From Actinomycetes bacterium (GTDB lineage: Bacteria; Actinomycetota; Thermoleophilia; Solirubrobacterales; Solirubrobacteraceae), in the NCBI GenBank assembly GCA_021846845.1, contig JAJZWB010000017.1, positions 1-39,220 of the forward strand: a stretch of DNA of 39,220 nucleotides, read 5' to 3'. The translations under genes and the position numbers were made by a program. The notes beneath the pieces are model-generated. The model was not told the origin of the DNA, did not search any database, and was given only the letters and a program-made list of their open reading frames with translations. This document shows positions 1 to 39,220 of the stretch, piece by piece (the first letter of the stretch is position 1; every line of letters starts with the position of its first letter).

Positions 1-46
1 TCCGATCTCCGCGCTCCCGGTCACTCACAGTCGGCTTCTCGTGCAT
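1..46 (-). CDS. 5' end of an unidentified gene, cut by the window edge
   Basis: An ATG on the minus strand at 46 is preceded by a good ribosome binding site (GGAGGAG, reading into the start with about 4 nt spacing) and stays open to the window edge. Only about 15 residues are visible (MHEKPTVSDRERGDR), too few to identify a family. It would be transcribed leftward, in the same direction as the SDR gene downstream of which it lies. The SD-ATG combination is the only support; it could be chance. Confidence 0.35.
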   Translation of the reverse strand, partial: MHEKPTVSDRERGDR

Positions 47-266
47 GCGCTCCTCCACTTCGTGGCTTGCACGCGTCCTGCAAGGTGGTTCGACGATCGA
101 AGCTAACGCGCGTGCGGCGCGCGAATGCCAACTCGACAGCAGCGCTGTCGATCGCAGGCTCGGTGGCGACCGGAGCTAAGCCGCTGCTGCTTTCAGAGCG
201 CCGTGGGTGGCGTCCGCCGCACCGGCTTGCCGTGAACCGGCCGCTCGTGCCCGGGCTCGCCGCGAC
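47..266. other. Intergenic region with one hairpin
   Basis: I see no convincing gene here. A 7-bp perfect stem with a 3-nt loop (cgacagc-agc-gctgtcg, 134-150) lies about 115 nt beyond the SDR stop and could act as a factor-assisted terminator for that minus-strand gene, but it has no T-tract. A second GC-rich near-palindrome (gcgcgtgcggcgcgc) lies close to 110-123. Confidence 0.3.
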
Positions 267-1238
267 CTACCAGTGAACCCCGCGCGTCGCCCGGGCGAAC
301 GCGCGTTGCTCGGCCTCGGTGATGCGATCGTGCGGCCCGTCGGCCTCGGGGAACAGCCGGTATGCGCGGTTGACGACGAGGTCCTGCGCCCCGGGAGCGA
401 TCGCGTACGTGAGCTGGCCGAGGTTCCCGAGCGCGGTCGCGACCTTCTTGGGGCGCTTGCGGATCGCCTCGGTGACCATGTTCGCGGCCTGCTCAGGCGA
501 GAGCGTCGGCAGCCTGTCGTAGATCCTGGTCGGCGCGATCATCGGCGTGCGCACGAGCGGCATGTAGACGGTCGTGAGGTGCACTCCATCGCCGATCACC
601 TCCGGCCCGATCGACCGGCTGAATGCGTCCAGCGCCGCTTTGGAGGCGAGATAGGCCGCGAACCGCGGGGTGTTCACCTGCAGCCCGATCGTCGAGATGT
701 TGACGATGTGGCCGCTGCCCCGCTCGCGCATCACCGGCAGCAGGACCAGCATCAGCTTCACCGGTGCGAAGTAGTTGAGCGCCATCGTCCGCTGGTAGTC
801 GTGGAAGCGGTCGTAGGAGCGGTCGACCGACCGCCGGATTGACTTGCCGGCGTTGTTGACGAGGATGTCGACATGGCCGTGCTGATCGAGCACCTCATGG
901 GCGAGCCGGTCGACGTCGTCGACGTCAGACAGGTCACACGGGTGCACGAACGCGGTCCCGCCCCGTCCCTGGACCTCGGCGGCTACCGCGCGCAGCTTCT
1001 TGCGCGTCCGGGCGACCAGCAGCACGGTGGCACCGGCGTCGCCGAGCCTGAGGACTGTCGCCTCCCCGATCCCCGACGAGGCGCCGGTGACCATGATGAT
1101 CCGTCCTCGCACGGCCTCGTGCAGCGAGCCTGCCAGCACGCCGCCGCCGATCGGGATGCGCTGGCCGAGCTCGCGCAGCGTGCGAATCCCGCCGAACGCC
1201 AGGTCTGTTAGGTCGGGCGCCATCAGCGCAGAGCCCAT
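267..1238 (-). CDS. SDR-family NAD(P)-dependent oxidoreductase
   Basis: A 323-residue classical short-chain dehydrogenase/reductase. The Rossmann glycine motif TGASSGIG is at about residues 51-58, NNAG at 128-131, the catalytic Ser at about 182 (NISTIG) and the YLASK Tyr/Lys pair at 196/200, so it should be catalytically competent. A 45-residue N-terminal extension and a C-terminal tail of about 75 residues after the fold resemble the SDR domains of mycobacterial-type fatty acyl reductases (inference; substrate unknown). I chose the ATG at 1238; the open frame continues to 1391 but that part overlaps the helicase gene and has no SDR-like sequence. A second ATG at 1223 (MAPDLTDL) is possible. 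It lies 82 bp downstream of the helicase gene in the same direction, so the two may be cotranscribed. Confidence 0.9.
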   Translation of the reverse strand: MGSALMAPDLTDLAFGGIRTLRELGQRIPIGGGVLAGSLHEAVRGRIIMVTGASSGIGEATVLRLGDAGATVLLVARTRKKLRAVAAEVQGRGGTAFVHPCDLSDVDDVDRLAHEVLDQHGHVDILVNNAGKSIRRSVDRSYDRFHDYQRTMALNYFAPVKLMLVLLPVMRERGSGHIVNISTIGLQVNTPRFAAYLASKAALDAFSRSIGPEVIGDGVHLTTVYMPLVRTPMIAPTRIYDRLPTLSPEQAANMVTEAIRKRPKKVATALGNLGQLTYAIAPGAQDLVVNRAYRLFPEADGPHDRITEAEQRAFARATRGVHW

Positions 1239-1270
1239 CCTATCCGCCTCTCGGCGCGTCCCGCCGAGAG

Positions 1271-1365
1271 GCGGCCGCTGAGCCTTCGAACGGGCAGCTG
1301 GACCGAGCGCTGCCCGCTGGTCAGCGGCGGCTGAGCCTTCGGACGAGCAGCTGGACCGAGCGCTC
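1271..1365. repeat. Duplication of the helicase gene 3' end
   Basis: A sequence of about 42 bp at 1324-1365, which holds the last codons of the minus-strand helicase gene, recurs at 1271-1312 with only about three or four mismatches (shared core: ctggaccgagcgct preceded by gctgagccttc). The period is 53 bp, so the copy lies directly beyond the stop codon. Confidence 0.85.
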
Positions 1366-3015
1366 CAGGTCGGCGATCGTCGCCTGCTCAACGCTCGCGA
1401 TCCCTAGCTCCCGGTTGAGCCAGGCGTTGATCTCCCGGTGGCTTGAGCCCTCGCGCCGTCGCAGCTCGGAGACGAGGCGGTGACGCTCCTCTCGCAGCGC
1501 CGCCCGGCGCTCGTAGGCTGGGATCGTGTGCGGCCCGCCGGCGTGGCCCCGGCCCTGCCGGTGGCCGTCCGCGTCCGCGCGGCCGCGGCTGCTCCCGTGG
1601 GCATCCGGGTGGCCGCCTGAGCTCCGGCTCCAGCCATCCCGGCCGTCGGCGCCGAGCAGGCCCGGGCGGCGCGGTGGCGGCTGTGGGCCTCCGAACAGTG
1701 TCAGCTGGGGCGCCACGTCCGCGCTCAGGGGCTCGAACTCGGGCGTCTCGCTGCGCTCCGCCTCACGCCGCTCGGGGGGCTCGTCGAGCATGAGGTCCGC
1801 GTCCGCGTCCGCGTCGCGTCTGCGCAGCGACCCGCGAAGCTCGTGCTCGATCGTCTCGGCGTGGTCCCGGAGGACCGGGTCCGCCGGGACGTAAAGCCAG
1901 CTCGGCTCGGCCGGCGCGTCCGGCAGCGTGCGCACGAAGCGGCCGACGATCTGGCGGAAGATCAGCGGCGTCTTGGCCGCCGTCGCGTACACGCCGACAC
2001 GGAGCCGCGGTATGTCGACGCCCTCGGAGACCATGTTCACGGCCACGATCCAGGGGTCGTCGGAACCGGCGAATGCCTGCAGCCTCGCCGCCGACCGGGC
2101 CTCGGCGTGCAGGACGACGACGGGCGTGCGTCCCGTGGCCTCGCGCAGCAGCTTCGCGATCGCGCGCGCGTGGTGCGAGTCGGCCGCGATCACCAGGCCG
2201 GCGGCGTCGCGGTGGCCCGCGCGGCGGATCTCCCGCAGCCTGTCATCGGCCTCTCGCAGGATCCGTGGCAGGCCGTCGGGAAGCTCGGTCGAGATGGCCG
2301 TCCGGTATCGGCGCCCGGCCTCCCGTGTCGAGAGCACGTCGTCGAAGCTTGACTCGATCACGTCGTCCCCGCTGCGCCACGACAGCGTTCCGTCGTAGGC
2401 GACGAAGTGGACCGGCCGGCAGACCCCGTCGGCGACCGCCTCGGCGTAGCCGTAGGCGCTGTCCGGCTCGGCGAGCCCGTTGGAGTCGTAGCGGACGCCC
2501 GGGATCGGCGTCGCGTCCGAGCGAAACGGAGTGCCGGACAGCAGCAGCCAGCGCGGAGCCCGCTCGAACGCGCGCGCGAACGCCTCGCCCCAGGTCAGCT
2601 CCTCGCCCAGGTGGTGGGCCTCGTCGGCTATCACAAGCGTGTTGGCCGGCAGCGACCTGCCCCACCGCGCCGGTGCCCTCGAGATCCGGGCGTACGTGAC
2701 CGCGACGCCATGGAAGCCGGCCTGGGGCCGGGGCGAATCGGCGTCGGGTGCCAGGTCGATCCCGAGCGCGTCGGCGGCCCGGGCCCACTGGCGGGTCAGC
2801 GGCGCGGTCGGGCAGGCGACAACGATCGCCGCGCCATCCGCCGCGCCCAGCCGCGCGAGCTCCAGCGCCGGCCGCGTCTTGCCGGCGCCCGGGGCGGCGC
2901 AGAGCAGGAACGGCCCGCCTCTCCAGCGCGCCATCTCGTCCAGCGCCCGGGTCTGCCACGCGCGCAGTGACGAGCGGTTCGATGGCGGTCGCAGCGTGGG
3001 CACGGGACCGGTCAT
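1321..3015 (-). CDS. DEAD/DEAH-box superfamily 2 helicase
   Basis: ATP-dependent nucleic-acid translocase of superfamily 2. From the chosen ATG (564 residues) the Q/Walker A region APGAGKT is at about 41-47, the Walker B box DEAH at about 131-134, motif III-like SGTPFRSD at about 160-167, and the second RecA lobe ends with QIVGRFVRT (motif VI with arginine fingers). Motifs NMVSEGVDIP and VVLHAEA also fit the second lobe. The C-terminal 150 residues are low-complexity (ADADAD stretch, Arg/Gly/Asp/His-rich) and end in a short helical segment. The open frame extends to a GTG at 3066; neither start has a clear SD, so the start is uncertain. It lies in the same direction as, and downstream of, the ZIP gene. 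XPB/RadD-like DNA repair helicases are the nearest functional analogy, but the exact role is not readable. Confidence 0.88.
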   Translation of the reverse strand: MTGPVPTLRPPSNRSSLRAWQTRALDEMARWRGGPFLLCAAPGAGKTRPALELARLGAADGAAIVVACPTAPLTRQWARAADALGIDLAPDADSPRPQAGFHGVAVTYARISRAPARWGRSLPANTLVIADEAHHLGEELTWGEAFARAFERAPRWLLLSGTPFRSDATPIPGVRYDSNGLAEPDSAYGYAEAVADGVCRPVHFVAYDGTLSWRSGDDVIESSFDDVLSTREAGRRYRTAISTELPDGLPRILREADDRLREIRRAGHRDAAGLVIAADSHHARAIAKLLREATGRTPVVVLHAEARSAARLQAFAGSDDPWIVAVNMVSEGVDIPRLRVGVYATAAKTPLIFRQIVGRFVRTLPDAPAEPSWLYVPADPVLRDHAETIEHELRGSLRRRDADADADLMLDEPPERREAERSETPEFEPLSADVAPQLTLFGGPQPPPRRPGLLGADGRDGWSRSSGGHPDAHGSSRGRADADGHRQGRGHAGGPHTIPAYERRAALREERHRLVSELRRREGSSHREINAWLNRELGIASVEQATIADLERSVQLLVRRLSRR

Positions 3016-3106
3016 GCTGACCGACGCACCGGACGAAAGGGCCTCCCGGGCGGCGGGCGCCGGCACTGCGGTCAGGCTTGTGCCGGGGGGTCCGCCGGCG
3101 CCGCGA

Positions 3107-3973
3107 TCAGGCGCCCGCGTAGGAGACGATCAGGTCGGTCATCACGCCCAGCAGGAAGCCGGCGGCGATCATGTAGAGGCCGAGCGTTCGGTACCCGTAG
3201 CGCCTCACCCCGGCCCAGATCTCCCCGATCACGAACAGGATCGCCCCGCCAGCGAGCGCGTAGAAGCAGAGCTCCAGCGCGGCCGAGTGCACCTGATAGC
3301 CGACGGCCGTCCCGAGGAACGTCGGCCCTCCGGCGATCAGGCCCGACAGTCCGAGCCACCGCCAGGACGGGCGCACGCCGCCCAGCGGTCCGACGATCGC
3401 GAACCCCTCGGTCGCGTTGTGAAGCCCGAAGCCGATGATCAGCACGGCCGCCAGCCCGAGCGCCCCAGCCTGCGCCGAGACCCCGATCGCCAGCCCCTCG
3501 GCGAAGTTGTGCAGGCCGATCGCGAGCGCGATCGTCGTCCCGGTCTGCAGCGCTCGCCGGCGGGGGTCGGCGGCCGTGGACGCGTGAGGGCCTCCCGTGA
3601 CGGAGATCGCGGCAACGGCGTCCTGAGCCGCGCCCGCGATCGGCGGCGTCTCGATCGTCCGCCGGCGCACCGTGTGCTCGATCGCCGAGATTCCGGCGGT
3701 CCCCGCCGTGAAGCCGGCGGCCAGCAGCGCGAACAGCCAGATCGCGTGACCGATCCCGACGGTCCCGTGCCTGAAGGCGTCGAGCGCGTTCGACACGATC
3801 GCCTCCGCGTGGCTGGTCACGTCCATGAAGATGAACGCCAGGATTCCGGCCGACAGCATCGCCAGCCCGACGCGCACGCGGCTGCCGACGTGCGCGAGGC
3901 GCCCGATCGGCAGCCCGAGGTAGATCGTGAAGCCCGCGATCGCACCCAGCACCACCGTTTCGGCGAAACCCAA
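3107..3973 (-). CDS. ZIP-family metal transporter
   Basis: A 288-residue integral membrane protein of the ZIP (zinc/iron-regulated transporter-like) family, expected to import divalent metals into the cytoplasm. Both signature metal-binding helices are present: HNFAEG at 155-160 and HNATEG at 185-190. The hydrophobic profile shows about eight segments with a hydrophilic loop rich in Ala/Arg/Thr at 100-145. The start is a TTG at 3973: GGAGG lies 8 nt upstream (gccggaggctttgaa-TTG), and no other start codon fits as well. It is divergent from imuB; the intervening 113 bp holds the imuB promoter and SOS box. Confidence 0.92.
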   Translation of the reverse strand: MGFAETVVLGAIAGFTIYLGLPIGRLAHVGSRVRVGLAMLSAGILAFIFMDVTSHAEAIVSNALDAFRHGTVGIGHAIWLFALLAAGFTAGTAGISAIEHTVRRRTIETPPIAGAAQDAVAAISVTGGPHASTAADPRRRALQTGTTIALAIGLHNFAEGLAIGVSAQAGALGLAAVLIIGFGLHNATEGFAIVGPLGGVRPSWRWLGLSGLIAGGPTFLGTAVGYQVHSAALELCFYALAGGAILFVIGEIWAGVRRYGYRTLGLYMIAAGFLLGVMTDLIVSYAGA

Positions 3974-4057
3974 TTCAAAGCCTCCGGCTAGTAGTCAGCG
4001 GAAGATTAGGGCAACCGAATACCGAGTGCAATGATCGGGTTTGATCTTCTCGTGAGG

Positions 4058-4093
4058 TTGACAACGCGATCGATCGGTACGAACATGTGTTCG
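4058..4093 (+). promoter_or_regulatory. imuB promoter with LexA (SOS) box
   Basis: A consensus -35 TTGACA (4058-4063) is followed 17 bp later by gaacat (4081-4086) as a -10. The near-perfect palindrome cgaacatgtgttcg (4080-4093) fits the Gram-positive/actinobacterial LexA box (CGAAC-N4-GTTCG) and covers the -10 and the putative start codon, so repressor binding would block initiation. The predicted transcript start falls at or beside the GTG codons at 4087/4093, so the mRNA is probably leaderless. The same 14 bases recur before dnaE2. Confidence 0.88.
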
Positions 4094-5319
4094 TGATCGT
4101 CTGCGTCCTGATCCCCCGCCTCTCGCTCACCACCGCCGCCGGCGACCGCGAGGAGCTGCTGTCGCTTCCGGTCGCCCTGGCGCCCGAGCCGGGCGAGGCG
4201 CAGAGGGTCGGAGAGGTCTCGCCGGCGGCCGAGGCGTTCGGGATCCACCCCGGGATGCGCCTTGGCGAGGCGCTGGCGCGGTGCCCGCGGCTGGCGCTGA
4301 TCCCGCCTGACCCGGCAGGCGTCGACGACCGCTGGGAGCGTCTGCTGGTGCGCCTGGAGTCGATCGGCGCCGCCGTCGAGCCCGAGCGTCCCGGGCTGGC
4401 GTGCTTCGATGCGCGCGGACTGGTGCGTCTGCACGATGGAGTGGGTGGCGTGCTGGGGGCGGCGCGCGGGGCGCTTGGCGCCCCGGCGCGCTTCGGGGTC
4501 GCGCCGTCCCGCTTCTGCGCGATCGCCGCGGCGACCAGGGCCAGGGTGCGCCGCCCGGAGGTCGTCGCTCCGGACCGATCCGGGACCGCCCGAGTCCGAG
4601 CTCGCGACGGCCGGGCGCTGGCGCGTGCCTACCTGGCACCGCTTCCCGTCTCCCTGCTGCGCGCGCGCCGGGATCTCGCCGACATGCCGGAGACGCTCGA
4701 GCGGCTCGGGATCGGGACGCTCGGCCAGCTTGCGTCGCTGCCCGCTGGGACGCTGGCGGATCGCTTCGGCAGGCGTGGGCTGATCGCCCATGAGCTCGCC
4801 CGGGGTGGCGACACCGATCTGCGGCCGCGGCCGGCGAGCGAGTTCCTGCGCGAGTCGCTGGAGCTGCCCGAGGCCTCCTCAGGGCTCCAGCTGGAGCGCG
4901 GTCTCGGATTGCTGATCGATCGTCTGCTGGCTCGGCGCGAGCGGCGCGGCCGGACGCTGCGGGCGGTGGTGATCGCCGCCACGCTGGTGCAGCGGGGCGG
5001 CACCTGGCGCCGTCGGGTCGTGTTCCGTGAGGCGCTCTCCGACCCCGTGCGGATGCGCCTCGCGCTCACGCCGAGCCTGGCGCTGATGCCCGCGCCGGCG
5101 GAGCGGCTGCAGCTGGCGGTGGAGCGCTTCGGACCGCCTTCATCCGAGCAGCGGACGTTGCTGGAGGATCCCGCGGCCGCCCGCCTCGCGAGGCTGCGCG
5201 AGGCGGTCGGCCAGGCACGGGTCGCGGCCGGGCCGGAGGCGGCGATGCGGGTCCTGGAGGTCGACCCCGACTCCCGGATCCCGGAGCGCCGTGCGGTGCT
5301 CGCTCCGTTCGAGGGCTGA
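4087..5319 (+). CDS. imuB: ImuB-like inactive Y-family polymerase (mutasome subunit)
   Basis: A Y-family DNA polymerase homologue of 410 residues whose N-terminus VIVCVLIPRLSLTTA aligns with the ImuB class, where the catalytic Asp/Phe motif (DxDxFFASVE) of active DinB enzymes is lost. The palm acidic region is also degenerate (LACFDARGLVRLHDG). A helix-hairpin-helix-like segment follows (ETLERLGIGTLGQLASLPAGTLADRFG, about 202-228; quoted in part: LGIGTLGQLASLP), then a little-finger domain. ImuB is known to bridge DnaE2 to the sliding clamp in SOS mutagenesis. The start is GTG 4087, or GTG 4093, which would fit leaderless transcription better; both lie inside the LexA box. No imuA lies upstream (a divergent ZIP gene does). 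DUF6504 and its repeats follow. Confidence 0.9.
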   Translation: MFVIVCVLIPRLSLTTAAGDREELLSLPVALAPEPGEAQRVGEVSPAAEAFGIHPGMRLGEALARCPRLALIPPDPAGVDDRWERLLVRLESIGAAVEPERPGLACFDARGLVRLHDGVGGVLGAARGALGAPARFGVAPSRFCAIAAATRARVRRPEVVAPDRSGTARVRARDGRALARAYLAPLPVSLLRARRDLADMPETLERLGIGTLGQLASLPAGTLADRFGRRGLIAHELARGGDTDLRPRPASEFLRESLELPEASSGLQLERGLGLLIDRLLARRERRGRTLRAVVIAATLVQRGGTWRRRVVFREALSDPVRMRLALTPSLALMPAPAERLQLAVERFGPPSSEQRTLLEDPAAARLARLREAVGQARVAAGPEAAMRVLEVDPDSRIPERRAVLAPFEG

Positions 5320-5328
5320 TCACGCGAG

Positions 5329-5469
5329 ATGCGTGCACGCCTGTGCCGGGCTGGCGTGATCCATCGGCCGAGCGGGTCGCGGTTTGCGCGGATGATCGGA
5401 CCGCGGCGCCTGCCGGTTGCGGGGGGCATCGGACCGCGGCTCCCGGCGGTTGCGGGGGTCCGGCGATGA
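5329..5469 (+). other. 46-codon ORF between imuB and the DUF6504 repeats
   Basis: ATG at 5329, nine bases after the imuB stop, opens a stop-free frame that ends in the TGA of ATGA at 5466-5469. Its second half encodes two diverged copies of the repeat peptide (MIGPRRLPVAGG from an internal ATG at 5392, then IGPRLPAVAGVRR). No strong SD is visible. It is listed as the first link of the overlapping ORF chain; whether it is translated is unknown. Confidence 0.35.
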
Positions 5470-5577
5470 CCGGACCGCGGCGCCTGGGGGTTGCGGGGGT
5501 CCGGCGATGACCGGACCGCGGCGCCTGGGGGTTGCGGAGGTCCGGCGATGACCGGACCGCGGCGCCTGGGGGTTGCG
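5397..5577. repeat. Minisatellite of five units, mostly 41 bp, at the DUF6504 start
   Basis: The core cggaccgcgg starts at 5397, 5430, 5471, 5512 and 5553 (periods 33, 41, 41, 41). Each 41-bp unit carries a G-rich SD-like stretch, an ATG and the first codons of DUF6504 (MTGPRRLG); the last unit is the real gene start. Copies 3 and 4 are almost identical, so duplication looks recent. Only the unit directly before the gene has GGAGG; the others have GGGGG. Confidence 0.93.
5466..5551 (+). other. Two overlapping 14-codon mini-ORFs
   Basis: ATG 5466 encodes MTGPRRLGVAGVRR and stops at 5510. ATG 5507 encodes MTGPRRLGVAEVRR and stops at 5551. Each TGA is part of an ATGA that also holds the next ATG, so the two mini-ORFs lead by 4-nt overlaps into the DUF6504 start at 5548. 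Because the 41-bp period equals 3n+2, every complete unit reproduces this arrangement. Confidence 0.5.
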
Positions 5578-5790
5578 CGGCGGGTGGCGGTCGGTGCCGG
5601 CGCCGATGGCAGGCCGCTGGTGGTGGACGGGCTTCAGGTGGACGCGGTCCGCGAATCGTGGCTGGTCGAGGATCGCTGGTGGACCGAGCGGCCGTTGCGC
5701 CGCCGCTACTGGGAGGTGGTGACCGTCTGCGGTCGCGACGAGGTCGTGTTCCACGACCTGATCGGCGGCGGCTGGTGGCGCCACCGGTGA
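5548..5790 (+). CDS. DUF6504 family small protein
   Basis: An 80-residue soluble protein with a Trp/Arg-rich core (VRESWLVEDRWWTERPLRRR, then VVFHDLIGGGWWRHR). This matches the small DUF6504-type proteins that I know as neighbours of Y-family polymerase/ImuB genes in actinomycetes; the molecular role is not established. The start at ATG 5548 is supported by GGAGG at 5536-5540 (7 nt spacing); upstream in-frame TTG 5491 lies inside the repeat. Position after imuB suggests a link with SOS translesion synthesis (inference). Both ends of the gene have been copied into tandem repeats, and its TGA overlaps a GTG (GTGA, 5787-5790). Confidence 0.8.
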   Translation: MTGPRRLGVARRVAVGAGADGRPLVVDGLQVDAVRESWLVEDRWWTERPLRRRYWEVVTVCGRDEVVFHDLIGGGWWRHR

Positions 5791-5995
5791 TGACCGAACG
5801 CAGGGAGGGCCGACGACCGTGACGGCGGACCACCGGTGACGGCGGACCACCGGTGACGGCGGACCACCGGTGACGGCGGACCACCGGTGACGGCGGACCA
5901 CCGGTGACGGCGGACCACCGGTGACGGCCGGCGCCCGGGACGGCCGACCGATGCCGGCGCCTGCCACCACGAACGGGCCGGCGCAGGCGACGTAG
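5787..5995 (+). other. Chain of eight overlapping mini-ORFs after DUF6504
   Basis: From the GTGA at the DUF6504 stop: GTG 5787 (inner ATG 5790, MTERREGRRP) ends at 5822. GTG 5819 then starts the first of six identical 6-codon ORFs (MTADHR; starts 5819, 5836, 5853, 5870, 5887, 5904). The last unit (GTG 5921) runs 24 codons to TAG at 5993-5995. Every junction is a 4-nt GTGA overlap. The final TAG lies in the proposed -10 of the next gene. Translation is unproven. Confidence 0.45.
5819..5931. repeat. 17-bp tandem repeat, about 6.6 copies
   Basis: The unit gtgacggcggaccaccg starts at 5819, 5836, 5853, 5870, 5887, 5904 and (partial) 5921 without mismatches in the full copies. The segment ccaccggtga also ends the DUF6504 gene (5781-5790), so the unit probably arose from that 3' end. 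There are no spacers, so it is not a CRISPR. Confidence 0.95.
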
Positions 5996-5998
5996 ACT
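5993..5998 (+). promoter_or_regulatory. -10 box of the aldo/keto reductase gene (leaderless type)
   Basis: TAGACT ends 7 nt before ATG 6006. No SD precedes the ATG, which fits transcription starting at or next to the start codon. No good -35 is visible. Confidence 0.55.
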
Positions 5999-6005
5999 CA
6001 CGCGC

Positions 6006-7160
6006 ATGAAAGCCGACGGCTCCGCTCGGACTCCCGGCCCTGTGGCCGTCGGCACCTGGAGCGGCGGGCGGTTCATGCGCTTCGGCGAGCCGATCGATGA
6101 CGAGCGCTTCATCGGGCTGGTCGCCCCCGGCGGCGGGATCGACACGGTGATCACCGCGGATGTGTACGGGACCGGCGACGCCGACGCGATGCTCGGCCGG
6201 GCGCTGGCCGGGGTGCCCCGTGCTTCGGTCTGCGTCGTGGGCGCCGTCGGCCACGACTTCTACGCGGGCGAGCGCAACGGCGCCAAGGGCTTCCCTCGGT
6301 TCACCGACCCCGCGCTCAGAGGTCCGGCCGACTATGCCGGCTACCTGCGGATGGCGACGGAGCGGAGCCTGGAGCGATGCGGGATCGACAGCTTCGATCT
6401 GCTGCTGCTTCACAACCCCGATCGGACCGGCTACACGAGCGAGGTGGTCTGGGAAGGGATGGCGGCGCTGCGGGACGCCGGCCTCACCCACGCGATCGGC
6501 GTCGCTCCCGGCCCGGCCAACGGCTTCACGCTCGACGTGATCGACTGCCTTGAGAGGTTCGGGGAGCTGATCGACTGGGCGATGGTGATCCTGAATCCGC
6601 TGGAGCCCTGGCCCGGGGAGCTGTGCCTCGATGCCGCCGCCGTGGCCGGCGTGCGGGTGATCACGCGCGTCGTCGACCACGGCGGCCTGTTCTGGGACGA
6701 CCTGCGGCCCGGCAGCGAGCTCGTGCCAGGCGATCACCGCAGCTTCAGGCCCGCGGGCTGGATCGAGGCCGGGCTGGAGCGGATCGAGCCGATGCGGACG
6801 ATCGCGCGGCGCGCGGGGCTGACGCCGATCCAGCTCGCGTGCCAGTGGAACCTCGCCCACCCTGCGGTTGCGTGCGCGGCTCCGACCCTCATCCAGGAGG
6901 TCGGCCGGGGTGTGCGTTCGATCGAGGACAAGCGCGCCGAGCTGGCGGCGCTCCCGGCCGAGATCCGCCTCTCCGACGAGGACGTGGACGAGATCAGGCG
7001 GCTGGGCGACAACACCGGCTGCATGGCGCTCAAGGGCGCGTCACCGGCGCACGAGGGCGAGGATCTGCCCGACCGCTGGGTGCTCGACGAGCGGCTGGTG
7101 GAGGTCGCGGCACGCTGGCGGATCGATCCTGAGCGAGATCTGACGATGGTCGGCACATGA
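6006..7160 (+). CDS. Aldo/keto reductase family protein
   Basis: A 384-residue TIM-barrel protein of the AKR superfamily. The Asp/Tyr pair is in ITADVYGTGDADAMLGRAL (about 45-63) and the substrate-pocket His in LLLLHNPDRTGYTSE (about 136-150). The cofactor end NTGCMALKG is diverged. At the position of the catalytic Lys (usually ATK) the sequence reads CVVGAVGHDFY, so the Lys appears to be missing and normal hydride-transfer chemistry is doubtful. Residues 200-215 (ILNPLEPWPGELCLD) and the Trp-rich C-terminus are typical of a large-loop AKR subgroup. It overlaps the next gene by 4 nt (ATGA), so the two are probably translationally coupled. The substrate is unknown. Confidence 0.85.
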   Translation: MKADGSARTPGPVAVGTWSGGRFMRFGEPIDDERFIGLVAPGGGIDTVITADVYGTGDADAMLGRALAGVPRASVCVVGAVGHDFYAGERNGAKGFPRFTDPALRGPADYAGYLRMATERSLERCGIDSFDLLLLHNPDRTGYTSEVVWEGMAALRDAGLTHAIGVAPGPANGFTLDVIDCLERFGELIDWAMVILNPLEPWPGELCLDAAAVAGVRVITRVVDHGGLFWDDLRPGSELVPGDHRSFRPAGWIEAGLERIEPMRTIARRAGLTPIQLACQWNLAHPAVACAAPTLIQEVGRGVRSIEDKRAELAALPAEIRLSDEDVDEIRRLGDNTGCMALKGASPAHEGEDLPDRWVLDERLVEVAARWRIDPERDLTMVGT

Positions 7161-7573
7161 GCGAGCCGTCGCCGACGATCACCGGCGGCTGTCTCTGCGG
7201 CGCCGTTCGCTTCGAGGTCACCGCTCCGTTCGTCTCCGCCCTCTACTGCCACTGCACGCGCTGCCAGCGCAGGAGCGGCACCGCCGCTTCGGCGAACGCC
7301 AGGGTCTCCGAGGACTCGTTCCGGATAGTCGTCGGCGAGGATCGGATCCGCTCGTTCAAGCCGGAGGACGGCGCCGAGAAGTGCTTCTGCGTCGACTGCG
7401 GCTCGGCGCTGTTCACGCGCTTTCCGGGCATGATCGGAGTGCGAATGGGAACGCTGGACAGCGACCCCGGCATCAGGCCCTCGTATCGCCAGTTCGTCGC
7501 GTACGCGGCGCCCTGGGAGCCGATCCCCGACGACGGCCTGCCTCGCTATCCCGAGCGCTGGCCCCCGGGCTGA
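7157..7573 (+). CDS. GFA / CENP-V domain zinc-binding protein
   Basis: A 138-residue protein of the GFA family (named after glutathione-dependent formaldehyde-activating enzyme). It has the expected two zinc sites: GGCLCGAVRF at about 10-19, CHCTRCQRRSG at about 32-42 and CVDCGSALF at about 76-84. Its ATG is inside the stop of the preceding aldo/keto reductase (ATGA at 7157-7160), so a two-gene unit is likely. Most GFA-domain proteins have no proven glutathione or formaldehyde activity, so the substrate is left open. It faces the TetR gene across 31 bp. Confidence 0.88.
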   Translation: MSEPSPTITGGCLCGAVRFEVTAPFVSALYCHCTRCQRRSGTAASANARVSEDSFRIVVGEDRIRSFKPEDGAEKCFCVDCGSALFTRFPGMIGVRMGTLDSDPGIRPSYRQFVAYAAPWEPIPDDGLPRYPERWPPG

Positions 7574-7604
7574 TCCGGTTCAAGGGCAGCGTCGGACCGA
7601 AGGC

Positions 7605-8186
7605 TCAATCCGCCTGGCGCTCCCGCACCCACTCGCAGCCTGCCGACAGGTCCTCGACGCCCATCGCGGCTGCGACGTTCAGCCACATGCCGTGGCGGAA
7701 GAAGTCGTCGACGCGCTCCGCCTCGGCCCCGGACAGCCGCTGCACATGCGTGATCAGGCCGGCGAAGCAGCCGCGGACCCGCTCGCGGATCACCGGGTCC
7801 TCGCAGGCCGCGTACGCGTGGTGCTGGAGCATCAGCACGTCGCGCTCCGAGGCGAGCATCTCGATGTAGGCATGACCCATCGCGTCGAGCGTGTCGGCCG
7901 CGTCGGGCTCGTCACCCGCCTGGAATCGCACCGCCGCCTCGGCGAACGTCTCGGCGACGCGATCGAAGCCGCGCTGCACGGCCGCCAGGAACAGCTCGCG
8001 CTTTGAGCCGAACAGGCTGAACACGTAAGGCTGCGCGACCCCGACCCGGCGTGCGATCCGGTCCACCGGCGTCCCGTACAGCCCGCCGTGCGCGAACTCG
8101 TGCACCGCGGCCTGCACCAGCGCGTCCCGGCGCTCGGCGGCCGGAACGCGCTTGCGATCAGAAGCGGATGAGTCGACGGTGGCCAT
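7605..8186 (-). CDS. TetR/AcrR-family transcriptional regulator
   Basis: A 193-residue repressor. The N-terminal TetR helix-turn-helix spans about residues 16-62 (DALVQAAVHEFAHGGLYGTP, then IARRVGVAQPYVFSLFGSKRELF); the remainder is an all-helical ligand-binding domain with Cys residues at about 138 and 148 (YAACEDPV, RGCFAG). It starts 18 bp after the MFS exporter stop on the same strand. The likely job is repression of the exporter through the ATTAGTGA half-sites at 9677-9725 (inference). A TAGGAT box 15 nt before its ATG, inside the end of the MFS gene, could give it extra transcription. Confidence 0.9.
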   Translation of the reverse strand: MATVDSSASDRKRVPAAERRDALVQAAVHEFAHGGLYGTPVDRIARRVGVAQPYVFSLFGSKRELFLAAVQRGFDRVAETFAEAAVRFQAGDEPDAADTLDAMGHAYIEMLASERDVLMLQHHAYAACEDPVIRERVRGCFAGLITHVQRLSGAEAERVDDFFRHGMWLNVAAAMGVEDLSAGCEWVRERQAD

Positions 8187-8204
8187 CTCGGTCTGAGCGC
8201 GATC

Positions 8205-9650
8205 CTACGACACGGTCGCGGCGACCTCGGCGGATGCCAGGGCGATCCCGTCGGGCTGCTGCGGGACCTGTGCCAGCGCCGCTTCGCGGGTGTTGAAGCG
8301 GACTACCAGCGGGATCAGCGCGCCGATTCCAAGCACGGCCGTCCCGACCCACATGGCGGGCACGAGGCCGTCGACGAACAGCTTCTGCGAGCCGTAGCCG
8401 CCATGGCTGGTGAACACCGTCGCCAGCACCGACACGCCCAGCACGCCGCCGAGCTCGCGGATCGCGTTGGTGGCTCCCGACGCCTGTCCGGCCTGATCGG
8501 CGCGCACCGATGCCAGCACCGCGCTGGCCGCCGGGGCGAAGACGAGCGCCATCCCGGCGCCGCCGAGGACGAACGGGGCGACCATGCTCGCGTAGGTCTG
8601 GTGCACTCCGGCCAGGGTCGCCAGCCACCCGAGCGCGATCGCCTGTGCGCCCAGCCCCGCCGCCATGAACAGCCGGCTGCCGAAGCGATCGGACAGAAAC
8701 CCGGCCAGCGGGGAGACGACCATGATCGCGCCGGTCCAGACCAGCAGCTTGACCCCGGCCTGCAGCGGCGTGTTGCCGAGCACGTTCTGGAGGAACTGGC
8801 TGAGGAAGAAGATCGACCCGAACATCCCGAAGTACATCGCCAGCGAGACCGCGTTGGTGACCGCGAACCCGCGGCGGGCGAAGAACTCCATCGGAAGCAT
8901 CGGGTCAGACGAGCGGCGCTCGACGGCGACGAACGCCACGGTCAGCGCAGTGCCGGCGGTCAGCGAGGCGACCACCTCGGCGCTGCCGAAGCCGAGCGTC
9001 TGGCTGCGGATCAGGCCGAAGACGAGCCCCAGCAGCCCCGCCGATCCGAGCGCCAGGCCGGGGAGGTCCAGCCCGCGCTCCGGGCCGTGGCTCTCGCCCA
9101 GGCGCGCCAGCACGAGCGGGACGAGGACGGCGCCGATCGGGACGTTGATCCAGAAGATCCAGTGCCAGCTGCCGAGCTGGATCACGGCGCCGCCGACCAG
9201 CGGCCCGAGCGCGACCGCGATCCCGCTGATCCCCGACCACACGCCCAGTGCGAGACCCCGCTGGTCGGGCGGGAACGCCTCGGCCAGCAGCGTGAGCGTC
9301 AGCGGCGTCGCGATCGCGGCGCCGATCCCCTGAGCGGCACGCGCCGCGATCAGCACGCTGCTGCCCGGCGCCAGCGCGGCCATCGCCGATGAGACCGTGA
9401 ACAGCGCTATCCCGGCGGCGAACATCCGCCGCCGCCCGAGCCGGTCGCCCAGCGCGGCTCCGGTCAGGAGCAGCACGGCATAGGAGAGGGTGTAGGCGTT
9501 GACCGTCCACTCGAGCGCCTGCACGGAGGCGCCGAGCGAGCGGTGGATGCTGGGCAGCGCGACGCTGACCACGAGGTTGTCGAGCACCACCATGAACAGG
9601 CCGACCGACACGATCGCGAGCGTCCAGCCACGGCTCCTCGCTGAGCTCAT
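8205..9650 (-). CDS. DHA2-family MFS multidrug exporter (EmrB/QacA type)
   Basis: A 481-residue proton-driven antiporter with about 14 membrane segments. Motif C-like and motif A signatures are visible: VVLDNLVVSVALPSI in TM1, GDRLGRRRMF (motif A) at about 67-76, and GPLVGGAVIQ near 150. The second half has SDRFGSRLF. Start ATG 9650 has AGGAGG 8 nt upstream. A strong promoter and probable operator precede it, and a TetR gene follows by 18 bp, the usual arrangement for an inducible drug or solvent exporter. The substrate cannot be inferred. Confidence 0.93.
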   Translation of the reverse strand: MSSARSRGWTLAIVSVGLFMVVLDNLVVSVALPSIHRSLGASVQALEWTVNAYTLSYAVLLLTGAALGDRLGRRRMFAAGIALFTVSSAMAALAPGSSVLIAARAAQGIGAAIATPLTLTLLAEAFPPDQRGLALGVWSGISGIAVALGPLVGGAVIQLGSWHWIFWINVPIGAVLVPLVLARLGESHGPERGLDLPGLALGSAGLLGLVFGLIRSQTLGFGSAEVVASLTAGTALTVAFVAVERRSSDPMLPMEFFARRGFAVTNAVSLAMYFGMFGSIFFLSQFLQNVLGNTPLQAGVKLLVWTGAIMVVSPLAGFLSDRFGSRLFMAAGLGAQAIALGWLATLAGVHQTYASMVAPFVLGGAGMALVFAPAASAVLASVRADQAGQASGATNAIRELGGVLGVSVLATVFTSHGGYGSQKLFVDGLVPAMWVGTAVLGIGALIPLVVRFNTREAALAQVPQQPDGIALASAEVAATVS

Positions 9651-9676
9651 CCGGATCGCCTCCTTCCATCATCGAA

Positions 9677-9735
9677 ATTAGTGAGCACCAACTGCAATGT
9701 TGGAGGCAATATAGCAGTCACTAATAATTTGTCAA
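9677..9735 (-). promoter_or_regulatory. MFS-tetR promoter and probable TetR operator
   Basis: On the minus strand TTGACA (9730-9735), a 16-bp spacer and TATATT (9708-9713) make the best sigma-70-type promoter in the window. Inverted half-sites TCACTAAT (9718-9725, in the spacer) and ATTAGTGA (9677-9684, in the leader) are perfect complements. Either half-site is placed to block transcription. The segment is strikingly AT-rich against its surroundings. The leader is about 50 nt and ends with AGGAGG. Confidence 0.82.
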
Positions 9736-9962
9736 GGAACCCGGCGACTGCGGCGGGGTAGGGCGGCCGCCGGCCGGCGCAGGTCAGGGTTGGCTGGTTG
9801 GAGGCGACAGGCCACAGGCGCGAGCAGGCCGATCCCCACGGCTCGCACAGGAGGCGCGTGATCTCGTCGCGGTCGCCGGGTCCGGCGCTGCGGATCTCGA
9901 TCGCCGCCGCCCGCCCGGGATCTCACCAGGCTCAGGCGACTGGCGGCCGACCTGGCCAAGTG
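9736..9962. other. Intergenic region without visible gene
   Basis: This stretch separates the divergent MFS and dnaE2 promoters. An open frame continues upstream of dnaE2 to 9798, but its sequence is unlike DnaE and precedes the SOS box. I see nothing else in it. Confidence 0.4.
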
Positions 9963-9976
9963 CGAACATGTGTTCG
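9963..9976 (+). promoter_or_regulatory. LexA (SOS) box of dnaE2
   Basis: cgaacatgtgttcg, identical in all 14 bases to the imuB box, ends 1 nt before ATG 9978. gaacat inside it would serve as the -10, predicting a leaderless transcript; the -35 region is poor. Identity of the two boxes makes joint LexA control very likely. Confidence 0.9.
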
Positions 9977-9977
9977 G

Positions 9978-12900
9978 ATGTACGTGGAGCTGCACTGCCA
10001 CTCGGCCTTCTCGTTCCTGGACGGCGCCTCGCTCCCGGACGAGTTGGTTGCGGCAGCGCTGGCGCTCGGACACGGCACGCTCGCGCTGACCGACCACAAC
10101 TCGGTCAGCGGCTCGATGGAGTTCGCGGTCGCCGCCCGCTCGCTCGGCCTGCGGGCGATCCACGGCGCCGAGATCGATCTCGACGAGCCGGATGAGGGGC
10201 CCGCGACCCGCCGCAGGGGCGGGCGCCGCCACCTGACTCTGCTCGTGCGCGACGGTCGCGGCTGGTCGAACCTCTGCCGCATCCTCACGCGGGCGCACGC
10301 GCGCACGCGTGATGTGCGGCCGAACGGCCCGCCGGCCGGACGACTCGAGCGTGACCGGGAAGAGCGAGGCCGGACGCCAAGCAGGTCGCAAGCTCGAGAA
10401 CCGTGCGTCCCGCTCGAGACCGTGCTGGAGCACGCCGAGGGCCTGGTCTGCCTGAGCGGCTGCGCGCTGCACGGCGTGCACGACGCGCCGACGCTTGGAA
10501 GGCTGCTTGAGGCTTTCGGCCGCCAGCGCCTGCGGATAGAGCTCCAGCGCCCCTACCTGCAGGACGACCGTGCCCGCAACCGGCGGCTGGCGCAGCTCGC
10601 CCGCCGGCTGGGGCTCGCGTGCGTGGCGACCGGCGACGTCCACGCCCACGCCCGGCGCCGGGCCCCGCTCCAGGACGCGCTCGTCGCGATCGGACTGCAT
10701 GCGACGCTTGACTCCTCAGAGCCCCAGCGGCGCGGCAACTTCAGCCACGTGCTCTGCTCGCCGCAGGCGATGGCGGCGCGCTTCGCCGAACACCCCGAGG
10801 CGGTGGCCGAGACCGCCCGGCTGGCCGACGAGCTGCGCTTCGACCTGACCAGCGACCTCGGCTACCGCTATCCGGGCTCGGAGGACGAGCAGGCCACGGT
10901 CCGCCTGGCGGCGCTGTGCCGCGCGCGGCTGGAGGACCGCTACTCGGGCTCGCCGGCCGCGGTCCGCGAGCAGGCGCGATCGCGCCTGGAGCAGGAGCTG
11001 CGGATCATCGACGCGCTCGGTCTGGCCGGCTTCTTCCTGCTGCACCACGACATGCTTGAGCTGGCGCGTGAGGTCGCACTGGAGGTGCGCGGCGCCGACA
11101 GTGCCCGGGCGCTGCTGCCGCCGGGCCGCGGGCGTGGTTCGAGCGTCTCCTCGATCGTCTGCTACCTGACCGGGCTCTCGCATGTCGATCCGATCGCGGC
11201 TGAGCTCGCGATCGGTCGGTTCCTCAACGACGAGCTGACCGCGCTGCCCGACATCGACCTCGACTTCCCGCGTGACATCCGCGAGCGGCTGATCCCCCGC
11301 ATCCACGAGCGCTACGGCCGCGACCGCTCGGCGCTCGTAGCGGCCTTTCCCACCTACCGCGCCCGGGGCGCGATCCGAGAGCTTGGCAAGGCGCTCGGCC
11401 TGCCGCCGGCGGAGATCGAGCGCGTCGCGCGCGGCAGCGAGGGATGGGACGCGCGCGAGGTCGCCCTCGACATCGAGCGCGCATTGCGTCGCAGGCCGGA
11501 GGGGCGATGGGCCTGGCTGGCGCGCCTGGCGGCGGAGGCTCACGGCCTGCCGCGCCACCTCTCGCAGCACTCAGGCGGGATGATCGTCGCCACCCGGCCG
11601 CTGGTCGACTGCTGTCCGATCGTGCCGGCGGCGATGGAGGGCCGTCAGATCTCGCAGTGGGACAAGGATTCGTGCGCGGACGCGGGCTTTCTGAAGATCG
11701 ATCTGCTCGGGCTGGGGATGCTGTCGGCGGTCGAGCGCACGGTGGAGCTGATCGCGGCGACCCGGGGCGAGCGGATCGACCTGTCTCGTATCCCCTACGA
11801 CGATCCCGCCACCTTCCAGTGCATCCAGAGCGCCGACACGACCGGCGTGTTCCAGATCGAGAGCCGGGCGCAGATGCAGTCGCTGCGCCGCACCCGGCCC
11901 GAGAACCTGCGCGACATCACGATCCAGGTCGCGATCGTCCGTCCCGGCCCGATCCAGGGCGGGGCGGTAAATCCCTACATCGAGCGCCGCCAGCGGCTGC
12001 GTGCCGACCCGGGCTTCGAGGTCCCATACCTGCATCCGTCGCTGGTCCCGGCGCTGTCGGAGACGCTCGGGACGATCATCTTCCAGGACCAGGTGCTGGA
12101 GGTCGCGATCGCGTTCGCCGGCTTCACCCCCGGGCAGGCCGAGGGGCTGCGCCGGGCGATGAGCCGCAAGCGCTCGCAGGAGGCGATCGAGTCCCACCAC
12201 GAGCGCTTCATCGCCGGCGCGAAGCGCGCTCATGGGGTGGACGATGAGACCGCCGAGCGGGTCTGGGAGATGGTCAAGGGGTTCTCGGGCTTCGGCTTCC
12301 CCAAGGCTCACGGGGCGGCGTTCGGTCTGCTCGCCTACCAGTCGACCTGGCTGCGCGTCCACCACCCGCTCCAGTTCCTGTGCGCGCTGCTCAACGAGCA
12401 GCCGATGGGCTTCTATCCGCCCGACGCGCTCATCCACGAGGCTCAGCGGCGGGGGATCGAGGTGGCCGCGCCGGACGTGAACGACAGCGGGGTGGAGTGC
12501 GAGATCGAGTCAGAGCTCGCCACCTCGCGATCGGGGTCCGCCGGACCGCGCTCGGGCGCCGTCCGCCGGCGCGTCCGGATCGGGCTCGGCTACGTGCGCG
12601 GCGTGCGCGGTGAGGATGCCGCCGCGCTGGTCGCGGCCCGCCGATCCGGCGGTCGCTTCCGCAGCCTGTCGGACCTGGCATCACGGGCCGGCTGCGGCGC
12701 TGCGGCGCTGGAGCTGCTGGCCTGGTCGGGGGCGTGCGACTCCCTGGCGGTCGCGGAGGCCGCCGCGCCCGGGGTCGCCGCGCCCGGGGTCGCCGCGCCC
12801 GTTCTGCGTCCCGGCTTCGCCCGCCGCGTCGCGCTCTGGCAGCTGGGCGTCGTCACCCCCGGCCGCCGCGTCCCCGGCGGCACCCAGCTCGCGCTGGCGC

Positions 12901-13484
12901 TCGATCTACCGGCGCCGCCGTCGCTGCGCCGGCTGTCGGAGTGGGAGGCGATGATCGCCGACTACGGCGCCACCGGGCTGACCACGGGCGCTCATCCGCT
13001 GGCGCTGCTGCGCGAGCGGATCGGGCCCGGAGCGGCCACCAGCCTGGACCTGGAGCGGCTCCCGCACGGCGGGCGGGTGCGGGTGGGAGGCCTGGTTGTC
13101 GCCCGCCAGCGGCCGGGAACCGCCGGAGGGGTGGTGTTCGTCCTGCTTGAGGACGAGCACGGGACGATCAACCTGGTCGTCCCGCCGGCGATCTACGAGC
13201 GCCACAGGCTGACGGTCAGGACCGAGCCGCTGATCGTTGCGGATGGGAGGCTTGAGCGGCTCGCCGCGGGAGGGGGCGCGATCAACGTGCTCGTCAGCAG
13301 GGTCGCGTCGATAGAGCTTCCCGACCGCGTCCTCGCCGAGATCAAGGACTTCTCGCTGCTGGATGAGGGCGTCAGGCGGGAGCTGGGGCGCGGCGGCGCG
13401 GAAGAGCGCGCCGCGGCCGGGGCGCACGGGTTCCGCGCCGTCGCGCCTCCCGCGATGAGCTTCGCCTCCGGTCGCCGGCGATGA
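9978..13484 (+). CDS. dnaE2: Error-prone DNA polymerase III alpha subunit DnaE2 (ImuC)
   Basis: A 1168-residue C-family polymerase of the DnaE2/ImuC class, the catalytic subunit for SOS translesion synthesis. The PHP domain opens the protein (LHCHSAFSFLDG, His 6 and 8; later HGAEI and GDVHAH). The palm carries GRGRGSSVSS and PDIDLDFPRD with catalytic aspartates at about 427/429; the fingers contain FSGFGFPKAHGAAFG, and a C-terminal OB domain (RVRVGGLVVARQRPGTAGGV) is present. It lacks the tau-binding tail of replicative DnaE1. ATG 9978 gives the canonical N-terminus right after the SOS box. A PGVAA repeat is an in-frame 15-bp duplication near 12768-12800. Its 3' end is triplicated downstream. 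Confidence 0.96.
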   Translation: MYVELHCHSAFSFLDGASLPDELVAAALALGHGTLALTDHNSVSGSMEFAVAARSLGLRAIHGAEIDLDEPDEGPATRRRGGRRHLTLLVRDGRGWSNLCRILTRAHARTRDVRPNGPPAGRLERDREERGRTPSRSQAREPCVPLETVLEHAEGLVCLSGCALHGVHDAPTLGRLLEAFGRQRLRIELQRPYLQDDRARNRRLAQLARRLGLACVATGDVHAHARRRAPLQDALVAIGLHATLDSSEPQRRGNFSHVLCSPQAMAARFAEHPEAVAETARLADELRFDLTSDLGYRYPGSEDEQATVRLAALCRARLEDRYSGSPAAVREQARSRLEQELRIIDALGLAGFFLLHHDMLELAREVALEVRGADSARALLPPGRGRGSSVSSIVCYLTGLSHVDPIAAELAIGRFLNDELTALPDIDLDFPRDIRERLIPRIHERYGRDRSALVAAFPTYRARGAIRELGKALGLPPAEIERVARGSEGWDAREVALDIERALRRRPEGRWAWLARLAAEAHGLPRHLSQHSGGMIVATRPLVDCCPIVPAAMEGRQISQWDKDSCADAGFLKIDLLGLGMLSAVERTVELIAATRGERIDLSRIPYDDPATFQCIQSADTTGVFQIESRAQMQSLRRTRPENLRDITIQVAIVRPGPIQGGAVNPYIERRQRLRADPGFEVPYLHPSLVPALSETLGTIIFQDQVLEVAIAFAGFTPGQAEGLRRAMSRKRSQEAIESHHERFIAGAKRAHGVDDETAERVWEMVKGFSGFGFPKAHGAAFGLLAYQSTWLRVHHPLQFLCALLNEQPMGFYPPDALIHEAQRRGIEVAAPDVNDSGVECEIESELATSRSGSAGPRSGAVRRRVRIGLGYVRGVRGEDAAALVAARRSGGRFRSLSDLASRAGCGAAALELLAWSGACDSLAVAEAAAPGVAAPGVAAPVLRPGFARRVALWQLGVVTPGRRVPGGTQLALALDLPAPPSLRRLSEWEAMIADYGATGLTTGAHPLALLRERIGPGAATSLDLERLPHGGRVRVGGLVVARQRPGTAGGVVFVLLEDEHGTINLVVPPAIYERHRLTVRTEPLIVADGRLERLAAGGGAINVLVSRVASIELPDRVLAEIKDFSLLDEGVRRELGRGGAEERAAAGAHGFRAVAPPAMSFASGRRR

Positions 13485-13567
13485 GCTCGCACGTGGACGA
13501 TCGCGCCGGCGACGGGCCTCGCACGCGGACGAGCACGCCGGCGACGGGCCTCGCACGCGGACGAGCA
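13473..13567. repeat. Three tandem copies of the dnaE2 3' end
   Basis: Unit 1 (13473-13503, 31 bp) contains the last dnaE2 codons and its TGA. Units 2 and 3 (13504-13535 and 13536-13567) are identical 32-bp copies that differ from unit 1 at several positions. All begin cgccggcga and contain ctcgcacg.ggacga. Confidence 0.9.
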
Positions 13568-13590
13568 CGCCATCGAACGCGCCGGCGCGA

Positions 13591-13596
13591 TAAGGT
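13591..13596 (+). promoter_or_regulatory. -10 box of the cytochrome c gene (leaderless type)
   Basis: TAAGGT ends 8 nt before ATG 13605. No SD is present in the short gap. Confidence 0.5.
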
Positions 13597-13604
13597 GCCG
13601 GTCG

Positions 13605-14108
13605 ATGCTTACGGTGGCAATCATCGGTGGCGCCTGGCTGGTCGTCGCCATCCTGCTCATGTTGATCTCGATGCGCGGCGGTGACGCCGCGACGAGCCGG
13701 CGCGGCGTGGGCGCCGCGATGTCGATGTTCGTGGCTACCGCGGCAGTCTTCGGGATCGCCGTGCCCCTTGTGCTCCTGACCAACAATCACGCCAACGCCA
13801 GCGCCGGCGTGGGCAAGATACAGCTCACCGCCTCTGAGAAGTCCGGTCGCCAGCTGTTCAGCGAGCACTGCGCCGTCTGCCACACGCTCGCGGCGGCCAA
13901 TGCGGTGGGCAAGGTCGGGCCGGACCTGGATCTCGTGCAGCCGTCCGCGGAGCTCGTGCTGAACACGATCACCAATGGCTGCCTGCCGAACGCCTCCTCC
14001 GGCTCGGCTCAGTACTGCCTCGGCTACGGCGTCATGCCAGCCGGTCTGGTCGCGGGCCACAACGCGCAGGACGTGGCCGCGTACGTCGCGGCCGTCGCGG
14101 GACAGTAG
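13605..14108 (+). CDS. Membrane-anchored c-type cytochrome
   Basis: A 167-residue protein with two N-terminal membrane segments (about 3-22 and 39-58) followed by a small class I cytochrome c domain facing outside. Haem attachment is CAVCH at 89-93 and the likely axial Met is 144 (GYGVMPAGL). Two extra cysteines (126 and 138) flank the loop before the Met ligand and could form a disulfide. It should carry electrons at the membrane, for example towards a terminal oxidase, but no respiratory complex genes are adjacent. It follows dnaE2 but has its own -10, so functional linkage to SOS repair is unlikely. Confidence 0.88.
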   Translation: MLTVAIIGGAWLVVAILLMLISMRGGDAATSRRGVGAAMSMFVATAAVFGIAVPLVLLTNNHANASAGVGKIQLTASEKSGRQLFSEHCAVCHTLAAANAVGKVGPDLDLVQPSAELVLNTITNGCLPNASSGSAQYCLGYGVMPAGLVAGHNAQDVAAYVAAVAGQ

Positions 14109-14193
14109 CGGCGGCGAGCGGCCCCTTCGCGGAGCCTGCGCGACACCTGATCAGCCATCCGCCGACCTCGCTGTTAGGATCGCCGACCCGTAG

Positions 14194-14550
14194 ATGCAGA
14201 GCGACGAGCTCAGGACCACCGTACGTCCGGTCAGGGCGGCAGGTCCGGTCAGAGGACCGGCCTCGGGCGGCGCCACGGCTGACAGGCGCACGGTCACGAT
14301 CCGCGGTCACGGGTCGGACCGGCCGTCTGCCGTCGCGCACTCACGTGCCGCCCGGCGGCGTCCCGAGCGGCGCCACGAGCGGTCCGGGTTCCGTCCCGAC
14401 CGCGCGGCGATGTGGGCGGTGCTGCTCGGGCTGATGCTCATCGTGGCGGCCGCGACGAGCGCTCACGCGGACGTCCTGCACGCGGCCTGGCAGCAGCACG
14501 CCCACGCGGACGTCCTGCGCGCGGCCGCGCCGTCGCGCGCCCATCGCTGA
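14194..14550 (+). CDS. Small single-pass membrane protein of unknown function
   Basis: A 118-residue protein. Residues 1-70 are basic and Arg-rich, followed by RPDRAAMWAVLLGLMLIVAA (about 68-87), the start of a membrane anchor that ends in ATSAHA, and a short His/Ala-rich tail. The tail contains an in-frame duplication of HADVL.AA (period 39 bp = 13 codons). The topology suggests a basic cytoplasmic part with a short external tail, or an exported protein cut after AHA. I do not recognise a named family. TAGGAT lies 13 nt before the ATG. The coding call rests on the open frame plus the plausible anchor. Confidence 0.6.
   Translation: MQSDELRTTVRPVRAAGPVRGPASGGATADRRTVTIRGHGSDRPSAVAHSRAARRRPERRHERSGFRPDRAAMWAVLLGLMLIVAAATSAHADVLHAAWQQHAHADVLRAAAPSRAHR
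14464..14526. repeat. In-frame 24-bp duplication near a gene 3' end
   Basis: cacgcggacgtcctgc plus the next 8 bases occur at 14464-14487 and 14503-14526 with one mismatch (period 39 bp), within the last 30 codons of the small membrane-protein gene. Confidence 0.85.
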
Positions 14551-14721
14551 CCGCCGGGCGCGGCTTCGCCCCCCGGCGACTGCGGCTGTGCCCGGATGGC
14601 GCGGGCGCACGCTTACACAACCATTAGACCGGACCTGATCCGGGTTTATCGCCACCGCGTACAAAGAGTGCGCGAGCGGCCGTTGGTGCCCTGCGGGCGC
14701 AGCGGCACGAGCGCTTCTACA

Positions 14722-14738
14722 CTTATGTCGCGTAAGCT
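14722..14738 (+). promoter_or_regulatory. Candidate promoter/operator before the AhpD-like gene
   Basis: CTTA-N7-TAAG (14722-14736) is a small inverted repeat containing a possible -10, TAAGCT (14733-14738). TAAGCT also precedes the HxlR gene (15385-15390). HxlR-family regulators bind short inverted repeats of this kind, so autoregulation of the pair is possible but weakly supported. Confidence 0.35.
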
Positions 14739-14807
14739 AATGTCGAAACTGAAGGGATGAGCCCGCTCCGGGCCCATCCTCACCCTGAGGAACTCCGGTG
14801 GTCAGCG

Positions 14808-15368
14808 ATGAAGACAACCATGAGCCGATTCCAGATCCATGACGAATTGACCGCGCCGGAGGGCTCGATGGCCGTTCTGCGCGGCGCCCTCTCCTCCGGC
14901 GGGCAGCTGCCGAACTTCCTCGGCGTGCTGGCCGGGTCGCCGGCCGCGCTGCGCGCCTACGCGCGCTTTCGCTCGGAGCTGAGACACGGACGGCTGACGC
15001 TCCCGACCCTGGAGCGGATCGCGCTGGCGGTCGCCGAGCATCACCGGTCCGAGCCAGGGATCGCGATGCACTCCCGTGCCGCCAGGGCCGCCGGCCTCGC
15101 GCTCGACGAGGTGGCGCTCGCGCGCCAGTTCAAGTCCCACGACCCGCGTGAGGCGGCTCTGCTGCGCTACCTGCAGGCGCTGCTGCTGGAGGGACGGCCC
15201 GCCATGCACCTGCACGAGGAGGCGCGCGAGGCCGGCTGGGACGACGAGCAGCTGCTCGAGGCGATCGCCGCCGTCTCGCTGGAGAGCTTCACCGCGATGA
15301 TCAACGTCGCCGGCGACGTGCCGGTCGACGGCTCAAGCGAGTCGACCCGCGCGCTGGAGGCGGCATAG
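14808..15368 (+). CDS. AhpD/carboxymuconolactone decarboxylase-like protein without CxxC
   Basis: An all-helical protein of about 186 residues with the AhpD-like fold pattern: LRAYARFRSELRHGRLTL, then RIALAVAEHHRSEPGIAMHS and RAAGLALDEVALARQFKSHD. In alkylhydroperoxidase relatives the segment after the helix reads as a Cys-x-x-Cys-type centre followed by His; here it is SEPGIAMH with no Cys, so peroxidase activity through this centre is not expected. ATG 14808 is chosen; ATG 14820 (MSRFQIHDEL) is equally plausible, and an in-frame ATG 14757 is possible but has poor SD spacing. An HxlR regulator lies 33 bp downstream, probably cotranscribed. Confidence 0.8.
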   Translation: MKTTMSRFQIHDELTAPEGSMAVLRGALSSGGQLPNFLGVLAGSPAALRAYARFRSELRHGRLTLPTLERIALAVAEHHRSEPGIAMHSRAARAAGLALDEVALARQFKSHDPREAALLRYLQALLLEGRPAMHLHEEAREAGWDDEQLLEAIAAVSLESFTAMINVAGDVPVDGSSESTRALEAA

Positions 15369-15401
15369 CCGCGGAGGGGAGCGTTAAGCTCTGCGTCCGC
15401 G

Positions 15402-15761
15402 ATGGCCTCGCACCAGCAGACGTTCACCGATAGGGGTGCGCGCGGCAACTGCTGCCCCCTGTATCACGAGGCGGTCGAGCTCGTGGGTCGCCGCTGGACG
15501 GGCGCCATCCTCCGTGTCCTGATGGATGGACCGCTGCGCTTCTCGGAGATCGCCCAGGCGATCCCGGAGATGTCCGACAGGCTGCTGTCGGAGCGGATGA
15601 AGGAGCTCGAGGCGCGCGGGATCGTCGAGCGGACGGTGGTCCCGGGACCGCCGGTGCGGGTCCAGTACGCGCTGTCGCGGATGGGCGCCGAGCTCGGACC
15701 GGCGCTGACCGAGCTGCAGCGGTGGGCTCGCCGCTGGCTCGGCGGCGGACCGGACGTCTGA
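15402..15761 (+). CDS. HxlR-family transcriptional regulator
   Basis: A 119-residue winged-helix regulator. The family signature is clear: CCPLYHEAVELVGRRWTGAI at about 17-36, then LRFSEIAQAIPEMSDRLLSE, the recognition region, and ELEARGIVERTV. Adjacent Cys 17/18 lie where several HxlR proteins carry a redox- or aldehyde-sensing Cys, so thiol sensing is possible (inference). It probably regulates itself and the AhpD-like gene before it. TAAGCT lies 11 nt before the ATG and the leader lacks a good SD. Confidence 0.9.
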   Translation: MASHQQTFTDRGARGNCCPLYHEAVELVGRRWTGAILRVLMDGPLRFSEIAQAIPEMSDRLLSERMKELEARGIVERTVVPGPPVRVQYALSRMGAELGPALTELQRWARRWLGGGPDV

Positions 15762-15777
15762 GCGTCCCGGCCCCGGG

Positions 15778-15783
15778 TAACGT
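15778..15783 (+). promoter_or_regulatory. -10 box of glnA (near-leaderless)
   Basis: TAACGT ends 9 nt before ATG 15793, with no SD in between. This predicts a very short or absent leader. Confidence 0.45.
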
Positions 15784-15792
15784 TCCCGCGCG

Positions 15793-17142
15793 ATGCCGTT
15801 GCCGCAGCCGACCGCGCCGCTGACCGCCGCCGACGTGCTCGAGCTCGTCGCCGAGCAGCAGATCCGCTTCATCCGGCTGTGGTTCACCGACATCCTCGGC
15901 CAGCTGAAGTCGTTCTCGATCAACGTCACCGAGCTTCCGACCGCGTTCGAGCACGGGATGGGCTTCGACGGGTCCTCGATCACGGGCTTCAACGCGATCG
16001 AGGAATCCGACATGATCGCCAAGCCGGACCCGAGCACCTTCTGCGTGCTCCCCTGGCGCCCGCGCGAGGCCGGCGTCGCGCGGATGTTCTGCGACATCCT
16101 GACGCCCGAGCGGACCCCCTACGAGGGCGATCCGCGCCACGTCCTGCGACGCGCGCTGAGGCGCGCCGAGGAGATGGGGTTCGACCACTTCTACGTCGGA
16201 CCCGAGCTCGAGTACTTCTACTTCCGCGACTCCAAGTCCACCGAGGTGCTCGACGAGGGCGGCTACTTCGACCTCACCACGCTCGACGCCGGCTCGGACC
16301 TGCGGCGCGAGACGGTGCTGGCGCTGGAGCAGCTCGGGATCCACACCGAGTACACCCACCACGAGGTCGGCCCCAGCCAGCACGAGATCGACATGCGCTA
16401 CGCGGACGCTCTGAAGATGGCCGACGACTGCATGACCTACCGGATCACGGTCAAGGAGTACGCCCTCAAGTACGGACTGCACGCCACCTTCATGCCGAAG
16501 CCCCTGTTCGGCAAGAACGGCTCGGGCATGCACACCCATCAGTCCCTGTTCCGCGGCGCGTCGAACGCGTTCTACGACCCGGACGACCCGTACTTCCTGT
16601 CGGACATCGGCAGGGCGTTCATCGCCGGCCAACTGCGCCACGCGCGCGAGATGTGCTCGGTGTTCGCCCAGTGGGTGAACTCCTACAAGCGCCTGGTGCC
16701 CGGCTACGAGGCGCCCGTCTACGTCGCGTGGTCGCGCCGCAACCGCTCCGCGCTCGTGCGCGTCCCGCTCTACCACCCCGGCCGCGAGCGCGCGACCCGC
16801 ATGGAGCTGCGCTGTCCGGACCCGGCCTGCAACCCCTACCTGACGTTCGCCGTCCTGCTCCAGGCCGGACTGGAGGGGGTCGAGCACGGCTACGAGCTCC
16901 CGGACCCGATGGAGAAGAACCTCTACCACCTTTCGCCCGAGGAGCGGCGCCGGCTCGGGATCGAGCAGCTGCCCGAGACGCTGGGCGAGGCGATCGAGCT
17001 GACGGCGCAATCGGAGCTGGTCCTGCGCACGCTCGGCGAGCACATGTTCAACCGCTACATCGAGATCAAGCGCCAGGAGTGGGACGACTACCGCGTGCAG
17101 GTCACCCCCTGGGAGCTTGAGCGCTACCTGCCCGTGCTGTAG
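15793..17142 (+). CDS. glnA: Glutamine synthetase, type I
   Basis: A 449-residue enzyme making glutamine from glutamate, ammonia and ATP. Signatures: FDGSSITGFN (about 56-65), GPELEYFYFR, the ATP-binding stretch KPLFGKNGSGMHTHQSL, and the NRSA/R loop RRNRSALVRVP. Length and C-terminus (LGEHMFNRYIEIKRQEWDDY) resemble the GSI-alpha group of Bacillus type, which is feedback-controlled rather than adenylylated; the NLYHLSPEE stretch keeps a Tyr in the region where GSI-beta is modified, so the absence of adenylylation is not certain. A gamma-glutamyl-amine ligase role cannot be excluded by sequence alone. Its transcript ends at the palindrome cluster shared with the convergent DUF255 gene. Confidence 0.93.
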   Translation: MPLPQPTAPLTAADVLELVAEQQIRFIRLWFTDILGQLKSFSINVTELPTAFEHGMGFDGSSITGFNAIEESDMIAKPDPSTFCVLPWRPREAGVARMFCDILTPERTPYEGDPRHVLRRALRRAEEMGFDHFYVGPELEYFYFRDSKSTEVLDEGGYFDLTTLDAGSDLRRETVLALEQLGIHTEYTHHEVGPSQHEIDMRYADALKMADDCMTYRITVKEYALKYGLHATFMPKPLFGKNGSGMHTHQSLFRGASNAFYDPDDPYFLSDIGRAFIAGQLRHAREMCSVFAQWVNSYKRLVPGYEAPVYVAWSRRNRSALVRVPLYHPGRERATRMELRCPDPACNPYLTFAVLLQAGLEGVEHGYELPDPMEKNLYHLSPEERRRLGIEQLPETLGEAIELTAQSELVLRTLGEHMFNRYIEIKRQEWDDYRVQVTPWELERYLPVL

Positions 17143-17151
17143 AGCAGGCCG

Positions 17152-17231
17152 GGCCGCATGCGGCCACCCGCGGGGGCGCGCATGCGCGCCCCCGAACACC
17201 CGCAAGAGCCGGCCGGCGTCGCCGCCGGCTC
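17152..17231. terminator. Palindrome cluster between convergent glnA and DUF255 genes
   Basis: Three hairpins follow one another: the perfect palindrome ggccgcatgcggcc (17152-17165), a perfect 22-nt palindrome with centre GCATGC (17172-17193), and an 8-bp stem gagccggc/gccggctc (17206-17213 with 17224-17231) that covers the DUF255 stop. Placement suggests bidirectional termination. The first 14-mer recurs exactly at 39112-39125. Confidence 0.7.
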
Positions 17232-19170
17232 AGGAGGGGATCCCGAGGGACGCCGCCAGCGCCTCCGGGCTCGTGACGGGAGCCCGGCAGGTGAACCGGT
17301 CGCACACGTAGGCGGCCGGCCGGCCGGCCACCGGCTCGCGCCCGGCGAGCAGCTCGACCCCGTCGGCCGGACCGCCGGCCAGCACGACGTGCGGGCGGTA
17401 GGCGCGGCGGACCACCCGGGCGAGCTCGTCGGGATCGCCCGCGATCGCGACCTCCCTCACCGGCGCGAGATGGAAGTCGATCGCCTGCAGGGCGTGGCCG
17501 AAGCCGTGGGGGTAGCGGGCCGCCACGGGTGCGACGAGCGCGAGGGCACGGACGGCGCGCTCCTCGCACCCCCCGTCGCCGGTCAGCCTCGCCAGCCGCA
17601 GCAGCCCGAACGCGGCCGACGAGCTTCCGGACGGCAGCGGCGAGTCGTCGAGGTCCCGCCGGCGCTCGAAGCCCAGCTCGTGGCCGATCGCGGTCGTGAA
17701 GAAGCCGCCGCCGTCATCGTCGGCGAACTGCTCGACGAGGGTGTCGGCGAGCGCGCGGGCCTCGGCGAACCAGCGCGGTTCGAACGTGGCCTCGTAGAGC
17801 GTGAGCAGGGCCTCGAGCAGGTGTGCGTGGTCGTCCAGGAACCCCGGGATGGAGTCGGTGCGAAGCAGCCTGCCGCGGTCGTCGCGGCGCGACAGGAGCA
17901 GCCGCGCGCAGTCGCTCGCGGCGCTCAGCCAGTCGGCGTTATCGAGCGCCGCACCCGCCTCGGCCAGCGCGGAGATCATCAGCGCGTTCCAGGACGTCAG
18001 CCGCTTGTCGTCCAGCCCCGGGCGCGCGCGCGCGGCGCGGGCGCTCAGCAGCCGGGCTCGGATCCCGTCCAGGCGCTCAGGGACCGGCCCGCGCGCCGTC
18101 AGCACGTTGGCGTCCTCGAAGTTGCCCTCGTCGGTGGCGCCGAAGTGGGCGATCGCCGACTCGGCCGCGTCGCCCAGCGCCTCCCGCAGCTGGGCGGTGG
18201 TCCAGACGTAGAAGCGCCCCTCCTCGCCCTCGGAGTCGGCGTCCAGCGAGGAGTGGAAGCCGCCGTCGGGCGCGCGCATCTCGGTCAGCGCCCAGTGCAG
18301 CGTCCGCTCGCATGTCTCGCGCAGCAGCGGCTCGCCTGAGATCTGCCAGCCGTGCAGGTAGGCGCGCGCGAGCAGGGCGTTGTCGTAGAGCATCTTCTCG
18401 AAGTGCGGGACGATCCAGCCGGCGTCGACCGCGTACCGTGAGAAGCCGCCGCCGACCTGGTCGAAGATCCCGCCCGTCGCCATCGCCCGCAGCGCGCCGA
18501 GCGCGATCTCGGTCTCGCCCGCCGCCAGCAGGAACTCGATCGCCGGCGCCTGCGGGAACTTAGGCGCACCGCCGAAGCCGCCGTTGAGCGGGTCGTGGAT
18601 CGCCCGCAGCCCCTCGAGCGCCTCGCCGAGCACGGCCGGGTCGATCGGCCCCTCGGGCGCGTGCAGCCTGGTCGCGCCGCCCAGCGACTCGCGCAGCTCG
18701 CCCGCCTGCCGGCGCACGTCGTCGCGGCGCCGGTCCCACGCGTCGGAGATGGCCTCCAGCACGGTCCGCCAGCTCGGGAGCCTCTGGCGCGGCCGGGGCG
18801 GGAAGTAGGTCCCGGCCCAGAACGGCTCCTGCTCCGGGGTGAGGAAGGCGTTCAGCGGCCAGCCGCCCTGCCCGGTCAGCCTCTGGCATGCCTCCATGCA
18901 GACCGCGTCGACGTCCGGGCGCTCCTCACGGTCGACCTTGACGCACACGAAGCGCTCGTTCATCAGCGCCGCGATCTCGGGATCCTCGAACGACTCGCGC
19001 TCCATCACGTGACACCAGTGGCACGCCGCGTAGCCGATCGAGACCAGCAGGGGCCGCTGCTCGTCACGCGCCCGCGCCAGCGCCTCCTCTCCCCACGGGT
19101 ACCAGTCGACCGGATTGTTGGCGTGCTGGAGCAGGTAGGCGGATGACTGTGCGGCGAGGCGGTTGGCCAC
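17230..19170 (-). CDS. DUF255 thioredoxin-domain protein (YyaL/SPATA20 family)
   Basis: A 646-residue protein with an N-terminal thioredoxin-like DUF255 domain and a (alpha/alpha)6 barrel resembling six-hairpin glycosidases or N-acyl-glucosamine epimerases. The opening [19 protein letters not shown] is highly typical. The CHWC active-site pair is at 50-53, followed by [10 protein letters not shown]; the barrel shows [23 protein letters not shown] and [14 protein letters not shown]. The biochemical role of this widespread family is poorly defined. I chose GTG 19170, 6 nt after a TACGCT -10; an open frame reaches 19257 but is unlike the family. It is divergent from ridA. Confidence 0.92.
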
Positions 19171-19176
19171 TCCGTG

Positions 19177-19182
19177 AGCGTA
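19177..19182 (-). promoter_or_regulatory. -10 box of the DUF255 gene (leaderless type)
   Basis: On the minus strand TACGCT ends 6 nt before GTG 19170; no SD is visible. This supports the short start over the longer open frame. Confidence 0.55.
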
Positions 19183-19250
19183 CCCGCGTCGCCCCGCGCG
19201 CCCACGGTCAATACGCTTCGCGGCGCTGACCAACCAGGAGGAGCCACCCC

Positions 19251-19643
19251 TTGCCACACCATCGTGAGTCGATCACCGCGCCACGCGCCCCGGAGGCGAT
19301 CGGTCCCTACGTACATGCGGTCGCCGCCGGCGGCCTTCTTTTCTGCTCCGGGCAGATCCCCCTGGATCCCCGCAGCGGCGAGATCGTCGGCGCGACCGCG
19401 GCCGACCAGGCCGGACGCTGCCTGGAGAACCTAGCGGCGGTCTGCGAGGCCGCCGGCGCGACCCTCGGCGACGCGGTCCGCGTGACGGTCTACCTGACGG
19501 ACATGTCCGCGTTCGCGGCGGTCAACGAGGTGTACGCGTCGTTCTTCGAGCATGATCCTCCGGCGCGGGTGGCGATCGGCGTCGCCTCGCTGCCGCGCGG
19601 CGCCCAGGTCGAGATCGACGCGGTCGTGGCGCTCCCGCGCTGA
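19251..19643 (+). CDS. ridA: RidA family (reactive imine/enamine deaminase)
   Basis: A 130-residue YjgF/YER057c/UK114-family protein that hydrolyses reactive enamine/imine intermediates such as 2-aminoacrylate. Family features: [20 protein letters not shown], then SGQIPLDP, and the C-terminal [20 protein letters not shown] with the substrate-binding Arg. The start is TTG 19251: AGGAGG at 19236-19241 with 9 nt spacing decides it. It is therefore a normal leadered gene in contrast to many neighbours. Its final five codons and stop are repeated four more times just downstream. Confidence 0.9.
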
Positions 19644-19735
19644 CTTGAGGCGCTCACGGGCTGACCTTGAGGCGCTCACGCGCTGACTTGAGGCGCTCAC
19701 GGGCTGACCTTGAGGCGCTCCCGGGCTGACCTCAA
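19628..19735. repeat. Five tandem copies of the ridA 3' end
   Basis: Units of 21-22 bp start at 19628 (coding, includes the TGA), 19649, 19671, 19692 and 19714, of form ggcgctcNcgNgctgacNttga. They alternate two subtypes (cgcgctgacttga and cgggctgaccttga), suggesting a duplicated dimer. They fill most of the gap to the convergent hydrolase gene. Confidence 0.93.
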
Positions 19736-19794
19736 GGATCGATCTCAGAGCCCCCGTGCGTGTCGTGAGCGTCCCGTTGGGGTTCGGCTGCGGC

Positions 19795-20553
19795 TCAGAC
19801 CGCGGCCGCGTCGCGCTCGCTCTCACGGGCGTCGCGATAGGCGGTCGCGGCGTCCACGAGCGATGCGATCACGCGGCTGGACTCGTCGGCCTCCGGGTGC
19901 CACTGGACGCCGAGCACGAATGCCGGCCCGGGCAGTTCGATCGCCTCGGGAAGCGCGTCGATCGCCGAGGTGCCCGTCACGGCCAGCCCCGAGCCGACCC
20001 GGTCGACTCCCTGGTGATGATGGGACCGGACGGTGTGCAGCTCCTCGCCGGCGGCCGTGGCGGCGAGGGAGCCTGGCGCAAGATGGACGGCGTGCTCGTT
20101 GCCCTCGAAGCTGCCCAGCACCCGACGGTGCTCGGAGTGGCCGAGCGTATCCGGTAGGTGCTGGTGCAGGGTGCCGCCGAACGCGACGTTGAGCACCTGC
20201 ATGCCGCGGCAGATCGCGAGCATCGGCAGCTCCCGCGCGACGGCGCCACGCGCCAGCGCCAGCTCGAACGCGTCGCGCTCGGGCGCGGGGGGGTTCGTCG
20301 CGGGATCCGGCTCCGCGCCGTAGGAGGCGGGGTCCAGGTCGCTCCCGCCGGAAAGGACCAGGCCGTCGATTCGGTCGAGCACGGCGTCCTGGTTCTCCGT
20401 CGCGACGGGGTCGGGAGCGAGGACCAGGGCCATCGCCCCGGCGCGGTGGACCGCCTCCAGGTAACCGACCGGGAGCACGACGGAACGCTGGCTCCAGACG
20501 CCGAACTCGGCGTGCATGACCGCGGCGGTGATGCCGATCACGGGCGGGCGCAT
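19795..20553 (-). CDS. Class-I glutamine amidotransferase-like hydrolase (peptidase C26, PuuD-like)
   Basis: A 252-residue gamma-glutamyl hydrolase fold of the C26 family, which includes gamma-glutamyl-GABA hydrolases. The nucleophile is Cys 115 in AICRGMQVLN; the His/Glu partners are in GVQWHPE near 220. Oxyanion region DGLVLSGGSDLDP lies at about 63-75. The start is ATG 20553 (MRPPVIGITA), 7 nt after TAGGCT on the minus strand; the frame continues to 20577 but that would pass the -10. It lies downstream of the acyl-CoA synthetase on the same strand but with its own promoter. A polyamine or GABA role is not supported by neighbours. Confidence 0.9.
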   Translation of the reverse strand: MRPPVIGITAAVMHAEFGVWSQRSVVLPVGYLEAVHRAGAMALVLAPDPVATENQDAVLDRIDGLVLSGGSDLDPASYGAEPDPATNPPAPERDAFELALARGAVARELPMLAICRGMQVLNVAFGGTLHQHLPDTLGHSEHRRVLGSFEGNEHAVHLAPGSLAATAAGEELHTVRSHHHQGVDRVGSGLAVTGTSAIDALPEAIELPGPAFVLGVQWHPEADESSRVIASLVDAATAYRDARESERDAAAV

Positions 20554-20560
20554 CGATGCG

Positions 20561-20566
20561 AGCCTA
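20561..20566 (-). promoter_or_regulatory. -10 box of the C26 hydrolase gene (leaderless type)
   Basis: On the minus strand TAGGCT ends 7 nt before ATG 20553; there is no SD. Confidence 0.55.
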
Positions 20567-20573
20567 GCGCGCG

Positions 20574-20673
20574 GCATCAGCCGCTTGCGCGGCGGTGCCC
20601 GGCGGGCCCTGGCGGGTGCGTCGGCGTGGCGGGGCGCCGGGCGTCAGCCGTTGCGCAGCAGTGCCCGGCGGAC
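20574..20673. repeat. Duplicated 3' end of the acyl-CoA synthetase gene
   Basis: About 34 bp holding the synthetase stop and last codons (20641-20673, gcgtcagccgttgcg...) recurs at 20574-20607 (gcatcagccgcttgcg...) with a few substitutions and one extra base. The copy sits beyond the stop, next to the hydrolase promoter. Confidence 0.85.
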
Positions 20674-22131
20674 CTTTCCACTCGGGGTCTTGGGCAGCTC
20701 GTCGGCGAACTCGACGATCCGCGGGTACTTGTACGGGGCGGTCTGGAGCTTGACGTGCTCCTGCAGCTCAGCGGCCAGCGCATCGCTCGGCGCGTGGCCG
20801 TCGCGGAGCACGATGATCGCCCGGACGACCGACCCTCGCTCATCGTCGGGTGCCGCCACGACCGCGGCCTCGGCTACCGCGGGGTGGGAGACGAGCGCGG
20901 ACTCCACCTCGAACGGCCCGATCCGGTAGCCGGCGGAGATGATCACGTCGTCGGTGCGCCCCACGAAGTACAGGTAGCCGTCCTCGTCGCGCGTGACCCG
21001 GTCGCCCGTCCGCCACGGACGGTCCTCGGGGGCCGGCGTGCCGTCCAGCCAGCCGACGAAGAACGTCGGGTCGGTCCTGGGGTCGGCGAGCACCAGCTCC
21101 TCGTCGTCGATCTCCAGCCTGACCCCGGGCAGCGGGACCCCCATCGACCCCGGGCGCACCTCGCCGCCATCGGGTACGCCGGTCAGCTGTCCGGTCTCGG
21201 TCTGCCCGTAGCCGTCGCGGATCTCCAGCCCCGTGGCCTCACGGAACGCGCGCAGCACCTCCGGGTTGAGCGCCTCGCCCGCGGCGACCAGCCCGCGCAG
21301 CGCCGGCAGCGGGCGCAGCTGCGCGCGCTTGGCGATCACGCGGTACTCGGTCGGCGCCATGCACAGCACGTTGACCTGCTCGCGCTCCAGGATCTCCAGT
21401 CGCTCGTGGGGGTCGAACCGCGCGTCGTGCAACAGCGCCGCCGCCCCGTTCAGCCACGGCGCGATGAACGCGTTGCGAGCCGACTTGGACCAGCCGCTGG
21501 CCGCGGTACACCAGACCATGTCTCCCGGCCGGGCGTGCAGCCAGGTGGAGGCCTGCAGACGCTGTCCGGGCAGGTATCGCTGGCCGTGCACGACGCCCTT
21601 GGCCTCTCCGGTGGTACCGCTCGTGAACGTGATCAGGCACGGATCGGCGGGTGCCAGCTCGACGGCGGGCGCGGGCCGGCTGCCGCACAGCCAGCGCTCG
21701 TCCTCGGTCTCGTCGCCAGCACGGCCGATCAGGAGGAGACTCAGCCGCCCCCTCAGGTCGGCGGGCGTCGCGGCCAGCGCGGCCTCAAGCTCGCCGAGGT
21801 CGCGCTCGTCGGCGACGATCAGCCTCGGCCGTGCGGTCACCATCCGCATCCGCAGGTCCCCCGCGCGCAGCTGCTCGTTGCACGGGAGCACCACGGCGCC
21901 GATCCGAAAGCACGCGATCATCGTCAGCACCCACTGCGGCCGGTTGCCGATCACGGTCATCACCACGTCTCCGCGTCCGACGCCGCGCGCGGCAAACCCG
22001 CCGGCCCAGCGCGCCGAGAGCCGGGCGACGTCGCCGAACGTCATCTCCCGGCGGCCGCCGGCGCGGTCGATCTCAACCAGCGCACGGTCCCCCGCGGGGG
22101 CGGCGTCGACCACGTCGCGCGCGAAGTTCAT
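20644..22131 (-). CDS. AMP-forming acyl-CoA synthetase
   Basis: A 495-residue member of the ANL adenylating superfamily, activating a carboxylic acid to acyl-AMP and then acyl-CoA. P-loop motif FTSGTTGEAKGVVHG is near residue 170, the A5 motif DGYGQTETGQ follows, then WRTGDRVTRDEDGYLYFVG (A7), the hinge GRTDDVIISAGYRIGPFEVE and the catalytic Lys in KTPSGKVRR close to the C-terminus. PYKYPR before it is typical of acetyl- and medium-chain acyl-CoA synthetases. ATG 22131 (MNFARDVVDAAP) is chosen; the open frame to 22401 is low-complexity His/Pro/Arg and overlaps the preceding gene. The acyl-CoA dehydrogenase at 24919 may act on related substrates, but no operon links them. Confidence 0.93.
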   Translation of the reverse strand: MNFARDVVDAAPAGDRALVEIDRAGGRREMTFGDVARLSARWAGGFAARGVGRGDVVMTVIGNRPQWVLTMIACFRIGAVVLPCNEQLRAGDLRMRMVTARPRLIVADERDLGELEAALAATPADLRGRLSLLLIGRAGDETEDERWLCGSRPAPAVELAPADPCLITFTSGTTGEAKGVVHGQRYLPGQRLQASTWLHARPGDMVWCTAASGWSKSARNAFIAPWLNGAAALLHDARFDPHERLEILEREQVNVLCMAPTEYRVIAKRAQLRPLPALRGLVAAGEALNPEVLRAFREATGLEIRDGYGQTETGQLTGVPDGGEVRPGSMGVPLPGVRLEIDDEELVLADPRTDPTFFVGWLDGTPAPEDRPWRTGDRVTRDEDGYLYFVGRTDDVIISAGYRIGPFEVESALVSHPAVAEAAVVAAPDDERGSVVRAIIVLRDGHAPSDALAAELQEHVKLQTAPYKYPRIVEFADELPKTPSGKVRRALLRNG

Positions 22132-22258
22132 CGGCGGCCCAGTCTGCCAGCAAGCCTCCGAGGCCGCCCACCCCCGGGGCTGAGATCCGGTCGGGCGCGC
22201 CGTCAGGCGGATGGGCGTGGGTGCGTCGGGGTGCGCGTGCGCGGCGGGTTGTGCGTGC

Positions 22259-22310
22259 GGGTCGGTCGCGCGCGGGGATCGGGGTGCCGGGTCGGTCGCG
22301 CGCGGGGGAT
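22259..22310. repeat. Two copies of a 21-22 bp intergenic repeat
   Basis: gggtcggtcgcgcgcgggg occurs at about 22259-22279 and again at 22289-22309 (period about 30 bp), with one inserted G. It lies in the 200-bp gap between the acyl-CoA synthetase start and the GGDEF/HD-GYP stop; nothing else is visible in that gap apart from G/T-rich low complexity. Confidence 0.75.
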
Positions 22311-22333
22311 GTGGGTGCGCGACGGGTGCTCGC

Positions 22334-24523
22334 TCAGCCGTCGTCCGGGGGCCGTTCGTCACGGAGGGCCAGCATGAGCCCGTCGACCACCCTCGGGTCA
22401 AACCAGCTTCCGGCTCCGCGCTGCAGCGCCGTCAGGGCATCCAGCACGGCGGTCGCCGGACGGTCAGGAAGGTCGCTGATTATCTCGCTGTACGCATCGG
22501 CGACGGCCACGATCCTCGCGCCCAGCGGGATGTCCTGCGCTGCCAGCCGGTCCGGGTAGCCGGTTCCGTCGTAGCGCTCGTGGTGCGCCCGTATGATCGG
22601 CGCGGCCGGTCTCAGCGCGGGGACGCGCGCGGCGATCTCGGCACCGATGCGGGGGTGCTGGCGCAGCTGCTCTAGCTCTGGTCCGGTCAGGTCCGCCGGC
22701 CGGCTGAGGATCGTGTCGGCGATCCCGATCTTCCCGATGTCGTGAAGTCGTGCGGCCAGTCCGATCATGTGGGTCTCGTCGGCTCCGCATCCGAGCGCGA
22801 GGGCGATCTGGGAGCTCAGCGCGGCGACCCTGATCGAATGCTCGGCGGTGTGGCGATCCCTGGCCTCCACCATCGCCGCGAGCGCCTCGACCGTGCCCAG
22901 GAGGGCCTGCTCCTCGCGGCTCGGCTGATCGGCGATCAGCGCCGCGGTCGTGCGATCTCCCGCGGCGATCACCCTGTTGCGCCCCAGGCTCTTGGCCGCG
23001 TACATCGCCCGGTCGGCGCTGGCCAGAAGGGTGTCACGATCGCGCCCGTCGGCTGGATGGACCGCGACGCCGATCGAGCAGGTCATGTGCGCCCCGCCCG
23101 CGCCTCCGAATCGGTGCCGTGCGATCGCGTCGCGGAGCCGCTCGGCGGCGGCTGCGGCACCGTCAGCATCCGCCTCGGGCATCAGCACCACGAACTCCTC
23201 GCCGCCCCAGCGGCCGGCGATGTCGATCGCTCGCAGGGCCTGGCGAAGGCGATCGGCCAGCTCGCGCAGGGTCGCGTCGCCGACGCCATGGCCCAGCGCG
23301 TCGTTGACGGCCTTGAAGTGATCCAGGTCCAGGAAGGCCAGCGCGAACGGTCGCCCGGACCGTCGCGAGCGCCCGAGCTCGTCGTCGATCGCCGCGACCA
23401 TCGCGCGGTGGTTCGCCAGGCCGGTGAGCGCGTCGGTGGTCGCGAGTGCGGCCAGCTCGTCGTGCGCTGCCTGCAGGTCGCCGTGCGCGGTCTCAAGCTG
23501 AGCGTTCGTGCGCTCGAGCTCCCGCTGCGCGGAGATCAGCTCTGCCTGCGCGGCGAGCTGGCGGATGCCGACCAGCGCCGCGCACAGCACGACCGCGATC
23601 AGCAGGCTCAGGACCGGGTAGAAGCTCATGTGCCGGAGCGCGTGCACCAGCAGCCCCGTGGACAGGGCGGCCGGCACGTAGGGCAGCCAGGACGGGTGCC
23701 TTCGCGGCACGCGCGCGTTCGCGAGCTCTCGCGTCTCCCGCGGATCGGGGCGCGGCTGCGCGCTCGCGCCGACCGTCCCGAGGATCATCGCCGCGAAGCC
23801 GAACAGGTCCAGCCAGCTCCCGCCGTTGTATGGCTCTCCGAGCCTGATGGTGACGTAGGCGATCGTCAGGTCGCCGGCCACGATCACGGTCAGGAGGGCC
23901 GCAAGGAGCCTCAGGGTGCGGGTCGCCGAGCGAGCCGTGCCGCGGGTCAGCACGCTCGCCAGCGCCGCGATCAGGAACAGGTCGCTCATCGGGTACAGGA
24001 CCGAGACGATCACCCGAAGCGTCATCCCGCTGGACGCCTCGATCACCGTCGGTCCGAGCTCCAGGTACCAGACGACGATCGCCCCGGTGATCGCCAGCGC
24101 GGTCGCGTCGAGCACCATCTGGAGCCTCTGGGACCTTGATGGTCGCGCGGTCGGGAACCTGATCAGGCCCGCGAACAGAAGCGGGTAGGTCAGCAGGTCA
24201 AACGCGTCGGAGATCGACGGGTAGGGCAGCTCGTGGAGGGTCGCCTCGTAGGCGAGCCGAGCGACGTGCGCGAGCAGGAAGCTGAGCGCCGCGAGCGTGA
24301 TCAGCCGCCACGCGGAGCGCATGCTCGGCACCGGCGCGCAACGCCGCGCGGCGTTCCGGCAGGTCCGGAAGAGCACTGACGCGAGGCCGACCTGGAACAG
24401 GTCGCCGACGATCCGGTGATCGCCGGGCCCCCAGCGCAGTGCCATCCAGCTCAGGTAGAGCGCCGAGTAGGCGCCCAGCGCCACCCAGGCCGGGTGACGG
24501 ATCAGGTGCTGCCTGGCTCCCAT
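22334..24523 (-). CDS. Membrane GGDEF and HD-GYP domain protein (cyclic-di-GMP enzyme)
   Basis: A 729-residue bifunctional signalling protein. About eight or nine membrane helices fill residues 1-315 (a sensor region), then a short coiled coil with repeated QRELERTNAQLETAHGDLQ pattern near 325-350, then a diguanylate cyclase domain with the active-site signature GGEEF near 440 (preceded by LTGLANHRAM and FLDLDHFKAVND). The C-terminal HD-GYP phosphodiesterase has HDIGK near 593 and HHERYDGTGYP near 644. Both active sites look intact, so it could make and degrade cyclic di-GMP. ATG 24523 is chosen because GGAGA lies 9 nt upstream; ATG 24583 is an alternative. Confidence 0.93.
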   Translation of the reverse strand: MGARQHLIRHPAWVALGAYSALYLSWMALRWGPGDHRIVGDLFQVGLASVLFRTCRNAARRCAPVPSMRSAWRLITLAALSFLLAHVARLAYEATLHELPYPSISDAFDLLTYPLLFAGLIRFPTARPSRSQRLQMVLDATALAITGAIVVWYLELGPTVIEASSGMTLRVIVSVLYPMSDLFLIAALASVLTRGTARSATRTLRLLAALLTVIVAGDLTIAYVTIRLGEPYNGGSWLDLFGFAAMILGTVGASAQPRPDPRETRELANARVPRRHPSWLPYVPAALSTGLLVHALRHMSFYPVLSLLIAVVLCAALVGIRQLAAQAELISAQRELERTNAQLETAHGDLQAAHDELAALATTDALTGLANHRAMVAAIDDELGRSRRSGRPFALAFLDLDHFKAVNDALGHGVGDATLRELADRLRQALRAIDIAGRWGGEEFVVLMPEADADGAAAAAERLRDAIARHRFGGAGGAHMTCSIGVAVHPADGRDRDTLLASADRAMYAAKSLGRNRVIAAGDRTTAALIADQPSREEQALLGTVEALAAMVEARDRHTAEHSIRVAALSSQIALALGCGADETHMIGLAARLHDIGKIGIADTILSRPADLTGPELEQLRQHPRIGAEIAARVPALRPAAPIIRAHHERYDGTGYPDRLAAQDIPLGARIVAVADAYSEIISDLPDRPATAVLDALTALQRGAGSWFDPRVVDGLMLALRDERPPDDG

Positions 24524-24918
24524 GATCGCTTCTCCGCTGTGTCGGGCCTCCGTCCCGGTGCGACGGGCGGCCACCCGCGCCATCGCCCTTTGAGTCGGCC
24601 CTGGGATGCCGAAGTTGAGTCAGCTCGGGGAGGTGCGCGGTGCGCGGGGTGAGGGCTGGGGGCTCGATGCGGGGGCTCGATGCGGGGCTGGGGGCTTCGT
24701 TGAGCTGGGCCGTCGTGACGTTGCCGTGCCCGCGCATGGCAAGCCGGGCGACGTCATCGACCGACGGATGTTCGGGGGTTTCTCGCGATATGCGCGAGTC
24801 ATCCCCCAAAGTCTGCGGCCCGCGCCCCCGAACCGCCGGGATCGGCACGGTTCCGTTTCACTGCGCCACGTTCCTGTGACATCCTCCTGAACCCGACCGA
24901 GACCCCAGGAGCCAAGCG
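24524..24918. other. Intergenic region with a two-part hairpin and a 13-bp tandem repeat
   Basis: This gap separates the divergent GGDEF/HD-GYP and acyl-CoA dehydrogenase genes. gggggctcgatgc is repeated perfectly twice in tandem (24658-24683). A hairpin at 24774-24807 has an inner stem CTCGCG/CGCGAG (24782-24787, 24793-24798, loop ATATG) and an outer GGGGG/CCCCC pair (24774-24778, 24803-24807); it may be an operator or leader structure. The promoter of the dehydrogenase is not clear. Confidence 0.5.
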
Positions 24919-26118
24919 ATGTCCATCACCGACCTGACCGACGAGCAGCAGGCGATCTGCGAGATGGTCCGCCAGTTCGCGGATGAGCAGATCATCCCCA
25001 ATGCCGAGCACTACGACCACGAGGACGAGTTCCCGGAGCCGATCGTCGCGCAGATGCGAGAGCTCGGCCTGTTCGGGGTGACGATCCCCGAGGAGTACGG
25101 CGGAATGGGGCTCGATCTGGCCACCTACGCGATGATCGTCGAGGAGCTCAGCCGTGGCTGGATCTCCATCAGCGGGGTTGTCAACACGCACTTCATCGGC
25201 TCCTACCTGCTGATGAAGTTCGGGACCGAGGAGCAGAAGCTCAGGTACCTGCCGTCGATGGCCACCGGTGAGGTCCGGGCCGCCTTCTCGCTGAGCGAGC
25301 CAGAGCTCGGCTCCGACGTCGCCGCGATCAAGACCGCGGCGAAGAAGACCTCCGAGGGCGACTACGAGATCAACGGGACCAAGATGTGGGTCACCAACGG
25401 CCTGCGCTCGGGGCTCGTGTTCGTGCTCGTCCGCACCGACCCCGAGGCCGAGCCCAGGCACCGCGGACTGACATGCTTCATCGCCGAGAAGGAGCCGGGG
25501 GTGGCGGAGAACACCGGGCCCTACAAGGGGTTCAACGTCCCGCCCCAGATCAAGAAGATGGGCTACAAGGGCGTCGAGTCGACCGAGCTGGTGTTCGACG
25601 GCTACCGGGTGCCGGCTGAGAACATCCTCGGCGGCGAGGACGAGGGGCTCAACCGGGGGTTCTCGCAGATGATGGACGCGCTCGAGCTGGGCCGCGTCAA
25701 CGTCGCCGCGCGCGGCGTTGGGCTCGCGCAGCGCGCCCTGGAGCTCGCGCTCCGCTACTCGCAGGAGCGCCGTGCGTTCGGCAAGCCGATCGCCCAGCAC
25801 CAGGCGATCCAGTTCAAGCTCGCCGACATGGCCACCCAGGTGGAGGCGGCCCGCCTGCTCACCCGCAGGGCGGCGCGGATGAAGGACGCCGGCGTGCGCT
25901 CGGACATCGAGGCGGGGATGGCGAAGCTGTTCGCGTCGGAGGCGGCTCGGATGTGCGCTGAGGAGTCGCTGCGGATCCACGGCGGCTACGGGTACTCCAA
26001 GGAGTATGAGATCGAGCGGCTCTACCGCGACGCGCCGCTGCTGCTGATCGGCGAGGGCACGAGCGAGATCCAGCGGATGGTGATCGGGCGCAAGCTGCTC
26101 GAGCGCCACAAGATCTAG
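24919..26118 (+). CDS. Acyl-CoA dehydrogenase
   Basis: A 399-residue FAD-dependent acyl-CoA dehydrogenase that introduces the alpha-beta double bond in an acyl-CoA. Signature 1 is AAFSLSEPELGSDVAAIKT (about 121-139); signature 2 is the C-terminal helix EESLRIHGGYGYSKEYEIER. The catalytic Glu is in LLIGEGTSEIQR (about 376), the position used in short- and medium-chain enzymes. AGGAG sits about 7 nt before ATG 24919, so it is a conventionally leadered gene. Specificity cannot be read. It stands alone; electron-transfer flavoprotein genes are not in the window. Confidence 0.95.
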   Translation: MSITDLTDEQQAICEMVRQFADEQIIPNAEHYDHEDEFPEPIVAQMRELGLFGVTIPEEYGGMGLDLATYAMIVEELSRGWISISGVVNTHFIGSYLLMKFGTEEQKLRYLPSMATGEVRAAFSLSEPELGSDVAAIKTAAKKTSEGDYEINGTKMWVTNGLRSGLVFVLVRTDPEAEPRHRGLTCFIAEKEPGVAENTGPYKGFNVPPQIKKMGYKGVESTELVFDGYRVPAENILGGEDEGLNRGFSQMMDALELGRVNVAARGVGLAQRALELALRYSQERRAFGKPIAQHQAIQFKLADMATQVEAARLLTRRAARMKDAGVRSDIEAGMAKLFASEAARMCAEESLRIHGGYGYSKEYEIERLYRDAPLLLIGEGTSEIQRMVIGRKLLERHKI

Positions 26119-26178
26119 GCGGCGTGCCCGCCTGCGTTCCGAGCACCACGGTCCCCCGCGGTCGGCGGGCGCGGTGGG

Positions 26179-26264
26179 GCCGGCGGTCGGCGCGCGCGGC
26201 GGGGCAGGCCGGAGCGCGGGGGCAGGCGGTCGGCGTGGCCGGCGGTCGGCGCGCGTGGCGGGGC
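26179..26264. repeat. Two 27-bp repeats upstream of the SCP2-like gene
   Basis: gccggcggtcggcgcgcg plus the next nine bases occurs at 26179-26205 and 26238-26264 with one mismatch (period 59 bp). A third partial copy of gcggtcggcg precedes at about 26158. The segment is G+C-rich low complexity. Confidence 0.8.
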
Positions 26265-26284
26265 CCGCCGAACCCATTACCGCA

Positions 26285-26290
26285 TAGACT
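26285..26290 (+). promoter_or_regulatory. -10 box of the SCP2-like gene, pointing to a CTG start
   Basis: TAGACT ends exactly 7 nt before a CTG codon at 26298 that is in frame with the downstream gene, the same distance as in several ATG/GTG genes here. Confidence 0.45.
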
Positions 26291-26297
26291 CTCGCGT

Positions 26298-26690
26298 CTG
26301 TCGTCGCCCTCGGACACAAAGTCGCTGATCGAGACCGCCGTGCGGCGGTTCCTTGAGGAGGTGCCCGCGCTCGCGCCGCTGAAGCTGGTCGCCGGCCTTG
26401 AGCTGCGCGGCGGCCGCGACCTTCAGATCTACCGGGTCGAGCTGCCGGGCCCCAAGGTCACGAGGGACATCCCGTCGGACGCGAGGGTGACGCTGGCGGT
26501 CAACCGGCCGCTGTTCAACGAGCTTGCGACCAGGGGCCGGGTGAAGGACTGGCGGGCTGCGTTCGCGCACGGCGACGCCAAGGCGACCGGGGTCGAGCAG
26601 GTGCTGAGGCTGATCGTGAGCGTCGTCGAGCGCCAGGAGGAGCGGGCGCGCACCCGCCGCGCCAAGGCCCACCCTTCGGATCGCGGCTAG
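26298..26690 (+). CDS. Small protein, possibly SCP2 (sterol carrier)-like
   Basis: A soluble protein of about 130 residues: helical SLIETAVRRFLEEVPAL, then a beta-rich middle (LQIYRVELPGPKVTRDIPSD) and VTLAVNRPLFNELATRGRVK followed by WRAAFAHGDAKATG and a basic tail. The pattern of a strand-loop with NRPLFNELA and a G-D-A-K-x-T-G turn is reminiscent of SCP2-fold lipid-binding proteins, but the match is weak. No ATG, GTG or TTG lies between the -10 and the conserved region; CTG 26298 fits leaderless initiation, while a GTG/ATG further up (frame open to 26124) would read through repeats. Its stop overlaps the stop of convergent pepF. Confidence 0.6.
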   Translation: MSSPSDTKSLIETAVRRFLEEVPALAPLKLVAGLELRGGRDLQIYRVELPGPKVTRDIPSDARVTLAVNRPLFNELATRGRVKDWRAAFAHGDAKATGVEQVLRLIVSVVERQEERARTRRAKAHPSDRG

Positions 26691-28489
26691 ATCCGGCGGG
26701 CGGCGAGCGCCTCGGCGTCGAGCAGCTGCTGCTCCACGAGGTCCAACCCCGCGTCCCAGAACCCCGGGTCGGCGAGATCGATGCCGACCATCGCGCCGAG
26801 CTGCTCGGGTGGCTTGGAGCCGCCGGCCCCGAGCAGGCTCAGATAGGCGGGCGCGAACGAAGCGCCCTCCTGGAGGTAGCGGCCGTAGACCGACAGCGCG
26901 AGCAGCTGCCCGTAGGCGTACGCGTACACGTAGCCGGGGGTGTTGATGAAGTGCGGCACGTAGGACCACCACATGCGGTAGCCGTCGGTGACCTGCACCG
27001 AGTCGCCGAACAGCTCCGCCTGGCTTTCGACCCAGCACTCGCAGATGCGGTCCACCGACAGCTCGCCCTCGTTTCGGCGGCGGGTGTGCACCAGGTGCTC
27101 GAAGCGGTTCATCGCCATCTGGCGGAACACGGTCGCGATCGCGCCGTCGATCCGCTCGGCCAGCAGGCTGAGGCGGGCGTCGTCGTCCGGCGCCTCGTCC
27201 AGCAGGCGTCCGAACACGAGCGTCTCGCCGAACACGGACGCGGTCTCGGCCAGCGTGAGCGGTGTGTCCTGATGGAAGATCCCCTGGGGCTGCGCGAGCG
27301 CGGCGTGGAGCCCGTGGCCCAGCTCGTGCGCCATCGTCAGGACGTCGCGGCGGCGGGCGGTGAAGTTGAGCAGCACATAGGGGTGCACGCTTGGCACCGT
27401 GTAGGAGCAGAAGGCGCCGCCACGCTTGTTGGGCCTCACCGGCGCGTCGACCCAGCGCTCGTCGAAGAAGCGGCGCACCACGCGGCCCGCCTCGCTGGAG
27501 AAGGAGTCGTAGGTGTCGAGCACCAGCTCGCGCGCCTGCGCGTAGGAGAACGTCAGGTCCTCCGGCACCACCGGCGCGGAGCGGTCGTAGTCGGCCAGGC
27601 GATCGATCCCCAGCAGCCGCGCCTTGAGGCGGTACCAGCGCTGCGGGATCTCGAAGCGCCGCCGCACGGCGTCTATCAGCGCCATCACCGACTCGTCGGA
27701 AGCCTCGTTGGCGAGGTTGCGCGCGGCGAGCCAGTGCGGGTAGGCGCGCAGGCGGTCCTCGACCGACTTGTCGTGGACGAGCGTGTTGTAGATGAACCCG
27801 CGCGTGCGAAGACCCGGCTCCAGGGTGGCCGACACCGCCGCGGCGACCGAGCGGCGAACCTCTCGGTCGGGGTCCTGGAGGCGGCTGAGCGCCACGTCGA
27901 GCGTGACCTCGTCGCCCTCCAGCTGCACCCGCAGAGCGGCGACCAGCTCGCCGAACAGCCGCGCCCACGCGCCGTGCGAGGAGATCGACTTCTCCGCCAG
28001 GACCGTCTCCTCCGGCTCGCTCAGCAGATGCGGCCGGTAGCGGCGAGCGCTGCGCAGGTGGTGGGCGCAGAACGCGAGCCGGTCGCCGGCCAGCAGCTCC
28101 TCGGCGCGGTCGTCCTCCAGCGCCGCCCACTCGAGCTCGAAGAAGAGCAGCTTCGTCTCGATCTCCGTGGCGCGCTCCTGGACCAGCTGGAGCAGGGCTC
28201 CGCGGGCCGGGTCGGCGGTGTCGGTGGAGAACCGCAGCGACGCGTACGACGCGGCGCGGCCGACGAGGTCGTAGATCGACTCCAGCTCGTGCATCGCGGT
28301 CTCCAGCCCGGCCGCGTCCAGCTCGGAGACGCGGCCGGCGCGGGCGGACGCGAACGCGGTCGCGCGCTCCAGCGCCTCGTCGAGCAGGCGCTGGACCCCG
28401 CCCTCCTCGTCGCCGTCCACGAGCGCGCCGAGATCCCAGGCCGTGTCGAGCAGCTCCGGGTCGGCGAGGTTCTCCGCGGCGGTGGCCAT
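26687..28489 (-). CDS. pepF: M3-family oligoendopeptidase F
   Basis: A 600-residue zinc metallopeptidase of the thimet oligopeptidase family, degrading short peptides in the cytoplasm. The zinc motif is HELGH (about 386-390, in LTMAHELGHGLHA), with the third ligand Glu in LAETASVFGE about 25 residues on. A substrate loop region GYVYAYAYGQLLALSVYGRY follows. Length and the N-terminal helical domain fit clade PepF. ATG 28489 lies 8 nt after TAATCT on the minus strand, without an SD. It is divergent from the asparaginase gene (61 bp between starts), and its last bases overlap the end of the SCP2-like gene. Confidence 0.94.
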   Translation of the reverse strand: MATAAENLADPELLDTAWDLGALVDGDEEGGVQRLLDEALERATAFASARAGRVSELDAAGLETAMHELESIYDLVGRAASYASLRFSTDTADPARGALLQLVQERATEIETKLLFFELEWAALEDDRAEELLAGDRLAFCAHHLRSARRYRPHLLSEPEETVLAEKSISSHGAWARLFGELVAALRVQLEGDEVTLDVALSRLQDPDREVRRSVAAAVSATLEPGLRTRGFIYNTLVHDKSVEDRLRAYPHWLAARNLANEASDESVMALIDAVRRRFEIPQRWYRLKARLLGIDRLADYDRSAPVVPEDLTFSYAQARELVLDTYDSFSSEAGRVVRRFFDERWVDAPVRPNKRGGAFCSYTVPSVHPYVLLNFTARRRDVLTMAHELGHGLHAALAQPQGIFHQDTPLTLAETASVFGETLVFGRLLDEAPDDDARLSLLAERIDGAIATVFRQMAMNRFEHLVHTRRRNEGELSVDRICECWVESQAELFGDSVQVTDGYRMWWSYVPHFINTPGYVYAYAYGQLLALSVYGRYLQEGASFAPAYLSLLGAGGSKPPEQLGAMVGIDLADPGFWDAGLDLVEQQLLDAEALAARRI

Positions 28490-28497
28490 CGGGGCTG

Positions 28498-28503
28498 AGA
28501 TTA
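28498..28503 (-). promoter_or_regulatory. -10 box of pepF (leaderless type)
   Basis: On the minus strand TAATCT ends 8 nt before ATG 28489, with no SD between. Confidence 0.55.
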
Positions 28504-28539
28504 GTCGCTGAGCGGGTAGTTGGTCGCTGAGCGGGTAGT
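28504..28539. repeat. 17-bp duplication between divergent promoters
   Basis: gtcgctgagcgggtagt occurs at 28504-28520 and 28523-28539 (period 19 bp). The second copy supplies the TAGTGT -10 of the asparaginase gene; in the first copy the same place reads TAGTTG. Confidence 0.9.
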
Positions 28540-28541
28540 GT
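28536..28541 (+). promoter_or_regulatory. -10 box of the asparaginase gene
   Basis: TAGTGT ends 9 nt before GTG 28551, again without an SD. Confidence 0.45.
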
Positions 28542-28550
28542 CACGCCCGG

Positions 28551-29540
28551 GTGGCGACTTCTGAGGAGATCGGAGCGGTCCGAAGGGTCCGGCTGCTGGC
28601 CACCGGCGGCACGATCTCGATGCGTGGCGAGCACGCCGCGCCGGCGCTGGGAGGCGGCGATCTGGTGGCCGAGATCCCGCAGCTGGCCGCGTTCGGGGGG
28701 CTGGCGGTAGAGGACTTGCTGGAGCTGCCGAGCGCCCAGATCACGCTCGGGCAGGCGCTCGACGTCGCCCGCCGCGCGGTCGCCGCGGCGGTCGCCGGGG
28801 ACGGGGTCGTGATCTCGATCGGCACCGACGCGCTGGAGGAGCTCGCGATGCTCTGCGGGCTGCTGCACGGCGCCGAGGCGCCGATAGTGCTGACCGGTGC
28901 CAACCGCACCGCCCAGGCCCCTGGAGCCGATGGGCCGGCCAACCTCCTTGACGCGGTCGCGGTCGCGGGCGCGGCGCGTGCGGCCGGGCTCGGAGCGACG
29001 GTGGTCTTCGGCGGCGAGGTCCACGCCGCGAGCACGGTTCGCAAGGTTGACAGCACCGGTCCGACGGCGTTCGGGTCCCCGCTCACCGGACCGATCGGGC
29101 GGGTCGTCGGCGGTCGCCTGTGGCTGGCCGCGATCCCGCGCAGGGTGCCGCCGCTCACCCCCGTATCGCTTGACCACCGCGTTCAGATAGTGACGGCGGC
29201 GCTCGGCGACGACGGCGCCCTGCTGCGGGCCGCCGCCGGGGTCGCCGACGGCCTGGTCGTGGTCGCCTTCGGTGCCGGCCACCTGACGCCGGGGATGCTG
29301 GAGGCGCTGCGCGACGCCGCGAGGCGCCTGCCGGTGGTGGTGACCGTGCGCCCCGAGCGCGGCGCGATGCTGCGCGCGACTTACGGGTTCGAGGGTTCCG
29401 AGCGCGACCTGCGGGCCAGCGGCGCCGTGTGCGCGCCGTTTCTCTCGGCGCCCGCGGCTCGGATCGCGCTGCTCTGCTGCCTGGGAGCGGGTCTTGACCG
29501 CGATGGGGTCGCGGCCGTGCTCGCGCCGTGGGATGCCTGA
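28551..29540 (+). CDS. Asparaginase family protein
   Basis: A 329-residue protein of the bacterial L-asparaginase/glutaminase family (aspartate plus ammonia from asparagine). First catalytic Thr motif ATGGTISMRG is at about 17-26; the second, normally HGTDTxEE, reads IGTDALEE (about 90-97), keeping Thr-Asp but replacing His and the second Thr. The downstream Lys is present in STVRKVDSTGPTAF. No signal peptide is seen, so it is cytoplasmic. The altered second motif may change affinity or substrate. Start GTG 28551 follows a -10 closely. It is divergent from pepF, which suggests peptide/amino-acid catabolism only by proximity. Confidence 0.88.
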   Translation: MATSEEIGAVRRVRLLATGGTISMRGEHAAPALGGGDLVAEIPQLAAFGGLAVEDLLELPSAQITLGQALDVARRAVAAAVAGDGVVISIGTDALEELAMLCGLLHGAEAPIVLTGANRTAQAPGADGPANLLDAVAVAGAARAAGLGATVVFGGEVHAASTVRKVDSTGPTAFGSPLTGPIGRVVGGRLWLAAIPRRVPPLTPVSLDHRVQIVTAALGDDGALLRAAAGVADGLVVVAFGAGHLTPGMLEALRDAARRLPVVVTVRPERGAMLRATYGFEGSERDLRASGAVCAPFLSAPAARIALLCCLGAGLDRDGVAAVLAPWDA

Positions 29541-29601
29541 GCGCCCCGGCCGGTGGCCGGGGTCCGGAGTTCGCGCGCGGCGGCGCCCGATCGGCGCCTG
29601 A

Positions 29602-29607
29602 TTACAT
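29602..29607 (+). promoter_or_regulatory. -10 box of the lipoprotein gene
   Basis: TTACAT ends 7 nt before GTG 29615; there is no SD. It is the main reason to prefer GTG 29615 over the longer open frame from 29528. Confidence 0.4.
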
Positions 29608-29614
29608 CTCGCTC

Positions 29615-30076
29615 GTGAAGAGGCTGGTGCTCCTGGCGGCGGGCTGCCTGGCGCTCGCGGGCTGCGGCAACGGCTCCCGCGCCCGCGCCGTCGGGCTGAA
29701 GGACATCCCCCTTCCGGCCGGCACCACGATCGCGGCCCGCGCGCTCAGCTGCGACCGTGGCGCGAACGCGTACTGCTCGGTCCAGCTCGTCGTGACCGGC
29801 TCGCGCTACGGCAGCTCGGCCGCGCTCGAGGGCGCGGAGCAGAGGCTGCTCGAGTCGCTGAAGTGGGGCTTCTCCAACGGCCAGACGGGTCACGAGCTGG
29901 CGGCGCTCTCGCCCGGCAACGAGCTGCGGCTGACCTTCGCGCCCGCCTACGAGGATCTCCTGGCGATCGACTTCGGCTGGATCCAGCGGACCGCCGCGAT
30001 CTCCCACGCCCTGTCGGGCGCGATCTTCGACCGAGCGTCGGCGATCTCGATCCTGCTCGAGCGCGGTCCGTCGTAG
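29615..30076 (+). CDS. Predicted lipoprotein of unknown function
   Basis: A 153-residue exported protein. MKRLVLLAAGCLALAGCGNG is a lipoprotein signal peptide with a lipobox LAGC (Cys 17), so the mature protein should be anchored outside the membrane. The mature part has a pair of cysteines (LSCDRGANAYCSVQLVV) likely in a disulfide and a mixed alpha/beta pattern; no family is recognised. GTG 29615 gives the signal peptide directly. It converges on the RNase D gene, with a small GC hairpin (cgggc-ggc-gcccg, 30083-30095) between them. Confidence 0.8.
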   Translation: MKRLVLLAAGCLALAGCGNGSRARAVGLKDIPLPAGTTIAARALSCDRGANAYCSVQLVVTGSRYGSSAALEGAEQRLLESLKWGFSNGQTGHELAALSPGNELRLTFAPAYEDLLAIDFGWIQRTAAISHALSGAIFDRASAISILLERGPS

Positions 30077-30099
30077 CCGCTTCGGGCGGCGCCCGCCGG

Positions 30100-31302
30100 T
30101 TAGGAGGCTGGCGTAAGCTCCAGCCGGCGCGACGGTCCGATGCGGACGGCGCTGTGGCCCGCCAGCAGCGAGCGCAGGTCGTCTCCAACCAGCTCGCGGC
30201 GCCAGCCGGTCAGCGTGCGCACGTCGGGCTCCGGGTCGCCGCGCCGCGCCGCGCCGACGATCTGCTCCAGCTCGGCGCGCGAGGCGATCAGCTCGTAGGC
30301 CAGTCCCGCCTCCAGGGCGCGCGCCCGCAGCAGCGCCTCCGCCAGGGCGATCAGCGGCGCGTCGCCCGGCTCGGATCGCCCGCGGCCGTCGTCGCGGGCG
30401 ATCGGCGGCGCGTCCATGCCACGCTGGATCGCCTGCAGGATCGCCTCGCCGCGCCGCTTGATCGCAGGGGGGTGAAGCCCGCGGATCTGCTCCATGCCGG
30501 CGATCGTCGAGGGCCGGCGCTTCGCGAGCTCAACCAGCGCCGGGTCTGCGACGACCGAGCCCACTGGGCGGTCCAGCTGCGAGGCGGTGCGCTCCCGCCA
30601 CGCCGCCAGCTCCCGGGCGACTGCCCGCGAGCGCGGGTCGAGCTGTGAGGCCCGGGGCAGCCGCTCCCAGGCGGTCTCCGGGTCGCGCTCGTCGGTGGCC
30701 GACTCCAGCCGCCGGCACTCCTCCAGCGCCCACTCCAGGCGTGCGTTGGCGCCAAGGCGGCGTTGGATCTCGTCGGCGAGCGCCAGCAGGTGCGCGACGT
30801 CCTCGGCGGCGTATCCGAGCTGCTCGGCGGTCAGAGGGCGAGCGTCCCAGCGCGTGTAGCTGGCGGTCTTGCCGACCCGCTGGCCGAGCGCCCAGCCGAG
30901 CAGGTTGCCGTAGCCGGACTGGGCGCTCGCGCCCGCGAACCCGGCGGCTATCTGGGTGTCGAAGATGTTGACGATGTCCGTGTGCCAGGCGCGCCGGAGG
31001 ATCGCGACATCCTGGCGACCGGCGTGCAGGACGATCTCGATCGACGGGTCGGCCAGCAGGACGGCGAGGGGCGCGACGTCGATCCCGGTCAGCGAGTCGA
31101 TCAGCACGATCGTCGGCTCTCCGCCCGGCTCGGGGGCGTCGACCGCGACCTGCACCAGGCACAGGAGCGCCCGGTAACGACCCTCTGACATGAACTCCGT
31201 GTCGATCCCCAGTCGGCCGGCGGCGCGCGCGGCGGCCGCCACGGCCTCTATCTCGGTCGGGCCCGCGAGCAGCGTGCTCGGGTTCGCGGAGCGGGTATCC
31301 AT
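30100..31302 (-). CDS. rnd: Ribonuclease D
   Basis: A 400-residue DEDD-type 3'-5' exoribonuclease acting in tRNA and stable RNA maturation. Exo I is IDTEF (Asp 34, Glu 36), Exo II lies around VLHAGRQDVAILRRAW and FDTQIAAGFAG, and Exo III is GYAAEDVAHLLALAD with the Tyr-x3-Asp pair. An HRDC domain follows (SVVADPALVELAKRRPSTIA), then a C-terminal helical region like full-length RNase D. ATG 31302 lies 6 nt after TAGGGT on the minus strand. It is divergent from the rrf2-suf operon, with a 12-bp palindrome between the two promoters. Confidence 0.94.
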   Translation of the reverse strand: MDTRSANPSTLLAGPTEIEAVAAAARAAGRLGIDTEFMSEGRYRALLCLVQVAVDAPEPGGEPTIVLIDSLTGIDVAPLAVLLADPSIEIVLHAGRQDVAILRRAWHTDIVNIFDTQIAAGFAGASAQSGYGNLLGWALGQRVGKTASYTRWDARPLTAEQLGYAAEDVAHLLALADEIQRRLGANARLEWALEECRRLESATDERDPETAWERLPRASQLDPRSRAVARELAAWRERTASQLDRPVGSVVADPALVELAKRRPSTIAGMEQIRGLHPPAIKRRGEAILQAIQRGMDAPPIARDDGRGRSEPGDAPLIALAEALLRARALEAGLAYELIASRAELEQIVGAARRGDPEPDVRTLTGWRRELVGDDLRSLLAGHSAVRIGPSRRLELTPAS

Positions 31303-31308
31303 GTGCGG

Positions 31309-31314
31309 ACCCTA
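31309..31314 (-). promoter_or_regulatory. -10 box of rnd (leaderless type)
   Basis: On the minus strand TAGGGT ends 6 nt before ATG 31302, with no SD. Confidence 0.55.
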
Positions 31315-31324
31315 CAGGGACCGT

Positions 31325-31380
31325 ACACGGCCGTGTGGCGAACGGCGGCCGGCGGCCTAACCCGACCTTCCTGGTAGGAT
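31325..31380. promoter_or_regulatory. rnd-rrf2 intergenic control region
   Basis: A perfect 12-bp palindrome ACACGGCCGTGT (31325-31336) lies upstream of both genes. CCTAACC (31356-31362) and GGTAGG (31373-31378) form an imperfect inverted repeat overlapping the rrf2 -10 TAGGAT (31375-31380), 11 nt before the start. The second is a candidate site for autoregulation by Rrf2; both are predictions from symmetry only. Confidence 0.4.
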
Positions 31381-31391
31381 TTGTCGCCACG

Positions 31392-31901
31392 ATGATCTTC
31401 TCCTCCAAAGCCGAGTACGGCGTGCGACTGATGGTCGAGCTCGGTCGCCAGCGCCCCGAGCAGCCCACCAGCCTGAAGGCGATCGCCGACGCCGAGGGCC
31501 TGCCCCTCGCCTACCTGGAGCAGGTGGTGGCGAAGCTTCGCCGCGCCGGGCTTGTGATGAGCGCCCGCGGCGCGCACGGCGGCTACTGGCTCAGCCGTCC
31601 CGCAGAGGAGATCGCGATGGACGAGGTCGTGCAGGCGCTCGAGGGCTCGATCGCGCCGATGGAGTGCTTCGTCCACGACAACACCGAGCGCGTGCTCTGC
31701 TCCCACCAGCCCGACGCCGGCCGCGGCTGCGCGACCAAGCTGCTGTGGACCCGGGTGCAGGGCGGGATCATCCGCTCCCTGCAGAACACGACCCTGGCGG
31801 AGTTGGTGCAGTTCGCGGGTCGCCACGGCCCCGAGCCCGTGTCGGTGGTGGAGCGGGTGCCCGCTGCCGAACCGGTGGCGAGCGCCTTTCGGGCCGCCTG
31901 A
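31392..31901 (+). CDS. Rrf2-family regulator of the suf operon
   Basis: A 169-residue winged-helix regulator of the Rrf2/IscR group. The DNA-binding domain is at the N-terminus (MIFSSKAEYGVRLMVELG; PLAYLEQVVAKLRRAGLV; GAHGGYWLSRP). Three cysteines (MECF, VLCSH, RGCATKLLW) spaced about 10 and 9 residues apart are well placed to bind an Fe-S cluster, as in IscR. As first gene before sufC it is the likely Fe-S-responsive repressor or activator of the operon (inference from family and position). ATG 31392 fits the family N-terminus; the frame is open to 31335. Confidence 0.92.
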   Translation: MIFSSKAEYGVRLMVELGRQRPEQPTSLKAIADAEGLPLAYLEQVVAKLRRAGLVMSARGAHGGYWLSRPAEEIAMDEVVQALEGSIAPMECFVHDNTERVLCSHQPDAGRGCATKLLWTRVQGGIIRSLQNTTLAELVQFAGRHGPEPVSVVERVPAAEPVASAFRAA

Positions 31902-31974
31902 GCACGCCGACGCAATCCGAGATCCGCGCAGGCAGACCAACACGACAGCCAGAGACAGACCGAGGAACCAGCCG

Positions 31975-32754
31975 ATGCCCGACCTTGAGATCCGCAACCT
32001 CCACGTCCGCGCCGGAGGTGACAAGCAGATCCTGCGTGGCGTCGACCTGACCGTCGGTCAGGGAGAGGTCCACGCGCTGATGGGCCCCAACGGCTCCGGC
32101 AAGTCGACGCTCGCCAACGTCATCATGGGCCACCCGAACCTCGAGGTCACCGAGGGTCAGATCCTCTGGGGCGGGGAGGACATCACCGAGGCGTCGACCG
32201 ACGAGCGCGCGCGGATGGGGCTGTTCATGGCCTTCCAGTACCCGGTCTCGGTGCCGGGCGTGACCGTCACCAAGTACCTGCGCACGGTCCTCAACGCCCA
32301 CCGCGACGCGCGCGGCGAGGAGCCGATCCCGCTGAAGGAGTTCCGCGAGACGGTGCAGGAGGCGATGAGCCTGACGAAGGTCCCCGAGGAGTTCTCGCGC
32401 CGCTACCTCAACGAGGGCTTCTCCGGAGGCGAGAAGAAGCGGATGGAGATCCTGCAGATGGCGCTCCAGCGCCCGCGGCTGGCGATCCTCGACGAGACCG
32501 ACTCCGGGCTTGACATCGACGCGCTCAAGGTGGTCTCCGACGGAGTCAACGCGGTCGCCGGGCAGGCGGGCTCCGATACCGGGGTGCTGATCATCACCCA
32601 CTATCAGCGGATCCTGGAGTACGTGCGCCCGACCCACGTGCACGTGATGTACAAGGGCCGGATCGTCCGCGAGGGCGGGCCGTCGCTCGTGCACGAGCTG
32701 GAGGCGAAGGGCTACGGCTGGATCACCGACGAGCTCGCCGAGGCCGCCGCCTAG
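31975..32754 (+). CDS. sufC: Fe-S cluster assembly ATPase SufC
   Basis: A 259-residue ABC-type ATPase of the SufBC2D scaffold complex. Walker A GPNGSGKST is at about 38-46, the Q-loop at FQYPVSVPG, the ABC signature as FSGGEKKRMEI near 146, and Walker B with the SufC-type LAILDETDSGLDID. The D/H-loop (IITHYQRILEY) is complete. GAGGA lies about 10 nt before ATG 31975. It is encoded 73 bp after rrf2 and 16 bp before sufS. Confidence 0.97.
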   Translation: MPDLEIRNLHVRAGGDKQILRGVDLTVGQGEVHALMGPNGSGKSTLANVIMGHPNLEVTEGQILWGGEDITEASTDERARMGLFMAFQYPVSVPGVTVTKYLRTVLNAHRDARGEEPIPLKEFRETVQEAMSLTKVPEEFSRRYLNEGFSGGEKKRMEILQMALQRPRLAILDETDSGLDIDALKVVSDGVNAVAGQAGSDTGVLIITHYQRILEYVRPTHVHVMYKGRIVREGGPSLVHELEAKGYGWITDELAEAAA

Positions 32755-32770
32755 TCGCGACCGTTCGCGC

Positions 32771-33997
32771 ATGACCACGACCGCCGCGCTCACAGACGTC
32801 GCCGCCGAGTTCCCGGTGATCGCCCGGGGAGGCGGGTCGTTCTCCTACCTGGACTCGGCTGCGACCTCCCAGACGCCGCAGCCGGTGATCGACGCGATGA
32901 CGCGCTACTACACCGAGACGCGCGCCTCCGTTCACCGCGGCGTCTACCCGCTGGCGGTGCAGGCGACCGATCTCTTCGAGGGCGCGCGGGCGACGATCGC
33001 GCGGTGGCTGCACTCCTCGCCAGAGGAGACGATCTTCACCGCCAACGCGACCGCGGCGATCAACCTTGTGGCGTACTCCTGGGGCCGGTCGCGGATCGGA
33101 CCCGGCGATCTGGTCGTGCTGACGGAGATGGAGCACCACTCCAACATCGTGCCCTGGCAGATGGTCTGCGCCGAGCGCGGCGCCGAGCTCGCCTACGTGC
33201 ACGTGGACGGCGACGGGCTGCTGGACCTGGACGAGCTCGATGCGCTGCTGGCGCGCGGGCCCAGGCTGGTCGGCGTCGTGCACGTATCCAACGTGCTCGG
33301 GACCGTCAACCCGGTCGCCGAGATCGTCAGGCGCGCCCATGACGCCGGCGCGGTGGCGCTGGTCGACGGATCGCAGGCGGTTCCGCAGATCCCCGTCGAC
33401 CTGCGCGAGATCGGGGCCGACTTCTATGCCTGGACCGGCCACAAGGCATACGGCCCGACCGGGATCGGCGTGCTCCACGGCCGCCGGGATCTGCTTGAGG
33501 AGATGCCGCCGTTCATCGGCGGCGGCCACATGATCCGGACCGTCGGCGAGCGGGAATCGACCTGGGCCGACCTGCCGTGGAAGTTCGAGGCCGGGACGTC
33601 GCAGATCGCCGAGGCGATCGGGCTCGGGGCGGCGGTCGACTGGATCGAGGCGATCGGGATCGACCGGATCCGCGCCCACGAGCAGGCGCTGGTCGCCGAC
33701 GCGATGGCGCGCCTGGCGGAGGTGCCGGGGCTGCGGATGCACGGTCCGGCGGACCCGGCCGCGCGCGGGGCGCTGGTCTCGTTCGTGCTCGACGGCGCCC
33801 ATCCGCACGACGTGGGCGAGATCCTCGGGCGAGAGGGCGTGTGCGTGCGCACCGGCCACCACTGCACGCAGCCGCTGATGCGCCGCCTCGGCGCGATCTC
33901 CACGACGCGCGCGTCCTACGCGGTGCACAACACGACGGCCGACACCGATCGGCTGATCGAGGGCCTGGGCACCGTGATCCGGGTCCTTCAGCTCTAG
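32771..33997 (+). CDS. sufS: Cysteine desulfurase SufS
   Basis: A 408-residue PLP-dependent group II cysteine desulfurase that removes sulfur from cysteine as an enzyme persulfide. The PLP Lys is in WTGHKAYGPTGIGVLHG (about 224) and the active Cys is in the mobile segment RTGHHCTQPLM near residue 365. TEMEHHSNIVPWQ carries the His that stacks on PLP. It starts 16 bp after sufC. SufU downstream should accept the sulfur. Confidence 0.97.
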   Translation: MTTTAALTDVAAEFPVIARGGGSFSYLDSAATSQTPQPVIDAMTRYYTETRASVHRGVYPLAVQATDLFEGARATIARWLHSSPEETIFTANATAAINLVAYSWGRSRIGPGDLVVLTEMEHHSNIVPWQMVCAERGAELAYVHVDGDGLLDLDELDALLARGPRLVGVVHVSNVLGTVNPVAEIVRRAHDAGAVALVDGSQAVPQIPVDLREIGADFYAWTGHKAYGPTGIGVLHGRRDLLEEMPPFIGGGHMIRTVGERESTWADLPWKFEAGTSQIAEAIGLGAAVDWIEAIGIDRIRAHEQALVADAMARLAEVPGLRMHGPADPAARGALVSFVLDGAHPHDVGEILGREGVCVRTGHHCTQPLMRRLGAISTTRASYAVHNTTADTDRLIEGLGTVIRVLQL

Positions 33998-34028
33998 CCG
34001 CCCGGATCGGACCGCTCCCTCACCCCGC

Positions 34029-34034
34029 TACGCT
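34029..34034 (+). promoter_or_regulatory. Possible internal -10 before sufU
   Basis: TACGCT ends 11 nt before ATG 34046; no SD precedes sufU, so an internal near-leaderless start is possible. Confidence 0.3.
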
Positions 34035-34045
34035 CTTATCAGGCC

Positions 34046-34489
34046 ATGGACGACCTATACAGAGAGAACATCCTGGAGCACTACAAGCGGCCGCACAACT
34101 GGAGCCCGCCCGAGCCGCCGCTGGAGCGCGTCGACCTTGAGTTCCACGACCTCAACCCGCTGTGCGGAGACGATCTGACGGTCAAGCTGGAGCTCGACGC
34201 CGAGCAGCGGGTGCAGGCGGTCCGCTTCGAGGGGCACGGTTGCGCGATCTCCCAGGCGGCCGCGTCGATGGCCTCGGATGAGGTCAAGGGGATGAAGGTC
34301 TCCGAGCTTCTTGCACTTGACCGGTCGTTCGTGCTCGACCTGCTCGGGATCGACATCTCGGCGCAGCGGATGAAGTGCGCGCTGCTGTCGCTGAAGGTCC
34401 TCAAGGGCGCCTCGCTCGGCCACGCGGCCGGCTGGGAGCCCGACACGCCCGAGAGCGACGCGGCCTCGCGCGCTGGCGACGCGGTCTAG
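34046..34489 (+). CDS. sufU: Sulfur acceptor / transfer protein SufU
   Basis: A 147-residue IscU-fold zinc protein that accepts persulfide sulfur from SufS. The zinc ligands are in place: [14 protein letters not shown] (Cys, Asp), [13 protein letters not shown] and [11 protein letters not shown]. The insertion between the second and third ligands is typical of SufU rather than IscU. It lies 48 bp after sufS. The C-terminal 20 residues are variable and acidic. Confidence 0.95.
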
Positions 34490-34649
34490 CCCCGTCCGGC
34501 CCGACGTCGCGGGCCTCCCGCCGAGTCTCCCCCCGCGCCGGCACCCGGGGTGACGCCGGCAGCGACGCCGACCTGTTCGGCGTCCGCCGCGGTGCGCCGG
34601 AAGCGTCCGGGCCTTTCGCGGGCGGGCGCTGAAAATCCGATCCGTGCGC

Positions 34650-34655
34650 TAGGAT
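34650..34655 (+). promoter_or_regulatory. -10 box of the Rieske gene (leaderless type)
   Basis: TAGGAT ends 7 nt before GTG 34663, with no SD. It suggests that the Rieske-sufB-sufD half of the operon has its own promoter within the 173-bp gap after sufU. Confidence 0.55.
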
Positions 34656-34662
34656 ATGGCGC

Positions 34663-34977
34663 GTGTCGGAGATCATCGACGTGTGCCCGGTAAGCGAGCT
34701 GCCGCCAGGTGAGCGTCGCCTGGTCCGGTGGGAGGACCTCGAGATCGGGGTGTTCAACTGCGGTGGCACCCTGCTCGCGATCGAGGATCGCTGCACGCAC
34801 GACGACGGGCCGCTGGTCGAGGGCACCTTCGACCCGGAGGCGTGCACGGTCGAGTGCCCCCGCCACGGGTCGCTGTTCGACCTGAGAACGGGCAGGGCCC
34901 TGACCCTGCCCGCCTATCAACCGGTGGACGCCTACAGGGTGCTCATCGAGGGTGAAACGATCAAGCTGGAGGTGTGA
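34663..34977 (+). CDS. Rieske [2Fe-2S] ferredoxin-like protein
   Basis: A 104-residue stand-alone Rieske protein like the ferredoxins of non-haem oxygenases. The cluster ligands are CTH (about 45-47) and CPRHG (about 65-69), each Cys-x-His / Cys-x2-His, in [11 protein letters not shown] and [12 protein letters not shown]. The GTG start fits leaderless transcription. It overlaps or abuts sufB (stop at 34975-34977, sufB start within 6 nt). Rieske genes inside suf clusters are known in actinomycetes; the role in cluster assembly or electron supply is unclear. Confidence 0.93.
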
Positions 34978-34979
34978 GC

Positions 34980-36434
34980 GTGGCTGCGCAGGACACGACC
35001 ATTGCCGCTGAGGCGCAGCTGAGCGAGAACGAGCAGCTGGCGCAGATCAACGCGGACTACGAGGAGCGCTACGGCTTCCGTGACGCGGAGAACTACCTCT
35101 ACAAGGCCCCGAAGGGCCTGAACCGGGAGATCGTGGAGAAGATCTCCGAGTTCAAGGGGGAGCCTGCCTGGATGCGTGAGTTCCGTCTCAGGGCTCTCGA
35201 CCACTTCATGGCGCGCCCGCAGCCCACGTGGGGCTCGCCGATGCTCGCCGACGTCGACTACGACGACATCCACTACTTCGTGCGCGCTTCCGAGAAGCCG
35301 GGGCGCTCCTGGGACGACGTGCCCGAGGACGTCAAGCGCACGTTCGACCGGCTCGGGATCCCTGAGGCCGAGCGCAAGTTCCTGGCCGGCGTCGGAGCGC
35401 AGTACGAGTCCGAGGTCGTCTACCACCAGGTGCGTGAGGACCTGGAGGCGCAGGGCGTGATCTTCCTCGACATGGACTCGGGCCTGCGCGAGCACGAGGA
35501 CATCGTGCGCGAGCACTTCGCCACCGTGATCCCGCCCAACGACAACAAGCTCGCGGCGCTCAACAGCGCGGTGTGGTCGGGCGGCTCGTTCGTGTACGTG
35601 CCGGAGGGCGTGCACGTCGAGATGCCGCTCCAGGCCTACTTCCGGATCAACACGGAGAACATGGGCCAGTTCGAGCGCACGCTGATCATCGCCGAGCCGG
35701 GCTCCTACGTCCACTACGTCGAGGGCTGCACCGCGCCGACCTACAGCTCGTCGTCGCTGCACTCCGCGGTCGTGGAGCTGATCGCAAGGCCGGGCGCGCG
35801 GATCCGCTACACGACTGTGCAGAACTGGTCGGCGAACGTGTTCAACCTGGTGACCAAGCGCGCCGTCGCCCACGAGGACGCGACCGTCGAGTGGGTCGAC
35901 TGCAACCTTGGCTCGAAGCTGACGATGAAGTACCCGTCCGTCTACCTGATGGGCGAGCGCGCCCACGGCGAGATCCTCTCGATCGCGTTCGCGGGTCACG
36001 GCCAGCACCAGGACGCGGGCGGCAAGATCATCCACGCGGCGCCCAACACGACCTCGAACATCTTCGCCAAGTCGATCTCCAAGGACGGCGGGCGCAGCTC
36101 CTACCGCGGCCTGCTTGAGATCGGCAAGGGCGCCCACGGGGCGCGCTCGAAGGTGGTCTGCGACGCGCTGCTGCTCGACGAGAGCTCGCGCTCGGACACC
36201 TATCCGACGATCAGGATCTCCGAGGACGACGTCAACGTGGGCCACGAGGCGACCGTCTCGAAGGTCGGCGAGGACCAGCTCTTCTACCTGATGTCGCACG
36301 GGATCCCGGAGGAGGAGGCCTCGAAGCTGATCGTCAACGGGTTCATCGAGCCGATCACCAAGGAGCTGCCGATGGAGTACGCCGTCGAGATGAACCGGCT
36401 GATCGAGCTGCAGATGGAGGGTTCGATTGGCTAG
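34980..36434 (+). CDS. sufB: Fe-S cluster scaffold protein SufB
   Basis: A 484-residue scaffold subunit of SufBC2D, with the parallel beta-helix core and conserved regions [39 protein letters not shown] and [17 protein letters not shown] near the cluster site. The Cys in VEGCTAP and the C-terminal [17 protein letters not shown] are family hallmarks. Two starts are possible: GTG 34974 (GTGA overlap with the Rieske stop) and GTG 34980. GGAGG at 34968-34972 is only 1 nt from the first but 7 nt from the second, so 34980 is preferred. Confidence 0.96.
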
Positions 36435-37596
36435 CGCGGACATCGAGCCGCGCGATCACGGCGCGGTCGCCCAGCTGCCCACCTTCAGGGGTCGCCCGGG
36501 CTGGGAGTTCACCGACATCTCCGGCCTGGACCTTGCGGCCTACGAGCGGGCGCTCCCCGGCGGGCTCGGCGAGGCCGTCGGGCCGCTGTTCGAGATCGAG
36601 CAGGAGCCGCTTCCCGACGGGGTGCTCGTCTGCCCGCTTGAGGAGGCGCCCGCGGAGCTGATCGAGCGTCATCTGGGGTCGCTTCTGGGCCCGTCCGACG
36701 ACGCCTTCGTCGCGCTCAACGAGGCGGGGCCGCGCGGCGGCACGCTCGTTCATGTCGCGCGCGGCGTCGACGTGCGGCGACCGATCTCGATCGCCGCCGT
36801 CCAGGCGCGTGCCGGCACGCTCGTCAACCACCGCACGCTGGTCGTCGTCGAGGAGGGGGCGCGGGCCGAGGTGTGGGAGCAGCTCCTGTCGGGCGCGGAT
36901 GAGCTCGACGGCGTGTTCAACGTGGTCTGCGAGCTGATCGTGTCCGACGCCGCGCAGCTGCGATACGTGTGCGGCCAGGGGCTGTCGGAGCGCAGCTGGA
37001 TCTTCGGGGCCCAGCGGGCCCAGGTGGGTCGCGACGCACGGATGGACTGGGTCGCGCTCGGGTTCGGATCGAGCCGCGGCCATGTGCGGATGGAGACGCG
37101 GCTCGTGGGACAGGGAGCCGAGGCGCGGGTCACGGGCGCGTACGCGAGCCGGGGCCGCCAGCACATCGACTTCGACACCACCCAGGAGCACGCTGCGCCG
37201 AACACGACCTCCGACCTGGCGTTCCGCGGCGTGCTCGCCGACCGCTCGACGGCGGTCTGGAAGGGCAACATCATCGTCGACCCCGGCGCACAGAAGACCG
37301 ACGCCTTCCAGGAGAGCAGGAACCTGCTCATCTCCAAGCGCGCGCACGCCGACGCGATCCCAGGACTGGAGATCCAGGCCAACGACGTGCGCTGCACGCA
37401 CGCCGCCGCGGTCGCCCAGGTCGACCCCGAGCAGCTCTTCTACCTGCGCTCGCACGGGCTCGGCGAGGACGACGCGAAGCGCCTGGTGATAGAGGGGTTC
37501 CTGGAGGCGCTGGTCGAGCGCTTCCCCGAGGGGCAGGTGCGCGACGCGCTCGCGCTCTCGATCGAGCGCCGCCTGGCGCTGATCCTCTCGGACTGA
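36427..37596 (+). CDS. sufD: Fe-S cluster assembly protein SufD
   Basis: A 389-residue partner of SufB. The N-terminus is helical ([20 protein letters not shown]), the core is a beta-helix ([20 protein letters not shown]), and the C-terminal [20 protein letters not shown] and [20 protein letters not shown] stretches are characteristic. The start is TTG 36427, overlapping the sufB end by 8 bp; GGAGG at 36416-36420 (6 nt spacing) decides it. It is the last gene of the operon. Confidence 0.95.
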
Positions 37597-37644
37597 CGGC
37601 GGGATGCCGGCGTTACCGGCCAGGCCCACACCTGTTCTGAGGTC

Positions 37645-38190
37645 GTGAGCGTCGTCGTCCTGATGCTGCGGGGGATCAACCTCGGGGCAGGGCGCCGGGT
37701 CGCGATGGGCGATCTGCGTGACGCGCTGGCCGCCGCCGGGCTGCGCGACGTGCGCACCCACGGCCAGAGCGGCAACGTGGTCGCGCGCTCCGAGCTTGAG
37801 CCGGACGCCGTCGCGGATCCGGCCCGACGGGCGATCGCCGACCGGTTCGGGCTCGATGTGCCGGTGGTGGCCCGCGCGCCCGCGCAGCTGGCGCTGGTCG
37901 TCGAGCGCAACCCGCTCCGGGCGGTGGCGACCGACCCCAGGCGCCACCAGGTGAGCTTCCTGTCGGACCCGCTCACGCCGGCGGTCGCGGAGCGCCTCGT
38001 TGCGCTGGCGGTCGAGCCGGAGGCGATCGCGATCCAGGGCCGCGAGATCCACGCCTGGCACCCGAACGGCGTCGCCCGCTCGAAGCTCTGGAGCGCGCTG
38101 GCGGGCCCGGGCCTCGGCGTGACCGCGACCGCGCGCAACTGGACCACGGTCACTACGATGCTCGCGATGTCGACCGAGATGGAGGGCTGA
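37645..38190 (+). CDS. DUF1697 family protein
   Basis: A 181-residue protein matching DUF1697: N-terminus VVVLMLRGINLGAGRRVAMG, then LRDVRTHGQSGNVV and the C-terminal VARSKLWSAL...ATARNWTTVTTML. Function of the family is unknown. GTG 37645 is chosen by family length; the SD is weak. It ends 2 nt before the PhzF gene (GTG 38193), indicating translational coupling. It lies 48 bp after sufD in the same direction but is not a known suf partner. Confidence 0.92.
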   Translation: MSVVVLMLRGINLGAGRRVAMGDLRDALAAAGLRDVRTHGQSGNVVARSELEPDAVADPARRAIADRFGLDVPVVARAPAQLALVVERNPLRAVATDPRRHQVSFLSDPLTPAVAERLVALAVEPEAIAIQGREIHAWHPNGVARSKLWSALAGPGLGVTATARNWTTVTTMLAMSTEMEG

Positions 38191-38192
38191 TC

Positions 38193-39032
<840 letters not shown>

Positions 39033-39057
39033 CCGCGCGGCGCGTCAGGGGGTGGGC

Positions 39058-39125
39058 GGGCCGCGCATGCGCGGCCCCGCGCGGGGTCGCGCATGCGACC
39101 CCGCTTCGGGTGGCCGCATGCGGCC
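39058..39125. terminator. Palindrome cluster between convergent phzF-like and clpP genes
   Basis: Three hairpins: perfect palindrome gggccgcgcatgcgcggccc (39058-39077), an 8-bp stem ggggtcgc/gcgacccc with a GCAT loop (39083-39102), and ggccgcatgcggcc (39112-39125), identical to 17152-17165. The flank ggccaccc...gcgggg is also shared (inverted) with the first cluster. Likely bidirectional terminator. Confidence 0.7.
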
Positions 39126-39141
39126 GGGCCTCCCGAACGAG

Positions 39142-39220
39142 CTAGTGGTGCTCGATCACCCGGTCGATCAGCCCGTACTCGACCGCCTCACGGGCCTTGA
39201 AGAAGCGGTCGCGCTCCATG
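39142..39220 (-). CDS. clpP: C-terminus of ClpP protease subunit (gene cut by window edge)
   Basis: The last 25 codons on the minus strand read MERDRFFKAREAVEYGLIDR then VIEHH and stop. This is the invariant C-terminal end of the ClpP serine protease (ERDxFFxxxEAxEYGLID), which forms the tetradecameric ClpXP/ClpAP chamber. The catalytic residues lie outside the window. It is convergent with the PhzF-like gene. Confidence 0.9.
   Translation of the reverse strand, partial: MERDRFFKAREAVEYGLIDRVIEHH

What the first reader, a model, noticed from the sequence alone, without database searches (positions are those of the whole stretch)
5329..5995. Chain of twelve ORFs, each overlapping the next by 4 nt, between imuB and the aldo/keto reductase
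Read directly: ORFs start at 5329, 5466, 5507, 5548 (DUF6504), 5787, 5819, 5836, 5853, 5870, 5887, 5904 and 5921. Every stop is a TGA inside ATGA or GTGA that also contains the next start; the last ends at TAG 5993-5995. The two repeat periods (41 and 17 bp) are both 3n+2, the value that keeps this coupling in every copy. The peptides are small and basic (MTGPRRLGVAGVRR; MTADHR). Stop-free reading is easy at this GC and repeat copies are not independent, so only about five junctions count as independent evidence. It could still be a translational relay tuning DUF6504 or spacing it from imuB, or a set of expressed micropeptides.
Basis: partly seen in the sequence, partly recalled or inferred. 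Interest (0 to 1): 0.82.

Follow-up and report, generated by a model that had tools for sequence, protein, structure and literature searches.

The report
Repeat-built stop–start relay after imuB
Between a DNA-damage gene and its small neighbour, short DNA repeats have copied the neighbour's start signal so that tiny reading frames hand over to one another; repeats at other joined genes in these soil bacteria keep a compatible phase, which suggests ribosomes may be passed along such chains, but nobody has measured this.

Summary
The chain is real: twelve ORFs, eleven links, every link a TGA inside ATGA or GTGA. It is two separate things. (1) Upstream of the small imuB-linked gene (start 5548) is a 41-bp array made by copying that gene's own ribosome-binding and start region. 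In relatives imuB and this gene usually overlap by 4 nt (33 of 55 loci); here the overlap is lost and a 228-nt spacer has grown. (2) The 17-bp array downstream lies before the next gene's own conserved promoter-like motif, so it relays to nothing and is probably an ordinary minisatellite.

The genome is full of tandem repeats with no general phase rule. But where a repeat copies an RTGA quartet at a real gene start or stop, periods are 3n:3n+1:3n+2 = 8:0:10 (10 against 0, p = 0.002, post hoc). Six loci are complete relays (gene A stop, mini-ORFs, gene B start), one at the same imuB junction in another genus (74 bp). The closest known kind is the mycobacterial MIRU; these units are local copies, not a dispersed family. 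Translation is untested.

The parts
4087..5319 (+). imuB (Y-family polymerase-like, 410 aa); stop TGA in CTGA, not coupled to the chain
   Evidence: Pfam PF00817, E 8e-10; stop position
5329..5469 (+). first ORF of the chain, starts 9 nt after the imuB stop and runs through two degenerate units to ATGA 5466
5392..5465 (+). two degenerate older units of the 5' array (cores at 5398 and 5431, spacing 33); ATGA 5392 to ATGA 5466 is 74 nt = 3n+2
5466..5506 (+). 41-bp unit, mini-ORF MTGPRRLGVAGVRR ending at TGA 5508-5510
5507..5547 (+). 41-bp unit, mini-ORF MTGPRRLGVAEVRR ending at TGA 5549-5551
5536..5540 (+). GGAGG, Shine-Dalgarno-like, 7 nt before ATG 5548; the two upstream copies have GGGGG
5548..5790 (+). 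small conserved gene next to imuB (80 aa, remote DUF6504-like); its first 30 nt are the last 41-bp copy's start
   Evidence: 122 of 146 family genomes; conservation
5787..5822 (+). chain ORF starting on the GTGA that ends the small gene
5808..5928 (+). 17-bp minisatellite, seven copies, mini-ORFs VTADHR; judged incidental
5921..5995 (+). last ORF of the chain, ends in TAG
5993..5998 (+). TAGACT, -10-like motif of the next gene, conserved as TANNNT in 18 of 20 loci
6006..7160 (+). aldo/keto reductase gene, separate transcription unit by motif; ends with a 4-nt overlap (ATGA 7157-7160) on a GFA-family gene
   Evidence: Pfam PF00248 and PF04828

Best explanation
The 5' half is a stop-start junction that grew in place by tandem duplication. 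The 41-bp unit is the small gene's first 30 nt plus 11 nt that precede its start, copied upstream. Each intact copy begins at ATGA; because the period is 3n+2, the mini-ORF from one copy ends exactly on the TGA of the next, and the last hands over to the real gene at 5548. Inferred: ribosomes that start in the array are passed from copy to copy by termination-reinitiation, so the duplications do not block the real gene, whereas a 3n+1 duplication would send ribosomes into the gene out of frame and be removed by selection. Shown by sequence: the origin of the units, the ancestral 4-nt overlap, its loss here together with a strong local Shine-Dalgarno, and the phase skew at RTGA boundaries. Not shown: any translation. 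The 17-bp array downstream is a separate minisatellite in front of an independent promoter.
For: The unit equals the gene's own start region. 33 of 55 loci have the 4-nt imuB/gene overlap, with weaker Shine-Dalgarno matches than gapped loci, p = 3e-5. RTGA duplications at gene boundaries: 8:0:10 for 3n:3n+1:3n+2, binomial p = 0.002; non-RTGA boundaries: starts 25:5:1, stops 7:6:8. Six complete relays, all 3n+2, including the same imuB junction in G024 with 74 bp. Reinitiation needs overlaps or very short gaps, and the last 15 nt of the upstream frame suffice (PMC10666635).
Against: Phase test devised after seeing the data and small; against RTGA arrays away from boundaries (25:3:8) the contrast is not significant, p = 0.21. 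Two junctions carry 3n units (G074, G082). In the window the chain does not overlap imuB, and 5548 has a good ribosome-binding site of its own, so a relay may be unnecessary. No expression data.
Confidence: 0.5

Rival explanations
1. Neutral minisatellites. Both arrays arose by slippage in a repeat-prone genome; each had about a one-in-three chance of a 3n+2 period, and the chain is a by-product of high GC, common RTGA and repetition. The real gene is translated from its own GGAGG.
For: 165 arrays in 833 kb; non-coding and edge arrays split 31:18:23 by phase. RTGA link probability 0.28. Arrays of any phase in the same spacers of relatives.
Against: 0 of 18 boundary RTGA arrays are 3n+1; complete relays recur at six junctions including the same one in another genus.
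Confidence: 0.38
2. The mini-ORFs encode functional micropeptides, or the array is a regulatory RNA or protein-binding element acting on imuB or the small gene.
For: The 5' array RNA folds more stably than shuffles, z = -2.9, with GGTCCGG/CCGGACC pairing around each ATGA (seen in the sequence).
Against: Repeated sequence gives such folds by itself; no Rfam family; the 3' array is weaker, z = -1.6; units and peptides are not conserved between relatives.
Confidence: 0.06
3. Assembly artefact: collapsed or expanded repeats in a short-read MAG.
For: The genome is in 219 contigs, and other contigs end inside an 18-bp array (L003 and L004).
Against: Units differ from one another in ways misassembly would not make (GGGGG, GGAGG, two degenerate units), and a complete relay occurs in the one-contig genome G079.
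Confidence: 0.03

Closest known systems
Mycobacterial interspersed repetitive units (MIRUs; Supply et al. 1997, as described in the review PMC12548453)
   Same: Tandem repeat units between genes of an operon, each holding a short ORF coupled at -4 nt to the gene at the site, thought to soften the effect on that gene. The senX3-regX3 units of 77 and 53 bp (PMC4213456) are both 3n+2 by my arithmetic.
   Different: MIRUs are a dispersed, apparently mobile family. Here each unit is a copy of the local gene's own start or stop region and has no copies elsewhere.
Termination-reinitiation at -4 nt gene overlaps (Huber et al., PMC10666635)
   Same: The link at each step is the ATGA or GTGA quartet that defines this kind of coupling; the ancestral imuB junction is one.
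   Different: Studied pairs are single steps between real genes; here several mini-ORFs lie in series.
Bicistronic design (leader ORF delivering ribosomes to a coupled gene; mentioned in PMC12548453)
   Same: A short ORF of no coding value precedes the gene with overlapping stop and start.
   Different: Synthetic and single-step; here natural, repeated and made by duplication.
rnc-fpg variable tandem repeats of Mycobacterium tuberculosis (PMC2734929)
   Same: A spacer of a few bp in other species expanded by direct repeats that end at the start codon of a DNA-repair gene.
   Different: In the passages read, repeat phase and mini-ORFs are not discussed.

Membership tests
MIRU | unit holds a short ORF that overlaps its neighbours by 4 nt (RTGA) | tested here: met
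   three ATGA links in the 5' array
MIRU | tandem units between co-directional genes of an operon | tested here: met
   between imuB and the small gene; co-transcription not tested
MIRU | dispersed repeat family with related copies at many sites in the genome | tested here: not met
   no real second copy of the array in the own genome; other matches are short and marginal, E 2e-5 or worse; unit is the local gene's own start
-4 nt coupled gene pair (imuB and small gene) | stop and start overlap in RTGA | tested here: not met
   met in 33 of 55 loci, not in the window, where the gap is 228 nt
-4 nt coupled gene pair (imuB and small gene) | translation of the second gene depends on the first | not testable with these tools
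   needs reporters
DUF6504 (PF20114) | match over the Pfam gathering score | tested here: not met
DUF6504 (PF20114) | remote profile similarity and neighbourhood of dnaE2 | tested here: inconclusive
   hhalign probability 59%, E 9e-5; 5 of 12 PF20114 loci have a DnaE2-like neighbour

The most novel reading that the evidence does not exclude
In-place tandem duplication of stop-start quartets is a recurrent route by which these bacteria lengthen coupled gene junctions, and selection keeps only coupling-safe phases (3n+2 relays or 3n fusions), producing natural multi-step ribosome relays through mini-ORFs with no function of their own.
Probability: 0.45. Interest if true: 0.7.

Novelty: new variant of a known kind. 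Interest (0 to 1): 0.55.

Why it matters
If the phase rule holds in a larger sample, tandem duplications at overlapping genes become a natural record of translational coupling: a missing 3n+1 class would show from sequence alone that coupling at these junctions matters for fitness. It would explain how spacers can grow inside coupled operons, and would suggest why MIRU units have the lengths they have. It also offers natural multi-step versions of the synthetic leader-ORF design, useful for asking how many reinitiation steps a ribosome can make.

Tried and rejected
Relay into the aldo/keto reductase: rejected, it has its own conserved -10-like motif. Dispersed repeat family: rejected, no copies elsewhere. 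Rfam element, sigma-70 promoter or terminator in the region: none found. A genome-wide 3n+2 rule for non-coding arrays: rejected, 31:18:23. A strict 3n+2 rule at the imuB junction: rejected, G074 has 18 bp. Viral contigs as a further sample: one scan found no relative and one found six short loci, not used. PF20114 as the identity of the gene: model not met.

Full report
Check of the observation. The first ORF is not linked to imuB, whose stop (5317-5319) is in CTGA. The 5' array is longer than described: unit cores lie at 5398, 5431, 5472, 5513 and 5554, with spacings 33, 41, 41, 41. The two oldest units are degenerate and the second has lost its ATG, yet the path from ATGA 5392 to ATGA 5466 is still open and is 74 nt, 3n+2. 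A start codon in this 72% GC genome leads to an RTGA link with probability 0.28. The chain is the longest in 833 kb, mostly because repetition multiplies two links.

What the 5' array is. The 41-bp unit consists of the first 30 nt of the real gene (ATGACCGGACCGCGGCGCCTGGGGGTTGCG) plus 11 nt that precede its start. It is an in-place duplication of the gene's start region. The real gene is the last copy: 80 aa, present in 122 of 146 genomes of the family and strongly conserved around WLVEDRWW and RRRYWE. Of the 41-bp copies, only the start at 5548 has GGAGG, 7 nt ahead of ATG; the other two have GGGGG. The name DUF6504 fails the Pfam model. A profile comparison with twelve PF20114 members gives probability 59%, E 9e-5, and five of those twelve loci have a DnaE2-like neighbour, so a remote relationship is plausible but not established.

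Ancestral state. The closest named relatives are Solirubrobacterales MAGs. In relatives imuB and the small gene usually overlap by 4 nt: 33 of the 55 loci in which both ends could be read. Overlapping loci have weak Shine-Dalgarno matches (median -1.7 kcal/mol), gapped ones stronger (median -6.4; p = 3e-5, relatives not independent). The reading is that the gene is normally translated by coupling to imuB, and that in the window the overlap is gone and a local ribosome-binding site has taken over.

The 3' array. In relatives the spacer after the small gene carries unrelated arrays of 18/23, 22, 28 and 50 bp, so its period is not kept. The next gene (aldo/keto reductase) has a TANNNT motif 13-20 nt before its start in 18 of 20 loci, against 14% of crudely predicted gene starts in the genome (binomial p = 5e-14, relatives not independent). 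The TAG that ends the chain is part of this motif in the window (TAGACT, 5993-5998). The 17-bp mini-ORFs therefore precede an independent promoter and feed no gene.

Background of repeats. The genome is rich in tandem arrays: 165 in 833 kb. Coding arrays are 3n in 86 of 93 cases; the other 72 split 31:18:23 for 3n:3n+1:3n+2. Taken alone, a 3n+2 period means little.

A sharper test. If coupling matters, only duplications that copy an RTGA quartet at a real gene boundary should be filtered by phase: 3n+2 gives a relay, 3n an in-frame extension, 3n+1 sends reinitiating ribosomes into the next gene out of frame. I searched 1.09 Mb of the own genome, 0.4 Mb each of two one-contig congeners, and the relatives' loci. 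RTGA at gene starts gave 4:0:8 and at gene stops 2:0:7; controls were starts not followed by A, 25:5:1, and stops not in RTGA, 7:6:8. After merging and adding later loci, 18 boundary loci give 8:0:10; 10 against 0 has p = 0.002. One of the ten (L143) has a doubtful gene start. RTGA arrays away from boundaries give 25:3:8, so the direct contrast with them is not significant (p = 0.21), and the test was devised after seeing the data. It is suggestive, not proven.

Complete relays. Six junctions show the full design, gene A stop, mini-ORF or mini-ORFs, gene B start, all 3n+2: a pair that reads as hutU-hutI with 41 bp twice (L117), a pair that reads as V-ATPase subunits K and F with 47 bp twice (L129), an ABC ATPase and permease pair with 32 bp twice (L186, genome G079); the reductase-GFA junction with 53 bp in G069 and 35 bp in G072; and the imuB-small gene junction itself with 74 bp in G024, a different genus. 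Gene names in L117, L129 and L186 come from reading the protein sequences, not from a family search. Two junctions have an in-frame 18-bp unit: G074 at imuB and G082 at the hutU-hutI pair.

Mechanism. Work on native gene pairs shows that reinitiation is nearly abolished by gaps of 20-38 nt, and that the last 15 nt of the upstream frame suffice (PMC10666635). A spacer that grows at a coupled junction should therefore break coupling unless it carries mini-ORFs that start and stop on the same quartet. This makes the relay physically reasonable. In the window its use is less certain, because imuB ends 9 nt before the first start and the real gene has a good site of its own.

Known kind. [quoted passage not shown] The senX3-regX3 units are 77 and 53 bp (PMC4213456), both 3n+2 by my arithmetic. 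The present arrays work like MIRUs but are not members: they are local copies and are not dispersed. Hence: new variant of a known kind.

Limits. Home-made gene caller; loci chosen partly around imuB; relatives share descent; MAG assembly; no expression data. The out-of-sample test was cut short by data limits.

Noticed in passing
window 5993-5998; same place in L006-L034 and L072: A TANNNT motif (mostly TAAACT, TACACT or TAACAT) 13-20 nt before the aldo/keto reductase start in 18 of 20 loci; the short distance suggests a near-leaderless transcript.
   Followed up: yes
L117 17331-17413, minus strand: Relay of two 41-bp units at a junction that reads as hutU-hutI; same period as the window but unrelated sequence.
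   Followed up: partly
L129 374-468, minus strand: Relay of two 47-bp units at a junction that reads as V-ATPase subunits K and F.
   Followed up: partly
L186 9822-9886, minus strand: Relay of two 32-bp units between an ABC ATPase and its permease in the one-contig genome G079.
   Followed up: partly
window 7157-7160; L006 2915-2968; L009 2955-2990: The reductase and GFA genes overlap by 4 nt in the window; in two relatives this junction is expanded by 53 and 35 bp, each with one mini-ORF.
   Followed up: yes
window 19628-19732: Array of 22/43 bp at the end of a gene, 3n+1, with a stop that is not in RTGA.
   Followed up: no
G000, 833 kb sampled: About one tandem array per 5 kb; coding arrays are almost all 3n.
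   Followed up: partly
window 5534-5560: GGTCCGG-CGATGA-CCGGACC: each start codon of the 41-bp array sits in the loop of a possible 7-bp hairpin that overlaps the Shine-Dalgarno; this inverted repeat might help the array slip or hide the start.
   Followed up: no
window 9798-13484: A dnaE2-type polymerase gene lies about 4.5 kb downstream of imuB, with unrelated genes between.
   Followed up: no
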